From contig NZ_JAMTCS010000003.1 in assembly GCF_024171955.1 (NCBI RefSeq), forward strand, positions 186,001-250,000: a stretch of DNA of 64,000 nt. The letters are read 5' to 3'. The translations under genes and the position numbers were made by a program. Shown here one piece after another: positions 1 through 64,000 of this stretch (position 1 is its first letter; every line of letters starts with the position of its first letter). This DNA comes from Promicromonospora thailandica (lineage in GTDB: Bacteria > Actinomycetota > Actinomycetes > Actinomycetales > Cellulomonadaceae). Under the pieces are notes generated by a model. That model made no database searches. It saw only the letters and a program-made list of their open reading frames with translations, and was not told the origin of the DNA.

Positions 1-2
1 TC

Positions 3-2171
3 GTCCCGGTGCAGGACGCGGGCGGCGTCATCGGCTTCCTCTTCGCCACCCCGGTGGTCACCGGCCTGACCCAGTGGTTCGCCATCCCGCTGTACGTCCT
101 GGCCGGGTTCTTCGGCGTGCTCATCGTGACGGCCACCCCCGTGCACCGGATCCCCGCGCGCCTGGGCGGCCTGTACGACCGGCTCACGGGCAACCACCGT
201 GACCCGGACACCGCCTCGGAGGACGGGCTCGCCCTGGCCGACGGCGTCTCGGCGCACGACGGCAAGCCCGAGCCCCGGCGGCGCAAGCGCCGGACCAAGC
301 AGGAGATCGCCGCGGAGAAGGAGCGGCTGGCGGGCTTCGTGGGTGACGAGGCGTTCGAGAAGGCCGCCGAGGTGGAGGCCGCCGAGCGCGCCGCCAAGGC
401 CGCCAAGGTCACCACGCAGCGGATCCCGACCAGCGAGTCCGCGGGCAAGGTCACCGGCGCCCCCGCCATCGGCCCCGGCGTGCTGGGCCCCGACGGCGAG
501 CGCGCCCAGGCGGGACCCCGCCCGCCCGAGACCGGCGAGCCGATGCCCCGCGGCGTGCAGCCGATGCTGGAGGGCGACACCGTCTACCTCCTGCCCGACG
601 AGGAGCTCCTGGTCCAGGGCCCGCCGCACAAGGCGCGGTCGGCCGCGAACGACCGGGTGGTCGAGTCGCTCACGGGCGTCTTCGAGCAGTTCGGCGTCGA
701 CGCCAAGGTCACCGGGTTCAGCCGCGGGCCCACAGTGACCCGGTACGAGGTCGAGGTGGGCGCCAAGACGAAGGTCGAGCGCATCACGTCGCTGTCCAAC
801 AACATCGCGTACGCCGTGGCGAGCGCCGACGTCCGCATCCTGTCGCCCATCCCCGGCAAGTCCGCGATCGGCATCGAGATCCCGAACTCCGACCGCGAGA
901 CGGTGGTGCTCGGCGACGTGCTGCGCTCGAGCGCGGCCCGCCGCACCGAGCACCCCATGGTCATGGGCGTGGGCAAGGACGTCGAGGGTGGCTACGTCGT
1001 CGCCAACCTCGCGAAGATGCCGCACATCCTCGTGGCGGGTGCCACCGGAGCAGGCAAGTCGAGCTTCATCAACTCGATGATCACCTCGATCCTCATGCGC
1101 TCCACGCCCGAGCAGGTGCGCCTCATCCTGGTGGACCCCAAGCGCGTCGAGCTCACCATCTACGAGGGCATCCCGCACCTCATCACGCCCATCATCACCA
1201 ACCCGAAGAAAGCGGCGGAGGCCCTCGACTGGGTGGTCCGCGAGATGGACGCGCGGTACGACGACCTGGCCACGTTCGGCTACAAGCACGTCGACGACTT
1301 CAACGTCGCCGTGCGGTCCGGCAAGGTCAAGCCGCTGCCGGGCTCGGAGCGCAAGATCGCGCCCTACCCCTACCTGCTCGTGGTCGTCGACGAGCTCGCG
1401 GACCTCATGATGGTCGCCCCGCGCGACGTCGAGGCGTCCATCCAGCGCATCACGCAGCTCGCGCGCGCGGCCGGCATCCACCTGGTGCTGGCCACCCAGC
1501 GCCCGTCCGTCGACGTCGTGACCGGCCTCATCAAGGCGAACGTGCCCTCGCGGCTCGCGTTCGCGACGTCGTCCCTTGCCGACTCCCGCGTGGTCCTGGA
1601 CCAGCCCGGCGCCGAGAAGCTCATCGGGCAGGGCGACGCCCTGTTCCTGCCCATGGGCGCGGCCAAGCCGATGCGCGTCCAGGGCGCCTGGGTCACCGAG
1701 TCCGAGGTGCACCAGGTGGTCGAGCACGTCAAGAGCCAGCTCAAGCCCGTCTACCGGGAGGACGTCGCGGCACCCGCCGCGGCCAAGAAGCAGATCGACG
1801 AGGACATCGGCGACGACCTCGACCTGCTGCTGCAGGCGACCGAGCTCGTGGTCACCACCCAGTTCGGGTCCACGTCCATGCTCCAGCGCAAGCTGCGCGT
1901 CGGCTTCGCCAAGGCGGGGCGGCTCATGGACCTCCTGGAGTCCCGCGAGATCGTCGGCCCGTCCGAGGGCTCCAAGGCGCGCGACGTGCTGGTGGGCGCC
2001 GAGGAGCTGCCCGCGGCGCTCGCGCTCATCCGGGGCGAGGACCCACCGCAGGTCTTCGACCAGGCGTCGTCGGACGCCGACGAGGGCGAGGACCGGTACG
2101 CCGAGGGCACGGACGGCCACATGCCGCCCGTCGCCGCGGACTACCACGACGACGCGGACGTCGTCCGCTGA
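3..2171 (+). CDS. ftsK: FtsK/SpoIIIE-type DNA translocase, 3' part of the gene
   Basis: Hexameric ATP-driven DNA pump that clears chromosome ends from the division septum. The reading frame is open through the left edge, so the start and first membrane helices lie outside. What remains begins with the last one or two transmembrane segments (roughly the first 45 residues), then an Ala/Glu/Lys-rich linker to about residue 190, then the motor. The Walker A motif GATGAGKS is encoded near 1038-1061 and a Walker B-like [11 protein letters not shown] near 1381-1413. A winged-helix gamma domain, which in the family reads KOPS/SRS-type sites, fills about 1810-2000 (core [17 protein letters not shown]). 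An acidic tail ends the protein. A GTG at 9 is probably just an internal valine. Domain order is that of full-length actinobacterial FtsK. Confidence 0.95.
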
Positions 2172-2186
2172 CGCTTCCCGCGACGG

Positions 2187-2218
2187 GTCAGACGCTCGGG
2201 GCGGCCTGAGCGTCTGAC
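2187..2218. terminator. Bidirectional hairpin between ftsK and the capA-like gene
   Basis: A perfect 11-bp stem (GTCAGACGCTC at 2187-2197 against GAGCGTCTGAC at 2208-2218) encloses a 10-nt loop. It sits in the 59-bp gap between two convergent genes, so it can serve both strands. There is no T-run on the plus strand, as is common for actinobacterial hairpin terminators. Confidence 0.75.
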
Positions 2219-2230
2219 ACGTCGCCGGGT

Positions 2231-3478
2231 CTAGGGGGTGCGGGGGACGACACGCGGGGGTTCGCCGGTCGCGCGCGGCGGCTTCTTCTGCTCGCGGGCC
2301 GTGTCCCCGACGGCGTCCTGCGCGATCGTCAGGCGCTGCTCCAGGTCGCCCCGGCTGAGCCGGCCCCGCTCCGGGTGGGCGAGTGCCTCCCGCGTGCCGC
2401 GCAGCCGGTGCCCGTCGGCCAGGTCCACGGTGGTGCCCGCCCAGCGCACCTCGGTCACCCGGGCGGGCTTGCCGGGGCGCTGCACGACGTCGGCGACCAT
2501 CAGCACCCCCACGTTCGTCGCGAGCACGCAGCAGCCCGGCCCCTGGTTCGACAGCATGTTGCCGAGGCCGTAGGCCACCCACATGCCCTGGTCGCGCGGG
2601 CCGCCGTCGAGGCGCTCGATCGGCTGCGGCACGTGGGCGTGGTGCCCGATCACCAGATCCACCTGCCGCGACTCCGCGAGGGCCTGCGTCACCTCACGCT
2701 GGTGGGGCGTGGGTTCCGTGACGTACTCGTACCCGTCGTGCAGGCTCACGAGGACGAGGTCGGCGCCCGCGGACCGGGCCGCCCTGGCCTGGCGCACGAT
2801 GCGGTCGGCGTCGATCAGGTCCACGGACCACTCGCCGCGCGGCGGGCTGTACCCGTTCAGGCCGTAGGTCGCCGCCAGGTGGGCGACGGTCACGGTCCGG
2901 CCCTCCCGCTCCAGCTCGTACACCTGCGGGACGAGCGACTCCGCGCGGTCGCGTGCCGTGCCGACGTGGCCCATCCCGGCCCGGTCGAGCGCGTCGAGGG
3001 CGGCGGCCAGCCCGTCGTAGCCGGCGTCCGCCGCGTGGTTGGACGCCGTCGAGCAGCCGTCCCAGCCCTGCTCGCCCAGGTCGCGGACCACCTCCTGCGG
3101 CGCCCGGAACACGGGGTAGCCCGTCGGTGTCACGCCCGGGGGTGCGATCGGCACCTCGAGGTGGCACAGCGCGAGGTCGGCACCGGAGACCCAGGGGTCG
3201 ACGCCCGCGAGCAGCGGCGAGTACTCGAAGCCGTCCGCGACGGCGGCCGACATGTTGACGGGGCCGTGCGGGAGCACGTCGCCCCCGGCCAGCAGGGTGA
3301 ACCTGACGTCCTGCGGGGTCGGGCTCGGTGTGGGGGACGGTGGGGCGCTGGTCGTGGCGTCGACGGGCGTCGACGCCACGGAGGGCCCCGGGTTCAGCGT
3401 GCAGCCGGCGGCCCCTGCGGCGAGGGCGCAGGACAGGGCCGCAGACGCGAGGAGCCGCAGGGCGCGGGCTGTGGTCAC
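2231..3478 (-). CDS. CapA-family metallophosphatase-like lipoprotein
   Basis: A 415-residue exported protein. The N-terminus is a lipoprotein signal with lipobox AAGC (Cys26), followed by a Pro/Thr/Ser-rich linker. The body is the CapA/PgsA-like calcineurin-type fold: LLAGGDVLPHG (metal-binding GD), SNHAADAGYDGL (the NH block) and IGHHAHVPQ (the GHH block). CapA proteins were named for poly-gamma-glutamate capsule synthesis, but most actinobacterial members stand alone, as here with no pgsBC nearby, so the substrate is unknown. The GTG start lies six bases after a TAGCAT -10 element (minus strand, 3485-3490), which suggests a leaderless message. It is convergent with ftsK. Confidence 0.85.
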   Translation of the reverse strand: MTTARALRLLASAALSCALAAGAAGCTLNPGPSVASTPVDATTSAPPSPTPSPTPQDVRFTLLAGGDVLPHGPVNMSAAVADGFEYSPLLAGVDPWVSGADLALCHLEVPIAPPGVTPTGYPVFRAPQEVVRDLGEQGWDGCSTASNHAADAGYDGLAAALDALDRAGMGHVGTARDRAESLVPQVYELEREGRTVTVAHLAATYGLNGYSPPRGEWSVDLIDADRIVRQARAARSAGADLVLVSLHDGYEYVTEPTPHQREVTQALAESRQVDLVIGHHAHVPQPIERLDGGPRDQGMWVAYGLGNMLSNQGPGCCVLATNVGVLMVADVVQRPGKPARVTEVRWAGTTVDLADGHRLRGTREALAHPERGRLSRGDLEQRLTIAQDAVGDTAREQKKPPRATGEPPRVVPRTP

Positions 3479-3577
3479 GCCCGGATGCTATGGCAGGGGC
3501 GCGGGCTCGGCGACAAAAGACGTGATGGGTCCGGCGCACGGGTCAGGAGCGCGGCGGCGCGCCGTTAGGCTTGGGCA

Positions 3578-4168
3578 ATGGTCACCGACGCTCCGTCGCC
3601 GTGGAACATCGCGAACATCGTGACGATGATTCGGATCGCCATGGTCCCGTTCTTCGCCTGGGCTCTCCTCGCCGAAGGTGGCGACGACACCACGTGGCGG
3701 CTGGTGGCGACGGCGATCTTCGTGCTCGCCGCGGCGTCGGACAAGGTGGACGGCTACCTGGCCCGCTCGCGCGGGCTCATCACCGACCTGGGCAAGCTGC
3801 TCGACCCGATCGCCGACAAGCTGCTCGTGGGTGTCGCCCTGGTGCTGCTCTGGATCCCGCTCGGCGAGCTGCCGTGGTGGATCCCGGTCGTGATCCTGGT
3901 CCGTGAGCTGGGCATCACGTTCATGCGCATGGGCATGCTCAAGTACGAGGTGATGCCCGCCTCCCGGGGCGGCAAGCTCAAGACCGTGCTCCAGACCGTG
4001 GCCATCCCGCTGTTCCTGCTGCCGCGCGAGGGCCTCGAGTGGCTCACGGTCATCGCCTGGGTCGTGCTGCTGGCGGCGTTCGTCGTGACGGTCGTGACGG
4101 GCGCCGAGTACGTCTACCAGGGCTGGCGGATCCGGCGGGACGCGCGGGCGAAGGCGACACGTCCGTGA
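3578..4168 (+). CDS. pgsA: CDP-diacylglycerol--glycerol-3-phosphate 3-phosphatidyltransferase
   Basis: A 196-residue integral membrane enzyme that makes phosphatidylglycerophosphate from CDP-diacylglycerol and glycerol-3-phosphate, the committed step to phosphatidylglycerol and cardiolipin. The complete CDP-alcohol phosphotransferase signature (DxxDGxxAR, eight residues, GxxxDxxxD) is visible from residue 53, beginning DKVDGYLARSRG and ending LLDPIAD. Several hydrophobic helices follow. The ATG at 3578 is six bases after a TAGGCT -10 element (3566-3571), so the mRNA is probably leaderless. The stop overlaps the start of the next gene, giving a pgsA-cinA unit that is common in actinobacteria. 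Confidence 0.95.
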   Translation: MVTDAPSPWNIANIVTMIRIAMVPFFAWALLAEGGDDTTWRLVATAIFVLAAASDKVDGYLARSRGLITDLGKLLDPIADKLLVGVALVLLWIPLGELPWWIPVVILVRELGITFMRMGMLKYEVMPASRGGKLKTVLQTVAIPLFLLPREGLEWLTVIAWVVLLAAFVVTVVTGAEYVYQGWRIRRDARAKATRP

Positions 4169-4686
4169 GCGCGGCCGGCCTCCTGGCCGGGGCGCGCGCC
4201 CGGGGCTGGACGATCGGCGTGGCGGAGTCGCTCACGGGCGGGCTCGTCACCGCGACGCTCGTGTCCGTCCCCGGCGCGTCCCGCGTGGTGCGGGGCGGTG
4301 TCGTGGCGTACGCCACGGACCTCAAGGCGGCGCTCCTGGGCGTGGACGAGGACCTGCTCGCCGAGCGCGGTGCCGTGGACGAGGCGGTGGCCGCGCAGAT
4401 GGCGGCGGGCGTGCGGACGGCGACCGGTGCCGACGTCGGGCTCGCGACGACCGGTGTCGCCGGCCCCGACCCGCAGGACGGCCAGGCCCCGGGTGTGGTG
4501 TTCGTCGCCGTGAGCACGCCGACGACGACGGAGGTGCACCGGCTCGAGCTCGAGGGCGACCGGTCCCAGGTGATCGCGGGCGCTGCCCGTGGTGTGCTGG
4601 AGCTCGCGGAGGCGCTCGTCAGCGCGTCATCGGGTGAAAAAAGCGACACACCCCCCGTCCGGCTCCCAGAAGTTACAGACAAGTGA
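4165..4686 (+). CDS. CinA C-terminal-domain protein (nicotinamide-nucleotide amidohydrolase family)
   Basis: A 173-residue protein that is only the CinA C-terminal domain, the PncC-type fold that deamidates nicotinamide mononucleotide in characterised members. Family signatures are [11 protein letters not shown] near residue 17, the [17 protein letters not shown] segment, and [16 protein letters not shown]. The GTG start overlaps the pgsA stop by four bases (GTGA), which selects this start over an in-frame upstream codon and implies translational coupling. There is no N-terminal COG1058 domain. Enzymatic activity is inferred from the family. The last 15 residues are hydrophilic and poorly conserved. 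Confidence 0.88.
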
Positions 4687-4933
4687 AACTTCTTGGCTTA
4701 ATCTTGCACAGGGCTTGACGGAACGGCACTTCGGGAACAAGGCTCATAACCACGACGTTGGACCCGATGTGATCACCAACAGGCCGACCACCCGGAGCCG
4801 GCGCAAGAACCCTTCGAGCGCGGGGTACGGTAGAACGACCTCCGCTCTTGGAGGACGCACCACACGCACGGCGCGTCCGGCCCCGTCGGGGCAGGGCGTG
4901 AGGACAGGGACAGGCACCGAGAGGGGGCGCGAG
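4687..4933 (+). promoter_or_regulatory. Upstream region of clgR
   Basis: A 247-bp non-coding stretch with lower GC than its surroundings in its first 100 bases. A TTGACG hexamer at 4715-4720 has no good -10 partner at 16-18 bp. A TACGGT at 4826-4831 fits the actinobacterial TAnnnT -10 and is the likeliest promoter core. A short CCTCC/GGAGG stem lies at 4840-4855. A purine-rich GAGAGGGGGCG precedes the clgR ATG. I could not identify a convincing ClgR autoregulatory box by eye. Confidence 0.4.
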
Positions 4934-5287
4934 ATGGTCGTACTACGGCGAGAGATCGGAGACGTGCTGCGTGACACGCGGCAGCGTCAGGGGCGCACCC
5001 TGCGGGAGGTTTCGTCGGCGGCACGCGTGTCGCTGGGGTACCTCAGCGAGGTGGAGCGAGGGCAGAAGGAGGCGTCGTCCGAGCTGCTCGGCTCCATCTG
5101 CGAGGCGCTCGACGTGCCGCTGTCCTTGGTGCTGCGTGAGGTGAGCGACCGCGTGGCGGTGGCCGAAGGTTTCCAGATCCCCGACACCATCCCGGCGGAC
5201 TTCGTCGCCGGGCTGCTGGCTCGGGGAGGCGACCGGACCGCAGCGCGGCGGGAGGTCGCGCAGTCGGACCTCGCACCGGTCGGCTGA
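4934..5287 (+). CDS. clgR: ClgR-like XRE-family transcriptional activator
   Basis: A 117-residue DNA-binding protein with one N-terminal helix-turn-helix: [20 protein letters not shown], then [20 protein letters not shown] and [17 protein letters not shown]. The HTH type, small size and position next to pgsA-cinA and upstream of recA match ClgR, which in Streptomyces and Corynebacterium activates clp protease genes and other stress genes and is itself a Clp substrate. The C-terminal part after residue 75 is not a recognised domain. The ATG at 4934 is preferred over longer in-frame options because of the purine-rich site just upstream and because the HTH then begins at once. A strong terminator follows. 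Confidence 0.85.
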
Positions 5288-5327
5288 GCCGACCGGCCCG
5301 CGCGGGTACGCAGCGAGCCCGAGTCAG

Positions 5328-5371
5328 AACCTGGGCGGGACCCTCTCCGGAGGGTCCCGCCCAGGTTTTTT
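5328..5371 (+). terminator. Strong intrinsic terminator after clgR
   Basis: An 18-bp perfect stem (5328-5345 with 5350-5367), tetraloop TCCG, and a run of six T at 5366-5371. The opposite strand has two A's at the foot only, so it acts mainly on plus-strand transcripts, although the stem also ends 16 bp beyond the stop of the convergent nei-like gene. Confidence 0.93.
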
Positions 5372-5386
5372 CGTGCCCGCCGCGCG

Positions 5387-6184
5387 TCACGTCGGGGCCG
5401 GCGGCTGGCAGTGCGGGCACCAGAACACCGGCCGCTCGTAGGGCTTCTCGTTCGCCGTGCCGGCCTCGATCGGGGTGCCGCACCGGTGGCACGGCCGGCC
5501 GCTGCGGCCGTGCACGTGCAGCTCGACGGCGCCCAGCCCGCGCGCCCGGCCCATCGCCACGCTGCGCTCCATCAGGCGGCGGGCCACGCGCAGCAGGTCG
5601 GACCGCTCCTGCTCGCCCAGGTCGCCCGCGGGCGTCCAGGGCCACACACGCCGCGCGAACAGGGACTCGGCCATCCAGATCGTCCCGAGGCCCGCGACGG
5701 TGCGCTGGTCCAGCAGGACGGCGCACAGCGGCCGGCCCGGGTCGCGGACCATCCGGGCGGCGGCGTCGGGCAGGCCGGCCGTGGGGAAGTCGCCGGCGAG
5801 GACGTCCGGGCCCAGACCCGCCAGCACGCGGTGCTCGTCGTGCGTGCGCAGCAGGTCGAGCATGCCGAGGTGCCACCCGGTGGCCGTCCAGGCGTCGGTC
5901 GCGAGCACGGCGCGGATGGCGGGGTGCCGTGCGGCCGCCTCCCGCGAGCCCGTGCGATGGACCCGCCAGTACCCGTCCATGCGCAGGTGCGTGTGCAGCG
6001 TGCGGCCGTCGTCGAGCCGCGTGAGCAGGTGCTTGCCGTACGCGGCGGTCTCCAGCGCCGTGGCGCCGGTCAGGTTCGCCGCACCGGCACTGGGCCAGCG
6101 CAGCTCGGCACGGACGAGCGGCAGACCGCGCAGCGCGGCGGTCAGCCGCTCGGCGGTGAGCCGCAGGACGTCGCCCTCGGGCAC
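5387..6184 (-). CDS. nei2: Fpg/Nei-family DNA glycosylase-AP lyase (endonuclease VIII-like)
   Basis: Base-excision repair enzyme of 265 residues that removes oxidised bases and cuts the abasic site. After the GTG start the chain reads PEGD, giving the catalytic Pro2 and Glu3 of the family. AYGKHLLTRLDDG carries the conserved Lys and RMDGYWRV follows. The helix-two-turn-helix is the GLGTIWMAESLFARR region, and the C-terminal zinc finger has CHRCGTPIEAG and FWCPHCQ. PEGD (not PELP) and the finger resemble actinobacterial Nei2 rather than MutM. The start is fixed by the need for Pro at position 2. A GAGGGGAGC sequence upstream serves as ribosome-binding site, with a TACAGT -10 farther up. Confidence 0.9.
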   Translation of the reverse strand: MPEGDVLRLTAERLTAALRGLPLVRAELRWPSAGAANLTGATALETAAYGKHLLTRLDDGRTLHTHLRMDGYWRVHRTGSREAAARHPAIRAVLATDAWTATGWHLGMLDLLRTHDEHRVLAGLGPDVLAGDFPTAGLPDAAARMVRDPGRPLCAVLLDQRTVAGLGTIWMAESLFARRVWPWTPAGDLGEQERSDLLRVARRLMERSVAMGRARGLGAVELHVHGRSGRPCHRCGTPIEAGTANEKPYERPVFWCPHCQPPAPT

Positions 6185-6295
6185 GTGCGCTCCCCTCGTC
6201 GTGGGGCCTTCACTGTAGTGGGGCACCGTGGTGGCGTGCGGGTGATACGGGGGATGGCCCCCAAGAATGTCAGGGTGATGTAGGGGGGAAACCCG

Positions 6296-7084
6296 ATGGA
6301 TTCGGGGGTTCCGGTCAGGGAGGCTATGCCCATGACCGTCGAAGCCGTTGACCTGGGGCGACATCCCGATCAGCCCGTAAGCCCCGCAGACGCCCGCAGC
6401 ACGCGGACGGTCGGCTGGTTCGGCGCCACCGCGCTGCTGCCGATGGTCGCGGCGCACGTGGTCGGCGCGTCGGTCGTGGACCCGGTGCTCGACCCCATCA
6501 GCTGGTACGCGTTCGTGCCCGGCGGCGGGGAGCTCATCCTGGCCGGAGGCCTGGTGCTCGCGGTGCTCGGCCTGCTCCTCACGGTCCGGATGTACCGCGC
6601 GGGCCTGGCCGCCGGGCCGGTGCCGGCCGTCGCGATGATCCTCTTCGCCGTCGCCATGGTGCTCGTCGGAGCCTTCCCGACCGATCCGCCGGACCTCGAG
6701 ACGCCCGCGTCGATGTCGGCAGTCATCCACCGGGTCAGTGCGGCCGGGGCGTTCTGCGTGCTCCCGCTGGTCGGCCTCAGCATCGAGCGCACGATCCAGC
6801 AGCCGCGGTCGGCCCTGCCGCAGGGCCTGCGGGCCGCCGCGCGGGCCCTGGGGACCGTGGTGGCGCTGTTCCTCGTGGTGCACCTGTCGCTGGTGTTCTT
6901 CGCCGACTCGGGGATCGTTGCCTTCGGCCTCATCGAGCGGATCGGCTTCGTGATCATGATCGCCTACCTGTTCCTGATCGCGGCGACCATCGACCGCGAG
7001 GGCCTCGACGGCGCCGCGGGGACGCCCGGGGCGGGGCCCACGCCGGCCCTCAGCGGCCCGCGATCCGCAGGCCCCGTGGTGTGA
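6296..7084 (+). CDS. DUF998 family membrane protein
   Basis: A 262-residue protein with about six hydrophobic segments after a polar N-terminal stretch of about 40 residues: TALLPMVAAHVVGA, GELILAGGLVLAVLG, VPAVAMILFAVAMVLVGA, GAFCVLPLVGLSI, ALFLVVHLSLVFF and IGFVIMIAYLFLIA. The sequence around the third segment (GAFPTDPPD) is typical of DUF998, a family of unknown function in the cytoplasmic membrane. A GGGGGGA sequence seven bases upstream of ATG 6296 supports this start; ATG 6326 or 6332 are alternatives. The 3' end overlaps the convergent lhr gene by 35 bp. Confidence 0.75.
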   Translation: MDSGVPVREAMPMTVEAVDLGRHPDQPVSPADARSTRTVGWFGATALLPMVAAHVVGASVVDPVLDPISWYAFVPGGGELILAGGLVLAVLGLLLTVRMYRAGLAAGPVPAVAMILFAVAMVLVGAFPTDPPDLETPASMSAVIHRVSAAGAFCVLPLVGLSIERTIQQPRSALPQGLRAAARALGTVVALFLVVHLSLVFFADSGIVAFGLIERIGFVIMIAYLFLIAATIDREGLDGAAGTPGAGPTPALSGPRSAGPVV

Positions 7085-10000
7085 TCGCGAAGCCGGCCTC
7101 CACGAGCGCGCGGGCCGGCGGATGACGGCGGGCGGCCTCGAGCGCCGACTCGCCGTCCACGCGCTGGACCACGAGGCGCCCCAGGCGGCCCTCGCGGACC
7201 GTGCGGGCCAGTGCCTCGGCGGCCGCCGCCAGCCGCGCGGGGCTGTCCGTGAAGGACAGCACCGTCCGCCCGCCCCGCTCGACGAACAGGGTGAGGTCGC
7301 CGTGCACGAGCACGACGAGGGCTCCGGCCTTGCGGCCCGGCCGGTGCGCGGTCCGGGCCGCCGGGGCGCCGTCGGCGCCTGTCCCGTCGGGCGCGGCGGG
7401 CACGGCGGTGCCTGGCCCGTGGCCTGCGTCGGCACCGGCGGGCCACGCGAGCGCCGCACCGTACGGGTTGGCGGGGTCCATCGCCGCGAGCACCACGGCG
7501 GCGTTCGCGCCGACGACGGTGCCGGCGGCCGGCCCGGCCGGCCACGGAGCCGCCGTGCCCTCGCTCGCCGCGAGGCTGCGGTCGTACGCCTCTCGCTCCG
7601 CCTCGACGGCCCGCGTGCGGTCCTGCGCGTCGACCCGTAGCCGGTCCACGGCCCCGGGCAGCGCGAACTGCGAGCCGCCCAGGTGCTCCACGAAGTACCC
7701 GCGGCGTACCGCGCCGCGTTCCTCCAGGCCGGACAGCACGCGGTAGACGTCGCGGTACCCGGCGCCGACGCCCTCGGCCGCGGCCCCCGGACGGGTGAGC
7801 ACGCCGTGCCGTTCGAGGAGCACCTGGGTCAGGGCGTGCGCCCGCAGCGTGGGATCGGCCTCGCGGACCGGCAGGGCGGACCACCGGCCGCCGCCGCCCG
7901 GCACGGACGCGTTCGGGCGGACGGCGGTGGTGGGCCGGCCGGGCGAGACGGCGAACCGCGACCTGCGCACCGGGCGGGCCCGGGCCGCCGTGCGGGGTGC
8001 CCGGTGGGCGCCCGCCCCGCTGACGCGCTCCCGCAGGGCGCCGAGGCCGTCGTTGGTCACCTGCCCGGCCCAGACCAGGTCCCAGAGCACCTCGAGCACC
8101 GCGCCGGTCTCGGCGCCCGCCAGCTCGGCGATCCGGGGCAGGAAGAACCCGCCGGAGCCCGTCAGCAGGTCCAGCACGGCGTGGTGCAGGTCGGAGTCGA
8201 GCGGCCCGTCCTCCTCGACCGGCGTCAGGTCGGCGAGGGTGAGCGGGGCGCCGTCGGCCAGGTGGAGCGAGACCAGGCCGTCCCCGCCGCCCGAACCCGG
8301 CAGCCGCGAGTGGCCCGCCCAGAGCACCTCGCCCGCGACCGTGAGCTCGTCCAGGAGGGCGGGCGAGTAGCCGGGCACCCGGGCGGGCAGCACGAGCGTC
8401 TCCAGGGCCGAGGCCGGAACGGCCGCCCCGGCGAGCTGCTCGATCGCCTGCACCAGCCCGTCCACGCCGCGCAGCAGGCCCGTGGAGACGTTCTGCCACC
8501 GCGGCAGGAACGCACCGAGCGCCTCCTGCTCCACGGGCTCCACCTCGGACCGCAGGACGGCCAGCGAGCGGCGTCGCAGCAGGCGCAGCACGCCCGGGTC
8601 GCACCACTCGTCACCGGTGCCGCCGAGGGACGCGGGGCGCAGGCTGCCGCGCACCAGCACGCCGTCCGCCTCCAGCCGGGCCAGACCGTGGGTCACCACC
8701 GCGACGCCCAGCCCGAACCGGTGGGCGACGCCTGGGGCGCCGAAGGGGCCGTGCGTCCGGGCGTGGCGGCGCAGCAGGTCGCCGAGCGGGTCCGGCACGG
8801 GTTCGGTGAACGTCTCCGGGATGCCGACCGGGAGGGCGACGCCCAGCGCGTCGCGCAGGCGGCCCGCGTCCTCCGCGACCGCCCACTGGTCCTCGCCCGC
8901 GAACCGGACGCGGATCACGCGGCGGGTCGACTCGAGCTCGTCCAGCCAGCTGCCGACGGCGTGCCGGGCGTCCTCGCGCGTGCGGGCCTCGAGCGCCGCC
9001 AGGGGGTGTGGCCCCGTGCGGCGGATCAGGTCCCACAGCCCCTCGGCGTCCCGCGCCTGGCGGTCGGGCGCCAGGCCGCTCAGCTCGGCCTCGGTGCGCT
9101 CGACGGCGCCCGGGTCGAGCAGGTCGGCGAGGTCGGCCGTGCCCTGCTCGCCCAGCAGCTCCGCGAGGAGCTCCGGGTCGAGGGACAGGGCCGCCGCGCG
9201 GCGCTCGGCCAGCGGGGCGTCGCCGTCGTACAGGAACTGGGCCGTGTAGCCGAACAGGAGCGACTGCGCGAACGGCGACGGCGTGCTCGTCGTGACCTCC
9301 ACGACCCGCACCGACCCCGAGCCGATGTCGCGCATCAGGTCGGCCAGGGCGGCGACGTCGAAGTCGTCCTGCAGGCACTCGCGGGCCGCCTCCAGGACGA
9401 TCGGGAAGTCGGGGAACTGGCTCGCGACCTCCAGGAGCTGGGCCGACCGCTGGCGCTGCTGCCACAGCGGCTGCCGCCGGTCGGGCCGGCGGCGGGGGAG
9501 CAGCAGGGCCCGGGCCGCGGCCTCGCGGAACCGAGCGGCGAACATCACCGACGAGCCGAGCTCGTCGCGCACGGCGCCGAGCACCTCGTCGGGGTCCAGC
9601 AGCAGGTCCTCCAGCGTGACCCGGCCGGGCACGTGCGGGGAGGGCTGCTCGCCGGCGGCGCTCTCGCCGTTGTCGCCGGCGCTGCCGCCGGCGCCGTCGT
9701 CGGTCGGGTCGGCGGTCCCGCCGAGATCCCACAGGTCGCCGTCCCAGCCGCCTCCGGAGTCGGGCAGGCGGAGCACGATGCCGTCGTCCGAGTGCATGGC
9801 GGCCACGTCGAGGCCGAAGCGGCCCCGTAGCCGCGCGGAGATCACGAGCGCCCACGGCGCGTGCACGCGGGCACCGAGCGGCGAGTGGATCACCACCCGC
9901 CAGTCGCCGAGCTCGTCGCGGAAGCGCTCCACGACCACGGTCCGGTCGTCGGGCACGCGCCCGGTGCCCACGCGCTGCTCGGTGAGGTAGGCGGCGAGGT

Positions 10001-12149
10001 TGTCCGCGGCCCACGGGTCCAGGCCCGCGGCCAGCAGGTGCTCGCGCCCGGCGGCCGGGTCGGCGGCCAGGGCGGCGTCGGCCTCGCGGACGAACGCACC
10101 CACCGCCCGCCCGAGCTCCGCGGGGCGCCCGGGGGCGTCGCCCTTCCAGAAGGGGAGCCGCCCCGGCAGGCCGGGCGCGGGCGTGACCAGCACGCGGTCG
10201 GTCGTGATCTCCTCGATGCGCCACGTGCTCGACCCGAGCGTGAAGGTGTCGCCGACGCGGGACTCGTAGACCATCTCCTCGTCCAGCTCGCCGACGCGCC
10301 TGCCCCCGCGGGACCGGCCGGACCCGCCGGGCACGATGTCGGTCGGGGTGTCCTCCGGGGCGCCGCCGTTCGCGCCGTCGGTGGCGAGGAAGACGCCGTA
10401 GGCGCCCTTGTCCGGGATGGTGCCGCCGCTGGTGGTGGCCAGGCGCAGGGCACCGGGACGGCCGCGGAGCATGCCGGTGGCGCGGTCCCAGGTGATGCGG
10501 GCGCGCAGCTCCGCGAAGTCCTCGCTCGGGTATCGGCCCGCGAGCATGTCGAGCACGGCCCGCCACGTGGCGTCGCCGAGGTGCGCGAAGGGCGCGGCCC
10601 GGCGCACGAGGGCGAGCAGGTCGGCCTCGGCCCAGTCGTCGACGGCGAGGGCCGCGACCACCTGCTGCGCGAGCACGTCGAGCGGGTTGGCCGGCACGTG
10701 CATGTGCTCGATGGCGCCCGCCCGCATGCGCTGCGCGATCACGGTGGCCGGCACCAGGTCGCCCCGGAACAGCGGGAACACCACACCCTTGGACACCGCG
10801 CCGACCTGGTGGCCGGCACGCCCGATGCGCTGGAGACCGCTCGCCACCGACGGCGGCGCGCCCACCTGGACCACGAGGTCCACGGCGCCCATGTCGATGC
10901 CGAGCTCGAGGGACGACGTCGCCACGACCGCCGGCAGGCGGCCCTCCTTGAGCTCGGTCTCGGTGCGGGTGCGCTCCGCGCGGCTCATGGACCCGTGGTG
11001 GGCCCGGGCCAGCACGATCTCGGTGGCGGGTACCGACTCGGGCAGGCCGTCCCGGCCGGCGGACGGCGCGGGGATCCCCGCCGCGGTGCCGGACTGGCCC
11101 GGCACGAGCGCCGCCCAGGTGCTGGCCGGGTCGGCGACCTCCAGACCCTGCCGCTGCGTCCACACCTCGTTCATCCGGGCGGTCAGCCGCTCGGCGCCGC
11201 GCCGGTTGTTGGTGAAGACGATGGTCGACGTGTGGTCGGCCACGAGGTCGACGACGCGCTCCTCCACGTGGGGCCAGACCGAGGCCCGGCGCAGCGGGCG
11301 CGTGGTCTCGCCGGAGAGGTCGAGCTCGTCGTCGCCGGTGCCGGGCGCGCCGTCTGCCGGGCCGGTGGCGGGTGCGCTGTCCAGGTCCGCCAGGTCCGGC
11401 ACGGGGACCACGACGTCGATGGCCCACTCCTTGCGGGAGGGCGGCTGGACGACGACGACCTCCCGGCTGCCCTCCCCGCTCCGGCCGCCGCCCAGGAACC
11501 CCGCGACCGCGTCGACCGGGCGCACCGTCGCGGACAGGCCGATGCGCTGCGCCGGACGGTCCAGCAGGGCGTCCAGGCGTTCCAGGCTCAGGGCGAGGTG
11601 CGCCCCGCGCTTGGTGCCGGCGACCGCGTGGATCTCGTCGAGCACGACGGTCTCGACGCCCGCGAGCCCCGCCCGGGCGGACGAGGTCAGCACGAGGAAG
11701 AGCGACTCCGGCGTGGTGACGAGGATGTCCGGGGGGCGGGTGGCGAACGAGCGTCGCTCGTTGGCGGGCGTGTCGCCCGTGCGCATGCCCACGGTGACGT
11801 CCGCCACCTCGACGCCGTCCCGGGCGGCGGCCTGGCGGATGCCGGTCAGGGGGGAGCGGAGGTTGCGCTGCACGTCCGCCGCGAGGGCCTTGAGCGGTGA
11901 GACGTACAGCACGCGGCAGCGGCGGGCGCGGTCCTCGGGCGGGGGTGCGGACATGATCCGGTCGATCGACCAGAGGAACGCCGCGAGCGTCTTGCCCGAG
12001 CCGGTGGGAGCCACGACGAGGGCGTGCCGGTCGCGCGCGACCGCGTCCCACGCGCCGGCCTGGGCGGCGGTGGGCTGGGCGAACGCCCCGGTGAACCACG
12101 TGCGGGTGGCGGGTCCGAACCGGGACAGCGGGTCGTCGGGCGTGGGCAT
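7050..12149 (-). CDS. lhr: Large Lhr-type ATP-dependent helicase
   Basis: A 1699-residue superfamily 2 DNA helicase, the long form found in actinobacteria and proteobacteria and implicated in DNA repair. Near the N-terminus are the Q-motif-like RTWFTGAFAQPTAAQ, Walker A APTGSGKTLAAF, DEIH box (VLDEIHAVAG), SAT (GLSATVRPVD), and the second RecA domain with TIVFTNNRRGAERL, VVATSSLELGIDMG and QRIGRAGHQ. The helicase core ends around residue 850 (winged helix and beta barrel) and is followed by the roughly 800-residue C-terminal extension of full-length Lhr. The ATG at 12149 is six bases from a CAGAAT -10 that is part of a damage-type promoter described separately. Confidence 0.93.
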   Translation of the reverse strand: MPTPDDPLSRFGPATRTWFTGAFAQPTAAQAGAWDAVARDRHALVVAPTGSGKTLAAFLWSIDRIMSAPPPEDRARRCRVLYVSPLKALAADVQRNLRSPLTGIRQAAARDGVEVADVTVGMRTGDTPANERRSFATRPPDILVTTPESLFLVLTSSARAGLAGVETVVLDEIHAVAGTKRGAHLALSLERLDALLDRPAQRIGLSATVRPVDAVAGFLGGGRSGEGSREVVVVQPPSRKEWAIDVVVPVPDLADLDSAPATGPADGAPGTGDDELDLSGETTRPLRRASVWPHVEERVVDLVADHTSTIVFTNNRRGAERLTARMNEVWTQRQGLEVADPASTWAALVPGQSGTAAGIPAPSAGRDGLPESVPATEIVLARAHHGSMSRAERTRTETELKEGRLPAVVATSSLELGIDMGAVDLVVQVGAPPSVASGLQRIGRAGHQVGAVSKGVVFPLFRGDLVPATVIAQRMRAGAIEHMHVPANPLDVLAQQVVAALAVDDWAEADLLALVRRAAPFAHLGDATWRAVLDMLAGRYPSEDFAELRARITWDRATGMLRGRPGALRLATTSGGTIPDKGAYGVFLATDGANGGAPEDTPTDIVPGGSGRSRGGRRVGELDEEMVYESRVGDTFTLGSSTWRIEEITTDRVLVTPAPGLPGRLPFWKGDAPGRPAELGRAVGAFVREADAALAADPAAGREHLLAAGLDPWAADNLAAYLTEQRVGTGRVPDDRTVVVERFRDELGDWRVVIHSPLGARVHAPWALVISARLRGRFGLDVAAMHSDDGIVLRLPDSGGGWDGDLWDLGGTADPTDDGAGGSAGDNGESAAGEQPSPHVPGRVTLEDLLLDPDEVLGAVRDELGSSVMFAARFREAAARALLLPRRRPDRRQPLWQQRQRSAQLLEVASQFPDFPIVLEAARECLQDDFDVAALADLMRDIGSGSVRVVEVTTSTPSPFAQSLLFGYTAQFLYDGDAPLAERRAAALSLDPELLAELLGEQGTADLADLLDPGAVERTEAELSGLAPDRQARDAEGLWDLIRRTGPHPLAALEARTREDARHAVGSWLDELESTRRVIRVRFAGEDQWAVAEDAGRLRDALGVALPVGIPETFTEPVPDPLGDLLRRHARTHGPFGAPGVAHRFGLGVAVVTHGLARLEADGVLVRGSLRPASLGGTGDEWCDPGVLRLLRRRSLAVLRSEVEPVEQEALGAFLPRWQNVSTGLLRGVDGLVQAIEQLAGAAVPASALETLVLPARVPGYSPALLDELTVAGEVLWAGHSRLPGSGGGDGLVSLHLADGAPLTLADLTPVEEDGPLDSDLHHAVLDLLTGSGGFFLPRIAELAGAETGAVLEVLWDLVWAGQVTNDGLGALRERVSGAGAHRAPRTAARARPVRRSRFAVSPGRPTTAVRPNASVPGGGGRWSALPVREADPTLRAHALTQVLLERHGVLTRPGAAAEGVGAGYRDVYRVLSGLEERGAVRRGYFVEHLGGSQFALPGAVDRLRVDAQDRTRAVEAEREAYDRSLAASEGTAAPWPAGPAAGTVVGANAAVVLAAMDPANPYGAALAWPAGADAGHGPGTAVPAAPDGTGADGAPAARTAHRPGRKAGALVVLVHGDLTLFVERGGRTVLSFTDSPARLAAAAEALARTVREGRLGRLVVQRVDGESALEAARRHPPARALVEAGFAITPRGLRIAGR

Positions 12150-12155
12150 GGCCCC

Positions 12156-12177
12156 ATTCTGTCCCCGACCACCGACA
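12156..12177 (-). promoter_or_regulatory. lhr promoter of the RecA-NDp/PafBC type
   Basis: Read on the minus strand, TGTCGGTG (12170-12177) is followed by eight bases and the -10 hexamer CAGAAT (12156-12161), then six bases and the lhr ATG. This is the element arrangement of the LexA-independent mycobacterial recA promoter (TGTCRGTG, eight bases, TAnnnT), with one deviation in the -10. Confidence 0.65.
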
Positions 12178-12240
12178 CTGACCCGGGCAGCGGCGGGAGC
12201 CGGTTGCCGGGGCACGCCCCGGCGGACGTAGGGTTGGTGG

Positions 12241-12477
12241 GTGCGTGAACGGGACTTCTGGCAGCTGGTCGACGAGGTGTTCGGCCCCGCGTACGGGCGC
12301 GCCCTCGCCCGCGAGCAGGTGCTGCCCGCCCTGGACGGGCGCACCCCGGTGGCGGCGCTGGAGGACGGCGACGAGCCCCGGGACGTGTGGCACGCGCTGT
12401 GCGACGCGCTCGACGTGCCCGACTCCGAGCGGTGGGGCACCGACAAGTTCCGGCAGGCACCGCCACCGCGCCGCTGA
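12241..12477 (+). CDS. DUF3046 domain-containing protein
   Basis: A 78-residue soluble protein, MRERDFWQLVDEVFGPAYGR at the start and a basic RQAPPPRR end. The FW..V...FG.AY...LA and DVWHALCDALDVPDSERWG blocks match DUF3046, a family of unknown function that habitually lies just upstream of recA in actinobacteria. The GTG at 12241 is six bases after a TAGGGT -10 (12229-12234), so it is probably translated from a leaderless message. It is divergent from lhr with only 91 bp between start codons. Confidence 0.88.
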   Translation: MRERDFWQLVDEVFGPAYGRALAREQVLPALDGRTPVAALEDGDEPRDVWHALCDALDVPDSERWGTDKFRQAPPPRR

Positions 12478-12549
12478 GGTCCACCCGCCCGGCGGGGGAT
12501 CTCGGCCGGCATCCGGCGGACCTGCCGCGACACACCCGCGTGTCGCGCC

Positions 12550-12577
12550 TTGCCTCGAACACGCGTTCGGCTAGACT
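12550..12577 (+). promoter_or_regulatory. recA promoter 1 with SOS (LexA) box
   Basis: The box TCGAAC, four bases, GTTCGG (12555-12570) matches the actinobacterial LexA site TCGAAC-N4-GTTCGA at 11 of 12 fixed positions. It fills the spacer between a TTGCCT -35-like element (12550-12555) and a TAGACT -10 (12572-12577). LexA bound here would block polymerase directly. The leader to the recA ATG is about 140 nt. Confidence 0.9.
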
Positions 12578-12636
12578 TCCACCACAGGCACGGATTTCGG
12601 AACGTCGTCCACAGGCGGCGGCCGGAGCAGGCGTCC

Positions 12637-12659
12637 GTGTCAGTGGCTCGGCGTACGGT
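12637..12659 (+). promoter_or_regulatory. recA promoter 2 of the RecA-NDp/PafBC type
   Basis: GTGTCAGTGGC (12637-12647), six bases, then TACGGT (12654-12659) reproduces the LexA-independent recA promoter described in mycobacteria, whose activator is PafBC (it was earlier attributed to a ClgR-like protein). It lies about 80 bp downstream of the SOS promoter, giving recA two differently controlled starts. Confidence 0.8.
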
Positions 12660-12726
12660 CGGCAACGACGTACAGAGCCATCCACGCCGGCGCCCAGAGA
12701 GCGCCCTGAAGACGAAGGTGTTGCAC

Positions 12727-13935
12727 ATGCCCGCACCAGCAGATCGCGAGAAGGCCCTCGAAGCGGCCCTCGCCCAGATCGACCGCAACTTCGGCAAGGG
12801 TTCGGTCATGCGCCTCGGCGACGAGACCCGTGCCCCGATCGAAGTGATCCCGACCGGCTCGATCGCCCTCGACGTGGCTCTCGGCATCGGGGGACTGCCC
12901 CGCGGCCGCATCGTCGAGGTGTACGGCCCGGAGTCCTCCGGCAAGACCACCATCGCGCTGCACGCGGTGGCCAACGCCCAGCGTCAGGGCGGCATCGCCG
13001 CCTTCATCGACGCGGAGCACGCCCTGGACCCGGAGTACGCCAAGAAGCTCGGTGTCGACACCGACGCGCTCCTGGTCTCGCAGCCGGACACCGGCGAGCA
13101 GGCGCTGGAGATCACGGACATGCTGATCCGCTCCGGCGCGCTCGACATCATCGTGGTCGACTCGGTGGCCGCCCTGACGCCCAAGGCCGAGATCGAGGGC
13201 GAGATGGGTGACAGCCACGTGGGTCTGCAGGCCCGGCTCATGTCGCAGGCCCTGCGCAAGATCACGGGTGCGCTCAGCGCGTCCGGCACCACCGCGATCT
13301 TCATCAACCAGCTCCGCGAGAAGATCGGTGTGTTCTTCGGCTCGCCCGAGACCACGACCGGTGGCAAGGCGCTGAAGTTCTACGCCTCGGTCCGGCTCGA
13401 CATCCGGCGCATCGAGACCCTCAAGGAGGGTACGGACGCCGTCGGTAACCGCACCCGCGTGAAGGTCGTCAAGAACAAGATGGCCCCGCCGTTCAAGCAG
13501 GCCGAGTTCGACATCCTGTACGGGGTGGGCATCTCCCGCGAGGGCGGCCTCATCGACATGGGCGTGGAGCACGGCTTCGTGCGCAAGTCGGGCTCGTGGT
13601 TCACCTACGAGGGCGACCAGCTCGGCCAGGGCAAGGAGAACGCCCGGTCCTTCCTGCGCGACAACCCCGATCTCGCCAACGACATCGAGAAGCGTGTCAA
13701 GGAGAAGCTCGGCGTGGGCCCGAAGGTCGACGCCCCGGCGGACGCGGCCCCGGCCGCACCGTCGGTCGACGGCGCGTCGGTCACCGGCACCGTGGCGGCG
13801 GCGAGCTCGTCCACCCGGACGACCGCCACGGCCAAGGCGACCAAGACGACCACGACACGGTCGAAGGCCACCAAGCCCGCCGCGGCGAAGACCGCGGCCA
13901 AGGCGGAGGCGGCCGCCGAGAAGGCACCGTTCTGA
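12727..13935 (+). CDS. recA: RecA recombinase
   Basis: Forms filaments on single-stranded DNA, catalyses strand exchange and triggers LexA self-cleavage. Of 402 residues the first 335 or so are near-canonical: Walker A GPESSGKT at 67-74, the [15 protein letters not shown] block, the Walker B-type [11 protein letters not shown], and the DNA-binding loop 2 with [18 protein letters not shown]. No intein interrupts it. The last roughly 65 residues are an unusual low-complexity Ala/Thr/Lys tail ([18 protein letters not shown]) that replaces the short acidic tail of E. coli RecA. ATG 12727 gives the family N-terminus; recX follows after one base. Confidence 0.99.
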
Positions 13936-13936
13936 C

Positions 13937-14647
13937 GTGGAGTACGGTGATCCAGCGGACGGTCCCGGCGTGGGGAAGCGTCGGGGCCGTCCGACTGTCC
14001 GGGACGGGGACCGTCCGGGTGGCCGAGCGGGCCGGCAGGGCAGTCGACAGAGCCGTCAGCAGGGCGGTCACGGCCGCCGGGACGGGGCGGACCGGGCCCC
14101 CCGCAAGACCGTCGCCGAACGCCTGGAGGCCGGCGAGATCAGCCGGGACGACGCGGTCGAGAAGGCCCGTGAGGTCGTCCTGCGGATCCTGACCGCGGCG
14201 CAGAAGTCCCGTCGTGAGCTGGAGCAGTCCCTGGCCCGCAAGGGCTATCCCGAGGACGTCGTGGTCCAGGTGCTCGACCGGTTCGGCGAGGTGGGCCTGG
14301 TCGACGACGCGACGTACGCCGAGACGATCGTGCGCACCCGGCACGCCGAACGTGGCCTCGCACGCCGCGGTATCGCCGCGGAGCTGCGCCGCCGGGGGAT
14401 CGACGAGGACACCGCCGTCGGGGCCCTGGACCAGCTCGATCCGGACGACGAGCGGGCGGCGGGCGCACGGCTGGCCGCCAAGCTCGTCACCCGCACGCGC
14501 GGCCTCGACCGGCAGGTGCGGGTGCGCCGCGCCGTCGGCTCGCTCGCGCGCAAGGGCTATCCGCCCGGCCTGGCGTTCGAGCTGGTGCGCGACGCGCTGG
14601 CGGCGGAGGGCGAGGAGACGGACGACCTGGGCTACGCCGAGGACTGA
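13937..14647 (+). CDS. recX: RecX regulatory protein
   Basis: A 236-residue cytoplasmic inhibitor that binds RecA filaments. The RecX three-helix repeats are seen as RRELEQSLARKGYPEDVVVQ, LVDDATYAETIVRTRHAERG and RGIAAELRRRGIDEDTA, then a third copy RRAVGSLARKGYPPGLAFEL. The first 65 residues are a Gly/Arg/Gln-rich, positively charged extension not seen in most RecX proteins. The GTG start is one base after the recA stop, so the two are co-transcribed and probably coupled, as in other actinobacteria. An in-frame start farther downstream near the domain border cannot be excluded. Confidence 0.92.
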   Translation: MEYGDPADGPGVGKRRGRPTVRDGDRPGGRAGRQGSRQSRQQGGHGRRDGADRAPRKTVAERLEAGEISRDDAVEKAREVVLRILTAAQKSRRELEQSLARKGYPEDVVVQVLDRFGEVGLVDDATYAETIVRTRHAERGLARRGIAAELRRRGIDEDTAVGALDQLDPDDERAAGARLAAKLVTRTRGLDRQVRVRRAVGSLARKGYPPGLAFELVRDALAAEGEETDDLGYAED

Positions 14648-14675
14648 TCCCGAGCGCGGCCCGGCGACCGTGTGG

Positions 14676-14730
14676 CCGACGACGGAGGGCCGGGCAGGTC
14701 GACACGACCTGCCCGGCCCTCCGTCGTCGG
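14676..14730. terminator. Long bidirectional hairpin between recX and the importer operon
   Basis: A perfect 25-bp stem (14676-14700 with 14706-14730) with a 5-nt loop GACAC lies between the convergent recX and permease genes, 28 bp after the recX stop and 18 bp beyond the permease stop. No T-run. It is well placed to stop both transcripts. Confidence 0.85.
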
Positions 14731-14748
14731 GTCTGCGCTGCGGACGGC

Positions 14749-15642
14749 TCAGACCGGAGCGGTGCCCCCGGTCGCCGGCGTGCCGGCCACCACGGTCGGG
14801 TTGCCGATCCCCGGTCCGGCTGCTGTCGACCCGGACGTACGGCTCGACAGGAGCCGCGACAGCCGATGCGCGACCACCGTGAGCAGCAGGTTCAGCAGGA
14901 TGAACACGACCGCCACGACCGTGAGCACCTGCAGCGGGTTGCCGTCGCCGGAGTACACGATCTGGCCAGTGCGGAGCAGCTCCTGGTAGCCGATGAGCTG
15001 GCCCAGGGCGGAGTCCTTCAGGACGACCACGACCTGCGACACCATGGCGGGCAGCATGGCCACCAGAGCCTGCGGCAGCTGGATCGAGCGGAGGGTCTGG
15101 CCCTCGGTCAGCCCGATCGCGAGCCCGGCCTCGCCCTGGCCACGGGGCAGGTTGCCGACGCCGGAGCGGACCAGCTCCGCGATGACCGATCCGTTGTACA
15201 GGATGAGCGCGACGACCACAGCGAGGAACGCCTTGTCCTGCGCCCCCGGCAGCAGCTGGCCGAACAGACCGTAGAAGAACACCATCATCAGCAGCACCGG
15301 CACGGCCCGCAGGAACTCGACCACCGTGCCGGAGACCCGGCGGACCACAGCGAGGTGCGACAGGCGGCCGAGGCCGAAGACGAGACCGAACGCGATCGAG
15401 CCCACGATGGCGAACGCCGCTGCCCGCAACGTGTTGATCAGCCCGGGGATCAGGTAGTACTGCCAGGTGCGGGCGGATACCGCGTCGGCCCAGAGACCGG
15501 GCTCGAGCTGGCCCTTGCTGTCGAGCTGGAGCAGTACCCAGGCAGCCACGGCGAGCACGACGAGGGCGCCCACGATGTTGCCGACGAGGGTCCAGACGCG
15601 AGCCCGGGGACCGGGGGCGTCGAAGAGGACGGAGGCGCTCAT
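14749..15642 (-). CDS. gluD: Glutamate-type ABC transporter permease (GluD-like)
   Basis: A 297-residue inner-membrane permease of the HisM/GlnP family, one half of the channel of a polar amino acid importer. After a short cytoplasmic N-terminus come TM segments including IVGALVVLAVAAWVLLQL, AFAIVGSIAFGLVFGLG and AVVVALILYNGSVIAELVRS. The EAA-type loop that docks on the ATPase is GEAGLAIGLTEGQTLRSIQL. The ATG overlaps the stop of the upstream permease gene (ATGA), so the two are coupled. Substrate (glutamate, possibly aspartate) is inferred from the gluABCD order known in Corynebacterium. Confidence 0.87.
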   Translation of the reverse strand: MSASVLFDAPGPRARVWTLVGNIVGALVVLAVAAWVLLQLDSKGQLEPGLWADAVSARTWQYYLIPGLINTLRAAAFAIVGSIAFGLVFGLGRLSHLAVVRRVSGTVVEFLRAVPVLLMMVFFYGLFGQLLPGAQDKAFLAVVVALILYNGSVIAELVRSGVGNLPRGQGEAGLAIGLTEGQTLRSIQLPQALVAMLPAMVSQVVVVLKDSALGQLIGYQELLRTGQIVYSGDGNPLQVLTVVAVVFILLNLLLTVVAHRLSRLLSSRTSGSTAAGPGIGNPTVVAGTPATGGTAPV

Positions 15643-16328
15643 CGCTTCACCGCCAGACGCCGGGAGAGCGAGGTGGTGAGCAGCCCGATGGGGATCACCA
15701 GGATCACGTAGCCGATCGCGAACACCGCGAAGATCTCCCAGAGATAGTTGGGGTTGAACTCGATCATCGTCTTCATCGTGGACGAGGTCTCCCAGGAGAC
15801 GCTGGCCGCGGCGGCGACGGTCGAGTTCTTCAGCAGCGCGATGAGCGTGTTGCCGAGCGGGGCGATCGCTCCGCGGAACGCCTGCGGCAGGATGATCAGG
15901 CGGGCGGCAGGCAGGAAGGAGAGGCCGATCGCCCGTGCGGCCTCCGCCTGTCCCAGCGGGACGGTGTTCACGCCCGAGCGGATCGCCTCGCACACGAAGG
16001 CCGCGTGGTAGACGGCCAGGCCGACGACGGCCAGACGGAAGAAGTTGTTCTGGAAGTCGTCGGCGAGCTGGATCTGGAGCGCGGTCCACACACCCATGAC
16101 CATGAAGGTCATGATGATCGTCAGCGGGGTGTTGCGGAACACGCTCACGTACGTGGCACCGGCCCAGCGCAGCGACACGATGGGGGAGATGCGCATGAGC
16201 GCGAGCAGCGTGCCGAGCGCCAGCGCGAACAGCGCGCCCCAGAACGTCAGCTGGATGTTGGTCCAGAACGCTCCGAGCACGTCGTACTGCAGCAGGAGCG
16301 CTCCGAGCCCTGACAGATGGTCGTTCAC
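15639..16328 (-). CDS. gluC: Glutamate-type ABC transporter permease (GluC-like)
   Basis: A 229-residue partner permease of the same HisM/GlnP family. TM helices begin with NIQLTFWGALFALALGTLLA. The segment VSVFRNTPLTIIMTFMVMGV has the RNTP motif typical of amino acid permeases, and the coupling loop is GQAEAARAIGLSFLPAARLI. Start ATG 16328 is preceded on the minus strand by a CTCTCCCGAAAGGTGACC leader with an AAAGGTGA ribosome-binding site. It overlaps the next gene by four bases and is separated from the binding-protein gene by a large hairpin. Confidence 0.88.
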   Translation of the reverse strand: MNDHLSGLGALLLQYDVLGAFWTNIQLTFWGALFALALGTLLALMRISPIVSLRWAGATYVSVFRNTPLTIIMTFMVMGVWTALQIQLADDFQNNFFRLAVVGLAVYHAAFVCEAIRSGVNTVPLGQAEAARAIGLSFLPAARLIILPQAFRGAIAPLGNTLIALLKNSTVAAAASVSWETSSTMKTMIEFNPNYLWEIFAVFAIGYVILVIPIGLLTTSLSRRLAVKR

Positions 16329-16406
16329 GGGTCACCTTTCGGGAGAGGCGACGCCCTGGCGGGCGTGCCCCACTAGGTCACAGTCGCGGACGGCGGGAAG
16401 CCGCCC

Positions 16407-16460
16407 CGCACGGCACCGGGACCGCGCTCGTCGTGCGAGACGCGATCCCGGTGCCGTGCG
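16407..16460 (-). terminator. Intra-operon hairpin between gluB and gluC
   Basis: A 15-bp perfect stem (16407-16421 with 16446-16460) encloses a 24-nt loop that can pair further (CGCG ends and an inner CTCG/CGAG). It begins just 10 bp after the binding-protein stop. Placed here, it would act as a partial terminator or 3'-end stabiliser, giving more binding protein than permease, a usual stoichiometry in such operons. Confidence 0.65.
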
Positions 16461-16469
16461 AAGGGGGCG

Positions 16470-17318
16470 TCAGGCGCAGGCCTCCGGCGTCGGCGGGTTG
16501 AGGTCCGCGTTCGGGGTGTAGTCGGCACCCTCGGTGTTCGCGGCCACCGCGTCCTCCCAGGCGCCCTCCTCGATCATCTTGGTGATGGCGGCGTTGATGT
16601 CCTCGCACTGGTCCGAGCCCTTCGGCAGGCCGACGCCGTAGCGCTCCTCCGAGAACGGGTTCCCGACCACCTTGAGGTTGCCGTCACCGTTCGCCGCAGC
16701 GAGACCGGCGAGGATGATGTCGTCGGTGGTGACGGCGTCGACCTGGCCGGCGGACAGGGCGGTCACGCACTCGGCGTACCCGGGGCGCTCCAGGAGCTGG
16801 ACGCCCTCCGCGTAGTCGGTCTTGATCTTCTCGGCCGACGTCGAGCCGGTGACCGAGCAGAGGTTCTTGCCCTCGAGGTCCTCCGGGCCGGTGATGTCGG
16901 TGTTGTCGGCGGCGACGAGGAGATCCTGGCCGGCGACGAAGTACGGTCCGGCGAAGTCGATGACTTGCTTGCGCTCGTCCGTGATCGAGTAGGTGGCGAA
17001 GATCATGTCGACGTCGCCGTTCTGCAGCATGCTCTCGCGGTTGGCCGACGGCGTCTCGCGGAACGTGATCTGGTCCTCGCTGTAGCCCAGCTCGTTGGCG
17101 ACGTAGCGGGCGACGTCGACGTCGAACCCGGTGTAGTCGGCGCCGTCCTGCAGGCCGAGGCCCGGCTGGTCGTACTTGATGCCGATGGTGATGCCGTCCC
17201 CGGCGCCCTCCGACGAACCGCCCTCCGGCTCACCGCCGACCTCGGCTCCGCCACAGGCCGAGAGCGCGAGGGTGGACGCGGCGGCCGCCGCGAGCAGTCC
17301 CATGGTGTGCTTGCGCAT
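16470..17318 (-). CDS. gluB: Glutamate-type ABC transporter substrate-binding lipoprotein
   Basis: A 282-residue exported binding protein anchored by lipobox SAC (Cys22) and followed by a Gly/Glu/Ser linker. It has the SBP_bac_3 fold: ITIGIKYDQPGLGLQDG, YTGFDVDVARYVANELG, RESMLQNGDVDMIFATYSIT, DERKQVIDFAGPYF, and the second-lobe hinge LCSVTGSTSAEKI. The GFDVDVA and Arg-containing blocks are those that hold the alpha-amino and carboxyl groups of amino acids. It lies between the ATPase and permease genes as in corynebacterial gluABCD. Two internal cysteines (Cys in LCSV and in YAECV) plus CEDI are unusual for a lipoprotein body and may form a disulphide. Confidence 0.9.
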   Translation of the reverse strand: MRKHTMGLLAAAAASTLALSACGGAEVGGEPEGGSSEGAGDGITIGIKYDQPGLGLQDGADYTGFDVDVARYVANELGYSEDQITFRETPSANRESMLQNGDVDMIFATYSITDERKQVIDFAGPYFVAGQDLLVAADNTDITGPEDLEGKNLCSVTGSTSAEKIKTDYAEGVQLLERPGYAECVTALSAGQVDAVTTDDIILAGLAAANGDGNLKVVGNPFSEERYGVGLPKGSDQCEDINAAITKMIEEGAWEDAVAANTEGADYTPNADLNPPTPEACA

Positions 17319-17396
17319 GATTCCCCTTCGGTAGTTCGGGTCCGGGCAGGACCCCTTGGCTGGGATCAGTCAGTGGAAGACTGAGTCAGTGAAAGA

Positions 17397-18212
17397 TCAG
17401 TGGGTCAGGATCTTCGACAGGAAGTCGCGCGCCCGCTCGCTCTTGGGCGCGGTGAAGAACTCCTCGGGGTGAGCCTCCTCCACGATCTGCCCGTCCGCCA
17501 TGAAGACCACGCGGTCCGCGGCCTTGCGGGCGAAGCCCATCTCGTGGGTGACGACGATCATCGTCATGCCCTCCTGGGCGAGCGCGACCATCGCGTCCAG
17601 CACCTCGTTGACCATCTCCGGGTCGAGGGCGGAGGTCGGCTCGTCGAAGAGCATGACCTTGGGACGCATCGCCAGGGCGCGGGCGATCGCGACGCGCTGC
17701 TGCTGGCCGCCGGAGAGCTGGGCCGGCATCTTCTCGGCCTGGTTGCCCACGCCCACGCGGTCCAGCAGCGTGCGGGCCAGCTCCTCGGCGTCCTTCTTGC
17801 TCATGCCGCGGACCTTGCGCGGCCCGAGCGTGACGTTGTCGAGCACGGTCTTGTGCGCGAACAGGTTGAACGACTGGAAGACCATGCCGACCTCGGCGCG
17901 CAGCTTCGCGAGCGCCTTGCCCTCCTCGGGCAGCTCCTTGCCGTCGACGGTGATGGTGCCGTCGTCGATGGTCTCCAGGCGGTTGATCGCCCGGCACAGC
18001 GTGGACTTGCCGGACCCGGACGGGCCGATCACGACCAGCACCTCGCCCTTGCGGACGGTGAGGTCGATGTCCTGCAGGACGTGCAGCGCACCGAAGTGCT
18101 TGTTCACGTGCTTCAGCTCGACGAGCGGCGCACCGAGGGCGTCGCCCGACCTCGGAGCGTCCGCGGTCTCGTCGGCCGCCGGTTGGCCGGTGGTCGAGGT
18201 GGTCTGGTCCAT
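17397..18212 (-). CDS. gluA: Glutamate-type ABC transporter ATPase
   Basis: A 271-residue cytoplasmic ATP-binding subunit. A 28-residue polar extension precedes [20 protein letters not shown]. Motifs in order are Walker [11 protein letters not shown]-loop [17 protein letters not shown], signature [16 protein letters not shown], Walker [15 protein letters not shown] and H-loop VVTHEMGFA. These are the hallmarks of the polar amino acid (GlnQ/HisP) class. It is first in the operon, with a TAGGTT -10 (minus strand, 18219-18224) exactly six bases before the ATG, so the operon mRNA is likely leaderless at this gene. Confidence 0.92.
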
Positions 18213-18372
18213 CCCTTGAACCTAACGATCCGATGTTTCAGGGACCAAGTCGACAGGTCATCCGAGCACAACGGTTCGGTAACAGATGACCGTGACGTCC
18301 CTGAGTCCGGAGCGGATCCGGTCGTGCGGCACGGTTCGGCGCGGCGCCGCGGGGGTCGTAAAATCGACCCCG

Positions 18373-20025
18373 ATGTCCACGACCGCCCTCACCCCAGCCC
18401 TGCCCGACGCCGACGCCGCCGCCGAACGGCCGCGCACCTACCTGGTGCGCACGCTGGGCTGCCAGATGAACGTGCACGACTCCGAGCACATGGCCGGCAT
18501 GCTCGAGGAGGCCGGGTACACGCGCGCCTCCAGCCAGGACGAGGCGGCGAACACGGCCGACGTCGTGGTGATCAACACGTGCGCGGTGCGCGAGAACGCG
18601 GCCACCCGGCTCTACGGCAACCTCGGCCAGCTCGCGAGCATCAAGGCGGCGCGGCCCGGCATGCAGATTGCCGTCGGCGGCTGCCTCGCGCAGAAGGACC
18701 GCGGCGACATCGTCGCCAAGGCGCCGTGGGTGGACGTCGTCTTCGGCACCCACAACCTCGACGCCCTGCCGGTGCTGCTGGAGCGCGCCCGGCACAACGA
18801 GGCGGCGCAGGTCGAGATCGCGGAGTCGCTGCAGGTCTTCCCGTCCACGCTGCCCACCAAGCGCGAGTCGGTCTACGCGGGCTGGGTCAGCATCTCGGTG
18901 GGCTGCAACAACACCTGCACCTTCTGCATCGTGCCGCACCTGCGCGGCAAGGAGCGCGACCGCCGGCCGGGCGAGGTGCTGGCCGAGGTCGAGGCGCTCG
19001 TGGCCGCGGGTGCCATCGAGGTGACGCTGCTCGGGCAGAACGTGAACAGCTACGGCGTGGAGTTCGGTGACCGCGGCGCGTTCGCCAAGCTGCTGCGCGC
19101 GTGCGGGCAGATCGAGGGGCTGGAGCGGGTGCGGTTCACGTCCCCGCACCCGGCCGCGTTCACCGACGACGTCATTGCCGCCATGGCCGAGACGCCGAAC
19201 GTCATGCCGCAGCTGCACATGCCGCTGCAGTCGGGCTCCGACCGGATCCTGCGTGCGATGCGCCGCTCGTACCGCTCGGAGAAGTTCCTCGGCATCCTCG
19301 ACCGCGTCCGGGCCGCGATGCCCGACGCCGCGATCACCACCGACATCATCGTCGGCTTCCCGGGCGAGACCGAGGAGGACTTCGCCGAGACCATGCGCGT
19401 GGTCGAGGCATCCCGGTTCAGCTCGGCGTTCATGTTCCAGTACTCGCCCCGCCCGGGCACGCCCGCCGCGACGATGGACGACCAGCTGCCCAAGGAGGTC
19501 GTGCAGGAGCGGTTCGAGCGCCTGCTCGCCCTGCAGGAGCGCATCGGCGCCGAGGAGGCCGACAAGCAGGTGGGGCGCACGCTCGAGGTGCTCGTCGCCG
19601 AGGACTCCGGCCGCAAGGACGGCGTGCGCCACCGCCTGTCGGGCCGGGCCGCGGACAACCGGCTGGTGCACTTCGGCCTGCCCGCGCAGGGCACGGAGCA
19701 GGGCACGGAGCAGGGCACGACCCAGGCGGCGACCACCGGCGCGCCGACGAGCCTCGACGACCCGCGCCTGGCCGCCGTCGTGCCCGAGGGGCTCCCGCGC
19801 CCCGGCGACATGGTGACGGTGACCGTGACCCAGGCCGCCCCGCACCACCTGATCGCCGACCCGGTCGCGGCCGGCCCCCTCGCCGTGCGCCGCACCCGCT
19901 CGGGCGACGCCTGGGCCGAGCGCGAGAAGATCCGGCTCGGCGGCGGCGAGGACACCCACGCGCACGGCACGCCCGCACCGGCCGGACCGGTCTCGCTGGG
20001 CCTGCCCACGCTCCGCGCGCGCTGA
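18373..20025 (+). CDS. miaB: tRNA-2-methylthio-N6-dimethylallyladenosine synthase MiaB
   Basis: Radical-SAM enzyme that adds a methylthio group to i6A37 of tRNAs, acting after MiaA, encoded 2 kb downstream. 550 residues. The N-terminal domain supplies Cys30 (TLGCQMN), a Cys in [10 protein letters not shown] and one in VGGCLAQKD for the auxiliary Fe-S cluster. The radical SAM motif is CNNTCTFC (178-185). A TRAM domain begins near residue 395. A repeated [13 protein letters not shown] insertion lies within the C-terminal region. The ATG at 18373 fits family length. A TAAAAT -10 (18359-18364) is eight bases upstream, suggesting a nearly leaderless message. Confidence 0.95.
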
Positions 20026-20038
20026 CGGCACCGCACGC

Positions 20039-20063
20039 GCGCGCCGGGCACCGCCCGGCGCGC
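20039..20063. terminator. Hairpin between miaB and the YbjN gene pair
   Basis: An 11-bp perfect GC-only stem (20039-20049 with 20053-20063) around a 3-nt loop ACC, in the 43-bp gap between convergent genes. No T-run. Confidence 0.6.
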
Positions 20064-20068
20064 CGACG

Positions 20069-20623
20069 TCAGTCCGTGGGGTCCTGCTCCGCGGGCGGCG
20101 CCAGCGACGCCACCGTCGAGAAGAACTGGCTGGCCGTGACCAGCCCGCACGACACCGTCTGGGCGAGCTGCTCCTCGGTGGCGCCGTGCTCGAAGTCCAC
20201 CGACACCTCGGCGTACAGCGCGAGCCCCGAACCCTCCTCGCGCGTGTAGACCTTGGGCCAGATGCGCTCGCGGTTCCAGTCGTTGGCCGCCTGCAGCACG
20301 GCGAGGCGCGCGGCGGCCGGCAGCGCGCCGGCCCAGCGGCCGCGCACCTGCAGGATCTCGTCGTGCTCGCCCAGCAGCAGGAACCAGAACCGGTTGCCGT
20401 CCCAGGTGCCGGTCACGTCGCCGTCGTCGTCGATGCGGAAGCGGTAGCCGCGGCGCGACAGGTCGTCGCCCACACGCTGGGTCGTCAGCGGGCGCGGCCG
20501 GTCGACGGGCGCGTTCGCGAGCGTGCGGGTCTGCGCCCCCGTCGCGCGCCGCGTGGCCGGGGGTCGCGGGTTCAGCAGACGGGCGAGCCAGCGGCCCGCT
20601 CCGCTGCGTCCGGTCCCGCTCAC
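20069..20623 (-). CDS. YbjN domain-containing protein (second of a pair)
   Basis: A 184-residue cytoplasmic protein of the YbjN family, which has a type III secretion chaperone-like fold and no settled biochemical role (linked to stress and motility in E. coli). The core is RVGDDLSRRGYRFRIDDDG, GTWDGNRFWFLLLGEHDEIL, QVRGRWAG and NDWNRERIWPKVYTREEG. The first 40 residues are basic and disordered-looking. The GTG start overlaps the stop of the upstream YbjN gene (GTGA), so the two paralogues, about 40 percent alike by eye in the core, are translationally coupled and may form a heterodimer. Confidence 0.82.
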   Translation of the reverse strand: MSGTGRSGAGRWLARLLNPRPPATRRATGAQTRTLANAPVDRPRPLTTQRVGDDLSRRGYRFRIDDDGDVTGTWDGNRFWFLLLGEHDEILQVRGRWAGALPAAARLAVLQAANDWNRERIWPKVYTREEGSGLALYAEVSVDFEHGATEEQLAQTVSCGLVTASQFFSTVASLAPPAEQDPTD

Positions 20624-21219
20624 GGTGCCGACCTCAGCGGGTCGGGGAACGTCTCGTCGAGGTGCTCGAAGAACATCGACCCCGTGGTCAGCCCGCACTG
20701 CAGGAGCTGGTCGAGCTGGTCGTCGGTGACGCCGTGCTCCAGGTCGACGGTGACCTCGGTGTAGACCAGCACGGCCCCGTTGTCCCGGACCCGGACGTAC
20801 GTCTTGGGCCAGATGCGCTCGGCGTTCCACTCGTTGCAGATCTCGAGGATCTCCTCGAGGCGCTCGATCGTCAGGTCACGGTGCCACTGCCCGCGCACCT
20901 GGAGCACCTCGGAGCTCTCGCCGACCATCAGGAAGTAGAACAGCCAGCCGTGCCACAGCCCGCCGACGTCGCCCTCCGAGTCCACGAAGTAGCTGAACCC
21001 GTTGTCGCCCAGCCACTCCACGACGCGGTCGCGCGTCAGAGGACGAGGGACGGAGGACGAGTCGTCCAGCCCTCCCGTCAGCTCGCGCAGCAGCACGCCT
21101 TCGACCTGTGCCCGCAGCTCGTCGTCGTCGAGTTCCCTGGGCTCGGGCTGCTGCGGGCTGATGGCCGCACGGTCGCCGTCGCCCGCCGTGTTCCGGCGTC
21201 GTGACCCGAAGAACCTCAC
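20620..21219 (-). CDS. YbjN domain-containing protein (first of a pair)
   Basis: A 199-residue YbjN-family protein with an acidic, polar N-terminal region (ELDDDELRAQVEGVLL) and the domain RVVEWLGDNGFSYFVDSEGD, GLWHGWLFYFLMVGESSEVL, QVRGQWHRDL and NEWNAERIWPKTYVRVRDNG. The GTG start stands exactly six bases after TACTGT (minus strand, 21226-21231), a leaderless arrangement. It is first in a two-gene unit. Function is unknown; pairs of YbjN genes next to miaB recur in Micrococcales as far as I know, which argues for a shared housekeeping role rather than recent duplication. Confidence 0.82.
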   Translation of the reverse strand: MRFFGSRRRNTAGDGDRAAISPQQPEPRELDDDELRAQVEGVLLRELTGGLDDSSSVPRPLTRDRVVEWLGDNGFSYFVDSEGDVGGLWHGWLFYFLMVGESSEVLQVRGQWHRDLTIERLEEILEICNEWNAERIWPKTYVRVRDNGAVLVYTEVTVDLEHGVTDDQLDQLLQCGLTTGSMFFEHLDETFPDPLRSAP

Positions 21220-21351
21220 CTGACCACAGTACCTGCCGGAGGCCTCCTCTCGCTGCGGGGTTCGTGGGGAAAGGGGGTGGAATCGGCCCGGCGCCTGGCC
21301 ACGTCGCCCCCGGACGGCCGCGTTGCGGGGCCGGTGCTACGTTCGGTGGTC

Positions 21352-21972
21352 GTGCGTGCCGTGATCCTCCCCGCGACCCCGCTCCTCGTGCCGGGGCTGG
21401 TGCCGGGGCTGTGTCCCGACCCGCTCGCCGCGGTGCGCGACGCGGTGCGCGTCGCACTGTCCGGGCTGGTCGGCCCGGCCGGCGGACGCGCGGACGGCGA
21501 CCCGCTCCCGCTGGTCGTGGCGCACGGCCCCGCGCTGCGGCACGCGCGGCTGCGCCCCTCCCTCGCGGCGTCCGGCATCGGCGACCGCTGGCTCCCGCGG
21601 TCCTTGGCGGCTCCGGTGGCCGACGACGACACCACCGGGCCGGCCGGGACCGGCGCCTCGGTGGCGCTGCTGGCGCTGTCCGACGTGCTCGGGGCCCGGG
21701 CGGCCGCCGTCGAGACGCTCGAGGTACCCCCGTCGGCCGAGACGTTCGACGACGCGACCACCGCGCTGCTCCACGCCGCCGCCGGCCTCGTCGTCGCCGG
21801 CGGGGGATCCCCGGGCGCGGCCCGGCCCGGCCACGGCGATGACAGCCTCACGCCCGGCCTGCGGGCCGCGCTGCGCCTCGCCGGAGCCGGCGCGTGGACC
21901 GCCGACGTGCGGACCTTCCCGCAGTCGCACGGCCACCTGCCCGCCGCGTACCACGTGACCACGCTGTCGTGA
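21352..21972 (+). CDS. Conserved Ala-rich protein between miaB and miaA (extradiol-dioxygenase-like fold)
   Basis: A 206-residue soluble protein starting VRAVILPATPLLVPG. The start PATPLLVPG, LPLVVAHGP and the terminal HLPAAYHVTTLS block fit the actinobacterial family annotated as class III extradiol dioxygenase subunit B-like, which commonly sits immediately upstream of miaA. Metal ligands of true dioxygenases are not obvious, so catalytic activity should not be assumed. The GTG at 21352 is chosen because the conserved sequence begins there and a TACGTT -10 lies eight bases upstream; an in-frame ATG at 21277 would add 25 unconserved residues. It ends 29 bp before miaA. Confidence 0.7.
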   Translation: MRAVILPATPLLVPGLVPGLCPDPLAAVRDAVRVALSGLVGPAGGRADGDPLPLVVAHGPALRHARLRPSLAASGIGDRWLPRSLAAPVADDDTTGPAGTGASVALLALSDVLGARAAAVETLEVPPSAETFDDATTALLHAAAGLVVAGGGSPGAARPGHGDDSLTPGLRAALRLAGAGAWTADVRTFPQSHGHLPAAYHVTTLS

Positions 21973-22001
21973 CCATGCTGTCCTGACCGTAGGGTGGCGG
22001 C

Positions 22002-22994
22002 GTGATAGTCGTCGCCGTCGTGGGCCCCACCGCCACCGGGAAGTCGGACCTGGCGCTCGACCTGGCACAGGCACTGGGCACGGACCGGACCCCCGCCGAG
22101 ATCGTCAATGCCGACGCGTACCAGCTCTACCGCGGCATGGACGTCGGCACCGCGAAGGCGCCCCCGGCCGAGCGGCGCGGGATCGTCCACCACCAGCTCG
22201 ACGTCCTGGACCCGCTCCAGGACGCGTCCGTGGCGCGGTACCAGGAGTCGGCCCGCGCCGACCTCGATGCGATCGCCGGGCGGGGCGCGCGCGCCGTCGT
22301 CGTCGGCGGCTCGGGGCTGTACGTGCGGGCCCTGCTGGACACCATGGACTTCCCGGGCACCGACGCCGAGGTGCGGGCGCGCCTGGAGGCCCGCGCGGAG
22401 GCCGAGGGCCGCCGTGCCCTGCACGCCGAGCTGGCGCGGCTGGACCCGCAGGCCGCCGACAGCATCGGCCCGCACAACACCCGACGCATCGTGCGTGCCC
22501 TGGAGGTCATCGAGATCACCGGCCGCCCCTACACCGCCAACCTGCCGCGCCAGGAGTACGTGCGCCCGGCCGTGCAGATCGGCCTCGACTGCTCGCGCGA
22601 GGTGCTCGACGCCCGCGTGGCCGGCCGTGTCGACCGCATGTGGGCCACGGGCCTGGTGGACGAGGTGCGGAGCCTGGCGAGCCCCGAGCAGGGCGGCACC
22701 GGGCCGGGGCTGGGCGTGACCGCCGCACGCGCCGTCGGGTACGCCGAGGTGCTCGCGTGGTGGCGCGGCGAGCACACCGAGGACCAGGCGCGCGAGGCGG
22801 TCACCGCGAACACCCGGCGTCTGGCCCGCAAGCAGATGGGCTGGTTCGGCCGGGACCCGCGCGTGCACTGGCTCGACGCTGCCTCGCCGCATCTCCTGGA
22901 CGAGGCGCGTGCGATCGTGGCCGCCGCCGACGCCGGCACCCTGCCGGACGCGATTGCGGGCGGGGAGCCCGTGCGCCGTAGCCTGGGCTCATGA
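22002..22994 (+). CDS. miaA: tRNA dimethylallyltransferase MiaA
   Basis: Transfers the dimethylallyl group to A37 of tRNAs reading codons that start with U, supplying the substrate for MiaB. 330 residues with P-loop GPTATGKS (8-15), substrate motif NADAYQLYRGMDVGTAK, VVGGSGLYVRALLD, the ARG-type RRIVRALEV and the C-terminal RRLARKQMGWFGRDP. The GTG start is six bases after a TAGGGT -10 (21990-21995), a leaderless promoter, and its stop overlaps dapF. Complete and typical in length. Confidence 0.96.
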   Translation: MIVVAVVGPTATGKSDLALDLAQALGTDRTPAEIVNADAYQLYRGMDVGTAKAPPAERRGIVHHQLDVLDPLQDASVARYQESARADLDAIAGRGARAVVVGGSGLYVRALLDTMDFPGTDAEVRARLEARAEAEGRRALHAELARLDPQAADSIGPHNTRRIVRALEVIEITGRPYTANLPRQEYVRPAVQIGLDCSREVLDARVAGRVDRMWATGLVDEVRSLASPEQGGTGPGLGVTAARAVGYAEVLAWWRGEHTEDQAREAVTANTRRLARKQMGWFGRDPRVHWLDAASPHLLDEARAIVAAADAGTLPDAIAGGEPVRRSLGS

Positions 22995-23956
22995 CGCAGC
23001 CCGCGACCAGCCCCGCGCACTCCGCCCCGACGCCCGGCACGCTCGCGTTCACCAAGGGGCACGGCACGCAGAACGACTTCGTGCTGGTCGCGGACCTGGC
23101 CGGCGAGCTCGACCTGAGCCCCGAGCAGGTGCGGCGGCTGGCCGACCGGCGCGGCGGCATCGGCGGCGACGGCGTCATCCGGCTCGCCCCCACCGCCGCG
23201 CTCGCCCGCGCGGGCGAGGAGGCCGCCCAGGCCGTGCTGACGCAGGACCCGACGGCCGAGTGGTTCATGGACTACCGCAACGCCGACGGCTCCGTGGCCG
23301 AGATGTGCGGCAACGGCGTGCGGGTCTTCGCGGCGTTCGCCGAGCAGCAGGGCGTCGCCGACCTGTCCACCGGACCGCTCAGCCTCGGCACGCGCGCCGG
23401 GGTCAAGCGCGTCACCAAGGAGGCGAGCGGTTGGTACGCCGTCGACATGGGCCGCTGGTTCCTGCCCGGCGGCGAGGCCGCGGCGGCCGAGGGGTACGAC
23501 GCCGCCGTCGCGGTGCGCGGCTGGACCGCACCCCGCCCCGCCCTGAGCGTGGACCTCGGCAACCCGCACACCGTCGTCGCCATCTCCAGCGTCGAGGAGC
23601 TCGCCTCGCTCGAGCTGTTCCAGGCCCCCGAGGTGGCGCCCGTGCCGCCGCACGGCACCAACGTCGAGCTCGTGGTGCCGCTCGGCGAGGAGGAGGGGCC
23701 GGACGGCGTCGTCGGCCGCCTGCGCATGCGGGTGCACGAGCGCGGGGTGGGCGAGACGCCGTCCTGCGGCACGGGAGCCTGCGCCGCGGCGCTCGCGGTA
23801 CGCACGTGGCAGGGCGGCGCCTCGGGTGCGGGTGCGCCGGACACGTGGCTGGTCGAGGTGCCGGGCGGCGAGGTGCGCGTGCGGATGCTGCCGGGCGGCA
23901 CCGTGGAGCTCGCGGGACCCGCCGAGCTCGTCTACTCGGGCGAGCTCACCCTCTGA
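22991..23956 (+). CDS. dapF: Diaminopimelate epimerase
   Basis: Converts LL- to meso-diaminopimelate, the lysine and peptidoglycan precursor. 321 residues with two related halves. The first has the catalytic Cys in EMCGNGVRVFA, the second in SCGTGACAAALA. GTQNDFVLV and RGGIGGDGVI are family blocks (the latter where RRFGIGADG is usual), as is LGNPHTVV. ATG 22991 overlaps the miaA stop by four bases, so translation is probably coupled. A TAGCCT hexamer six bases upstream (22979-22984) could in addition act as an internal leaderless promoter. Convergent with the next gene, overlapping by 11 bp. Confidence 0.96.
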   Translation: MTQPATSPAHSAPTPGTLAFTKGHGTQNDFVLVADLAGELDLSPEQVRRLADRRGGIGGDGVIRLAPTAALARAGEEAAQAVLTQDPTAEWFMDYRNADGSVAEMCGNGVRVFAAFAEQQGVADLSTGPLSLGTRAGVKRVTKEASGWYAVDMGRWFLPGGEAAAAEGYDAAVAVRGWTAPRPALSVDLGNPHTVVAISSVEELASLELFQAPEVAPVPPHGTNVELVVPLGEEEGPDGVVGRLRMRVHERGVGETPSCGTGACAAALAVRTWQGGASGAGAPDTWLVEVPGGEVRVRMLPGGTVELAGPAELVYSGELTL

Positions 23957-24554
23957 CCCGTCCGACGCGGAGCACGCGGAAGCCCTTGGACGACGCCGTC
24001 CGCTCCACCGGCAGGTCCAGCGTCTCGATGACCCAGCGGGCCAGCGAGTCGGAGCCCAGGTTCTTCTGCACCACGAGCCAGGCCGCCGCACCCGGTTCCA
24101 GCCGAGGCAGCCAGTGCGTCAGCAGGCCGTGCAGCACCTCCTTGCCGACACGGATGGGCGGGTTGGACCAGCAGGCCGCGAACCGCACGTCGGCGGGCAC
24201 GTCGTCAGGCAGCACGGCGCGGACGTTGCCCAGGCCCAGCCGGTCCGCGTTGCGGCGCACCAGGTCCAGCGCGCGCTCGTTGACGTCGACGGCCCACACC
24301 GTGGTCCCGGGCGCCTCCAGGGCCAGGGTCAGCGCGATCGGGCCCCAGCCGCACCCGAGGTCGAGCAGGTGGCCCGCGGCCGGGGGCGCGGGGACGTGGT
24401 CCAGCAGCACCGCCGTGCCCTTGTCGACCCCGCCGGGTGAGAAGACGCCGGACGCGACCTCGACCTCCAGCTCCCGGCCGGCGAGGCGGACGGTGCGGAC
24501 GCGGCGCTCGTCGTCGGAGGCGGGCTGGGCGGTGAAGTAGTGGTCGGTGGACAC
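23946..24554 (-). CDS. Class I SAM methyltransferase, RsmC-like single domain
   Basis: A 202-residue methyltransferase. Motif I is LLDLGCGWGPIALTLAL, motif II acidic VWAVDVNERALDLVRRNA, and motif IV SNPPIRVGKEVLH, the NPP being characteristic of enzymes methylating exocyclic amino groups in rRNA or DNA. VASGVFSPGGVDKGT matches the region preceding the SAM site in 16S rRNA G1207 methyltransferase RsmC. It lacks the N-terminal pseudo-domain of E. coli RsmC, as is usual in actinobacteria. The GTG start is six bases from TACGAT (minus strand, 24561-24566), a leaderless promoter. Target base is inferred from family only. Confidence 0.85.
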   Translation of the reverse strand: MSTDHYFTAQPASDDERRVRTVRLAGRELEVEVASGVFSPGGVDKGTAVLLDHVPAPPAAGHLLDLGCGWGPIALTLALEAPGTTVWAVDVNERALDLVRRNADRLGLGNVRAVLPDDVPADVRFAACWSNPPIRVGKEVLHGLLTHWLPRLEPGAAAWLVVQKNLGSDSLARWVIETLDLPVERTASSKGFRVLRVGRVRG

Positions 24555-24607
24555 CGGAGAATCGTAGGCGCTTGCCGCGGGCCGCTGCCGGTGCTAGCCA
24601 TGCACGC

Positions 24608-25213
24608 ATGACAGCGCGCATCGAGGTCGTCCCGGCCGCTCCGGAGCTGTGGGACGACGTGCAGGCCGTCTTCGGCACGCGCGGCGGCGCCCACCACTGC
24701 CAGTGCCAGCGCATCCGGCTGGGCGACGGGGACTGGTGGCACCTGTCCGTCGAGGAACGGGCGCACCACCTGCGCGAGCAGCTCGACGCGGGCACGGCGG
24801 GCGCTCCCGGCCTGACGTCGGGCGCCCTGCTCGCCTACGTCGACGGCGAGCCCGCCGGGTGGGTGGCGGTGGCGCCGCGCACCGAGTTCGTGCGCTACCG
24901 CGGCAGCCAGGTGCCGTGGGCCGGCCGCCACGAGGACAAGGACGACGGCGGCGTGTGGGCGGTCACGTGCTTCGCCGTCCGCGCCGGGTACCGCAAGCAG
25001 GGCTTGATGTACGAGCTGGCGGCGGCCGCCGTCGCGCACGCACGGGCGAGCGGCGCGGAGGCGGTCGAGGGCTACCCGATCGTGCCCGGCCCGGGGCAGG
25101 AGATCGCCTGGGGCGAGGTGAACGTCGGCACGCCCGGCCCGTTCGCCGCGGCGGGGCTGACCGAGGTCAGCCGCCCCACGAAGCGGCGCCGGGTGATGCG
25201 GCTGGACCTCTGA
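24608..25213 (+). CDS. GNAT family N-acetyltransferase
   Basis: A 201-residue predicted acyltransferase. The acetyl-CoA loop is represented by VTCFAVRAGYRKQGLMYELA, with AAAVAHARASGAEAVEGYPI after it and PGPFAAAGLTEVSRPTKRRR at the end. An N-terminal HHCQCQRIRLGDGDWWH block with two cysteines two residues apart is a subgroup feature. The acceptor is unknown. ATG 24608 follows a TAGCCA -10-like hexamer by seven bases. It is divergent from the methyltransferase with 53 bp between the two starts and is followed at 113 bp by hflX. Confidence 0.8.
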   Translation: MTARIEVVPAAPELWDDVQAVFGTRGGAHHCQCQRIRLGDGDWWHLSVEERAHHLREQLDAGTAGAPGLTSGALLAYVDGEPAGWVAVAPRTEFVRYRGSQVPWAGRHEDKDDGGVWAVTCFAVRAGYRKQGLMYELAAAAVAHARASGAEAVEGYPIVPGPGQEIAWGEVNVGTPGPFAAAGLTEVSRPTKRRRVMRLDL

Positions 25214-25326
25214 CCGGTGCGTTCGCCGAGAGCGGCGCGGAAACCCCGGAAAGACGTGGCCCCGGGACTTTCGGGCGTGGGATCCTTGTTGTACGGACGA
25301 AACATCCATCGAGAGTCAGGATCTAC

Positions 25327-26868
25327 ATGACCCACACCCCGACAGAGCCCGAGCTCCCCGCAGAGGAGACGCCCGAACTCCGCGAGTCCTTGGCAGACGC
25401 CCAGGCGATCGCGAACGATGTCGTGGCACGGGTTCTCGCTCGGGCGGGGACCGCACGTGCCGACGGCGGCACGGTGCACACCGACGCCGACGGCGACCAG
25501 CTCGACCTCGAGGAGCGCACCGCGCTGCGCCGCGTGGCCGGCCTGTCGACCGAGCTCGAGGACGTCACCGAGGTCGAGTACCGGCAGCTGCGCCTGGAGA
25601 AGGTGGTGCTCGTCGGGCTGTTCTCGGGCGGCGAGCACGCGGCCCGCGACGCGGAGATCTCGCTGCGCGAGCTCGCCGCGCTGGCCGAGACCGCCGGCTC
25701 GCAGGTGCTGGACGGCCTGCTGCAGCGCCGGCAGAAGCCGGACCCCGGCACGTACCTCGGCTCCGGCAAGGCGCAGGAGCTGGCGCAGGTGGTGCTCGCG
25801 ACCGGTGCCGACACGGTGATCGTCGACAGCGAGCTCGCCCCGTCCCAGCGCCGCGCGCTGGAAGACGTGGTGAAGGTCAAGGTCGTCGACCGCACGGCGC
25901 TGATCCTCGACATCTTCGCGCAGCACGCGAAGTCCCGTGAGGGCAAGGCCCAGGTCGAGCTCGCCCAGCTCGAGTACCTCCTGCCGCGCCTGCGCGGCTG
26001 GGGCGAGTCGATGTCCCGCCAGGCCGGTGGCCAGGTGGGCGGCGCGGGCGCCGGCATGGGCTCGCGTGGCCCCGGTGAGACCAAGATCGAGCTGGACCGG
26101 CGGCGCATCCGCGACCGGATGGCCAAGCTGCGGCGCGAGATCGCCGCGATGAAGCCGGCCCGGGAGACGAAGCGGCTGAGCCGCAAGCGCAATGCGATCC
26201 CCGCGGTGGCGATCGCCGGCTACACCAACGCCGGCAAGTCGTCCCTGCTGAACGCGCTGACCGGGGCGGGCGTGCTGGTGCAGAACGCGCTGTTCGCCAC
26301 GCTGGACCCGACCGTCCGGCGCACGCGCACGGAGGACGGTCGCGTCTACACGTTCACCGACACCGTCGGGTTCGTGCGGCACCTGCCGCACCAGCTCGTG
26401 GAGGCGTTCCGGTCCACGCTGGAGGAGGTCGGCGACGCCGACATCCTGCTGCACGTGGTCGACGCGTCCCACCCGGACCCCGAGGGGCAGATCGCGGCGG
26501 TGCGCGAGGTGCTCTCCGAGATCCCGGCCTTCGACGACGTCCACGAGATCGTGGTGCTGAACAAGGCCGACGTCGCCGACCCGACGGTCGTCGGCCGGAT
26601 CCAGCGGCGCGAGCGGCACACCGCCGTCGTCTCGGCGCACTCCGGCGAGGGCATCGCCGAGCTGCGGGCCCGGATCGCGGCCGAGCTGCCGCGCCCGGGC
26701 GTCCAGGTCGACCTGGTGGTCCCGTACGAGCGGGGCGACCTGGTGCACCGCGTGCACGAGCACGGTGACATCGAGCTCACCGAGCACGTCGCGGCGGGCA
26801 CCCACCTGCGGGGCCGCGTGGACGAGCAGCTCGCGACGGAGCTGCACCGGGTCGCCGTCCCCTCCTGA
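25327..26868 (+). CDS. hflX: Ribosome-associated GTPase HflX
   Basis: A 513-residue GTPase that binds the 50S subunit and splits stalled ribosomes under stress in characterised bacteria. The N-terminal HflX domain contains VGLFSGGEHAARDAEISLRE and PDPGTYLGSGKAQEL. A glycine-rich linker with GGAGAGMGSRGPGETKIELD precedes the G domain: G1 GYTNAGKSSLLNAL (from residue 298), G3 DTVGFVRHLPHQL and G4 VLNKAD. The ATG is preceded by a 60-nt leader containing GAGAGTCAGGA. The first 90 residues are less conserved. A hairpin terminator follows, so it seems monocistronic. Confidence 0.94.
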   Translation: MTHTPTEPELPAEETPELRESLADAQAIANDVVARVLARAGTARADGGTVHTDADGDQLDLEERTALRRVAGLSTELEDVTEVEYRQLRLEKVVLVGLFSGGEHAARDAEISLRELAALAETAGSQVLDGLLQRRQKPDPGTYLGSGKAQELAQVVLATGADTVIVDSELAPSQRRALEDVVKVKVVDRTALILDIFAQHAKSREGKAQVELAQLEYLLPRLRGWGESMSRQAGGQVGGAGAGMGSRGPGETKIELDRRRIRDRMAKLRREIAAMKPARETKRLSRKRNAIPAVAIAGYTNAGKSSLLNALTGAGVLVQNALFATLDPTVRRTRTEDGRVYTFTDTVGFVRHLPHQLVEAFRSTLEEVGDADILLHVVDASHPDPEGQIAAVREVLSEIPAFDDVHEIVVLNKADVADPTVVGRIQRRERHTAVVSAHSGEGIAELRARIAAELPRPGVQVDLVVPYERGDLVHRVHEHGDIELTEHVAAGTHLRGRVDEQLATELHRVAVPS

Positions 26869-26881
26869 CCGGCCCATGGCT

Positions 26882-26915
26882 GACGCGCAGGTCACCACCT
26901 GGTGGCCTGCGCGTC
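26882..26915 (+). terminator. Terminator hairpin after hflX
   Basis: GACGCGCAGG (26882-26891) pairs with CCTGCGCGTC (26906-26915), and the enclosed bases extend the stem through CACCA/TGGTG. Thirteen bases after the hflX stop; no T-run. Confidence 0.75.
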
Positions 26916-26940
26916 GTCGTGTCGGCACCCGAACGGCCGG

Positions 26941-26987
26941 ACGCAAACCGCTTGCACTCCCGCGCAAGTGCTGCAAGCGGTTTGCGT
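26941..26987. promoter_or_regulatory. Twin LacI-type operators before the LacI gene
   Basis: Two 16-bp perfect mirror copies (ACGCAAACCGCTTGCA at 26941-26956 and its reverse complement at 26972-26987). Each half alone is an imperfect LacI palindrome, GCAA-N5-TTGC. The centres are 30 bp apart, about three helical turns, allowing side-by-side binding on one DNA face. The second copy ends 10 bp before the TAGGAT -10 (26998-27003), so binding would repress the regulator and any read-through into the sugar genes. Confidence 0.85.
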
Positions 26988-27009
26988 TCCGCGTGGCTAG
27001 GATCGACGT

Positions 27010-28041
27010 ATGTCGAGACGGCTTTCGGATGTGGCGAAGAAGGTGGGGGTGAGCGAGGCGACGGTCAGTCGCGTGCTCAACGGCAAGCCCGGGGTGTCCC
27101 AGGGCACGCGGGACGCCGTGCTCACCGCCCTGGACGTGCTGGGCTACGAGCGGCCCACGAAGCTGCGGGGGAGCCGCGGCAAGCTCGTCGGACTGGTGCT
27201 CCCCGAGCTCGTGAACCCGATCTTCCCCGCGTTCGCCGAGGTGATCGGCGGCGCGCTGGCCCAGCAGGGGTACACCCCGGTGCTGTGCACCCGCACCGCG
27301 GGCGGGATCACCGAGGCCGAGTACATCGACCTGCTGCTGCAGCAGCAGGTCTCGGGCGTGATCTTCGCGGGCGGCTTCTACGCCGAGCGCGAGGCCGACC
27401 ACTCCCACTACCGGCGCCTCGAGGAGCTCGGCCTGCCGGTGGTGCTCATCAACGCGGCGATCGAGGACCTCGCCTTCCCGAGCGTCGCGTGCGACGACCT
27501 GGTGGCGGTCGAGCAGGCCCTGGGTCACGTCTACTCGCTGGGCCACGAGCGTGTCGGCCTGCTGCTGGGGCCGGCGGACCACGTGCCGTCGGAGCGCAAG
27601 CTCGCGGCGGCCCGCCGGTTCGCCGAGCGCCAGGGGCTCGAGCTGGACCCCGACCTGGTGGTGCACTCGCAGTACTCCCTCGAGAGCGGCCAGGCCGCGG
27701 CCAACCGGCTCGTGGAGCGCGGCGCCACGGCGATCGTCTGCGCCAGCGACCCCCTCGCGCTCGGCGCCATCCGGGCGGTGCGCCGCGTGGGGCTGACCTG
27801 CCCCGGCGACGTCTCCGTGGTCGGCTTCGACGACTCCGCGCTGATGAACTCCACCGACCCGGCCCTCACCACGGTGCGCCAGCCGATCGAGCCGATGGGG
27901 CGGGCCGCCGTCGACCTGCTCGCCGCACTGGTGGACGGCAGCGACGTGGCGCGCGACGAGCTGCTCTTCGAGCCCGAGCTCGTGGTGCGTGCGTCGACGG
28001 CCGCAGCGCAGGACCGGGCGAAGTCTGTCGCAAAACGATAA
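27010..28041 (+). CDS. LacI-family repressor of the alpha-glucoside operon
   Basis: A 343-residue regulator. The N-terminal HTH is LSDVAKKVGVSEATVSRVLN and the hinge helix GTRDAVLTALDVLGY. The periplasmic-binding-protein-like sensor follows (LVGLVLPELVNPIFPAFAEV, VVLINAAIEDLAFPSVACDD, VVGFDDSALMNSTDPALTTV, RQPIEPMGRAAVDLL). The ATG is six bases after TAGGAT, so the transcript is likely leaderless. It lies 53 bp upstream of the glucosidase gene on the same strand and overlaps the operator pair described separately. The effector is presumably a glucoside imported by the downstream ABC system (inference). Confidence 0.9.
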   Translation: MSRRLSDVAKKVGVSEATVSRVLNGKPGVSQGTRDAVLTALDVLGYERPTKLRGSRGKLVGLVLPELVNPIFPAFAEVIGGALAQQGYTPVLCTRTAGGITEAEYIDLLLQQQVSGVIFAGGFYAEREADHSHYRRLEELGLPVVLINAAIEDLAFPSVACDDLVAVEQALGHVYSLGHERVGLLLGPADHVPSERKLAAARRFAERQGLELDPDLVVHSQYSLESGQAAANRLVERGATAIVCASDPLALGAIRAVRRVGLTCPGDVSVVGFDDSALMNSTDPALTTVRQPIEPMGRAAVDLLAALVDGSDVARDELLFEPELVVRASTAAAQDRAKSVAKR

Positions 28042-28057
28042 ACCTTCTGTCGAGTTC

Positions 28058-28087
28058 TTGCGCGGGTGTTGTCATGTGATTTACGGT
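28058..28087 (+). promoter_or_regulatory. Promoter of the GH13 glucosidase operon
   Basis: TTGCGC (28058-28063) and TACGGT (28082-28087) are separated by 18 bp, and the ATG follows the -10 by seven bases, indicating a leaderless transcript. A GCAAAACGATAAA stretch just upstream (28030-28042) resembles half of the LacI operator seen before the regulator gene. Confidence 0.6.
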
Positions 28088-28094
28088 TCACGGC

Positions 28095-29753
28095 ATGACG
28101 ACGATGTCCGACGCACCCGGCGAACCGCGCCCCGCCACCCTCGAGTGGTGGCGGAGCGCCGTGATCTACCAGGTCTACCCCCGCAGCTTCGCGGACGGGA
28201 ACGGGGACGGCACCGGTGACCTCGCCGGCGTCCGCTCCCGGCTCGGCTACCTGCGCGACCTCGGCGTGGACGCCATCTGGTACACGCCCTGGTACGCCTC
28301 GCCGCTGGCGGACGGCGGGTACGACGTGCGCGACTACCGCACCATCGACCCGGCGTTCGGCACGCTGGAGGACGCCGAGGCGCTGATCACCGAGGCCCGC
28401 GAGCTGGGCATCCGCACCGTCGTCGACGTCGTGCCCAACCACATCTCCTCCGAGCACGAGTGGTTCCGCGCCGCGCTCGCGGCCGGGCCCGGCTCGCCCG
28501 AGCGCGAGCGGTTCTGGTTCCACGACGGCCGGGGCCCGGACGGCGCCGAGATGCCCACGCGCTGGGTGTCGAGCTTCCAGGGCGACACGTGGACCCGCAC
28601 CACGAACCCGGACGGCACGCCCGGACAGTGGTACCTGCACCTGTTCACGCCCGAGCAGCCCGACGTCAACTGGAACCACCCCGACGTGCGCCAGGAGCAC
28701 GAGGACGTGCTGCGGTTCTGGTTCGACCGGGGCGCCGCGGGTATCCGGATCGACTCGGCCGCGCTCATCGTCAAGGACCCGACCCTGCCCGAGGTGCCCG
28801 AGACGCCCGGCCCGGGGGAGCACCCCCACCTGGACCGCGACGAGATCCACGACATCTACCGCGGCTGGCGGCGCGTCGCCGACGAGTACGACGAGCCCCG
28901 GGTGCTCGTGGGCGAGGTGTGGCTCGCCGACCAGGAGCGGTTCGCGCAGTACCTGCGGCCCGACGAGATGCACACGGCCTTCAACTTCGACTTCATGGCC
29001 CGGCCCTGGGACGCCAAGGAGCTGCGCGAGTCGATCCGCACCACCCTGGAGGCGCACGCCCCCGTGGGCGCGCCGGCCACCTGGGTGCTGTCCAACCACG
29101 ACGTCACGCGGCCCGTGACGCGCTACGGCCGCGAGGACTCGTCGTTCGACTTCGCGGCCAAGCGGTTCGGCACGCCGTCCGACCCGGAGCTCGGCACGCG
29201 CCGCGCGCGGGCCGCGGCCCTGCTGGTGGCCGCGCTGCCGGGAGCCCTGTACGTCTACCAGGGCGACGAGCTTGGGCTGCCCGAGGCGGACGTGCCCCGC
29301 GAGGCCATCCAGGACCCGATGCACTTCCGCTCCGAGGGTGTGGACCCCGGCCGCGACGGCTGCCGCGTGCCCCTGCCATGGACCCGCACCGGGTCCAGCC
29401 TCGGCTTCGGGCCCGACGGCGGCGACGCCCCCTGGCTGCCGCAGCCCGCCACGTGGGGCGACCTCTCCGTCGAGGCGCAGGACGGCGACCCGGCCTCGAT
29501 GCTGACCCTCTACCGGCGCGTGCTGCACCTGCGGCGCGACCTGCCCGCGCTGCACACGCAGCCCCTCGCGTGGCTCGACCACGGCGGCGACGACGTGCTC
29601 GCCTTCACCCGCGGCCCGGGCCTCGCCTGCGTCGTCAACCTCGGGGCGGACGCCGTCCCGCTGCCCGCCGGGGCCACCGTGCTCCTGGCGAGCGGACCCG
29701 TCGACGACACCGTGGGGCCGGACACCGCCGTCTGGCTCGCCCTGCCGGCCTGA
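28095..29753 (+). CDS. GH13 alpha-glucosidase
   Basis: A 552-residue cytoplasmic glycoside hydrolase cleaving alpha-glucosidic bonds of imported oligosaccharides. Conserved GH13 regions are VVDVVPNHISSEHEWF (region I), GIRIDSAAL with nucleophile Asp220 (II), LVGEVWLAD with acid/base Glu274 (III) and LSNHDVTRP with Asp336 (IV). YQVYPRSFADGNGDGTGDLAG is the family's first strand and calcium site. There is no signal peptide. The overall pattern suits the oligo-1,6-glucosidase/alpha-glucosidase subgroup; exact linkage (maltose, isomaltose, trehalose or sucrose-like) cannot be told. First gene of the structural operon; ATG 28104 is an alternative start. Confidence 0.92.
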   Translation: MTTMSDAPGEPRPATLEWWRSAVIYQVYPRSFADGNGDGTGDLAGVRSRLGYLRDLGVDAIWYTPWYASPLADGGYDVRDYRTIDPAFGTLEDAEALITEARELGIRTVVDVVPNHISSEHEWFRAALAAGPGSPERERFWFHDGRGPDGAEMPTRWVSSFQGDTWTRTTNPDGTPGQWYLHLFTPEQPDVNWNHPDVRQEHEDVLRFWFDRGAAGIRIDSAALIVKDPTLPEVPETPGPGEHPHLDRDEIHDIYRGWRRVADEYDEPRVLVGEVWLADQERFAQYLRPDEMHTAFNFDFMARPWDAKELRESIRTTLEAHAPVGAPATWVLSNHDVTRPVTRYGREDSSFDFAAKRFGTPSDPELGTRRARAAALLVAALPGALYVYQGDELGLPEADVPREAIQDPMHFRSEGVDPGRDGCRVPLPWTRTGSSLGFGPDGGDAPWLPQPATWGDLSVEAQDGDPASMLTLYRRVLHLRRDLPALHTQPLAWLDHGGDDVLAFTRGPGLACVVNLGADAVPLPAGATVLLASGPVDDTVGPDTAVWLALPA

Positions 29754-29813
29754 TCCCCCGACCCGATTTTTCCCCCACGTGCCGTCCCAGCGGCACCGAA
29801 CCAAGGAGTGACA

Positions 29814-31184
29814 ATGAAGTCAGCACGCAGCCGCGCGGCGTTCGCCCTGGTGGGCGTCCTGTCCGCCGGAACCCTGGCGGCCTGCGGGTCGTCGTCCCAG
29901 GCGTCGGACGACCCGACGGGTCCGGTCACCATCGAGGTCTCCATCGACGCGGGTCTCGAGCAGGCGGCGATCGACGCGTTCGACGAGCGCATCGCGCAGT
30001 TCGAGAAGGCCAACCCGGACATCCAGGTGGAGACCAAGGAGTTCACCTGGTCGGGCACCACCTTCGCGGCCGAGCTCGCGGGCGGCACCCTGCCCGACGT
30101 GTTCCCCATCCCGTTCACCGACGGCCGGGCCCTCATCGAGGCGGGCCAGATCGCGGACATCAGCGACCTGGTGGCCGAGCTGCCGTACGCCGACGACTTC
30201 AACCCGACCATCGCGGCCGCCGGGCAGGCCGCCGACGGCGCGATGTGGGCCGTGCCGATCGCCGCCTACAACCAGGGCCTGCACTACAACCGCCGGCTCT
30301 TCGAGGAGGCCGGGCTCGACCCCGACAACCCGCCCACCACCTGGGACGAGGTGCGCGAGGCCGCGAAGGCCATCGCGGACGAGACCGGCCAGGCCGGGTA
30401 CGCGCACATGACCCAGGGCAACACCGGCGGGTGGATCCTGACCACCGAGACCTACGCGCTCGGCGGCCGCATGCTCGAGGGCGAGGGCGACGAGGTCACC
30501 GCGACCGTCGACAACGAGGCCACGACCGAGGCCCTGGAGCTGCTGCGCGAGATGCGCTGGGAGGACAACTCCATGGGCTCCAGCTTCCTGTACGACTGGG
30601 GCACCATCAACCAGGACTTCGCGGCCGGGAAGATCGGCATGTACGTCTCGGGCGGGGCCAACTACCCGAACCTCTTCACGCAGAACCAGATGAACCCCGA
30701 CGAGTACGGCGTCACCGTGCTGCCCCTGGAGGGTGACGACGCCGGCACGCTGGGCGGCGGCACCCTCGCCGCGGTGAGCTCCGCGGCGTCGGACGCCGAG
30801 CAGGCCGCCGCCGTGAAGTGGATCGACTTCTACTACATCTCCAAGCTCACCGACCAGGAGGCGGCCGTGGCCGAGGCCGAGGTCGCCGCCGAGACCGACC
30901 AGCCCGTCGGCGCGCCCGCGCTGCCCATCTTCGACCGCGAGACGTACGAGGAGCAGCAGGGCTGGATCAAGGACCTGGTCAACGTGCCCCTCGAGAACTT
31001 CGCGCCGATGACGGACCAGATGTTCGACCAGCCCGTCATCCCCGAGCCGGCGGTCGCCACCCAGGACCTCTACGCGGCGCTCGACCCCGTGGTCCAGGCC
31101 GTGCTCACGGACGAGGACGCGGACATCGACGCCCTCCTGGCCGACGCCCAGGTCCAGGTCCAGAGCCTGATCGACCGCGCCTGA
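29814..31184 (+). CDS. Sugar ABC transporter substrate-binding lipoprotein (alpha-glucoside unit)
   Basis: A 456-residue extracellular solute-binding protein of family 1. The signal peptide ends in lipobox AAC (Cys24). Typical blocks are ERIAQFEKANPDIQVETKEF, AELAGGTLPDVFPIPFTDG, VPIAAYNQGLHYNRRLFEEA with the NPPTTWDEV that follows, and WGTINQDFAAGKIGMYVSGG. The start at ATG 29814 is fixed by AAGGAG seven bases upstream. Sixty bases after the glucosidase and four before the first permease gene, so all are one operon. It binds the transported alpha-glucoside, identity unknown. Confidence 0.92.
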   Translation: MKSARSRAAFALVGVLSAGTLAACGSSSQASDDPTGPVTIEVSIDAGLEQAAIDAFDERIAQFEKANPDIQVETKEFTWSGTTFAAELAGGTLPDVFPIPFTDGRALIEAGQIADISDLVAELPYADDFNPTIAAAGQAADGAMWAVPIAAYNQGLHYNRRLFEEAGLDPDNPPTTWDEVREAAKAIADETGQAGYAHMTQGNTGGWILTTETYALGGRMLEGEGDEVTATVDNEATTEALELLREMRWEDNSMGSSFLYDWGTINQDFAAGKIGMYVSGGANYPNLFTQNQMNPDEYGVTVLPLEGDDAGTLGGGTLAAVSSAASDAEQAAAVKWIDFYYISKLTDQEAAVAEAEVAAETDQPVGAPALPIFDRETYEEQQGWIKDLVNVPLENFAPMTDQMFDQPVIPEPAVATQDLYAALDPVVQAVLTDEDADIDALLADAQVQVQSLIDRA

Positions 31185-31188
31185 GGCG

Positions 31189-32160
31189 ATGACCACCCTG
31201 ACCGGCCCTGTGCGGGCGACGACGGCGGCCACCCCGCCGTCGTCGCCCCCGCCCCGCCGGCGTGCCCGCCGCACGCCGCGGGACTGGCTGCGTGACGGCG
31301 GCCTGAGCACCCTGGTCATCGCGCTGCCGATGATCCTCGTGTTCGGGGTGTTCTCCTGGTTCCCGATCGGCCGCGCGCTGGTCATGAGCCTTCAGCAGAC
31401 GAATCTCGTCACCGCCCCCGAGTTCGTGGGCCTGGAGAACTTCGTGTTCGTGCTCTCCGACCCCCTGCTCGGCAAGGCCGTGGCCAACACCCTCTGGTTC
31501 GCGCTGCTCGCGCTCGTCTTCGGCTACCCGCTGCCCCTGGCGGCCGCGGTGCTGATGAGCGAGGTCAAGCGGCTGCGCGGCCTCTACTCCGCGCTGGCCT
31601 ACCTGCCCGTCGTGGTACCGCCCGTCGTGGCCGTGCTGCTGTGGAAGTTCTTCTACGACGCCTCGCCCAGCGGCGTGTTCAACACCATCGCCGGGTGGGT
31701 CGGGCTCGGTCCGTTCCCCTGGCTGCAGGACGCCGGCAGCGCGATGCCGTCGCTCGTCCTGGAGGCCACCTGGGCGGCCGCGGGCGGCACCGTCATCATC
31801 TACCTCGCCGCGCTCGTCGGCGTGCGCACCGAGCTGTACGAGGCCGCGGAGGTCGACGGCGCGGGCGTGTGGCGCAAGATCTGGCACGTCACGCTGCCCC
31901 AGCTGCGCGGCGTCCTGTTCATCACCCTCATCCTGCAGGTGATCGGCACGTCCCAGGTGTTCCTGGAACCGTTCCTGTTCACCGGCGGCGGGCCCAACAA
32001 CGCCACCCTCACCGTCCTGATGCTCATCTACGACTACGCGTTCGGCAGCAGCCTCGGCGGCAACTACGGCGCGGCGACCGCACTGAGCCTCATGCTCGCG
32101 GGCGTCCTCGCGGTGCTGTCGGCGATCTACTTCCGCGTCACCCGACCCTGGAGCTCCTGA
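31189..32160 (+). CDS. Sugar ABC transporter permease, MalF type
   Basis: A 323-residue inner-membrane subunit with six TM helices, the first being STLVIALPMILVFGVFSWFP, after a Pro/Arg-rich cytoplasmic N-terminus. The EAA loop that contacts the ATPase is YEAAEVDGAGVWRKIWHVTL, followed by PQLRGVLFITLILQVIGTSQ. FTGGGPNNATLTVLMLIYDY is a MalF-family block. It begins four bases after the binding-protein stop, and its own stop overlaps the next start. No ATPase gene is present in the operon. Confidence 0.92.
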   Translation: MTTLTGPVRATTAATPPSSPPPRRRARRTPRDWLRDGGLSTLVIALPMILVFGVFSWFPIGRALVMSLQQTNLVTAPEFVGLENFVFVLSDPLLGKAVANTLWFALLALVFGYPLPLAAAVLMSEVKRLRGLYSALAYLPVVVPPVVAVLLWKFFYDASPSGVFNTIAGWVGLGPFPWLQDAGSAMPSLVLEATWAAAGGTVIIYLAALVGVRTELYEAAEVDGAGVWRKIWHVTLPQLRGVLFITLILQVIGTSQVFLEPFLFTGGGPNNATLTVLMLIYDYAFGSSLGGNYGAATALSLMLAGVLAVLSAIYFRVTRPWSS

Positions 32161-33053
32161 TGGCAGCAGCAGACACCGCCGAACGCGGCATCGTCTCGTC
32201 GCACGACCTGCGCCGCCCCAGCGTCCGCGCCACCCTCGGGGTGCTGCAGGGCGGCCTGCTGGTCACCCTCGTGGTCGTGGGCCTCGGCCCGATCCTCTGG
32301 CTCGCCAAGGCGGCCGTGACCCCCACGCAGGACACCCTGCGCGACCCGCTCGGGTTCTTCCCGAACGGGATCGACTGGGCCAACCTCGCCACCGCGTGGA
32401 CCCGGGCCGAGATCGACCACTACTTCGTCAACACCCTGATCGTGGCCGTCGGCGCCTGGTTCTTCCAGCTCCTCGTCGCCACCACCGGCGGCTACGTGCT
32501 GTCGGTGCTGCGGCCCCGGTACGGCAACGCGATCCTCGGGCTCGTCCTGGCGACCCTCTTCGTACCGTCCGTGGTGCTGCTCGTACCGCTGTACCTGACC
32601 ATCCTCGACGTGCCGCTCGTGCACATCAGCCTGCTCAACACGTTCTGGGCCGTGTGGCTGCCCATGGGCGCCAGCGCGTTCAACGTGCTCCTGGTCAAGC
32701 GGTTCTTCGACGGCCTGCCGCGCGAGGTGTTCGAGGCGGCACGCGTCGACGGCGCCGGACCCTTCCGGCTGCTGTGGAGCATCGTGCTGCCGATGTCGAA
32801 ACCCATCCTCGGCGTCGTGTCGGTGTTCGCCGTCATCGCCGCGTGGAAGGACTACCTCTGGCCGCTGCTCGTGCTGCCCGACCCCGGCAACCAGCCCCTG
32901 TCCGTCCGCCTGCCCGCCATCGCGCCCTACCTCGAGCTCGACGTCTTCCTGGCGGCGCTCGCGATCTCGACCGTGCTGCCGATCGCGCTGTTCCTCGCCT
33001 TCCAGCGGCTGTTCCTCAGCGGCGCGGGGCTGGGCGGGGCCGTGAAGGGGTAG
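32160..33053 (+). CDS. Sugar ABC transporter permease, MalG type
   Basis: A 297-residue inner-membrane partner permease. TM helices include LLVTLVVVGLGPILWLAKAA, AWFFQLLVATTGGYVLSVL, GLVLATLFVPSVVLLVPLYL and FLAALAISTVLPIALFLAFQ. The EAA loop is FEAARVDGAGPFRLLWSIVL with PMSKPILGVVSVF after it. Its ATG shares one base with the upstream stop (TGATG), so translation is coupled. Last gene of the operon, with a hairpin starting inside its stop codon. A multi-use MsiK-type ATPase encoded elsewhere is probably the energy source. Confidence 0.92.
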   Translation: MAAADTAERGIVSSHDLRRPSVRATLGVLQGGLLVTLVVVGLGPILWLAKAAVTPTQDTLRDPLGFFPNGIDWANLATAWTRAEIDHYFVNTLIVAVGAWFFQLLVATTGGYVLSVLRPRYGNAILGLVLATLFVPSVVLLVPLYLTILDVPLVHISLLNTFWAVWLPMGASAFNVLLVKRFFDGLPREVFEAARVDGAGPFRLLWSIVLPMSKPILGVVSVFAVIAAWKDYLWPLLVLPDPGNQPLSVRLPAIAPYLELDVFLAALAISTVLPIALFLAFQRLFLSGAGLGGAVKG

Positions 33054-33087
33054 CCCGGGGCAGCCCCGGGCCGGCCTGCCCCGGGCT
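33052..33087 (+). terminator. Terminator of the alpha-glucoside operon
   Basis: A 12-bp perfect stem, AGCCCGGGGCAG (33052-33063) with CTGCCCCGGGCT (33076-33087), loop of 12 nt. It starts within the permease stop codon and ends 20 bp before the dinG promoter element. No T-run. Confidence 0.75.
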
Positions 33088-33106
33088 GTGGACGAGGCGG
33101 GGTGGA

Positions 33107-33128
33107 TGTCGGTGGTCCGGCCTAGGAT
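33107..33128 (+). promoter_or_regulatory. dinG promoter of the RecA-NDp/PafBC type
   Basis: TGTCGGTG (33107-33114), eight bases, TAGGAT (33123-33128), then seven bases to the GTG start. This matches the LexA-independent damage promoter consensus TGTCRGTG-N8-TAnnnT exactly. No SOS box was seen upstream. Confidence 0.75.
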
Positions 33129-33135
33129 CGAGCGT

Positions 33136-35217
33136 GTGACCAGCCTTCCCGACGCACCCGCAGACAGTACGGACGCCAGCCCCGGCACGACAGAGGTCCC
33201 CGAGGTGGACGAGCTCCTCGACCTCGCGGTCGGCGAGCTGGGCGGCGGGCGCAGAGACGGCCAGCACCGCATGGCGGTGGCGGTCGGCGAGGCCATCGAC
33301 AAGGGCGAGCACCTGCTGGTCCAGGCGGGTACGGGTACCGGCAAGTCGCTCGGGTACCTGGTGCCCGCCGTCCGGCACGCCGTGGCCGCGCAGAGCCGCG
33401 TCATCGTCTCGACCGCCACCCTCGCGCTGCAGCGGCAGGTCATCACACGGGACCTGCCGCTGGTGGCCAAGGCCGTGGCGCCGCTGCTGCCGCGCGAGCC
33501 GCGGATCGCCCTGCTCAAGGGCTGGCACAACTACCTGTGCGTGCACAAGGTGGGCGGCGGCTACCCGGCCGACGAGCCGACGCTGTTCGACCTGCCGGGC
33601 GGCGAGGACCACCCGCGCACCGAGGAGGCCGGGGGTGCCGGGCGCAGCCGGCGCCGGGACGACGGCGCCACGCTCGCCGACCACGTGCGCCGCCTGCACG
33701 AGTGGGCGGGCGAGACCGACTCGGGCGACCGCGACGACCTCGTGCCCGGCGTGCCGGACCGCGCGTGGCGGCAGGTGTCGGTGACGGCGCTGGAGTGCCT
33801 GGGCGGCAGGTGCCCGATGCTCGCGGAGTGCTTCCCGGACAAGGCCCGGACCGCGGCGCGCGAGGCCGACGTCGTGGTCACCAACCACGCCATGCTCGGC
33901 ATCGCGGCCACGGGCAGCCCGGGCGTGCTCCCGGAGCACGACGTGGTCGTGGTGGACGAGGCGCACGAGCTCACCGACCGGGTGACGTCGTCGGCCACGG
34001 TGGACCTGTCGATGGCGTCGGTGGAGCACGCCGCGCGCCTGGCCCGCCGCAACGCCGGCACGCGCACGGACGCGCTGGACAAGGCCGCGCAGGACCTCGG
34101 CACGCTGCTGGTGACGGCGCCCGCGGAGCGCTTCCCGAGCGGCCTCCCGGACGACCTGCGCACCGCGGTGGCCGCGGTGCGCGACGCCGCGCGCGAGGTG
34201 CTCAGCGACCTCAAGCCGGACGCGGGCGGTGCGAAGGGCAAGGACGCGGGGCAGCCCGACCCCGGCCTGAAGATGGCCCAGGGCGCCATGCTCCAGCTCT
34301 TCGAGACCGCCGAGCGCATGGCGGCGCAGGACACGACCTCGGACGTGCTGTGGTGCTCGCGGCCCGACAACGGCTGGGGCGGGTTCGGCGACACCGTGAC
34401 CCGGCTGCACGCCGCGCCGCTGCACGTGGCGGGCCTGATCAAGACGCACCTGCTGGGCGAGGCGACGGGCGTGTTCACCTCGGCGACCCTCGCGCTGGGC
34501 GGCACGTTCGACGCGGTGGCCGGCACGCTCGGGCTCACGGGCGAGGACGCCCCGCCATGGCACGGCCTGGACGCCGGCAGCCCGTTCGACTACCCGCGCC
34601 AGGGCATCCTGTACGTGGCCCGGCACCTGCCGGCACCCGGCCGCGAGCCCACCACGGAGGCCCAGCTCGACGAGATCTCGGAGCTGATCACGGCGGCCGG
34701 CGGGCGGACCCTCGGCCTGTTCTCGTCGCGACGCGCGGCCAACGCGGCGGCCGAGGCCATGCGCGAACGGCTCGACGTCCCGATCCTCGCGCAGGGCGAC
34801 GACCAGCTCCCGACCCTGGTGCGCGAGTTCGCCGCCGACCCCGCCACGTGCCTGTTCGGCACGCTGTCCCTGTGGCAGGGTGTCGACGTGCCGGGGCCGT
34901 CGTGCCAGCTCGTGCTCATCGACCGGATCCCGTTCCCGCGGCCGGACGACCCCGTCAAGGCGGCCCGGGCCCGGGCGGTCGAGCAGGCGGGCGGCAACGG
35001 CTTCATGGCGGTGTCCGCGCAGCATGCGGCGCTGCTGCTGGCCCAGGGGGCGGGGCGGCTGGTGCGCAGCACGGAGGACCGCGGCGTCGTGGCCGTGCTC
35101 GACCCGCGGCTCGCCACGGCCCGGTACGCGTCCTTCCTGACCCGGTCCATGCCAGGGTTCTGGCCGACCACCGACCCGGCGCTGGTCCGGGCCGCGCTGG
35201 CCCGGCTGGACACCTGA
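33136..35217 (+). CDS. dinG: DinG/XPD-family ATP-dependent DNA helicase
   Basis: A 693-residue iron-sulfur superfamily 2 helicase acting on damaged or structured DNA. Walker A is QAGTGTGKSLGYL (Lys70) and the DEAH box VVVDEAHELTDRV. Four cysteines, Cys135, Cys221, Cys226 and Cys232, are spaced as the XPD-type 4Fe-4S cluster between motifs I and II. Later motifs include FTSATLALGG, LGLFSSRRAA, GTLSLWQGVDVPG and GAGRLVRSTEDRG (the arginine-finger motif VI). The GTG at 33136 is chosen because it lies seven bases after a TAGGAT -10, giving a leaderless message; an in-frame ATG at 33088 falls upstream of that promoter. Confidence 0.92.
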   Translation: MTSLPDAPADSTDASPGTTEVPEVDELLDLAVGELGGGRRDGQHRMAVAVGEAIDKGEHLLVQAGTGTGKSLGYLVPAVRHAVAAQSRVIVSTATLALQRQVITRDLPLVAKAVAPLLPREPRIALLKGWHNYLCVHKVGGGYPADEPTLFDLPGGEDHPRTEEAGGAGRSRRRDDGATLADHVRRLHEWAGETDSGDRDDLVPGVPDRAWRQVSVTALECLGGRCPMLAECFPDKARTAAREADVVVTNHAMLGIAATGSPGVLPEHDVVVVDEAHELTDRVTSSATVDLSMASVEHAARLARRNAGTRTDALDKAAQDLGTLLVTAPAERFPSGLPDDLRTAVAAVRDAAREVLSDLKPDAGGAKGKDAGQPDPGLKMAQGAMLQLFETAERMAAQDTTSDVLWCSRPDNGWGGFGDTVTRLHAAPLHVAGLIKTHLLGEATGVFTSATLALGGTFDAVAGTLGLTGEDAPPWHGLDAGSPFDYPRQGILYVARHLPAPGREPTTEAQLDEISELITAAGGRTLGLFSSRRAANAAAEAMRERLDVPILAQGDDQLPTLVREFAADPATCLFGTLSLWQGVDVPGPSCQLVLIDRIPFPRPDDPVKAARARAVEQAGGNGFMAVSAQHAALLLAQGAGRLVRSTEDRGVVAVLDPRLATARYASFLTRSMPGFWPTTDPALVRAALARLDT

Positions 35218-35237
35218 CCGCGGCATACCCTGAGGTC

Positions 35238-36224
35238 ATGGCAGCCCCCTCGGACGTCCCGGCCGGCCGGCCCGCGGCCCGCACCACGAAGATCGCGATC
35301 GTCGGTGCGGGGGCGGTCGGCTCCACGCTGGCGTTCGCCGCGCTGACCCGCGGCTCGGCGCGCACGATCGCGCTGCACGACGTGAACAGCGCGAAGGTCG
35401 AGGCCGAGGTGCTCGACCTGCGGCACGGCCTGATGTTCACGTCCCAGGCGCACGTGATCGGGTCGGACGACGTGGCGGTCTGCGCCGATGCCGACGTCGT
35501 GGTGGTCACCGCGGGCGCGAAGCAGAAGCCCGGGCAGACGCGCCTCGACCTGGCGGAGGGGACGATCGGCCTGATGCGGCAGATCCTGCCGGGCCTGGTG
35601 GAGGTCGCGCCGGACGCGACGTACCTGATGGTGACCAACCCGGTGGACGTGGTGACGTACGCGGCGCTCCAGATCTCGGGACTGCCCCGCGAGCGGCTGT
35701 TCGGCAGCGGCACCGTGCTCGACTCGTCCCGGCTGCGTGCGGTCCTCGCGGAGCGGTGCGGCGTGGCCGTCGCGAACGTGCACGCGTACATCGCGGGGGA
35801 GCACGGCGACTCGGAGATCGCGCTGTGGAGCTCCGCGTCGATCGGCGGGGTGCCGCTGCTGGACTGGGAGCCGCTGGCCGGCTACCCGCCGATCGACGCC
35901 GAGGTGCGAGCGCAGGTGCATCGCGAGGTCGTCGACTCGGCATACCGGATCATCGCCGGCAAGGGGGCCACCAACTACGCGGTCGGCCTCGCGGCGACCC
36001 GGATCATCGAGGCGGTGCTGAAGGACGAGGGCCGTGTCATGCCGGTCTCGTCGCTGCTGGACGGCTACCACGGCATCGGCGACGTGTGCCTGTCGGTGCC
36101 CTCGCTCGTGGACCGGCGGGGCGTGACGAGCAGCGTGCCGGTGCCGATGTCGGACGACGAGCTCGCGGGACTGCGCGCCTCCGCCGACAGCGTGCGCGGG
36201 GTGCTGCGGAGGTTCAGGTTCTGA
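35238..36224 (+). CDS. ldh: L-lactate dehydrogenase
   Basis: Reduces pyruvate to L-lactate with NADH in the cytoplasm. 328 residues: the Rossmann glycine motif VGAGAVGSTLA, AKQKPGQTRLDLA, in which Gln rather than Arg marks a lactate rather than malate dehydrogenase, TNPVDVVTYAAL, and the catalytic His in AGEHGDSEIALWS. The ATG at 35238 is six bases from a TACCCT -10 (35226-35231) lying just beyond the dinG stop, so ldh has its own leaderless promoter. It is convergent with lexA across a large inverted repeat. Confidence 0.96.
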   Translation: MAAPSDVPAGRPAARTTKIAIVGAGAVGSTLAFAALTRGSARTIALHDVNSAKVEAEVLDLRHGLMFTSQAHVIGSDDVAVCADADVVVVTAGAKQKPGQTRLDLAEGTIGLMRQILPGLVEVAPDATYLMVTNPVDVVTYAALQISGLPRERLFGSGTVLDSSRLRAVLAERCGVAVANVHAYIAGEHGDSEIALWSSASIGGVPLLDWEPLAGYPPIDAEVRAQVHREVVDSAYRIIAGKGATNYAVGLAATRIIEAVLKDEGRVMPVSSLLDGYHGIGDVCLSVPSLVDRRGVTSSVPVPMSDDELAGLRASADSVRGVLRRFRF

Positions 36225-36232
36225 CAGGGGCT

Positions 36233-36328
36233 GCCGAGGTAGAACTCTGGCGAGATAGAACTCTGGCGAAGGAGAACCGCATGGTTCTCCTTCGCCAGAG
36301 TTCTATCTCGCCAGAGTTCTACCTCGGC
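36233..36328. repeat. Perfect 46-bp inverted repeat with internal 16-bp periodicity
   Basis: Left arm 36233-36278, loop GCAT, right arm 36283-36328, with no mismatch. Each arm contains TAGAACTCTGGCGA twice (36240-36253 and 36256-36269 in the left arm), a 16-bp period, followed by a related AGGAGAACC. It fills the gap between convergent ldh and lexA and ends 8 bp from the lexA stop. It would stop transcription from both sides, but its length and repeated make-up exceed an ordinary terminator. Confidence 0.9.
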
Positions 36329-36335
36329 GGTCGGG

Positions 36336-37151
36336 TCACAGGCTGCGCAGCACCGCGACGACGCGGCCCAGGATCTGCGCCTCGTCACCCGGGATGGGCT
36401 CGTAGGCAGGGTTCTGCGGCAGCAGGAGCACGTGCCCGTCGGCCTGCTTGAACGTCTTGACCGTAGCCTCGCCGTCGATCATGGCGGCGACGATCTCGCC
36501 CTGCTCCGCCACGTTCTGGCGTCGCACCACGACCCAGTCGCCGTCGCAGATCGCGGCATCGACCATCGAGTCGCCCTGGACCTTGAGCAGGAACAGCTCA
36601 CCGTCACCGACGAGCTGGCGGGGGAGCGGGAAGACGTCCTCGACCACCTGCTCGGCCAGGATCGGGCCACCGGCCGCGATGCGGCCGACCAGCGGCACGT
36701 ACGACGGCGGCGGCGTGCCCGCGTCGTCCGGCACGGAGCTGCCCCAGTGGATCTGGCCACTGCGGCGCGGCTCGGGCCAGTGGATCTCGCCGCGCGTCGG
36801 CTTCTCGACCTGCTCGGCGAGCGGCTCCACGAGCTCCATGGCGCGCGGCCGGTTCGGGTCGCGGCGCAGGAAGCCCTTCTTCTCCAGCATCTGGAGCTGG
36901 TGCTTCACGCTCGAGGGGCTCGCGAGGCCGACGGCCTCGCCGATCTCGCGCATCGACGGCGGGTAGCCCCGCGTCTCGAAGGACTGCCGGATCGTGTCGA
37001 GCACGAGGCGCTGGCGCTCGGTGAGGCGGTCAGCCGGCGAGATGGCGTGCACGTCGGCGACCGCCTCGTCGCTCGGCGCGTCCAGCGTGGCGACGCCGGA
37101 GAGTGCCGTGTCGACGGCTCTCGTGTCGCTGGTCTCGTCCCGTCCCGTCAT
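36336..37151 (-). CDS. lexA: LexA SOS repressor
   Basis: Repressor of the SOS regulon, inactivated by RecA-stimulated self-cleavage. 271 residues. The winged HTH is [20 protein letters not shown] and [20 protein letters not shown]. The cleavage site is Ala160-Gly161 in [10 protein letters not shown]; the catalytic dyad is Ser195 ([10 protein letters not shown]) and Lys232 (EATVKTFK). The linker of roughly 45 residues is longer than usual and holds two related pieces, GEIHWPEP and [11 protein letters not shown] 37151 follows GGGAGGGGCACGGGC, a clear ribosome-binding site. A further in-frame start at 37199 lies at the -10 element and is unlikely. Confidence 0.96.
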
Positions 37152-37197
37152 GCCCGTGCCCCTCCCGTTCCGACAAATGTTCTCCTCTGCGGTGCCC

Positions 37198-37238
37198 ACT
37201 CTAGGTCACAAAGCGGCTCGGCTCAAACGAATGTTCGA
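37198..37238 (-). promoter_or_regulatory. lexA promoter with overlapping SOS box
   Basis: On the minus strand TTGAGC (37221-37226), 17 bp, TAGAGT (37198-37203) form the promoter. The SOS box, read on the plus strand as TCAAAC-GAAT-GTTCGA (37223-37238), overlaps the -35 element and differs from TCGAAC-N4-GTTCGA at one position. This allows LexA autorepression and may also act on the divergent LysM gene 105 bp away. Confidence 0.85.
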
Positions 37239-37343
37239 GCGTGTCTCGACACGGGCGGTGTCTCGTGCTACACAATGGTACGTGCGTTCTAACGAACGCG
37301 TGTATGACGGACAGAGGTTCGACTCGCTCTCCGAGGAGGGGCC

Positions 37344-37769
37344 ATGGGTGACGTGATCCCGTTGCGGCAGTACCACCCGGCGTACGCGTCGGCACCGGCC
37401 GGGCCGGCCGCCGTCCGCCGACCCGTCCGCGCCGCCGAGGGGGCGGGCCCGCGGACGGTCGCCGACCGGCTCGGCCTGGCGGGCCTGCGGATCACGCGCC
37501 GCGGGCGCGTGGTGCTGATGCTGCTGGCGATGCTGCTCGTGGCGCCGATGGCCACGTGGGGCGCCACGGCCGTGGCCAGCGCCCCCGGGCAGCCGATCGA
37601 GGTGCGGGTGCACTCGGTGCAGCCGGGGGAGACCCTCTGGGGGTACGCGCAGGAGGTGGCGCGGCCCGGCGAGGACGTGCGCGACGCGGTCGCGCGGCTG
37701 CAGGACCTGAACGAGATGTCGACCGCCTCGGTGCGGGTCGGCGAGCTGCTTCTTCTTCCCGAGGAGTGA
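37344..37769 (+). CDS. LysM membrane protein in the position of the SOS division inhibitor (DivS/ChiZ-like)
   Basis: A 141-residue single-pass protein: cytoplasmic basic N-terminus of about 50 residues, a TM segment [20 protein letters not shown], and an extracytoplasmic LysM domain ([18 protein letters not shown] to [12 protein letters not shown]) that should bind peptidoglycan. A divergent lexA and a downstream nrdR give the same order as lexA-Rv2719c-nrdR of Mycobacterium and lexA-divS-nrdR of Corynebacterium, whose middle genes are SOS-induced and delay cell division. The GAGGAGGGGCC just before ATG is a strong ribosome-binding site. A weak SOS-like CGAAC-N4-GTATG lies at 37293-37306. Function is inferred from synteny and architecture. 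Confidence 0.85.
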
Positions 37770-37807
37770 CCGGGGAGCACGCTTCGCCGTCAAATGTTGC
37801 GGCGATG

Positions 37808-37837
37808 TTGCATGGCGGTGGTTTGCCCGCTTACGGT
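37808..37837 (+). promoter_or_regulatory. nrdR promoter
   Basis: TTGCAT (37808-37813) and TACGGT (37832-37837) spaced 18 bp, with a 51-nt leader to the nrdR ATG that ends in the ribosome-binding site CAGGAGTGAGC. No clear NrdR box was found by eye. Confidence 0.6.
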
Positions 37838-37888
37838 CGGGGCGCGACCGGAGCCCTCCGGTCCGTGGTCGACCACGCAGGAGTGAGC

Positions 37889-38359
37889 ATGCACTGCCCG
37901 TTCTGTCGCCACGCCGACTCGCGCGTGGTGGACTCACGGACCGCCGACGACGGCCTGTCGATACGGCGTCGGCGACAGTGCCCCAACTGCAACCGCCGGT
38001 TCACGACGGTCGAGACCGCGAGCCTGTCGGTGGTGAAGCGCTCGGGTGCCACCGAGCCGTTCAGCCGGGACAAGGTCGCGGCCGGCGTGCGCAAGGCGTG
38101 CCAGGGCCGTCCGGTCAGCGACGACGACCTCGCCATCCTGGCCCAGCGCGTCGAGGAGACGCTGCGGAGCAACGGCAGCGCCGAGATCGACGCCTACGAG
38201 GTGGGCCTCGCGATCCTGGGCCCGCTGCGCGAGCTCGACGAGGTGGCCTATCTCCGCTTCGCGAGCGTGTACCAGTCCTTCGACTCGCTGGAGGACTTCG
38301 AGAGCGCCATCACCTCGCTGCGGGCCGAGCGCGCCCAGCGGACGGCGGCCCAGGCCTGA
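37889..38359 (+). CDS. nrdR: Transcriptional repressor NrdR
   Basis: A 156-residue nucleotide-sensing repressor of ribonucleotide reductase genes. The N-terminal zinc ribbon is [15 protein letters not shown] and [12 protein letters not shown], and the ATP-cone domain runs from [20 protein letters not shown] through about residue 140 ([20 protein letters not shown]). Length and motifs are complete. ATG 37889 is preceded by GGAGTGAGC. Its target genes (nrd) are not in the window. Confidence 0.96.
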
Positions 38360-38458
38360 CCGGCGCGCCGCCGTCGGCGAAATGCGTTGGCACCTGGGCG
38401 GCGAGTGGTGCAGGCTGGGGCCGGACGACGGACCCGATCGAGGGACCCCCGAAACAAC

Positions 38459-38469
38459 AGGAGGTGATC
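38459..38469 (+). promoter_or_regulatory. Perfect Shine-Dalgarno sequence
   Basis: AGGAGGTGATC is fully complementary to the 3' end of bacterial 16S rRNA. It decides the GTG start at 38473 (3-nt gap to the extended match, 8 nt from the AGGAGG core) over other in-frame codons, and is the strongest ribosome-binding site in the window. Confidence 0.85.
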
Positions 38470-38472
38470 GGT

Positions 38473-38694
38473 GTGACGGACGACAAGGCCACGACCGACG
38501 AGGCTCAGACCGCTGACGAGCCCACGGCCTCGACCGCGCCGAGCGCGGACGCGAAGGCGCGGTTCAAGGAGGCGCTGGACCGCAAGAACGCGGCCCGGCA
38601 GCGCACGTCGGCGAGCGACGTCAACACGGGCGCCGTGCACGGCTCGGAGACGACCGGCCCGGTGCAGAAGATGTTCCGCCGCAAGAGCGGCTGA
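38473..38694 (+). CDS. DUF5302 domain-containing small protein
   Basis: A 73-residue, highly charged and probably largely disordered protein. An acidic Thr/Ala-rich first half (TDDKATTDEAQTADEPTAS) is followed by the conserved basic half ADAKARFKEALDRKNAARQR and TGPVQKMFRRKSG. The latter block is the DUF5302 signature, an actinobacterial family of unknown function. Start set by the perfect Shine-Dalgarno sequence. A strong terminator lies 16 bp beyond the stop. It could bind nucleic acid or the ribosome given the charge pattern, but that is a guess. Confidence 0.8.
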   Translation: MTDDKATTDEAQTADEPTASTAPSADAKARFKEALDRKNAARQRTSASDVNTGAVHGSETTGPVQKMFRRKSG

Positions 38695-38710
38695 GACGTC
38701 GGTGCGTGAA

Positions 38711-38749
38711 GGCCGCCGACCAGGTATCTGACCTGGTCGGCGGCCTTTG
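38711..38749 (+). terminator. Intrinsic terminator after the DUF5302 gene
   Basis: A perfect 15-bp stem, GGCCGCCGACCAGGT (38711-38725) with its complement at 38731-38745, 5-nt loop ATCTG, extended by an AA/TT pair and followed by TTTG. Confidence 0.88.
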
Positions 38750-38956
38750 TCGTTCCCGCGCAGCTCCGGGAGGGAAGCGGCGCGACGGGAGTGCTGCGAG
38801 TGCTGTCACCTGGCGGTCCCAGACAGGTCCGATGCGTTCGGGCTCGGCCGAACAAGGTGGTCGCATGTCACGTGCGGGGGAAATGTGGGGGGCGGGGACA
38901 GAGCCAGCCCTTGGCACCGCCCCAGACCGAGATCCCGCACGGAAGGTTCCTCTGCC

Positions 38957-39577
38957 ATGTCATCTCGAACACGCGTCGTCGCGGCGCTGTCAGGACTGCT
39001 GATGTTGTTCTCGGGCACCGTGACGACCGCCGCCGCGGCCAGTGACGCGGGCATCAGCGATCCGATCGCGCCCTACGAGCCGGTGCTCGACGTCTCTGGC
39101 GTCTCGGCCCCCGGCCCCTCCCTCGAACCCGATGTCGGCGTCCTTGACCTGAACTCGAACCCCCAGGTCAGCCGTAACGGCGGAACCGTCGGCTACACCA
39201 ACTTCAGTGCCGCGCGTGGGACGCAGTCACCCGGTTGGTTCCCGTCCACCGTGAACTGTCCGCGTGGGTACGTCTGTATCTACACGCCCTACCGGCTGAC
39301 GACCTCCACGCAGTACTGGCGCATGTGGAAGCTGTACGACCCCGGGCTCTACGACTTCAGCGACTTCCTCTACAACGGCACCAGCTACCTGGTGAACAAC
39401 CAGACCGGTGGCTGGAAGGCTGTCCGAACCGACGCGGGCAACCTCGCTGAACCCATCGCACCCTGGTACTGCGCCTCGCGCGTCTCGCAGCCGCGTGGGT
39501 TCTTCGGCACGAACTACTACCCCGCGTGGGGCATCTGGGTCGACGACGGCCGCAACGGCACGTGCACCTGGGGCTAG
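38957..39577 (+). CDS. Secreted protein of unknown function, I36 inhibitor-like
   Basis: A 206-residue protein with a Sec signal peptide (VVAALSGLLMLFSGTVTTAA, cleavage likely after AAAA near residue 29) and a propeptide-like Pro/Val/Leu-rich stretch to about residue 75. The mature part is rich in aromatic residues and has CPRGYVCIYTPY, WYCASR and GTCTWG, four cysteines that could form two disulphides. CPxGYVC(I/L)Y resembles the opening of actinobacterial peptidase-inhibitor family I36 proteins (beta/gamma-crystallin-like fold), but the similarity is short and the function is not established. ATG 38957 follows GGAAGG at 13 bp; GC content is lower than in neighbours. Confidence 0.6.
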   Translation: MSSRTRVVAALSGLLMLFSGTVTTAAAASDAGISDPIAPYEPVLDVSGVSAPGPSLEPDVGVLDLNSNPQVSRNGGTVGYTNFSAARGTQSPGWFPSTVNCPRGYVCIYTPYRLTTSTQYWRMWKLYDPGLYDFSDFLYNGTSYLVNNQTGGWKAVRTDAGNLAEPIAPWYCASRVSQPRGFFGTNYYPAWGIWVDDGRNGTCTWG

Positions 39578-39588
39578 CGCGCGGGCGT

Positions 39589-39632
39589 TGCCTGTGGCGG
39601 GTCCGGCCTCCCAACCAGGCCTGCCACAGGCA
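39589..39632 (+). terminator. Hairpin after the secreted-protein gene
   Basis: TGCCTGTGGC (39589-39598) pairs with GCCACAGGCA (39623-39632) around a 24-nt partly structured loop, 11 bp after the stop. The rest of the gap to 39793 contains only a direct repeat of GTGGGTCGTGAG (39658-39669 and 39680-39691) and no gene. Confidence 0.65.
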
Positions 39633-39793
39633 GACGGCACGCGGCTGCGCCCGGCTTCGTGGGTCGTGAGTCGTGGCACGTGGGTCGTGAGCGACGCCTT
39701 GGTCCCGGTCGTGCATCGCCGGGCGGTGCACGAGGCGGGGCCGCGCCGCCTCGCGACGTAGTTCGGGTCTCGCCGAGGCCCGGCGCCCCGCGG

Positions 39794-40657
39794 TCAGCGT
39801 GCCGCGGTGGCTGCCTGTTCCCGCAGAGCGTCGATCTTCTCGGCGTCGCGGGTGCCCGGCACGGCCCAGTTCATGACGATGTGCAGGTCGGCGTGCTCGA
39901 CGGCGAGGATGTCGCAGTCGACGGTGATGGACCCGAGCTCGGGGTGCACGATCGTCTTGTGCGAGCCCGCGAGCGGCAGGGTCTCGTAACGCGCCCAGAG
40001 CTCGTCGAACCGTGGGGCCGCGCGCAGACCGTCGATCAGCTCGGTGACGGCGCGGTCGTCGGGGTACCTGTCGGCAGCGCGCCGCAGGTCGGAGACCATC
40101 ATGCGTTCGAAGGCATCGGTGTGTGCCGTGTCCCGTTCCACACCGGAGACGCCGGCCGGCGTCTCGGCGGAGAAGTGCCCCCAGATCATGTTGCGCGCCA
40201 GTGCGTCTCCGGGACCGGAGACGAGGTCGGAGGGTGTACCGAAGAGCTGCCCCCACAGCGGGTTCCACTGCACGGCATCCCATGTCGCGGTGAAGACTGC
40301 CACCGGCGTGTCGGTCATCCGGTCGATCATGCGCTGCACACCCGCCGGAACCTCGCTCGGCACCGAGCCCGAGGGCGGGACCACCGAGCCGGCGAGCCGG
40401 TAGAGCACCTCCCGGTCGACGGTGCTCAGGTGCAGCACGTCCGCCAGGGCCTGCAGCACGCCGGCCGACGGACGGGTTGCCCGGCCCTGCTCGAGCTGCA
40501 CCAGGTAGTCGAACGAGATGCCGGCCAGCAGCGCCAGCTCCTCACGCCGCAGGCCGGGTGACCGGCGGCGGCCGACGACCGGCAGGCCGACGTCGGCAGG
40601 GCCGATGGTCGCTCGCCACGCGCGCAGAGCAGTGCCTAGGCCGGTCCGGGAATGCAT
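39794..40657 (-). CDS. XRE-family regulator with MmyB-type ligand-binding domain (copy 1)
   Basis: A 287-residue regulator. The HTH covers residues 1-80 (LRREELALLAGISFDYLVQL, EQGRATRPSAGVLQALADVL). The C-terminal MmyB-like domain, thought to bind small aromatic or lipid ligands, has VQRMIDRMTDTPVAVFTATW, DAVQWNPLWGQLFG, DAFERMMVSDLRRAADRYPD and DCDILAVEHADLHIVMNWAV. It is a close paralogue of the gene at 43804-44658 and shares its promoter layout. The ATG is six bases after CATACT (minus strand, 40664-40669). It is divergent from an NADP-binding reductase, its likely target. Confidence 0.9.
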   Translation of the reverse strand: MHSRTGLGTALRAWRATIGPADVGLPVVGRRRSPGLRREELALLAGISFDYLVQLEQGRATRPSAGVLQALADVLHLSTVDREVLYRLAGSVVPPSGSVPSEVPAGVQRMIDRMTDTPVAVFTATWDAVQWNPLWGQLFGTPSDLVSGPGDALARNMIWGHFSAETPAGVSGVERDTAHTDAFERMMVSDLRRAADRYPDDRAVTELIDGLRAAPRFDELWARYETLPLAGSHKTIVHPELGSITVDCDILAVEHADLHIVMNWAVPGTRDAEKIDALREQAATAAR

Positions 40658-40663
40658 CCCCCG

Positions 40664-40697
40664 AGTATGAGCCGAGTCCCAGGGGACTGGGTGGTAC
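40664..40697 (-). promoter_or_regulatory. Promoter/operator of XRE regulator copy 1
   Basis: Minus strand: GTACCACCC (40689-40697), 19 bp, CATACT (40664-40669), six bases, ATG. The 19-bp spacer starts with the palindrome AGTCCC-CT-GGGACT. The same GTACCACCC-19-CATACT-6-ATG arrangement occurs before regulator copy 2. Confidence 0.75.
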
Positions 40698-40873
40698 TCC
40701 GGGTCATAGCGAAAGACACGCCTGGTACCGCCCTGCGGCCGCGCAGAGGATCGACAGGGCCGAGGGAACGACGCGGTCCGACCACGGTCATCGTGACGGG
40801 CCTCGTCGCCCTTCCGCCGAACAGATCCCCGGCAGCGGCTCCTGCCGCTGCCCAGCACAGGAAAGTTCTCGTG

Positions 40874-41674
40874 ATGACACAGACCATCGGAATCATCGGC
40901 TCGGGGCTGGTCGGCGGCGCGATCGCCCGCCTGGCCGTCGCCGCAGGCCACCATGTTGTCCTCAGCAACTCGCGGGGCCCGGAGACGATCTCCGGACTGG
41001 TCCAGGAGCTCGGGCCGCTCGCCCGGGCGGGAACGGTCGACGAGGCGATCGAGTCCGGAGACATCGTCGCGCTCCCGCTCCCGCTGGCCAGCTACGAGGC
41101 GCTCCCGGCCGACAAGCTCGCCGGCAAGGTCGTCCTCGACCAGACGAACTACTACCCCGAGTTCTGGCGTCATGCCGAGCTCGACAGCGGTGCGCTCACC
41201 TCGAGCGAGCTGGTGCAGCGTCACCTCAAGGACTCGACCGTGATCAAGGGGCTGCACAACTTCGACTGGAACCACATCCACGCCAACGCTCGTCCGCAGG
41301 GCCACCCCGACCGCATGACGGTCCCGGTGGCCGGGGACGACGAGGCCGCCAAGCGGCTCGTGACGCAGTTCGTGGAGTCGATCGGCTACGACGTCATCGA
41401 CGCCGGCTCGCTGGCCGAGAGCTGGCGGATCGAGCCCGAGACGCCGATCTACTTCTGGCCCTATGCGCCCGTCGTCCCGGACGGGCTCTCCGAGGACGAG
41501 CAGAAGCGCCACTACCTCGAGGCCCCGGTACCGCCCGTCACGACCGAGATCGCCCGGCAGATGATCGACAGCGCGGTGCGCCCGTCGCCCATCGGCGGGG
41601 AGCTGGCGAAGATGCCTCCGGCGCACGTCGCCATCTTCATGGAGCTCGCGAGCGGCAACACGGTCAAGAAGTAG
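40874..41674 (+). CDS. NAD(P)-binding reductase of the F420-dependent NADP reductase-like family
   Basis: A 266-residue Rossmann-fold protein. GIIGSGLVGGAIARLAVAAG is the dinucleotide site and SNSRGPETISGLVQ has the Ser/Arg pair that selects NADP(H). GDIVALPLPLASYEALPADK and VVLDQTNYYPEFW follow the fold of NADP oxidoreductase, coenzyme F420-dependent (PF03807). The C-terminal half (YFWPYAPVVPDGLSEDEQ) is not a standard domain. Whether F420 or another acceptor is used is unknown. ATG 40874 was chosen; GTG 40871 is possible. Divergent from XRE regulator copy 1 with 216 bp between starts. Confidence 0.75.
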   Translation: MTQTIGIIGSGLVGGAIARLAVAAGHHVVLSNSRGPETISGLVQELGPLARAGTVDEAIESGDIVALPLPLASYEALPADKLAGKVVLDQTNYYPEFWRHAELDSGALTSSELVQRHLKDSTVIKGLHNFDWNHIHANARPQGHPDRMTVPVAGDDEAAKRLVTQFVESIGYDVIDAGSLAESWRIEPETPIYFWPYAPVVPDGLSEDEQKRHYLEAPVPPVTTEIARQMIDSAVRPSPIGGELAKMPPAHVAIFMELASGNTVKK

Positions 41675-41722
41675 TGACGCACCCGTAGTCCTGTGGGTTG
41701 GGGGGAAGGGCACGAGCGGAGG

Positions 41723-41762
41723 GGCTGGTCCCACGGCGAACGCATACGCCGTGGGACCAGCC
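41723..41762. terminator. Bidirectional terminator between the reductase and LLM genes
   Basis: A perfect 16-bp stem, GGCTGGTCCCACGGCG (41723-41738) with its complement at 41747-41762, loop of 8 nt, between convergent genes. Confidence 0.8.
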
Positions 41763-41793
41763 GCCGGCTACGTCCTTGGCTGCGGGTGAGCGG

Positions 41794-42642
41794 TCATCCG
41801 ACGGCCGCCACGAGCGCGGCCAGCGACTCCCAGCGCACGCCGGGCGTGTAGTTCAGGGTGAAGTAGGTGATGCCGAGCTCGTCCCGCATCGAGAGGATGG
41901 TCTCGGCAGCCCGCTCGACAGGGCCGCCGAGGTAGACGGCGCGGCTCCGGAGCTCGTCGTCGTCCGCGCCCGGCACGAGCAGCCGCATGATGGACAGGTC
42001 GTCCGGGTCGTCGAGCCCCGTCTGGAAGAAGCCGAACGAGAGCTCGAGCCCGTCGGCCCGGTCGCCCGCTTGCCGGAGGAGGAAGCGGACGCGCTCGGTG
42101 AGGTCGTCCCGGGTGCCCAGCGTGTTGAACGCGACGATGTCGGCGTGGGCCGCCGCCGTGGTCAGGACGCGGTCGCCGTTGCCGCCGATCATGATCGGCG
42201 GCGGGGCCTGGACCGGGGCGGGGGAGTAGTCCGGGTCGGACAGGAGTCGACGCAGCTCGGTGGCGGTCCAGGCGAGGTGGTCGACGCGCTCACGAGGCGA
42301 GGGGAACGGTAGGCCGGCCTCGGCGAACTCCGCCTCGACGTAGCCGCTGCCGAGCCCGATCTCCAGCCGGCCGTCCGTCGCCGAGTCGACGCCGGCCAGG
42401 TCCCGTGCCAGCAGCGCCGGCCGGTAGAAGGACGAGTTGAGCACGTGGGTGCCGACCCGGATCGAGGGCGCGGCGGCCGCGACGGCCACCAGGGGTGGCA
42501 GCGGCGCGTTCATGCCCAGATGGTCGGCGAGCATGAAGACGTCGAAGCCGGCCTGCTGCGCCCGGCGCGCTTCCTCGGTGAGCACCGGCACGGGCGCGTG
42601 GCTGTGGCTGACGACGCCGAACCGGATCGTGCGTGTCGACAT
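41794..42642 (-). CDS. LLM-class flavin-dependent oxidoreductase
   Basis: A 282-residue luciferase-like (TIM barrel) enzyme using FMN or F420. FGVVSHSHAPVPVLTEEARR, AGFDVFMLADHLGMNAPLPP, IRVGTHVLNSSFYRPALLAR and GRLEIGLGSGYVEAEFAEAG are typical; PPPIMIGGNGDRVLTTAAAH is the phosphate-binding region. The type with IRVGTHVLN and GLGSGYV often uses F420 in actinobacteria, so F420 is the likelier cofactor (inference). It lies 123 bp downstream of, and on the same strand as, an alpha/beta hydrolase gene, and the two probably share a transcript. Start supported by GGAAAGGAAGACCC before ATG. Confidence 0.85.
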   Translation of the reverse strand: MSTRTIRFGVVSHSHAPVPVLTEEARRAQQAGFDVFMLADHLGMNAPLPPLVAVAAAAPSIRVGTHVLNSSFYRPALLARDLAGVDSATDGRLEIGLGSGYVEAEFAEAGLPFPSPRERVDHLAWTATELRRLLSDPDYSPAPVQAPPPIMIGGNGDRVLTTAAAHADIVAFNTLGTRDDLTERVRFLLRQAGDRADGLELSFGFFQTGLDDPDDLSIMRLLVPGADDDELRSRAVYLGGPVERAAETILSMRDELGITYFTLNYTPGVRWESLAALVAAVG

Positions 42643-42765
42643 GTCGGGTCTTCCTTTCCGTCCTGGCGGATGTCTGGTGAGCGTTCTCGCCGACGGCCGG
42701 GTCGTGCCGGGGCGACCCGGTATGACCCGGCCGTGCGGTGGTGTGCCGGCGGGTGCGGCGTCCCC

Positions 42766-43647
42766 TTACAGCTCGTCGTCCGTGGCCTGCAGGAAGTCGA
42801 GGACGGCGCGGTTCCACTGCTTCGGTGCGGTCACCGACACGTAGTGGCCGGCACCGTCGATCCGCTCCATGCGCAGCGGCCCGTCCAGGTGCAGTGCGGA
42901 GGTCCCGATCTGCTCCAGCCCCAGGTAGGGGTCGTTGCCGGAGTAGATGACGAGGGTCGGTGCGCTCACCTTGGGCAGCAGCTCCGTCTCCGAGGGGTGG
43001 TCCGGGTTGCTGTTGGCCCGATACCAGTTCAGGGAGCCGGTGAGCAGCCCGTTCGGCGTCCGCGAGAGCGACTCGATCCAGGAGTCGACCTCGGGGTGGT
43101 GCCGCATCCAGGTCCGGAACAGCGCCCAGTCGTCGGCCTTCATCGCCTCCTCGGCGACGTCGAACTGGGCGAACAGCATGTACCAGGACTGCTCGCGCTG
43201 GCCGATGCCCGCGGTGAAGAACCCGTTGAGGTGCCCCACGTTGGTGCTGACGATCCGGCGGACCCGGTCCGGGTTCAGGGCCGCCAGGAACCAGGCCGGG
43301 GGTGCGCCCCGGTCCTGGCCGACGACGTCGAAGGTGTCCAGGCCGAGCGCGTCCGCGATGCCCAGGCCGTGCTCGTAGTCCTTGCGCATCGTGTACAGGG
43401 AGACGTCGTCGGGACGGTCGGAGTCGCCGTTGCCGAGCAGGTCCGGGGCGACGACCCGGAACCCGGCCTCGACCAGCGCCGGTGCGTTGTGCCGGAACTC
43501 CTGCGAGGTGGCCGGCCCGCCGTGGAACATCAGCACGGCGGGTCCGTCGCCCTTGTCGTAGACGTTGAAGGTGAGGCCGTCGACAGTGACCTTCGTGTAG
43601 TCGGCGCTGTCCAGCGGCGCGTCGTAGCCTGCGTTGTTCGCAGCCAT
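42766..43647 (-). CDS. Alpha/beta hydrolase of the epoxide hydrolase/dehalogenase type
   Basis: A 293-residue cytoplasmic hydrolase. The oxyanion motif is FHGGPATSQEF (42-45). The nucleophile elbow reads VVGQDRGAPPAW with Asp112 where serine hydrolases have Ser, which indicates an epoxide hydrolase or haloacid dehalogenase mechanism. YLGLEQIG and IDGAGHYVSV provide cap residues and the catalytic His. LLGNGDSDRP is the usual G-x-G-x-S block. ATG 43647 is preceded by CAGGAAGGACAACC. Divergent from XRE regulator copy 2, its probable controller, and upstream of an LLM oxidoreductase. Confidence 0.85.
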   Translation of the reverse strand: MAANNAGYDAPLDSADYTKVTVDGLTFNVYDKGDGPAVLMFHGGPATSQEFRHNAPALVEAGFRVVAPDLLGNGDSDRPDDVSLYTMRKDYEHGLGIADALGLDTFDVVGQDRGAPPAWFLAALNPDRVRRIVSTNVGHLNGFFTAGIGQREQSWYMLFAQFDVAEEAMKADDWALFRTWMRHHPEVDSWIESLSRTPNGLLTGSLNWYRANSNPDHPSETELLPKVSAPTLVIYSGNDPYLGLEQIGTSALHLDGPLRMERIDGAGHYVSVTAPKQWNRAVLDFLQATDDEL

Positions 43648-43763
43648 CGTGGTTGTCCTTCCTGGAGTGCGACCGGATCTCGGCCACGCATCGATCCTCG
43701 GCCGGTCGGGGCGGGCCCTCCAGGCGCCGGACGTCCCCAGGAACGACGTGCCTGGGAGTGCGG

Positions 43764-43797
43764 GTACCACCCGGTGCGCGGCGGTGCGGCGCATACT
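43764..43797 (+). promoter_or_regulatory. Promoter/operator of XRE regulator copy 2
   Basis: GTACCACCC (43764-43772), 19 bp, CATACT (43792-43797), six bases, ATG 43804. A CCCAGG-N9-CCTGGG inverted repeat lies just upstream (43736-43756). The layout equals that of copy 1 base for base in spacing. Confidence 0.75.
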
Positions 43798-43803
43798 GGA
43801 GCG

Positions 43804-44658
43804 ATGAGAACCCACACGGAGCTGGGGGCCGCCCTGCGGGCGTGGCGCGGCCGGATCGGCCCGGCCGACGTCGGTATGCCGAGCGGCGGCGACCGGCGGG
43901 TACCAGGACTGCGCCGCGAGGAGCTGGCGCTGCTGGTCGGCATCTCGGTCGACTACCTGGTGCAGCTCGAACAGGGCCGCGCGGCGAACCCGTCGGCGCA
44001 GGTGCTGGGTGCGTTCGCGCAGGTGCTGCGGTTGAACGCGGTCGATCGCGAGCTCTTGTACCGGTTGGCCGGTGCTGTCGCCCCGCCGTCGGGCTCGGTG
44101 CCGCACGAGGTGCCGCGGGGTGTGCAGCGCATGATCGACCGGATGAGCGACACCCCGCTGGCGGTGTTCACCGCGGCGTGGGACCCGGTGCAGTGGAACC
44201 CGTTGTGGGCGCAGCTGTTCGGGGACCCGGCCGAGCCCGGTGCCCGTGCGCAGAACCTGGCGTGGGGGCACTTCGGATCCGGGCGGCAGGAGGGTGGCTC
44301 GCGGATCGAGCGGGACGCCGCGCACACCGACGCGTTCGAGCGGCGCATGGTCGCGGACCTGCGCCGGGCCGCCGACCGGTACCCGGACGACCGGGCCGTC
44401 GCCGAGCTGGTCAGCGGCCTGCGGGAGGCGAACCCGCGGTTCGCGGAGCTGTGGACACGGTACGAGACGGTGCCGGGCGGGCGGTCGCGCAAGACCCTGG
44501 TGCACGCGGAGCTGGGCGAGATCGTCCTGGACTGCGACATCCTCACGATCGAGTGCGCCGACCTGCACATCGTGCTCAACTGGGCCGAGCCGGGCACTCC
44601 GGCCGCGGACAAGCTCGACCTCCTGCGCGACCGCACCGCGGCCGCTGCCCGCGGCTGA
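43804..44658 (+). CDS. XRE-family regulator with MmyB-type ligand-binding domain (copy 2)
   Basis: A 284-residue paralogue of the regulator at 39794-40657. HTH: LRREELALLVGISVDYLVQL and EQGRAANPSAQVLGAFAQVL. MmyB domain: VQRMIDRMSDTPLAVFTAAW, DPVQWNPLWAQLFGDPAEPG, DAFERRMVADLRRAADRYPD and DCDILTIECADLHIVLNWAE. Most differences are in the linker and around residue 160. Leaderless promoter as described. It probably regulates the divergent hydrolase-LLM pair; the two regulators may also cross-talk because their promoter elements are alike. Confidence 0.9.
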   Translation: MRTHTELGAALRAWRGRIGPADVGMPSGGDRRVPGLRREELALLVGISVDYLVQLEQGRAANPSAQVLGAFAQVLRLNAVDRELLYRLAGAVAPPSGSVPHEVPRGVQRMIDRMSDTPLAVFTAAWDPVQWNPLWAQLFGDPAEPGARAQNLAWGHFGSGRQEGGSRIERDAAHTDAFERRMVADLRRAADRYPDDRAVAELVSGLREANPRFAELWTRYETVPGGRSRKTLVHAELGEIVLDCDILTIECADLHIVLNWAEPGTPAADKLDLLRDRTAAAARG

Positions 44659-44700
44659 CGCCCGCCGCCGTCTGCCTGGTGGGCAGTGCAGGGTGCGGGG

Positions 44701-45999
44701 TCACTCCGGGTGCAGGGGAAGCGTGAGGAGCACGCGCCATCCGCCGGACGGCGTCGCGCCCGTGGTGAGGGTCGCGCCCACCAGCTGCGCCCGCTCCCGC
44801 ATGCCGACCAGGCCCATGCCCTGCCGCGCCGTGCCCGTCCGGCGGCGTCCGGGCGCCGGGTCGTTGACCACCTCCAGCGAGACCTCCCGCCCGTCGAAGC
44901 GCACGGTGATCCGCACCGGTGCCTCGGGGGCGTGCTGCCGGGCGTTCGAGAGCGCCTCCTGGGCCACCCGGTAGAACGCGGCGTCGGCGATGGGGGAGAG
45001 GTCCCGGGACGTGCCCGCGCGGGTCAGCTCCACGGTGTCGCCTGCCGCCCGCGCCGTGCGGACCAGCGCGTCGAGCGCGTCCAGCCCCGGCGGCGGCGCG
45101 TCGTGCGGGTCGGCGGCGTGCTCTCCGTCCGCCCCCGGACGCTCCCGGAGGACGCCGACGATCAGGCGCAGGCTGTCGAGCGTCTCCTTGCCCTGCGCCC
45201 TGATCCAGGCCGTGCCTCTCTTCGCGCTCTCCGGGTCGCTGTCGATCTGCCGCTCGACGGCGGCGGCCTGCACGACGAGGCCCGAGAGGTGGTGGGCCGC
45301 GACGTCGTGCAGCTCGCGCGCCATGCGTGACCGCTCGGCGACGATCGCGGCCTGCGTGCGGGCCTGCTCGGTCCGCACCAGGTCGACCGCCCGCTGCCGG
45401 AGCAGCGCGGCGTTGCTGCGGCGGGTGGCCACGGTGGTGCCGACGAACGCGCTGACCACGTACAGCACGATGCCCGCCGCGAGGTCGTTGACGAACGGCA
45501 GCAGCGGGTCGTGCCCCCCGACGGCGGCCGTCGCGGCCGCCGTCAGCGCCCCGACCGGCGCCGCCGCGCCGGCCAGGGCCATGGCGCGCCGGGCCGGCAG
45601 GAGCGTGCCGACGGTGTAGGCGGAGATCAGCGTCGCGACACCGCCCACGGAGAGGCCGGTGGGGGAGGCCGCGACGATGACCGCGTGGAGGGCGACGACC
45701 AGGCCGAAGGAAAGGACGGGACGGACCCGGCGCAGCACCAGCGGCAGTGCCTGGAGGCACACCGCCACGGCGAGGACCGCGCCCTGCACCGGGCCGACCG
45801 ACAGGTCCTCGGTGCCGAGCGCGAGCTCGAACAGCGCGAGCACCAGGCCGAGCGACAGCACCAGCACGACCGCCGTGAGGACGCCGTCGCGCGCCGGCAC
45901 GCCGGTGATCCCGAGCCGCGTGAGCAGGGCGTCGAGCCTGCCGGCCCGGTGCGGGACGAGGGCGTCGTCGAACCCCGGGGGGCCGTCGGTCGTGGGCAT
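44701..45999 (-). CDS. Sensor histidine kinase (HisKA_3), no adjacent response regulator
   Basis: A 432-residue membrane kinase of the NarL-partner (HPK7) class. After about 35 residues there are five or six TM segments (GVLTAVVLVLSLGLVLALFE, VLSFGLVVALHAVIVAASPT and so on) with little extracytoplasmic sequence. The dimerisation/phosphoacceptor box is ARELHDVAAHHLSGLVVQAA (His231). The ATPase domain has the N-box AQEALSNARQHA, and GMGLVGMRERAQLVGATL as the G2 region. Its partner would normally be a LuxR-type regulator, absent in the flanks. It begins two bases after the stop of the upstream serine hydrolase gene, so these two are one unit. Confidence 0.88.
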   Translation of the reverse strand: MPTTDGPPGFDDALVPHRAGRLDALLTRLGITGVPARDGVLTAVVLVLSLGLVLALFELALGTEDLSVGPVQGAVLAVAVCLQALPLVLRRVRPVLSFGLVVALHAVIVAASPTGLSVGGVATLISAYTVGTLLPARRAMALAGAAAPVGALTAAATAAVGGHDPLLPFVNDLAAGIVLYVVSAFVGTTVATRRSNAALLRQRAVDLVRTEQARTQAAIVAERSRMARELHDVAAHHLSGLVVQAAAVERQIDSDPESAKRGTAWIRAQGKETLDSLRLIVGVLRERPGADGEHAADPHDAPPPGLDALDALVRTARAAGDTVELTRAGTSRDLSPIADAAFYRVAQEALSNARQHAPEAPVRITVRFDGREVSLEVVNDPAPGRRRTGTARQGMGLVGMRERAQLVGATLTTGATPSGGWRVLLTLPLHPE

Positions 46000-46001
46000 C
46001 G

Positions 46002-48026
46002 TCAGAACGATACCGAGGGCGCGAGCAGGCGGAACTCGAACGCGAACCAGGCGACGCCGGCCAGGGCGAGCACCAGGAGCGCCGTGCCGAGGACGCGCCA
46101 CCAGCCGTGACGGTGGCGCACGGCGCCGACCACCTGCAGCACGGCCGGGACCAGGCCCAGCACGCCGATGCCCTGCAGCACCTGGAGCTGGCGCAGCGAC
46201 AGCTCGCCGATCTCGTCCAGGCTCATGGCGGCCAGGACCGTCATCGTCCATCCGACGAGAGCGACCAGGGCGGCGGTCGCCGAGACCTTGGCCAGGATCC
46301 GCGCCACGCGGCTCGTGCCCCCGGGCAGGGGCCGGCGCCGGACCCGGCGCGCGATCGCGGCCACGGGCCACGCGACCACTGCCACCATCAGGACCAGGGC
46401 GGACAGCCCGAGCACGGGGAAGACCACCGCCGGGAGCCGCTCCGGCTGGGCGGGCAGCAGTGCGAACGCGCCGTCGAACCCGATGGCCTCGACCCGGTCG
46501 TCCGCGACCCGCACCGCGAAGGTGCGCTGTCCGCCGACCTCGCGCCAGACCCACGGCTCGACCTCCTCGTACAGGGCGGGGGAGGTGGTGCCGAGGCCGG
46601 GCGTGAGGAGCAGCCGGCCGTCCGCTCGTGCGCTCACCTGCGTGGTGCTGAACACGTCGAGCGCCGACAGGAACGTGGAGTGCATGGTTCGGGAGCCGAC
46701 GTAGGTGCCCTCGACGGTCGCGGCGTGCTCCGCGGCGGTGGCGGCGTCGACGGTGCCGGACTCCGGTCCGGACTCCGTGGGGAAGTACCGGTCGGTGAAG
46801 CCGTGCAGCACGGCCTCGCGAAGAGCCAGGGTGGCGTAGCCGTCGGCGCCCGTGCTGTTCAGCGAGACGAAGATCCCGGCCCCCTCCTCGGGGTAGATCT
46901 GCAGGTGGGAGTGGAAGTACTGCGTGTCCCCGCCGTGGCCGACGATCCAGCGGCCGTTGCGGCTCTCGTCGAAGAACCCGAGCGTCATCCGGGGGGCGGC
47001 GGCGAGGTTGCCCAGGCTGGTCTCGTCGAGCGCGGGGGCGTGCATCAGGTCGAGCGTCGCGGGCTGCAGCAGCGGCCGGCCCGACGTCGGCTCGCCGAGC
47101 TGGGCGAGCATGAAGCGCGCCATGTCCGGTGCGGAGGCGGTCAGCGCCCCGGCGGGCGGCGCCCCGACGATCTCGAACGGTCCGGGGGCGTCGGCGGACG
47201 AGGCGTAGCCGTGCGACATCCGGCCGCGCAGCGCCGCCGGGAGAGGCTGCTCGAACGTCGAGGACGCCATGCCCGCGGGCTCCAGGACGTTGCGCCGGAC
47301 GTACTCCTCGAACGGCGTGCCGCTGACCCGCTCGACGACGTAGCCCGCGAGCGCGTTGCCGTAGTTCGAGTAGGCCGGCACGGTGCCGGGCCGGTACACC
47401 TGCTCGGGCGGATCCTGGGCCAGCGCCTCGCGGAGCACCGGGGCCTCGCTGGTCACGAGCCCGTCGACGACCTCCTCGAACCCGGCGGTGTGGGTGAGCA
47501 GGGTCCGGAGCGTGATCGGCTCGTCGAACCTGCGGGGCACCTCGAAGTCGACGTACTCGGCGATGTCCGTGTCGAGGTCGACGTCGCCGCTCTCGACGAG
47601 CTGCATGACCGCGGTGGCCGTGAACAGCTTGGACACCGAGCCCGGGCGGAACAGCGTGTTCTCGGCGTCGACCGGTACCGCCTCGCCGCCGGTGGTGCCC
47701 GTGTCGGCGTAGCCGTAGCCGCGGGTGGTGACGATCTCGCCGTCGTCCACCACGGTCACGACGCCGCCCGCGATGCCCGCGCTCTCCAGGGCGGACGGCA
47801 GCAGGCCGTCGAGCCACGCGTCGACGTCGCGCTGGTCGAGGGTGTGCGCGCCGGCCGGGGCGGAGATCCGCGGGGGCGGCACCGGTTCGTCGGCGGACGC
47901 CGCGGCCGCGGGGGCGCCGACGGTCAGGGCCAGGGCGAGGGCGGCCAGGGTCGTCGCGGCTCGCCGGGCGCGGGCCGGGCCGGCGTCCGGCCGCTCGGCG
48001 GGTGGGTGGTCGTGGGACGAGAACAT
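46002..48026 (-). CDS. Serine hydrolase of the beta-lactamase/PBP class C family with membrane tail
   Basis: A 674-residue exported protein. Signal sequence (LAALALALTVGAPAAAASA, residues 28-45). The catalytic domain has SVSK (Ser130-x-x-Lys133), the Tyr motif YSNYGNALAGYV and an HGGDTQYFHS block in place of KTG. A beta-rich insert follows, and the last 180 residues contain four TM helices beginning LGLSALVLMVAVVAWPVAAI. Such proteins hydrolyse peptides, esters or beta-lactams at the outer face of the membrane; the real substrate is unknown. GAGGAG six bases before ATG fixes the start. Next to the histidine kinase, it may sense or alter the cell wall (inference). Confidence 0.85.
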   Translation of the reverse strand: MFSSHDHPPAERPDAGPARARRAATTLAALALALTVGAPAAAASADEPVPPPRISAPAGAHTLDQRDVDAWLDGLLPSALESAGIAGGVVTVVDDGEIVTTRGYGYADTGTTGGEAVPVDAENTLFRPGSVSKLFTATAVMQLVESGDVDLDTDIAEYVDFEVPRRFDEPITLRTLLTHTAGFEEVVDGLVTSEAPVLREALAQDPPEQVYRPGTVPAYSNYGNALAGYVVERVSGTPFEEYVRRNVLEPAGMASSTFEQPLPAALRGRMSHGYASSADAPGPFEIVGAPPAGALTASAPDMARFMLAQLGEPTSGRPLLQPATLDLMHAPALDETSLGNLAAAPRMTLGFFDESRNGRWIVGHGGDTQYFHSHLQIYPEEGAGIFVSLNSTGADGYATLALREAVLHGFTDRYFPTESGPESGTVDAATAAEHAATVEGTYVGSRTMHSTFLSALDVFSTTQVSARADGRLLLTPGLGTTSPALYEEVEPWVWREVGGQRTFAVRVADDRVEAIGFDGAFALLPAQPERLPAVVFPVLGLSALVLMVAVVAWPVAAIARRVRRRPLPGGTSRVARILAKVSATAALVALVGWTMTVLAAMSLDEIGELSLRQLQVLQGIGVLGLVPAVLQVVGAVRHRHGWWRVLGTALLVLALAGVAWFAFEFRLLAPSVSF

Positions 48027-48172
48027 CGTCGCTCCTCGCGATCGGCAGGTTGTCGAAGGCGTCCGGAGCGCTTCCTCCGGACCCCACCAGCCTGTCGGGG
48101 CGTCCGCGCCGGCACATCGGGCGCGGGTGCCCACTCGATCTACGACCTTTGGGGGAGGCGGGTCCTCGGCTC

Positions 48173-48826
48173 CTACCGCACCTGAGCCGGTTCGGGTGCC
48201 GGTCCGGGCTCCGGTTCGGGTGCCGGCCAGGCCCGCAGGACGGCGTCCGCCATGGCCTGCAGCTCCTCCCGGCTCACTCCGCCGGCGGCCTGTACCGCGA
48301 TCCCGCTCATCGCCGTCGACAGGAGCCTGGTCAGCACGGCCGGAGTCGTGCCGGCGGGGAGGTCGCCCTCGTCGGCCGCCCGGTCGAAGCGCTCGCGCAG
48401 CCGCGCGTCGATGTCGCGCCGGCGCTCGTTGAGCAGCTCCCGGATCTGTGTCGCCCCGTCGGAGGTGACCAGGGCGCTCTGCACGCCGAGGCAGCCATGG
48501 GGCATGTCCGGCCGGGTGGTGCCGTTCACCGCGCCGTTCAGCAGCACCGTGGCGACCCCCCGGGCAGTGGGCTCCCGGAGCGCGGGTTCGAGATAGCCCT
48601 CGGGGTGGTCGTCGTACCGCCGCAGGGCCTTGCGGAACAGCTGCTCCTTGTTGCCGAACGTCGCGTACATGCTGGTGGTCGAGATCCCCATGGCCTTGGT
48701 CAGCCCGGCGAGGCTGGCCCCCTCGTACCCGTGCTGCCAGAAGAAGATCATGGCCTTCTCCAGGGCCTCGTCCGGGTCGAACGCGCGGGGACGGCCGACC
48801 CCCTTCGACTCGCTCATCGTGGGCAT
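48173..48826 (-). CDS. TetR-family regulator (divergent from hydrolase-like gene)
   Basis: A 217-residue repressor. HTH: ALEKAMIFFWQHGYEGASLA and GLTKAMGISTTSMYATFGNK, then EQLFRKALRRYDDHPEGYLE. The C-terminal dimerisation domain resembles the TetR_C_16-like group with GCLGVQSAL. A Pro/Glu-rich tail (PAPEPEPGPAPEPAQVR) is odd. The ATG stands six bases after TAGACT (minus strand, 48833-48838), giving a leaderless mRNA. The three operator copies between this gene and 48934 point to autoregulation plus control of the divergent gene. Confidence 0.9.
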   Translation of the reverse strand: MPTMSESKGVGRPRAFDPDEALEKAMIFFWQHGYEGASLAGLTKAMGISTTSMYATFGNKEQLFRKALRRYDDHPEGYLEPALREPTARGVATVLLNGAVNGTTRPDMPHGCLGVQSALVTSDGATQIRELLNERRRDIDARLRERFDRAADEGDLPAGTTPAVLTRLLSTAMSGIAVQAAGGVSREELQAMADAVLRAWPAPEPEPGPAPEPAQVR

Positions 48827-48850
48827 GCCCCCAGTCTACTGCTTCCTGAT

Positions 48851-48917
48851 CGATCGATGCGGAATACTGCGCATCGATCGCTACTTAAGTACAGTGCCGT
48901 TCCGCATCGATCGCTAC
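48851..48917. promoter_or_regulatory. Triple TetR operator
   Basis: Box 1 CGATCGATGCGGAA (48851-48864) is the exact reverse complement of 48900-48913. Boxes 2 and 3 are a 15-bp direct repeat CGCATCGATCGCTAC (48870-48884 and 48903-48917), 33 bp apart. Boxes 1 and 2 together form an inverted repeat with 11-bp arms and 8-bp spacer. The array fills the intergenic region and ends next to the ribosome-binding site AAGGAG of the divergent gene. Confidence 0.88.
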
Positions 48918-48933
48918 AAAAAGGAGAAGCTCG

Positions 48934-49710
48934 ATGAACGACACTGCACGCACCCGAGTCCTGGTGCACGGCGTCCCGGAGACCGACGTGATCTGGACGC
49001 CTCTGCTCAAGGAGCTCTCGGCGCTCGGGATCGACGACGTGGTGACACTGTCACCGCCCGCCTTCGGCGCCCCCGTGCCGGACGGGTTCCAGGCGACCAT
49101 CGAGGGCTACCGCACCTGGCTCATCGAGCAGCTGGAGCAGTTCGACGCGCCGGTCGACCTGGTGGGCCACGGCTTCGGCGGCGCCCACGCCGCCGGCGTG
49201 GCGATGCACCGTCCCGACCTGATCCGTAGCTGGGTCAGTGACGCCATCGGCACCCTGGAGCCGGACTACGAGTGGCACGAGACAGCTCAGGGGTGGCAGA
49301 CCCCGGACGGCGAGGCACTCATCGGCGAGCTGTTCGGTGGCGGCGTGGAGGCTCGGGCCCAGCGGATGGGCCAGTGGGGCATCCCCGCGGACGTGGCCGA
49401 GGTCGTCGCCGCCGCACAGGACGACCAGATGGCCCGCAACATCCTGTCGCTGTACCGCTCGGTCGCGCAGCCCGCCATGGCCGAGCAGGGCAAGGTGCTC
49501 CACCAGGCGGCAGCGCGCCCCGGACTGTTCGTCATCCCCCTCGAGGACCACGCGGTCGGGACGATCGAGCAGCGCCGGCGGGCGGCGCAGCGGGCCGGCG
49601 CGCAGACCGAGGAGCTCGCCGGGTTCGGGCACTGGTGGATGCTGCAGGACCCCGCGCGCAGCGCGCGCATGCTCCACGACTTCTGGGCGAGCGTCTCCTC
49701 GAGAGGCTGA
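48934..49710 (+). CDS. Alpha/beta-hydrolase-fold protein lacking the nucleophile serine
   Basis: A 258-residue cytoplasmic protein with the alpha/beta hydrolase fold: VLVHGVPETDVIWTPLL (oxyanion HG), and a GFGHWWMLQDP C-terminal histidine motif with an acidic residue in VIPLEDHAVG. The nucleophile elbow reads LVGHGFGGAHA, so residue 80, where Ser (GHSFGG) is expected, is Gly (codon GGC, one base from AGC). It may be non-hydrolytic, a cofactor-free oxygenase-like protein, or inactive. AAGGAG before ATG 48934. Regulated by the divergent TetR through three operator boxes. Confidence 0.82.
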   Translation: MNDTARTRVLVHGVPETDVIWTPLLKELSALGIDDVVTLSPPAFGAPVPDGFQATIEGYRTWLIEQLEQFDAPVDLVGHGFGGAHAAGVAMHRPDLIRSWVSDAIGTLEPDYEWHETAQGWQTPDGEALIGELFGGGVEARAQRMGQWGIPADVAEVVAAAQDDQMARNILSLYRSVAQPAMAEQGKVLHQAAARPGLFVIPLEDHAVGTIEQRRRAAQRAGAQTEELAGFGHWWMLQDPARSARMLHDFWASVSSRG

Positions 49711-49732
49711 GCTCCGCGCCGCGGCGCCGTGC

Positions 49733-50347
49733 TCAGGTCGTGGCCGGCCCGAGCACGGCGTCGACGGCGGTGAAGAGCGTCTCGGTCTCGGTCTTCAGGA
49801 TCTGGTCGTCCGCGGGCATCGCCCGTTCGAGGGAGAGTCCGTTGAGCACCGTGCGCAGGAAGTGCACGGCACGGGTGTGGTCCCCGCGGGGCAGGGCGCC
49901 CTCGTCCGCGAGCACGGTGAGCCAGTACTCCATGCGGCGCAGCCCCTCGCGTTCGTAGGCGAGGTAGGCGTCGCGAACCTGCTCCGTCGGTTCCGGCACC
50001 AGGAACGCCTCGTACGCCCTGGTCCAGGTCCGGCGCGCCTCGGCGCCGACGCCTGCGGGCGCCAGCACCTGCCGCAGGCAGCTGACCAGGCGGTCCCGCG
50101 GGGGCACCGACCGGTCGAGGATCGGGTCGTCCGAGACGAGCCGTCCGTAGATCCGCCGGAGCACCGCCTCCCGCAGCTCGCGCTGGGTCGGGAAGTGGAA
50201 CCGGAGCGATCCGGTGCTCACGCCCGCGCGCGCGGCGACGGCCCGGACGCTCAGGTTCGTCCCCATGTCTTCGGCGATCATCTCCGCCGCCGCCTGCAGC
50301 ACCTTCTCCCGAGAGCCGGTCAACGTCGCTCCTGTCTGTCGGATCAC
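49733..50347 (-). CDS. TetR-family regulator (divergent from CPBP protease gene)
   Basis: A regulator of 204 residues if it starts at GTG 50347, or 196 if it starts at TTG 50323. HTH: REKVLQAAAEMIAEDMGTNL, SVRAVAARAGVSTGSLRFHF and PTQRELREAVLRRIYG. The C-terminal domain resembles the AefR/BetI-type group. A TAGACT -10 (minus strand, 50357-50362) would put transcription start a few bases before 50347, while AGGAG five bases before the TTG favours 50323; I cannot decide. Convergent with the preceding hydrolase-like gene, divergent from the CPBP gene; two operator copies lie between. Confidence 0.85.
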   Translation of the reverse strand: MIRQTGATLTGSREKVLQAAAEMIAEDMGTNLSVRAVAARAGVSTGSLRFHFPTQRELREAVLRRIYGRLVSDDPILDRSVPPRDRLVSCLRQVLAPAGVGAEARRTWTRAYEAFLVPEPTEQVRDAYLAYEREGLRRMEYWLTVLADEGALPRGDHTRAVHFLRTVLNGLSLERAMPADDQILKTETETLFTAVDAVLGPATT

Positions 50348-50362
50348 ACGACCTCCAGTCTA

Positions 50363-50403
50363 CTAGCACACCGTGTTAGTGTCCCACTGTCACACCGTGC
50401 TAG
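50363..50403. promoter_or_regulatory. Paired TetR operators
   Basis: CTAGCACACCGTGTTAG (50363-50379) and CTGTCACACCGTGCTAG (50387-50403) are two near-palindromes sharing the core CACACCGTG, placed as direct repeats 24 bp apart. The first is next to the TAGACT -10 of the TetR gene (minus strand), and the second is 50 bp before the CPBP start. Confidence 0.78.
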
Positions 50404-50453
50404 TCGTTCTGGCACGGCCCGAGCCGCGAGCCGGCCGAACAGGAGAGAAGTCC

Positions 50454-51422
50454 ATGGCGCAACACCACCCCGGGTCCGGCTGGCTGCTCGGTCCCGACGA
50501 GCCGCGGTCGTCCGGCACGGTGCCCGGCGGGCTCGAGTACCACCGCGTCCTCGTCGGTGACCGGCGACGCATCGGGCGAGGCGTGCTGGCGATCGCTCTG
50601 GTGCTTGCCGGGATGGTCGTGTTCCCGACCGTGATCGGGCGGGCCCTGGCCGTGATCGACCAGCAGATGGGGCAGGTGACGCCGATCGTGGGCGGAACCG
50701 ACTACACGCCGCTGTACCACGCGGGATCGATGCTCTCCCTGGCACTGCTGGCGCCTTGGAGCATGCTCGTCCAGCGCTGGCTCTACGGCGTCCCCGGCGC
50801 GTCGCTGCACTCCGTGACCGCACGATTCCGCTTCGACCTGCTCGGCAAGGCGCTCGTCGTGTTCGGCCCTGCCTGGCTGCTCGTCACCATCCTTGGGATC
50901 TTCGCCCCGTCCGCCGAGGCGCAGTGGTCGCGACTGGACCTGATCGGCTTGTTCGTCGCGACGCTCCTGCTCACGCCGTTGCAGGCCGCCGGGGAGGAGT
51001 ACGGCGTGCGGGGCCTGATCTTCCGCGTGGTCGGCAGCTGGACGCGCAGCAGCCGGACCGGGCTCGTCGCCGGCGTGCTCGTCTCGAGCGTGCTCTTCAC
51101 CGCGGTCCACGGTTCGACGGACGTGTACATCAACGTCTGGTACTTCGTGCTCTGGTCGTGCCTGGCGATCATCACGTGGCGCACCGGTGGTCTCGAGATC
51201 GCGGTCGTCCTGCACGCCGTCCTCAACACCGGGGTCCTGCTCGGCGCGCTCGTGGTGCGCGTCGACCTCGGTGCGCAGCTGGCCGACCGCTCCGCGGGCG
51301 TCGGCTCCGCCGTGCAGCTCGTTCCCACCGTGGCGGTCGTCCTCGTCACCGCCGTCGTGTGGTGGGCCACCAGGAAGGCGGGCCCTGTGCTGACTCCCCT
51401 CGTGCGCGCTCGGGCCCACTGA
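50454..51422 (+). CDS. CPBP-family intramembrane metalloprotease
   Basis: A 322-residue polytopic membrane protein of the CPBP/Abi (Rce1-like) family. Conserved motifs are EEYGVRG (the EExxxR motif, preceded by LQAAG), FTAVHGSTD with the second catalytic His, and VVLHAVLNTG. About seven TM helices are visible, after a 45-residue cytoplasmic N-terminus. Members act as prenyl-protein or self-immunity proteases, or in membrane-protein turnover; nothing nearby shows which. AGGAGAGAAG before ATG 50454. The TetR gene on the other strand and the operator pair suggest inducible expression. Confidence 0.88.
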   Translation: MAQHHPGSGWLLGPDEPRSSGTVPGGLEYHRVLVGDRRRIGRGVLAIALVLAGMVVFPTVIGRALAVIDQQMGQVTPIVGGTDYTPLYHAGSMLSLALLAPWSMLVQRWLYGVPGASLHSVTARFRFDLLGKALVVFGPAWLLVTILGIFAPSAEAQWSRLDLIGLFVATLLLTPLQAAGEEYGVRGLIFRVVGSWTRSSRTGLVAGVLVSSVLFTAVHGSTDVYINVWYFVLWSCLAIITWRTGGLEIAVVLHAVLNTGVLLGALVVRVDLGAQLADRSAGVGSAVQLVPTVAVVLVTAVVWWATRKAGPVLTPLVRARAH

Positions 51423-51449
51423 GGCCGGGCCGGTCGGCGGAGTCGCGAG

Positions 51450-51555
51450 ACGATCCGTAAAGAGTTGCGGACTCTCCGTTATTCGTCACGGCACGTTCGT
51501 GCAGATGTCCAACGTGTGGGACCTCGAGACCCTCAAGCGGCAGCTCGCGAGCTGA
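51450..51555 (+). pseudogene. Possible remnant of a lost gene's 3' end
   Basis: An open frame with no start of its own ends ...RHGTFVQMSNVWDLETLKRQ LAS then stop at 51553-51555. The last 17 codons look like a plausible amphipathic protein end with G/C-biased third positions. I do not recognise the family. It may also be chance. Confidence 0.2.
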
Positions 51556-51579
51556 CCGGGCTCCGCAGGGGCCCCGTGT

Positions 51580-51609
51580 CGGCGCGTTGCAGGATGCTGC
51601 AACGCGCCG
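51580..51609 (+). terminator. Hairpin in the gap after the CPBP gene
   Basis: A 13-bp perfect stem (51580-51592 with 51597-51609), tetraloop GATG. It lies 158 bp after the CPBP stop and 79 bp before the next start. The region before it, 51423-51579, has lower GC and holds a short coding-like remnant at 51450-51555. Confidence 0.6.
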
Positions 51610-51687
51610 CGCCCCCGAGGGTGCATCGTCGTGCCCCGCGGTGCCGCGCGCCGCTGCACAGTGACGACACGACATCCAGGAGAGTTC

Positions 51688-52248
51688 ATGCACGCATTCG
51701 TACGGTCCCTGACGGTGGCGCTCGCGGCGGTGTCCGCGATCCTCCTCGCCGGGTCACCGGCGGTGGCCGCGGCGCCCGGGTCCGCGGCGGAGCAGAGCTT
51801 CCAGGAGTGGCTCGGCGACGACGCGCTGACCATCGACCAGGTGCTGGCGCAGGAGCCGGCCGGCGAGGCGGGCACCACCGCGGTCTCCAGCAAGTACTAC
51901 TGCGCGGTCGTCGACGGCACGACGGGCTGCAAGGACTACGCCTACGGCCAGGGTCTCGTGGTCGCTCGGCTCTACGAGACCACCCGGTTCCGCAACTCGG
52001 TCATCGTGGTGTTCAACCCCCACTACTCCGTCGGCTGCACGAGCGGTACCGGCGACAACGAGGGCCGGTTCAACATCAACACGGCCCTCCGGAACAAGAT
52101 CAACTCCGTGAAGACCTACAACCGGTGCGACGTCAAGCTCTACAACGGGCTGAACGGCACCGGATCGTCGACGCCGTTCATCGACGAGGCGGCGAACCTG
52201 AACGTGTACGGCTTCAACCAGAGCGCCGAGTCGGTCCAGATCTCCTGA
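51688..52248 (+). CDS. Secreted protein of unknown function
   Basis: A 186-residue protein with a Sec signal (VRSLTVALAAVSAILLAGSP, cleavage likely at AVAAA near residue 30). The mature part has Cys pairs in YYCAVVDGTTGCKDYAYGQG, SVGCTSGTGDNEGRFNINTA and NRCDVKLYNGLNGTGSSTPF, four in all, and ends in an aromatic-poor, Asn/Ser-rich segment. Extracellular location is clear; the family is not recognised. Its Asn, Tyr and Thr content resembles the secreted protein at 38957-39577, but there is no clear homology by eye. CCAGGAGAG precedes ATG 51688. Confidence 0.6.
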   Translation: MHAFVRSLTVALAAVSAILLAGSPAVAAAPGSAAEQSFQEWLGDDALTIDQVLAQEPAGEAGTTAVSSKYYCAVVDGTTGCKDYAYGQGLVVARLYETTRFRNSVIVVFNPHYSVGCTSGTGDNEGRFNINTALRNKINSVKTYNRCDVKLYNGLNGTGSSTPFIDEAANLNVYGFNQSAESVQIS

Positions 52249-52296
52249 CCCTGGCGCCGTGCACGGTGACGCGCGCGCGGTTCCGGCCCGCGCGCG

Positions 52297-52911
52297 TCAC
52301 CCCTCGCCTGTCACCCGGTCGACCAGGTCGCCCCACCCCGCCGCGAGACGGTCGGCGGGCATCCCGCGCCGCGTGCTCAGGTGGTGCAGCAGCGGCACCT
52401 CCAGGGTGGCGAGCAGGCCCTGCGTGAGCAGGTCGACGTCGCCGTGCACGCCCGCCGCGACGAGCAGCGTCGCGACGTGCCGGGCGAGCAGGTCGTGCGG
52501 CGGGTCGTTCGAGTACCGCTGGTCGGCGGGCTGCTCGGCGGCCAGGTACAGGTCGCGGTAGCGCAGGCGGTGCTCGATCGCCGCCGCACCGAAGGCGTGC
52601 AGCCGGTCGACCGGGTCGGCGCCCGGCCCGAGCGGCGCGGGCCCCGTGAGGAAGGCCTCCTGAAACCTCTTCTCGGCGTGGTCCAGCAGCGCGCGCATCA
52701 GGCCCGCGCGGTCGCCGAAGCGCCGGAAGACGGTGCCCTTGCCCACGCCCGCCGCCGTCGCGACCTGGTCCATCGTGACGTTCCCTGCGCCGTGCTCGGC
52801 CACGAGCCGCGCCGCCACGTCGAGCAGCCGGTTGCGGTTGCGGACGGCGTCCGACCGCTCCCTGCGTGGGCCCCCGGCCAGCGTGATCTCGGGCGTCCGG
52901 GGCGTGCTCAT
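52297..52911 (-). CDS. TetR-family regulator of the flavoenzyme pair
   Basis: A 204-residue regulator. HTH: RLLDVAARLVAEHGAGNVTM, DQVATAAGVGKGTVFRRFGD, RAGLMRALLDHAEKRFQEAF. The start ATG 52911 is six bases from TACGCT (minus strand, 52918-52923), a leaderless promoter, which rules out the longer in-frame start. It is divergent from the BBE-type oxidoreductase gene, with two palindromic operators between them (52951-53000). Confidence 0.9.
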   Translation of the reverse strand: MSTPRTPEITLAGGPRRERSDAVRNRNRLLDVAARLVAEHGAGNVTMDQVATAAGVGKGTVFRRFGDRAGLMRALLDHAEKRFQEAFLTGPAPLGPGADPVDRLHAFGAAAIEHRLRYRDLYLAAEQPADQRYSNDPPHDLLARHVATLLVAAGVHGDVDLLTQGLLATLEVPLLHHLSTRRGMPADRLAAGWGDLVDRVTGEG

Positions 52912-52950
52912 GTCCCGAGCGTAGTTGTCCGAGGAGGCCGGGAACATATC

Positions 52951-53000
52951 CGGACCGTAGTCCGTTACTCTGTCGACAGCAAGCGGACCTTGGTCCGCTT
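52951..53000. promoter_or_regulatory. Two TetR operators before the flavoenzyme gene
   Basis: CGGAC-CGTA-GTCCG (52951-52964) and AAGCGGACC-TT-GGTCCGCTT (52981-53000) share the GGAC/GTCC core with centres 33 bp apart. A TACTCT -10-like hexamer (52966-52971) for the rightward gene lies between them. Confidence 0.82.
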
Positions 53001-53030
53001 CTTCTTCGGAGTGCAGGGAGAACAGAGACT

Positions 53031-54980
53031 ATGGAGCTCGCACTGGGGATCCTGGTGGAGCCCGGCGACGGCTCAGGCAGCGGCGCGAGCGGGGCAGCGG
53101 CCCTCGCGCGGCAGGCCGAGGCCGGCGGCCTGGACCTCGTCGTGGTGGGCGGCGCGGCAGGGTCCGGCGCGGCAGGGTCCAGCGCGGCAGGGTCCGCGCC
53201 GACCGCGGGCCTCGACCCGTGGACGGTCGCCGTGTGGGTCGCGGGCGGCACCGAGCGTATCGGCGTCGGGACGGTCCCGGCCGACGCGCCGGACGCACCG
53301 CCGACCGACGCCGAGACGCCCGTGCCGTCCGTGGTGGAGAAGGCCTGGCAGAGCGCCGCCCTGCTCGTCGGACCGCGGTTCGTCGCCGGTGCCCGCTGGG
53401 TCGTCGCGCCCGCGGGCGCCGGGCGTGCCGAGCTGGAGGCGCTCGGTGCGGACGGGCTGCCCGTGGTGGTGCCGGTGCGCGACAGCGACGACGTCGCCCG
53501 CGTCGTGGACCTGGCAGGTACAGCCGGTACAGCAGGCCGGAGCGGGACCGGCCCGCGCAGGACGGCGGTCGCGCGTGCCCTGCGCCGCGCCGGCATCGAC
53601 TACGACGCCGTCCCCGACTCCCTGGCCGCCACGGCCGTCGAGCCGGGTGACCGGGAGTACCTGGGGGTGAGCTCGAACTACCTGCGCGGCGGGGCGCCCG
53701 GCCTCGTGCTACGGCCCGAGACGCCCCAGCAGGTCGCGGACGCGCTGGCGTTCGCGCGGGCGCACACCCACGTACCGCTGGGCGTCCGCAGCGCCGGGCA
53801 CGGCGTGAGCGGCCGGTCGACCAACGACGGCGGCGTGGTGCTCGACGTCGGCCGGATGAACCGCGTCGAGGTGCTCGACGAGGCGCGGCGACTCGTCCGG
53901 ATCGGCCCCGGGGCCACCTGGAAGCAGGTCGCCGCCGCGCTCGACCCGTACGGGTGGGCGCTCGGGTCCGGCGACTACGGCGGGGTCGGCGTCGGCGGCC
54001 TGGCCACCGCGGGCGGCATCGGCCTGCTCGGGCGCGCGCACGGCCTCACGATCGACCACCTGCGGGCGGTCGAGCTGGTGCTGGCCGACGGCACGCCGGT
54101 CCGGGCCTCCGCGGACGAGAACCCCGACCTCTTCTGGGCGGTGCGCGGCGCGGGCGCGAACTTCGGCGTCGCCACGGCGTTCGAGTTCGAGGTGTACGAC
54201 GTCGGCGAGGTGGGCTGGGCCAAGCTCTCCCTGGTGAGCACCGACATCGAGAAGTCGCTGCTCCGGTTCGGCGAGGTGGCTGGTGCCGCACCCCGCGACA
54301 CCACGGTCTTCCTGGTCACCGGGCGGCCGCGCCGTGGACAGTCGACGATCCAGCTGTACGCGATCGTCGACTCGCCCGACCCGCAGGTCGTCGTCGAACG
54401 GCTCACGCCGTTCCTCGACCTCGGCGTGCTGGTGCAGCAGGAGGTGTACCTGACGCGGTACAAGGAGATCATGGGACAGGCGGCCGACGTGGGACCGGAC
54501 GGGCACCACGGGCAGGGCGAGCCCGTCTCGCGCTCCGCGTTCCTGCCCGCCATGACCCCCGAGGCTGCCCACGACACCGCGGAGCTGCTGCGCAGCGGCC
54601 AGGTGTTCTTCTACGAGCTGCGTCCCATGGGCGGCGCCATCGCGGACGTGCCCGCGGACGCCACGGCGTTCGCCCACCGCACGCCCGCGTTCCAGGTCAC
54701 CGCCATGGGCGTGGACCAGGACGACCTCGACGCGCGGTGGGACCGGCTCGCCCGCCACACGGACGGCCTGTACCTGAGCTTCGAGACCGACCTGCGGCCC
54801 GAGCGGCTGCACGACGCGTTCCCGCCGCCCGTGCTCGCCCGGCTGCGCGACCTCAAGCGCCGGTACGACCCCACCAACCTGTTCCGCGACAACTTCAACA
54901 TCGATCCGTTCGACACCGATCCGTTCGACACCGACCCGCGCGACGGCTCCGCCGTCGTCCGCGCGGCCGAGGAGGGATGA
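53031..54980 (+). CDS. Fusion of a degenerate LLM-like domain to a BBE-type FAD oxidoreductase
   Basis: A 649-residue protein. Residues 200-649 form a berberine-bridge-type covalent flavoenzyme: VRSAGHGVSGRSTNDGG, whose His257 is the usual 8-alpha-histidyl FAD attachment, GVGVGGLATAGGIGLLGRAH, DLFWAVRGAGANFGVATAFE and the C-terminal RRYDPTNLFRDNFNI. The first about 170 residues resemble a luciferase-like monooxygenase (ALARQAEAGGLDLVVVGG; LDPWTVAVWVAGGTERIGVG) but with low-complexity insertions (AGSGAAGSSAAGS) and no complete barrel. A repeated DPFDTDPFDTDP is near the end. Substrate unknown. It overlaps nothing; the LLM gene follows at once. Confidence 0.85.
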   Translation: MELALGILVEPGDGSGSGASGAAALARQAEAGGLDLVVVGGAAGSGAAGSSAAGSAPTAGLDPWTVAVWVAGGTERIGVGTVPADAPDAPPTDAETPVPSVVEKAWQSAALLVGPRFVAGARWVVAPAGAGRAELEALGADGLPVVVPVRDSDDVARVVDLAGTAGTAGRSGTGPRRTAVARALRRAGIDYDAVPDSLAATAVEPGDREYLGVSSNYLRGGAPGLVLRPETPQQVADALAFARAHTHVPLGVRSAGHGVSGRSTNDGGVVLDVGRMNRVEVLDEARRLVRIGPGATWKQVAAALDPYGWALGSGDYGGVGVGGLATAGGIGLLGRAHGLTIDHLRAVELVLADGTPVRASADENPDLFWAVRGAGANFGVATAFEFEVYDVGEVGWAKLSLVSTDIEKSLLRFGEVAGAAPRDTTVFLVTGRPRRGQSTIQLYAIVDSPDPQVVVERLTPFLDLGVLVQQEVYLTRYKEIMGQAADVGPDGHHGQGEPVSRSAFLPAMTPEAAHDTAELLRSGQVFFYELRPMGGAIADVPADATAFAHRTPAFQVTAMGVDQDDLDARWDRLARHTDGLYLSFETDLRPERLHDAFPPPVLARLRDLKRRYDPTNLFRDNFNIDPFDTDPFDTDPRDGSAVVRAAEEG

Positions 54981-54985
54981 CAGAC

Positions 54986-55888
54986 ATGACCGACTACGGC
55001 CACGACCTGCTGTTCGGCACGTTCGTGACACCCGGCGCCCAGAACGCGGCCCACGTGCTCGACCTGGCCGTGACGGCCGACCGGACCGGGCTGGACCTGG
55101 TGACCTTCCAGGACCACCCCTACCAGCCCGCGTTCCTCGATACCTGGACCCTGCTCAGCTACGCGGCCGCGCGCACCGAGCGCGTCCACCTGAGCGGCAA
55201 CGTGCTCAGCCTGCCCCTGCGCCCGCCGGCCGTGCTCGCCCGCGCCGCCGCGTCCCTCGACCTGCTCAGCGGGGGCCGGGTCGAGCTGGGGCTCGGCGCC
55301 GGGGCCTTCTGGGACGGCATCGAGGCGATGGGCGGACGGCGGCTGACCCCCGGCGAGGGCGTCGACGCGCTCCGCGAGGCGGTCGCGATCATCCGGGACC
55401 TCTGGGACACCGACACCCGCGGCGGTGTGCGGCACGACGGCACCTACTACCGGATGGCCGGGGCGAAGCGCGGTCCCGCGCCCGCGCACGACATCCCGAT
55501 CTGGATCGGCGCGTACAAGCGGCGCATGCTCGCCCTGGCCGGCGAGATCGGCGACGGGTGGCTGCCCACCCTGGAGTACCTGCCCGACGGCGTCGCCTCC
55601 CTGCCCAGGCTCAACGCCCGCATCGACGAGGCGGCCACCGACGCCGGGCGCTCGCCGCGCGACGTGCGGCGGCTCCTGAACGTCATGAACGTGCGCTTCG
55701 CGCCGACCGGGCGCGGCATGCTCGACGGCCCGCCCGACCAGTGGGTCGAACAGCTCGCCGGCCTCGCGCTGGAGCACGGCGTCACCGCCTACCTGATCGG
55801 CGGCGACGACGTGGCGACCACCGAACGCTTCGCGGCCGAGGTGGTACCGGCCGTGCGCGAGGTGGTCGCCCGGGAACGCGCCGCCTGA
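54986..55888 (+). CDS. LLM-class flavin-dependent oxidoreductase (partner of the BBE fusion)
   Basis: A 300-residue luciferase-like TIM-barrel oxidoreductase, probably F420- or FMN-dependent. LLFGTFVTPGAQNAAHVLDL, GLDLVTFQDHPYQPAFLDTW, RVHLSGNVLSLPLRPPAVLA and GRVELGLGAGAFWDGIEAMG are family blocks; IPIWIGAYKRRMLALAGEIG is the cofactor phosphate site. ATG 54986 is nine bases after GGAGGG; ATG 54977, which overlaps the previous stop, is a possible alternative. It shares the operon and TetR control with the fusion enzyme, suggesting successive oxidations of one compound. Confidence 0.87.
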   Translation: MTDYGHDLLFGTFVTPGAQNAAHVLDLAVTADRTGLDLVTFQDHPYQPAFLDTWTLLSYAAARTERVHLSGNVLSLPLRPPAVLARAAASLDLLSGGRVELGLGAGAFWDGIEAMGGRRLTPGEGVDALREAVAIIRDLWDTDTRGGVRHDGTYYRMAGAKRGPAPAHDIPIWIGAYKRRMLALAGEIGDGWLPTLEYLPDGVASLPRLNARIDEAATDAGRSPRDVRRLLNVMNVRFAPTGRGMLDGPPDQWVEQLAGLALEHGVTAYLIGGDDVATTERFAAEVVPAVREVVARERAA

Positions 55889-55920
55889 CGGCCGTGCCCA
55901 GGGGCGGGCGGGTGAACCCG

Positions 55921-57084
55921 TCAGGCCCCGGCGCGCACCCCGTCGGCGAACGGGCCCGTGCCGGCGAAGGCGTACGCGGCGAACCGCTCGCCGATGATCC
56001 GGTGGGTGGCGGTGTCGGGGTGCAGGCCGTCGGGCAGGGGGTGCTCGGCGGCGTCGTCCGCGCCGTACAGGGTGGTGCCGTCCAGGTAGTGGAGGTTCGG
56101 GTCGTCCCGCCCCGCCACGACGGCGGCCAGCGCGTCGCGGACCACGCGCAGCGTGAGCTTGCCCTGCTGCACCTCCTCGGGGCGGCCCGTGGCGACGAAC
56201 CGCACCTGGTCGGTGCCGAGGCTGTCCGGGTCGACGGCACCCGGCCCGGGCGTGTCCTCGTGGATGCCCGCGAAGATCGGCGAGGCGAGCACGAGCGGCG
56301 TGGTCGGGTGCCCGTCGCGGATGGTGTCGAGGAACCCGTGCACCGCCGGCACGAAGGTGCGCAGCCGCATGCCGTCCAGGTTCACGACGTTGATGCCGAG
56401 CTTGACGCTGATCAGGTCGGCGGGCAGGTCGCGGATCGTGCGCGCCAGGAACGGGTCCACCAGCGCGCTGCCCCCGAAGCCGAGGTTGCGCAGGTCGGCG
56501 CCGCCGAGCCGGGCGGCCACGGCGGGCCAGATCCGGGTGGGGGAGGTCGCGTTGGACCCGTGGCTGATGGAGCTGCCGTGGTGCACCCACACGGGCCCGG
56601 CCGGCTCGGCGGGTGCGACGGGTGCGTCGGTGCGCAGCTCGACGAGCTCGACCGACTCGTTGTGCGGCAGCCAGACCTCGACGAGCTTGTCGCCCTCGCG
56701 CAGCCCGGTGAAGGTCGTGGTGCACGCGGGTCCGGGCCGCAGCTCGGTGCTGCCCGTGCCGAGGTCGGTCTCGATCACGTCGCCGCCGTCGAGCGGCTCG
56801 CTCGCGACCGGCTCGCCGTCGACCACCAGGTCGACGGCGCCGCGCGGGCGGTCCGCGCCCCGGTAGACGAGCCGCGTCGGGTGGGACACGAGCGTGACGG
56901 TGCGCGCCGTCGTCCGCAGCCGCAGGCGCACGCCCGACGGCTGTGCCTCCATCATCAGCAGCTGCGGGTCGGGGAACCGGGTGCGGACCCAGGCCGGGAG
57001 CCGGTGCGGGCGCAGGCCGCGGGGCGTGCGCTCCAGCTCGGCGGCGCCGTGCACGAGCGCGGGCGTGAGGGCGGTGGTGATCAT
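55921..57084 (-). CDS. SGNH/GDSL-family hydrolase
   Basis: A 387-residue cytoplasmic hydrolase. An N-terminal beta-rich domain (to about residue 160, jelly-roll-like) precedes the SGNH domain: block I HHGSSISHGSNA with the nucleophile Ser, block II NLGFGGSALVDPF (Gly), block III KLGINVVNLDG (Asn) and block V LPDGLHPDTATH (Asp and His). The architecture matches two-domain carbohydrate esterase or acyl-esterase-like proteins. No signal peptide. The ATG overlaps the stop of the upstream TetR gene by four bases, so regulator and enzyme are co-translated and under one control. Confidence 0.87.
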   Translation of the reverse strand: MITTALTPALVHGAAELERTPRGLRPHRLPAWVRTRFPDPQLLMMEAQPSGVRLRLRTTARTVTLVSHPTRLVYRGADRPRGAVDLVVDGEPVASEPLDGGDVIETDLGTGSTELRPGPACTTTFTGLREGDKLVEVWLPHNESVELVELRTDAPVAPAEPAGPVWVHHGSSISHGSNATSPTRIWPAVAARLGGADLRNLGFGGSALVDPFLARTIRDLPADLISVKLGINVVNLDGMRLRTFVPAVHGFLDTIRDGHPTTPLVLASPIFAGIHEDTPGPGAVDPDSLGTDQVRFVATGRPEEVQQGKLTLRVVRDALAAVVAGRDDPNLHYLDGTTLYGADDAAEHPLPDGLHPDTATHRIIGERFAAYAFAGTGPFADGVRAGA

Positions 57085-57728
57085 GGTGCGGTGCTTCCTG
57101 TCTCGGGTGCTGTGCCGGGTCCTGTGCCGGGTGCCGTGCCAGGTCTCGTGGCGGGTGCCGACGCCGCGGGCCACCCCCGCAGCAGGCTGTCGAGCGCGTC
57201 GACGGCGCGGTCCCACGACACGTCGGTGCCCGGCTCGCGGTGGTCGAAGCTGCCGACGCGCTCCAGCGTGAGGTAGCCGTTGATGGTGGCGCCGAGCAGG
57301 CGCGTGGCGTGCACCCGCTCGTCCGGCGGGAGGTCGTAGCCGCGCAGCACGGCGTCGGTCAGCTCGACGAGGGTGCGGGCGGCGTCGGAGGCCGCGACGT
57401 CGGGTCCGGTGCGGCGCTGCAGGGCCTGCCAGCGTCCGGGGGCGTCCTGCGCGAAGGCGCGGTGCGCCTGGAGCAGGCCCGCGAGGGCGGCGCGTCCGGA
57501 GCGGCCGGCGACGGCGCGGGCCACGCGGGCCGTGAGGTCGGCGAGGGCGACCGTGCTGACGCCGTCCAGCAGGGCGGCGTGGTCCCGGACGTGGAAGTAG
57601 AGGCTGGGGGTCCGCACGCCCAGCCGGCGGGCCACCGCGGAGAGCGTGACGGCGTCCAGGCCGCTCTCGTCGGCCAGGGCCGTCGCCTCGGCGACGACGG
57701 TGCTCGGGTTCAGGGGAGCGCGCGACAC
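57081..57728 (-). CDS. TetR-family regulator of the SGNH hydrolase
   Basis: A 215-residue regulator of the TetR_C_13/WHG-like type. HTH: VVAEATALADESGLDAVTLS, AVARRLGVRTPSLYFHVRDH, AALLDGVSTVALADLTARV. The last 30 residues are a Pro/Gly/Thr repeat (PGTAPGTGPGTAPETGS) encoded by a tandem DNA repeat. The GTG is six bases after TAGGCT (minus strand, 57735-57740). It is transcribed with, not divergently from, its presumed target, the SGNH hydrolase. Confidence 0.88.
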   Translation of the reverse strand: MSRAPLNPSTVVAEATALADESGLDAVTLSAVARRLGVRTPSLYFHVRDHAALLDGVSTVALADLTARVARAVAGRSGRAALAGLLQAHRAFAQDAPGRWQALQRRTGPDVAASDAARTLVELTDAVLRGYDLPPDERVHATRLLGATINGYLTLERVGSFDHREPGTDVSWDRAVDALDSLLRGWPAASAPATRPGTAPGTGPGTAPETGSTAP

Positions 57729-57742
57729 CCCCTCAGCCTAAA

Positions 57743-57766
57743 CCCTGTAGGCAGAAAACTACGGGG
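57743..57766. promoter_or_regulatory. Likely operator of the TetR-SGNH pair
   Basis: CCCTGTAG (57743-57750) and CTACGGGG (57759-57766) form an inverted repeat with one mismatch and 8-bp spacer, immediately upstream of the TAGGCT -10 of the TetR gene. Confidence 0.6.
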
Positions 57767-57786
57767 ATGAGGGTGTGGGCGTGCTC

Positions 57787-57816
57787 ACGCGCCGCCCGTA
57801 CGGCGGAGGGGCGCGT
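57787..57816 (-). terminator. Hairpin at the end of the sugar importer operon
   Basis: A two-part stem, ACGCG (57787-57791) with CGCGT (57812-57816) and CCGCC (57792-57796) with GGCGG (57802-57806), begins right at the stop of the small gene at 57817. Confidence 0.6.
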
Positions 57817-58158
57817 TCAGCGCCAGTCCTCGTCGATCGGCAGCACGCTGAAGATGTCCCGGCTGGGCTCGCGGTGGATGGGCGGGGCGTCGTCGAGCCA
57901 CCGGCGCACGGCCGCCCGCGCGATCAGCTCGTCGGTGGTGATGCCGGTCTCGCCGAAGCGGCCGTCGACCCAGGGGGTCCAGGACCACAGGTGCACCAGC
58001 TCGTCGCCCAGGTCCTCCATCATGAGGCGGTGGCTGTCGCTGGCCACGAGCATCGCTCCGACGAAGCGGTCGTAGTTGTCGACCGTGACCAGGTCCACCA
58101 GGCCGGAGTCGATCTGTTCGGCTGCGGCGGTGCGCAGGATCTCCTTGGCGGATGGCAT
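57817..58158 (-). CDS. Small soluble protein of unknown function at the end of the importer operon
   Basis: A 113-residue protein starting MPSAKEILRTAAAEQIDSGL. Features are an acidic helix-rich first half (VTVDNYDRFVGAMLVASDSH), tryptophans in LVHLWSWTPWVDGRFG and RRWLDDAPP, and an acidic end SVLPIDEDWR. No signal, TM or known motif; I do not recognise the family. ATG 58158 has the ribosome-binding site GAGGAGTGCCC. An in-frame ATG at 58209, overlapping the permease stop by four bases, would add 17 residues. Its place after the permease genes ties it to the importer's substrate, maybe as an enzyme or binding factor. Confidence 0.7.
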   Translation of the reverse strand: MPSAKEILRTAAAEQIDSGLVDLVTVDNYDRFVGAMLVASDSHRLMMEDLGDELVHLWSWTPWVDGRFGETGITTDELIARAAVRRWLDDAPPIHREPSRDIFSVLPIDEDWR

Positions 58159-58205
58159 GGGCACTCCTCGGTGGTAGGTGTGTGCGGACGGACTCTGCGG
58201 CGCGG

Positions 58206-59105
58206 TCATACGGCGATCCCCCGGGAGACGTAGCCGTCGATGAAGGTGCGCTGCATCATCAGGAAGAGCACGACGACGGGCAGTGCCATGAGCAGCCCGG
58301 CCGCGCTGACCAGGGACCAGTCGGTGGTGAATCCCTGCTGGAACGAGTAGAGCGAGAGGGCGACGGGCTGCAGGTCGCGGTCCTGGATGAAGGTGACCGC
58401 GAGCATGAACTCGTTGTAGGCCTGCAGCCCCGCCACGAGGGCCGCGGTCAGGACCGCGGGGCGGACCATGGGCAGCACGATGCGGGTGAACACGCCCAGC
58501 TCGCCGGCGCCGTCGAGCCGGGCGGCCTCCTCGTACTCGCGGGGCATGCCGACGAGGAACGCGCGGACCAGCAGCGTGGCGAAGGGGCTGTAGACGGCCC
58601 AGTAGATGATCACGAGGCCGATGGGCTGGTTGTACAGGCCCAGGAAGCTCCACCAGCTCACGAGCGGCACCAGGAAGAGCTGGATGGGCAGCGAGGAGGA
58701 CACGAGCAGCCACAGGATCCACGCGCCACCGCCCGGCAGGCCGAGCCGGGTCATGGCGTAGGCCGCGGTGGTGGCGATGACGGCCACACCGGCGGCCGTG
58801 GCCAGGGCGATGAGCGAGCTGTTCAGCAGCGCGCCGCCCATGTGGGCCCGCTCCCAGGCCCCGGCGAAGTTGCTCCAGCTCCAGCTCTGCGGCGGACCCA
58901 GCGGGTTGGTGTCGATCTCGCGGGACGACTTGAGCGAGTTGGCGGCGAGCACGAGCAGCGGGCCGAGCGCGTACACGGCCAGCAGCCCGAGCACGATCCA
59001 GGTGACCGGCTGGGCGCGCCGCCGTCCGGCCACGGGGCGGGCGGGCCGCAGGGCGCTCGGGCGCGGGGCGCTGGGCCGCAGGATGCTCGTCCGGGGGGCG
59101 CTCAT
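58206..59105 (-). CDS. Sugar-type ABC transporter permease, MalG type (ADP-ribosylhydrolase locus)
   Basis: A 299-residue inner-membrane permease. The N-terminus has a repeated RPSAPRPSALRPARP stretch, then TM helices starting WIVLGLLAVYALGPLLVLAA. The EAA loop is YEEAARLDGAGELGVFTRIV with LPMVRPAVLTAALVAG following, and SYNEF-type LQAYNEFMLAVTF is present. ATG 59105 shares a base with the stop of the partner permease (TGATG), so translation is coupled. Last transporter gene before the small unknown protein. Energy must come from an ATPase encoded elsewhere. Confidence 0.92.
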   Translation of the reverse strand: MSAPRTSILRPSAPRPSALRPARPVAGRRRAQPVTWIVLGLLAVYALGPLLVLAANSLKSSREIDTNPLGPPQSWSWSNFAGAWERAHMGGALLNSSLIALATAAGVAVIATTAAYAMTRLGLPGGGAWILWLLVSSSLPIQLFLVPLVSWWSFLGLYNQPIGLVIIYWAVYSPFATLLVRAFLVGMPREYEEAARLDGAGELGVFTRIVLPMVRPAVLTAALVAGLQAYNEFMLAVTFIQDRDLQPVALSLYSFQQGFTTDWSLVSAAGLLMALPVVVLFLMMQRTFIDGYVSRGIAV

Positions 59106-60082
59106 CAGACGTCCCACCGGAGTCGGCGGCGCAGGGCGAGGTAGCCCAGCACCGTGGCGGCGCTGATGACGGACAGCAGCATGGCGACCGCGGACGCGTA
59201 CCCGTGGCGCTGGTTCTGGAAGGCCTCGCGGTACAGCACGGTGCTGAGCACGTCGGTCGAGCCGGCCGGCCCGCCCTGGGTGAGCACGTAGACGTAGTCG
59301 AAGACCAGGAACGACCAGATGATCGTCATCAGCCCGAGGAAGACGAGCGTGGGGCGGATCATCGGCAGCGTGATGTGCCAGAACTCGCGCACGGGTCCGG
59401 CGCCGTCGAGCCGCACCGCCTCGTACAGGGCCGGGTCCACGGACTGCATCGACGCCAGGAAGATCACCAGCAGGAAGCCCCACCACTGCCAGGTGTTCAC
59501 GAAGGCGACCGAGCCGAGCGCGAGCGACGGGTTGCCGAGGAAGTTCACGTCCGCCAGAGGGTCGAGGAACGGCAGGCCGAGCGTCGACAGAGCGGCGGCG
59601 ACGCCGCCGTCCGGGTCCAGGAGCTGGCGCCAGACGGCCGCGGAGACCACGGTGGCCAGCACGTAGGGCACGAAGTACAGGACGCGGAAGAACGCCTGGT
59701 TGCGGCGCAGCCGGGACAGCAGGAACGCGCCGACCAGGCCCATCGTCATCGGGACGACGAGGAAGAACAGGGTCCACAGGACGTTGTGCACCAGGGCGGT
59801 GCCCACGGCGTCCGACCGCAGCATCTCGGCGTAGTTCGCCAGGCCCACGAAGCCGGGGGCGTTGAGCCCGTCCCAGTCGGTGAAGGAGTAGTAGACGGAC
59901 GCGAGGCCCGGTCCGGTGACGACGAGGAGGTTGACCACCAGGAGCGGCGTGACGAAGACCCAGGCCAGGAGCCGGCGCAGCCGCCTGGCCCCCAGCGGCC
60001 GGCCCCGGAGGGCCGGCCGCGGTCCGCGACGCACCGGGGCCCCCGCCAGCGAGGCCCCGGTGGTCGCCGTCTCGGTGGTCAC
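59105..60082 (-). CDS. Sugar-type ABC transporter permease, MalF type (ADP-ribosylhydrolase locus)
   Basis: A 325-residue permease with an Arg/Pro-rich cytoplasmic start and six TM helices beginning LAWVFVTPLLVVNLLVVTGP. The EAA loop is YEAVRLDGAGPVREFWHITL with PMIRPTLVFLG after it. YVLTQGGPAGSTDVLSTVLY is a family block. GTG 60082 lies three bases after the binding-protein stop. Together with the MalG-type permease it makes a carbohydrate uptake (CUT1-type) channel. Confidence 0.92.
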   Translation of the reverse strand: MTTETATTGASLAGAPVRRGPRPALRGRPLGARRLRRLLAWVFVTPLLVVNLLVVTGPGLASVYYSFTDWDGLNAPGFVGLANYAEMLRSDAVGTALVHNVLWTLFFLVVPMTMGLVGAFLLSRLRRNQAFFRVLYFVPYVLATVVSAAVWRQLLDPDGGVAAALSTLGLPFLDPLADVNFLGNPSLALGSVAFVNTWQWWGFLLVIFLASMQSVDPALYEAVRLDGAGPVREFWHITLPMIRPTLVFLGLMTIIWSFLVFDYVYVLTQGGPAGSTDVLSTVLYREAFQNQRHGYASAVAMLLSVISAATVLGYLALRRRLRWDV

Positions 60083-60085
60083 TGG

Positions 60086-61435
60086 TCAGCCTTCGCTCTG
60101 GGGGGAGAAGGGGACCAGGGTGGTGCCGGCGTCGAACTCCTTGTCGAAGGTGTCCTGCATGCCGGCCAGGTACTCCTGCGCGGTGCTGTCACCGGTCACC
60201 ACCTTGTCGAACTCGGTGATGAGGTAGGAGTCCGTCTTCGGGGGGAAGAAGGTCCAGGTCGCGTAGCCGACGTTGGTCGTCTCCGGGATCTGGCTGTAGA
60301 GGTCCACGGTGCGCTCGTCGACCTCGTCGGGGAACTGGTCGGCGCTCATCTGCAGAGGCGGGGGGTTCTCCCCGGTGCGGGCCGTGTACTCCAGGGCCCG
60401 GTCGACGTCGCCGGCCACGTAGTCGAGGAACGCCGCCGCGGCGTCCGGGTCCTCGGCGTCGGCGCTGACCGAGAGCTGCGTGCCGATCGCGAGGGGGAAC
60501 ACGCCCGGCTCGACGTCGTCGCTCAGCGACGGCAGGGGCGCCCACGCCCACTGCTCCGGGTCCTCGAACACCTCGGTGAGCGAGTTGAACGACCACGTGC
60601 CGCTCAGGTACATCGCGGTGGTGCCGTTCGCCAGGCCGGTCACGTTCGCCGTGTCGTCCGTGGTGAAGTACGACTCGGCGCCGCCGGCCAGCCAGCCCTT
60701 GTCGATCCAGCTCTCGACGAGCTCGATCGCCGCCACGAACTCCGGGTCGGTGAACTCCGCCTCGCCGGTCAGCACGTCGTGGATCTTCTCGGGGCCGACG
60801 GCGGCGTTGAACACCGCCGTGATCAGCCACTCGCTCATGCCCTGGTAGCCGGCGTTGCCGCCGCCCAGGGGCACCATCCCGGCGTCGTCGGCCTCCTGGG
60901 CGACCTGCTCGAACTCCTCGAGCGTGGTGGGCGGGGTCCAGCCGTGCTCCTCGAACACCGCGGCGTTGTAGTACAGCACCATCGAGCCGTAGCTGGCCGG
61001 CACCGAGCGCATGGAGCCGTCGATGGTGCTCAGCTCGTAGGCCCAGGGCAGGAACGCGTCCTGCCACCCGTACTCCTCGGCGTACCCGCCGAGGTCGACC
61101 GTCCGGTCCGCGCGGGCGAAGTCGGACGCCGCGGACGGCCCGTCGGCGTACACGATGTCGGGCGACTCGCCGGCGGCGACCGCGGTGTCGGTGAGCTGGC
61201 CGAGCGTCGTCAGCTCCTTGACCTCCATGTCGACCTGGGTGTCGTTCTCGGCGTTGAACCCGTCGACGAAGATCTCCTGGAACGCCTCCTCCGTGGTGGG
61301 CGCGTAGAACGCGCCCCAGTAGGTGACCGTCCCGCCGGCGTCGTCGCTGCCGCCGCTGCTCACGCAGCCGGCCAGGGCGACCGAGGCCGCGGCGACGAGG
61401 CCGAGGGGTACCAGTGCACGCTTGGTGATTCTCAC
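60086..61435 (-). CDS. Sugar-type ABC transporter substrate-binding lipoprotein (ADP-ribosylhydrolase locus)
   Basis: A 449-residue family 1 extracellular binding protein. Lipobox AGC (Cys24). Blocks: TVTYWGAFYAPTTEEAFQEI, DIVYADGPSAASDFARADRT, RSVPASYGSMVLYYNAAVFE, TTLEEFEQVAQEADDAGMVP, LANGTTAMYLSGTWSFNSL and EYTARTGENPPPLQMSADQF. Many Trp, Tyr and acidic residues in the binding lobes agree with a sugar-containing ligand, which could include a nucleoside-like group. GTG start. First structural gene after the LacI gene; the 91-bp gap between them contains repeated GGTGCTCGGGGTGCTC-like sequence. Confidence 0.9.
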   Translation of the reverse strand: MRITKRALVPLGLVAAASVALAGCVSSGGSDDAGGTVTYWGAFYAPTTEEAFQEIFVDGFNAENDTQVDMEVKELTTLGQLTDTAVAAGESPDIVYADGPSAASDFARADRTVDLGGYAEEYGWQDAFLPWAYELSTIDGSMRSVPASYGSMVLYYNAAVFEEHGWTPPTTLEEFEQVAQEADDAGMVPLGGGNAGYQGMSEWLITAVFNAAVGPEKIHDVLTGEAEFTDPEFVAAIELVESWIDKGWLAGGAESYFTTDDTANVTGLANGTTAMYLSGTWSFNSLTEVFEDPEQWAWAPLPSLSDDVEPGVFPLAIGTQLSVSADAEDPDAAAAFLDYVAGDVDRALEYTARTGENPPPLQMSADQFPDEVDERTVDLYSQIPETTNVGYATWTFFPPKTDSYLITEFDKVVTGDSTAQEYLAGMQDTFDKEFDAGTTLVPFSPQSEG

Positions 61436-61526
61436 TGTGGGTGTCTCTCTCGCGAGGGGGATGGTGCCGGGCGGGAGGTGCAGGGGGGTGCTCGGGGGTG
61501 CTCGGGGTGCTCGAGGGGTGCGGGGT

Positions 61527-62513
61527 TCAGGTCGAGTCGCGGACGACGAGCCGGTTGGACAGCGCCACGCCGCGGGTGATGTCGGTGACGTGACCGTCGA
61601 GGCGTTCCAGGAGGAGGCGGGCGCAGGCCCGCCCGATCTCCCGGGCGGGGTTCATGACGGTGGTCAGCGGCGGGTCGACGAGCGACGCCGCCTCGATGTC
61701 GTCGTAGCCGGTCAGGGCGAGGTCCTCGGGGACCCGCAGCCCCATGGACCGCGTCACGTCCAGCACGCCGAACGCGATCAGGTCGTTGGCCGCCACGATC
61801 GCGTCGGGACGGTCGTCGCGGTCCAGCAGGGCCGTCGCGCCGTCCCGCCCGCCCTGACGGGTGTACCGGGTGCACACCACGTCGTCGTCCCGGAGCGGCA
61901 GCCCGGCGGCGCGCAGCGCCTCCTGGTACCCCTCCAGGCGCTGCCGGGTGGGGGTCACGCCCTCGTCGCCGCCGAGGAACGCGATACGGCGGCGGCCCCG
62001 CTCGATCAGGTGCTCGGTGGCCTTGCGGGCGCCGTCGACGTCGTTGGTGTGCACGAAGTCGCCGCCGCCGGGAGGGGCCTGACCGAGGGTGACGAACGGG
62101 ATTCCGGCGTCGTGCACCTCTGCGAGCCCGGCCGGGGGGAGGCCGAACGGGGCGGCGACCATGGCGTCCACGCGGCGCGTCAGGAGCCGGTGGATGGCGC
62201 TCGCCGAGCGGTCGAGACCGCTCGCGTCGGTGACGGTCAGCAGGATGTCGCGGGGGACGAGCACGTCCTGCATGCCGGCGGCGACCAGGGGGTAGAACGG
62301 GTTCTCCAGGGTCGGCACGATCAGGGCGACCGTGCCGGTGCGACCGCCACGCAGCTGCGCGGCGCCGGGGTGGGCGCGGTAGCCGAGGCGCGTGATCGCG
62401 GCCTCCACGCGGGCCCGCGTGGCTGCCGAGACGGGCCGGTTCCCGGTGACGACCTGCGAGACCGTGGACATGCTGACGCCCGCGGCCTCCGCCACCTCAC
62501 GAATCCCGACCAT
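61527..62513 (-). CDS. LacI-family repressor of the ADP-ribosylhydrolase/importer locus
   Basis: A 328-residue regulator. HTH: GIREVAEAAGVSMSTVSQVV, hinge SAATRARVEAAITRLGYRAH. The sensor domain has ALIVPTLENPFYPLVAAGMQ, VDAMVAAPFGLPPAGLAEVH, DFVHTNDVDGARKATEHLIE and LTGYDDIEAASLVDPPLTTV. ATG 62513 is preceded by GAGGAGCGC, which selects it over a start 27 bases upstream. It is first on its strand, divergent from the ADP-ribosylglycohydrolase genes, and the intergenic region carries LacI-type palindromes, so it should control both arms. Confidence 0.92.
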   Translation of the reverse strand: MVGIREVAEAAGVSMSTVSQVVTGNRPVSAATRARVEAAITRLGYRAHPGAAQLRGGRTGTVALIVPTLENPFYPLVAAGMQDVLVPRDILLTVTDASGLDRSASAIHRLLTRRVDAMVAAPFGLPPAGLAEVHDAGIPFVTLGQAPPGGGDFVHTNDVDGARKATEHLIERGRRRIAFLGGDEGVTPTRQRLEGYQEALRAAGLPLRDDDVVCTRYTRQGGRDGATALLDRDDRPDAIVAANDLIAFGVLDVTRSMGLRVPEDLALTGYDDIEAASLVDPPLTTVMNPAREIGRACARLLLERLDGHVTDITRGVALSNRLVVRDST

Positions 62514-62550
62514 GCGCTCCTCGCTCCTCCGTCGTCGCAAACCCTACGCG

Positions 62551-62578
62551 CAAAAGGTTTTGGAGTAGCATGCTCCAA
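62551..62578. promoter_or_regulatory. Operator-like palindromes near the LacI start
   Basis: CAAAA-GG-TTTTG (62551-62562) overlaps TTGGAG-N7-CTCCAA (62560-62578). Both lie in the leader/promoter of the LacI gene (minus strand) and could be its autoregulatory site. Confidence 0.55.
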
Positions 62579-62661
62579 GTTCACCCTGTGAGGCAAGACA
62601 CAAGCGCAAAGACGTGCGCAAACATAGTGAGGCCACGCATGCTCTGCGTGCTGGTTCCATG

Positions 62662-62681
62662 CAAAACGTTACGTTTTCGCG
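62662..62681. promoter_or_regulatory. LacI-type operator before the ADP-ribosylglycohydrolase genes
   Basis: GCAAAACG-TTA-CGTTTTCGC: inner arms AAAACG/CGTTTT are perfect, and the outer GC pairs follow the LacI-family pattern. It lies 41 bp before the first hydrolase start and 148 bp from the LacI start. Confidence 0.72.
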
Positions 62682-62721
62682 GCGCAAGCGCTGCGAGGCG
62701 GGAACCGAGATACGGAGGAGC

Positions 62722-63729
62722 ATGAACAACGACCGTGCGCGCGGTGCGCTGCTCGGCCTGGCGATCGGCGACGCCATGGGCGCACCGACCGAGGGCATGA
62801 CGCTCCACGCGATCCGGGAGCGGTGGGGCCGGGTGCGCGGTTTCGTGGACCCCGAGGCGGCCGGCACCGACGACACGGAGTACGCCGTGCTGTGCGCCCG
62901 CGGCGTGCTGCGCGGGGGAGCGGACCTCACCTCCCGGGTCGTCGCCGACACCTGGCTGGAGGCCCTGCGCGCGCAGCGGACCGGGTTCAACCGGGCCGGC
63001 TTCAGCGAGATGATCGCCCTCGCCAACCTGCACTCCGGCATGGAGCCGCCCGCCAGCGGGCAGCGCAACGCCGAGACCTGGAGCGACGGCGCCGCCATGC
63101 GCGTCGCCCCCATCGGTGTCTTCGCCGCGGGCGACCCCGGGCTCGCCGCCCGGATGGCGCGCGCCGACGCCGAGGTCAGCCACTCGCGCGACGGCGTCTG
63201 GTGCGCCCAGGCGATCGCCGCCGGGGTCGCCGTCGCCATGGTGTCGGACGACGTCGAACCCGTCCTCGACGCCATGCTCGCCGCCCTGCCGGCCGACTCC
63301 TGGTCGGCCCGCACGGCCCGCCGGGCGCTCGACATCGCGGCCCGGGCCGGCACGCCCGAGCAGGCCGAGGAGGACCTCTTCGAGGCCATCCCCCTGCGGC
63401 ACTACATGTGGGCCGACGTCGCCCCCGAGGCCGTCGCGCTGGCCATCGGCCTGCTCCGGGCCACCGACGGCACGCCCGCCGTCATCGAGTCCGGGGTCAA
63501 CATCGGCCGCGACTCCGACACCATCGCCGCGATGGCCGGCGCCGTCGCCGGGGCCCTGCACGGCGTGAGCGCGTTCGACCCGGACGTCGTCGCGCAGGTG
63601 CGCACCGTGACCGGGCAGTGCATCCAGGCCACCGCGGGCACCGACCTGGTCGACCTGGCGGACGCCCTCGTCGACGAGGCCGACCGGGCCGCCGCCGTCG
63701 CACGTCCCACCGAGGAGACCCGAGCATGA
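62722..63729 (+). CDS. ADP-ribosylglycohydrolase-family protein (first of two)
   Basis: A 335-residue all-helical hydrolase of the DraG/ARH family, which cleaves N- or O-glycosidic bonds at the C1'' of ADP-ribose or related ribosides with two Mg ions. The start ARGALLGLAIGDAMGAPTEG is the family N-terminus. Metal ligands are visible as GTDDTE (Thr49, Asp50, Asp51) and IGRDSDTIA (Asp264, Asp266, Thr267). ATG 62722 is set by GGAGGAG. Its context, a LacI-controlled sugar importer instead of nitrogenase or ADP-ribosyltransferase genes, suggests a catabolic role on a small ribosylated molecule rather than on proteins (inference). Confidence 0.9.
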   Translation: MNNDRARGALLGLAIGDAMGAPTEGMTLHAIRERWGRVRGFVDPEAAGTDDTEYAVLCARGVLRGGADLTSRVVADTWLEALRAQRTGFNRAGFSEMIALANLHSGMEPPASGQRNAETWSDGAAMRVAPIGVFAAGDPGLAARMARADAEVSHSRDGVWCAQAIAAGVAVAMVSDDVEPVLDAMLAALPADSWSARTARRALDIAARAGTPEQAEEDLFEAIPLRHYMWADVAPEAVALAIGLLRATDGTPAVIESGVNIGRDSDTIAAMAGAVAGALHGVSAFDPDVVAQVRTVTGQCIQATAGTDLVDLADALVDEADRAAAVARPTEETRA

Positions 63730-64000
63730 CCGACCGCCTCGACCGCGCCGTCGGCGCCGTGCACGGCCTCGCGCTGGGCGACGCCCTCGGCGCGCCCGCC
63801 AGCGAGCACCGGACCGTCCGCGACCCCTGGGTGCGGCAGATGCTGCGCAAGGGCCCGCTGGAGCTCGACGAGTCCCGCGTGCTGCGCCCCGTGGTCCCCT
63901 TCGTGCTCTCCGCGATCGGCGCTCCCACGCTCGTGCCGACCGACGACGCCGAGACCTTCGCCGTCGCCGCGCGGGTGCTCCTGGAGGCCCCGGGCCGGGA
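63726..64000 (+). CDS. ADP-ribosylglycohydrolase-family protein (second, cut by window end)
   Basis: The first 91 codons of a second family member: RAVGAVHGLALGDALGAPAS at the start and VPTDDAETFAVAA where the first has GTDDTEYAV. The Thr/Ser after the two aspartates is Ala here, a change close to a metal ligand. The intervening segment (WVRQMLRKGPLELDESRVLR) is unlike the first copy, so this is an old paralogue, not a recent duplication. The ATG overlaps the previous stop (ATGA), implying coupled translation and possibly a heteromeric enzyme. The 3' part lies outside the window. Confidence 0.85.
   Translation, partial: MTDRLDRAVGAVHGLALGDALGAPASEHRTVRDPWVRQMLRKGPLELDESRVLRPVVPFVLSAIGAPTLVPTDDAETFAVAARVLLEAPGR

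What the first reader, a model, noticed from the sequence alone, without database searches (positions are those of the whole stretch)
57817..64000. Candidate uptake-and-cleavage system: sugar-type importer plus two ADP-ribosylglycohydrolases
A LacI repressor with operators in the shared control region governs a CUT1-type importer with a small unknown protein on one strand and two translationally coupled ADP-ribosylglycohydrolase-family genes on the other. No ADP-ribosyltransferase or nitrogenase gene is present. The layout is that of a catabolic regulon whose hydrolases would split an imported riboside-like compound. I know of no established pathway of exactly this composition.
Basis: partly seen in the sequence, partly recalled or inferred. 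Interest (0 to 1): 0.75.

Follow-up and report, generated by a model that had tools for sequence, protein, structure and literature searches.

The report
Probable riboside uptake and cleavage operon
A soil actinobacterium carries a sugar-type import system under its own repressor together with a pair of proteins from the family known for removing ADP-ribose from proteins, and comparison with other genomes suggests that the pair serves to feed on imported ribose-containing compounds.

Summary
At 57817-64000 lie a small protein, two CUT1 permeases, a binding protein and a LacI repressor on one strand, and two overlapping ADP-ribosylglycohydrolase-family genes (ARH1, ARH2) on the other; ARH2 runs 736 bases past the window. 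The module is conserved: 16 of 18 close loci, in six actinobacterial genera, hold all six core genes; one is cut by assembly gaps and one has another importer. Two LacI-type operators recur in 18 of 18 control regions compared. ARH1 keeps its metal-site motifs; ARH2 has lost one ligand in all 28 copies aligned, so the pair looks like one enzyme plus a degenerate partner. Riboside reading: Amnibacterium has the pair beside a nucleoside-type importer and nucleoside hydrolase; Agreia has a ribokinase-like gene overlapping ARH2; a related importer sits in an operon with adenosine deaminase. In nine unnamed same-class genomes (probably Streptomyces) ARH1-ARH2 lie in one run with two further ARHs, a CoA-transferase and a CitE-like lyase, plus a kinase in six. 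Homologues of those extra genes form a second LacI/CUT1 locus in this genome. This may explain SCO2028-SCO2031, listed in print as uncharacterised ADP-ribosylation hydrolases. Substrate and activity are not shown.

The parts
57817..58158 (-). small protein of unknown function, 113 aa, last gene of the importer operon
   Evidence: no Pfam/NCBIfam/PADLOC match; orthologues only in Promicromonospora among the loci examined, 65-89% identical; mean pN/pS 0.55
58206..59105 (-). CUT1-type permease (MalG/UgpE-like)
   Evidence: BPD_transp_1 60.9 bits; nearest NCBIfam models GlcU, UgpE, MalG, all below cut-off
59105..60082 (-). CUT1-type permease (MalF/UgpA-like)
   Evidence: BPD_transp_1 49.0 bits; nearest NCBIfam models GlcT, UgpA, MalF, all below cut-off
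60086..61435 (-). solute-binding lipoprotein of the importer
   Evidence: SBP_bac_1 100.6 bits; best PDB sequence match 3vxb, putative sugar-binding lipoprotein, E 2.5e-21
61527..62513 (-). LacI-family repressor
   Evidence: Pfam LacI and Peripla_BP_3; closest NCBIfam model RbsR 212.9 bits, cut-off 382, so not an RbsR by that test
62549..62564 (+). LacI operator 1 (CGCAAAAGGTTTTGGA)
   Evidence: counterpart in 18 of 18 homologous control regions, at least 13 of 16 to TGCAAAACGTTTTGCA
62660..62675 (+). LacI operator 2 (TGCAAAACGTTACGTT)
   Evidence: counterpart in 18 of 18 control regions, at least 11 of 16; the only exact match in the genome to the pattern TGCAAAACGTTNNGNW, which was written from this site
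62722..63729 (+). ARH1, ADP-ribosylglycohydrolase-family protein with complete metal-site motifs
   Evidence: PF03747 183.5 bits; E24, T49 D50 D51 and D264 D266 T267 invariant in 20 of 20 aligned sequences
63726..64000 (+). ARH2 (5' part; gene ends at G000:C3:250736, L005:7737): ADP-ribosylglycohydrolase-fold paralogue with degenerate metal site

Best explanation
A LacI regulon for taking up and splitting a ribofuranoside (a ribose joined to another group). LacI sits on two operators between the divergent operons and represses both; an inducer releases it. The CUT1 importer brings the compound in, probably energised by an ATPase encoded elsewhere (none is in the module). ARH1, which has the two-metal site motifs that in known relatives bind the cis-diol of a ribofuranose, cleaves the glycosidic bond. 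ARH2, encoded in an overlapping frame and with a damaged metal site in all copies aligned, acts as its non-catalytic or reshaped partner subunit. Freed ribose goes to a ribokinase-like kinase. Where present, a linked gene set (ARHa, ARHb, kinase, family III CoA-transferase, CitE-like lyase) handles further bonds and a carboxylic acid part. Shown by sequence: gene content, conservation, operator-like sites, state of the metal-site motifs, linkage to the other genes. Inferred: repression, transport, cleavage, the pairing of ARH1 with ARH2, and the substrate class.
For: Six-gene module in 16 of 18 close loci, six genera. Two operator-like sites in 18 of 18 control regions. ARH1 keeps all ligand motifs in 20 of 20 rows. 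Known ARH enzymes need both metals and the cis 2'',3'' hydroxyls of the distal ribose, and ARH1 and ARH3 select alpha-1'' bonds (PMC7050489, passages read). Ribosides: Amnibacterium L051 has ARH1-ARH2 divergent from a Bmp-type ABC importer (Bmp 136.5 bits, BPD_transp_2 133.6 bits), with an IU_nuc_hydro protein (273.1 bits), two more such ORFs by resemblance, and amidohydrolases nearest TRZ/ATZ models below cut-off. Agreia has a kinase gene overlapping ARH2 by 4 nt, nearest model ribokinase TIGR02152 at 283.1 bits (cut-off 299.65). L084 and L159 hold an ARH and, among loci fetched, the importer closest to this one outside its orthologues, with ribokinase-like kinase, nucleoside hydrolase, adenosine deaminase over cut-off (464 bits, cut-off 419) and a nucleoside phosphorylase-superfamily gene. 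Larger pathway: 9 of 9 same-class loci fetched hold ARH1, ARH2, ARHa, ARHb, CoA-transferase and CitE-like lyase, 6 of 9 also a kinase; ARHs of both sets under LacI/CUT1 also in L027 and L165, the fourth ARH of L165 being less certain.
Against: No kinase, deaminase or nucleosidase in the window module itself; a kinase follows ARH2 in 1 of 17 complete modules, own included. The importer class usually carries sugars, and the binding protein's best PDB match is a sugar binder. The ARH of L084 is not an orthologue of ARH1 (34% over part of its length). 7 of 18 module-bearing genomes lack ARHa. The Amnibacterium gap scores only 10 of 16 for the operator and two of the four-ARH loci tested 7-8, so the control is not shared by those. 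ARH genes also sit in sulfatase/CUT1 loci. The CoA-transferase and lyase are not explained by a simple nucleoside. The partner role of ARH2 rests on sequence only.
Confidence: 0.57

Rival explanations
1. An ordinary oligosaccharide utilisation regulon in which the ARH proteins are furanosidases for another sugar, such as arabinofuranosyl, apiosyl or galactofuranosyl residues.
For: CUT1 importers typically carry oligosaccharides; best PDB match of the binding protein is a sugar-binding lipoprotein. ARH-domain proteins lie in loci with sulfatase, LacI and CUT1 genes in G105.
Against: The nucleoside-type neighbourhoods of L051 and L084/L159 and the ribokinase-like kinases. No glycoside hydrolase of another family lies inside the six-gene module; the flanks were not scanned for them.
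Confidence: 0.22
2. Reversal of ADP-ribosylation: ARH1/ARH2 remove ADP-ribose from cell proteins or nucleic acids, or from an imported compound, as DraG, ARH1 or ARH3 do.
For: Same family and, for ARH1, the same metal-site motifs. The probable homologues in S. coelicolor are listed in print as ADP-ribosylation hydrolases.
Against: Below the DraG and Tri1 equivalog cut-offs (57.7 of 337 bits and 33.1 of 490); tied to importer genes in the 18 close loci and to a kinase/CoA gene set in 9 same-class loci. Purified SCO2028 and SCO2030 had no detectable activity on U-alpha-ADPr (PMC13036486, passages read), which is one substrate only.
Confidence: 0.1
3. The pathway substrate is a ribosyl (or other furanosyl) conjugate of a hydroxy acid: ARHs strip the sugar, the family III CoA-transferase activates the acid and the CitE-like lyase splits it. 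The window module would be the importer and first-cleavage arm for one variant of it.
For: ARH1-ARH2-ARHa-ARHb with CoA-transferase and CitE-like lyase in one run in 9 of 9 same-class loci fetched. In the G172 homologues (L028) the transferase scores CoA_transf_3 372.5 bits and the lyase HpcH_HpaI 98.2 bits, with closest equivalogs citE and the itaconate-pathway lyase RipC, both below cut-off.
Against: 7 of 18 module genomes lack ARHa, so the window module works without that set; no such conjugate was identified.
Confidence: 0.11

Closest known systems
E. coli yegTUV with GgaR (YegW)
   Same: Transporter, ARH-family protein and sugar-kinase-like protein under a dedicated repressor, function of the three genes not established (PMC10819704, passages read). 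ARH1 is 32% identical to YegU over 330 aa, E 1e-21, as close as to ARH2.
   Different: YegT is predicted to be an MFS nucleoside symporter, not a CUT1 ABC importer; the repressor is GntR-type, not LacI; one ARH only. The paper ties the operon to ADP-glucose and glycogen.
S. coelicolor SCO2028-SCO2031 (uncharacterised DraG/ARH homologues)
   Same: Four consecutive locus tags (PMC9411070, passage read) fit the four-ARH run of L120-L128; the flanking gene order there (glutamate synthase, lgt, trpA; read by eye, numbering recalled) also fits, with trp genes near SCO2038 (abstract of PMC5036795).
   Different: Listed in print as ADP-ribosylation hydrolases, not as catabolic genes. No importer was detected beside the run in L120-L128.
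DraG, ARH1, ARH3 and Tri1 ADP-ribosylhydrolases
   Same: Same fold and Pfam family; ARH1 of the window has the same metal-site motifs.
   Different: Far below the DraG and Tri1 equivalog cut-offs; catabolic gene context; ARH2 has a degenerate metal site.
Second LacI/CUT1 locus of the same genome (contig C4, L006)
   Same: LacI, two CUT1 permeases and a binding protein (read by eye) with two ARH genes.
   Different: ARHa and ARHb belong to other ARH clades. It adds a ribokinase-like gene (260.6 bits, cut-off 299.65), a protein with an FGE-sulfatase domain, and CoA-transferase and CitE-like lyase genes (read by eye; homologues scanned).

Membership tests
ADP-ribosylglycohydrolase (ARH, PF03747) family | profile match over the curated cut-off | tested here: met
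   ARH1 183.5 and ARH2 107.1 bits, cut-off 26.2
ADP-ribosylglycohydrolase (ARH, PF03747) family | complete metal-site motifs (TDD and GxDxDT) in ARH1 | tested here: met
   invariant in 20 of 20 rows
ADP-ribosylglycohydrolase (ARH, PF03747) family | complete metal-site motifs in ARH2 | tested here: not met
   first Asp of GxDxDT absent in 28 of 28 (Glu in the three Agromyces); the residue at the Glu-flap position varies Ser/Gly/Glu/Asp/Ala
ADP-ribosylglycohydrolase (ARH, PF03747) family | hydrolysis of ADP-ribosyl bonds | not testable with these tools
   no assay; in print, probable homologues SCO2028 and SCO2030 inactive on U-alpha-ADPr
DraG (TIGR02662) | equivalog score over cut-off | tested here: not met
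   ARH1 57.7 bits against 337.05
DraG (TIGR02662) | partner transferase DraT in the genome | tested here: inconclusive
   no PF07357 match, but the search rang in no control genome
Tri1 ADP-ribosylarginine hydrolase (NF041672) | equivalog score over cut-off | tested here: not met
   33.1 bits against 490
CUT1 carbohydrate ABC importers | two BPD_transp_1 permeases with an SBP_bac_1 protein | tested here: met
   an ATPase gene is not in the module
LacI-family local repressor | HTH and ligand domain | tested here: met
   LacI and Peripla_BP_3
LacI-family local repressor | binding to palindromic operators in its own control region | not testable with these tools
   operator-like sites conserved in 18 of 18 control regions; binding not testable
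RbsR (NF047341) | equivalog score over cut-off | tested here: not met
   212.9 bits against 382
yegTUV-type gene set | MFS-type transporter and GntR-type regulator with ARH and kinase | tested here: not met
   importer is CUT1 and regulator LacI; a kinase adjacent to ARH2 in Agreia only, of 17 complete modules

The most novel reading that the evidence does not exclude
A previously unrecognised actinobacterial pathway degrades ribosyl conjugates (disaccharide nucleosides, alpha-ribosides or ribosylated hydroxy acids) with up to four ARH-fold proteins, at least one of them a pseudo-enzyme partner, then a ribokinase-like kinase, a family III CoA-transferase and a CitE-like lyase. The window module is its importer-linked first-cleavage arm. 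Four of the eight uncharacterised DraG homologues listed for S. coelicolor would then be catabolic proteins rather than erasers of ADP-ribosylation.
Probability: 0.33. Interest if true: 0.85.

Novelty: new variant of a known kind. Interest (0 to 1): 0.68.

Why it matters
Proteins of the DraG/ARH family are usually read as removers of ADP-ribose. Papers on S. coelicolor remark that such hydrolases far outnumber the known transferases (PMC9411070, PMC5087735; passages read). Showing that an ARH clade works in catabolic operons would explain part of that excess, would correct annotations, and gives a concrete handle (importer, binding protein, repressor, conserved neighbours) for finding the natural substrate.

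Tried and rejected
Small protein: the one class-level hit (G356, 42% over 69 aa, 2 of 394 genomes with a match including this one) lies antisense inside a thiolase-like ORF and was rejected as chance.

A general link of ARH genes to CUT1 importers was tested and rejected. Of 113 other genomes of the order with an ARH match, 40 were opened at their best-scoring ARH: by handle order up to G095, leaving out those whose place was not printed or lay near a contig start. CUT1 genes are adjacent in 3 of 40 and about 5 kb away in 3 more. Detection used few reference proteins, so distant CUT1 genes may be missed, and a second ARH of the same genome is not counted (G013 and G091 have a C4-type locus elsewhere). 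The association is a property of particular ARH clades.

Wider regulon: 26 genome hits to the operator pattern with up to 2 mismatches against 21 for the reversed control; only the two hits in this control region are read as sites.

A CaiB-CitE pair about 8 kb from the module in Nocardiopsis MG754419 has its own regulator-like neighbour and is not counted as linkage. Sister grouping of ARH1 and ARH2 in the tree has support 89/84 and depends on midpoint rooting; YegU and the fourth L027 ARH are on long branches. Through a slicing mistake of mine the L084 ARH was empty or nearly so, so it was not compared there. Defence role: no PADLOC match for three proteins at E 0.01. The output was cut, so flanks of L042-L047 were not read there in full.

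Papers: ten searches over open-licence PMC papers; listings, plus passages of seven papers, showed no description of this gene set. The staphylococcal cassette papers, which hold the words ADP-ribosylglycohydrolase and ribokinase, were seen as a listing only.

The notebook figure of 17 of 18 conserved loci was too generous; recounted, 16 are complete, L040 is cut by 100-base gaps at both ends of its piece and L051 is a variant. The two Dehalococcoidia loci (L053, L054; 33%), in which no other module gene was found, were left out of the 18.
Full report
What is there. The window is G000:C3:186001-250000. On the minus strand lie a 113-aa protein, two CUT1 permeases, a binding protein and LacI; on the plus strand ARH1 and ARH2, which overlap by 4 nt. 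ARH2 continues 736 bases past the window (L005). Family scans confirm each call except the small protein, which matches nothing. To the right of ARH2 come an alpha/beta hydrolase on the other strand and an ORF without Pfam match; no kinase or phosphorylase gene is next to it.

Conservation. The single scan of genome contigs with ARH1 gave 20 loci. Two are distant (33%, Dehalococcoidia) and show none of the other genes. Of the other 18, 16 hold permG, permF, SBP, LacI, ARH1 and ARH2 in the same order: Promicromonospora 5, Nocardiopsis 5, Agromyces 3, Agreia, Microbacterium and Microterricola 1 each. The seventeenth (P. kroppenstedtii) is cut by 100-base assembly gaps. The eighteenth (Amnibacterium flavum) has ARH1-ARH2 and a more distant LacI (33%) but no CUT1 importer nearby. 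The small protein was found only in Promicromonospora. In 198 genomes of the order an ARH2 query hit 13. At the hits that were opened (G000, G097, G172, G105, G063, G189, G013, G031, G047) the ARH1-ARH2 pair is seen only here and in G097; the hits of G091, G119, G121 and G143 were not opened.

Control. In 18 of 18 LacI/ARH1 gaps (own genome plus 17) there are two sites like TGCAAAACGTTTTGCA, one near the LacI start and one near ARH1. The consensus was read from the same gaps, so the comparison with shuffles (4 of the 18 gaps) only shows that the sites are not composition effects. In this genome the pattern search gave 26 hits against 21 for the reversed control. The single exact hit is operator 2, and operator 1 is among the hits with 2 mismatches. 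No wider regulon is evident. The Amnibacterium gap scores 10 of 16 at best and the two four-ARH loci tested 7-8, so this operator belongs to the window-type module only.

Evidence for ribosides. First, in Amnibacterium the CUT1 importer is replaced by a Bmp-type ABC importer next to an IU_nuc_hydro-family hydrolase confirmed by Pfam, two more by resemblance, and amidohydrolases nearest TRZ/ATZ-type models. No such nucleoside hydrolase was hit in the flanks of the other 17 loci or the own locus. Second, in Agreia a kinase closest to ribokinase (283.1 bits, cut-off 299.65) overlaps the end of ARH2 by 4 nt; no other complete module has one there. Third, outside its orthologues the importer most like this one among the loci fetched (binding protein 33%, permeases 37-39%) lies in G013 and G189. 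It sits in an operon with an ARH, a ribokinase-like kinase, a nucleoside hydrolase, an adenosine deaminase over its cut-off and a nucleoside phosphorylase-superfamily gene. The best-scoring other binding protein of this genome is 28% identical. The ARH there is not an orthologue of ARH1 (34% over part), so this third line supports the importer's ligand class more than the enzyme.

The larger pathway. This genome has four ARH matches in all, two here and two at contig C4. The C4 locus, read by eye, runs LacI, CUT1, CUT1, SBP, ARHa, ARHb, ribokinase-like kinase (260.6 bits), a protein with an FGE-sulfatase domain, family III CoA-transferase and CitE-like lyase (homologues scanned). The same set recurs in G013, G047, G091, G133, G137 and G172, and without a detected kinase in G031. 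In the 396-genome phylum sample, 10 genomes of one same-class genus (g91) had a hit, 9 of them strong; at least one other g91 genome had none. All 9 strong loci (genomes of 7.8-9.9 Mb) hold ARH1, ARH2, ARHa, ARHb, CoA-transferase and CitE in one run, with a kinase detected in 6 of 9. ARHs of both sets also occur together under LacI and CUT1 in G097 and in Microbacterium nymphoidis, which has the window-type module as well; there the fourth ARH rests on a weak hit. ARHa is present in 11 of 18 genomes with the window-type module. For comparison, adjacent ARH pairs of that size appeared in about 12 of 198 genomes of the order, counted by eye from a capped list, 9 of the 12 opened. Relatedness inflates the contrast, as six of the eleven are Promicromonospora. 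So the window module is linked to a larger pathway but can stand alone.

Relation to what is known. The nearest described system is E. coli yegTUV, of unestablished function (YegU 32% to ARH1). The nearest named genes are probably SCO2028-SCO2031, listed as uncharacterised DraG/ARH homologues; [quoted passage not shown] The match of these four to the nine loci rests on four consecutive tags and flanking order, not on a sequence comparison. ARH1 fails the DraG and Tri1 equivalog cut-offs.

Judgement. The most likely function is import and splitting of a riboside, with moderate confidence. Against it stand the sugar-type importer class, the absence of a kinase or nucleosidase in the module itself, ARH genes in sulfatase loci, and the unexplained CoA genes. 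It is a new variant of a known kind of system (LacI/CUT1 catabolic regulon) with an unexpected enzyme family and an apparent pseudo-enzyme partner. On checking, facts were narrowed (operator specificity, number of confirmed nucleoside hydrolases, the fourth ARH of L165), and the confidence was set at 0.57 in place of 0.58.

Noticed in passing
G000:C4:1-13500 (L006): Second LacI/CUT1 locus with two further ARH genes, ribokinase-like kinase, FGE-sulfatase-domain protein, family III CoA-transferase and CitE-like lyase; same set in G013, G047, G091, G133, G137, G172 and, without a detected kinase, G031.
   Followed up: partly
L120-L128 (unnamed same-class genus): Run of four ARH-family genes with CoA-transferase and CitE-like lyase (kinase in 6 of 9), probably the SCO2028-SCO2033 region of S. 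coelicolor.
   Followed up: partly
L084 and L159: Operon with CUT1 importer, ARH protein with a long C-terminal extension, ribokinase-like kinase, nucleoside hydrolase, adenosine deaminase and nucleoside phosphorylase-superfamily gene.
   Followed up: partly
L029:9212-12257 and L030:8305-9837 (G105): ARH-domain proteins near LacI and CUT1 genes, one overlapping a sulfatase gene: ARH proteins may act in other carbohydrate loci too.
   Followed up: no
window 57081-57728 and 55921-57216: TetR regulator and GDSL-type lipase with SsfX3_N domain just left of the module.
   Followed up: no
L006:3632-5713: 693-aa protein in which only a C-terminal FGE-sulfatase domain is recognised; the large N-terminal part matches no Pfam family at E 0.001.
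   Followed up: no
L045 / L164:10124-12144: CaiB-CitE pair about 8 kb from the module in Nocardiopsis sp. MG754419, which lacks ARHa; linkage not claimed.
   Followed up: partly
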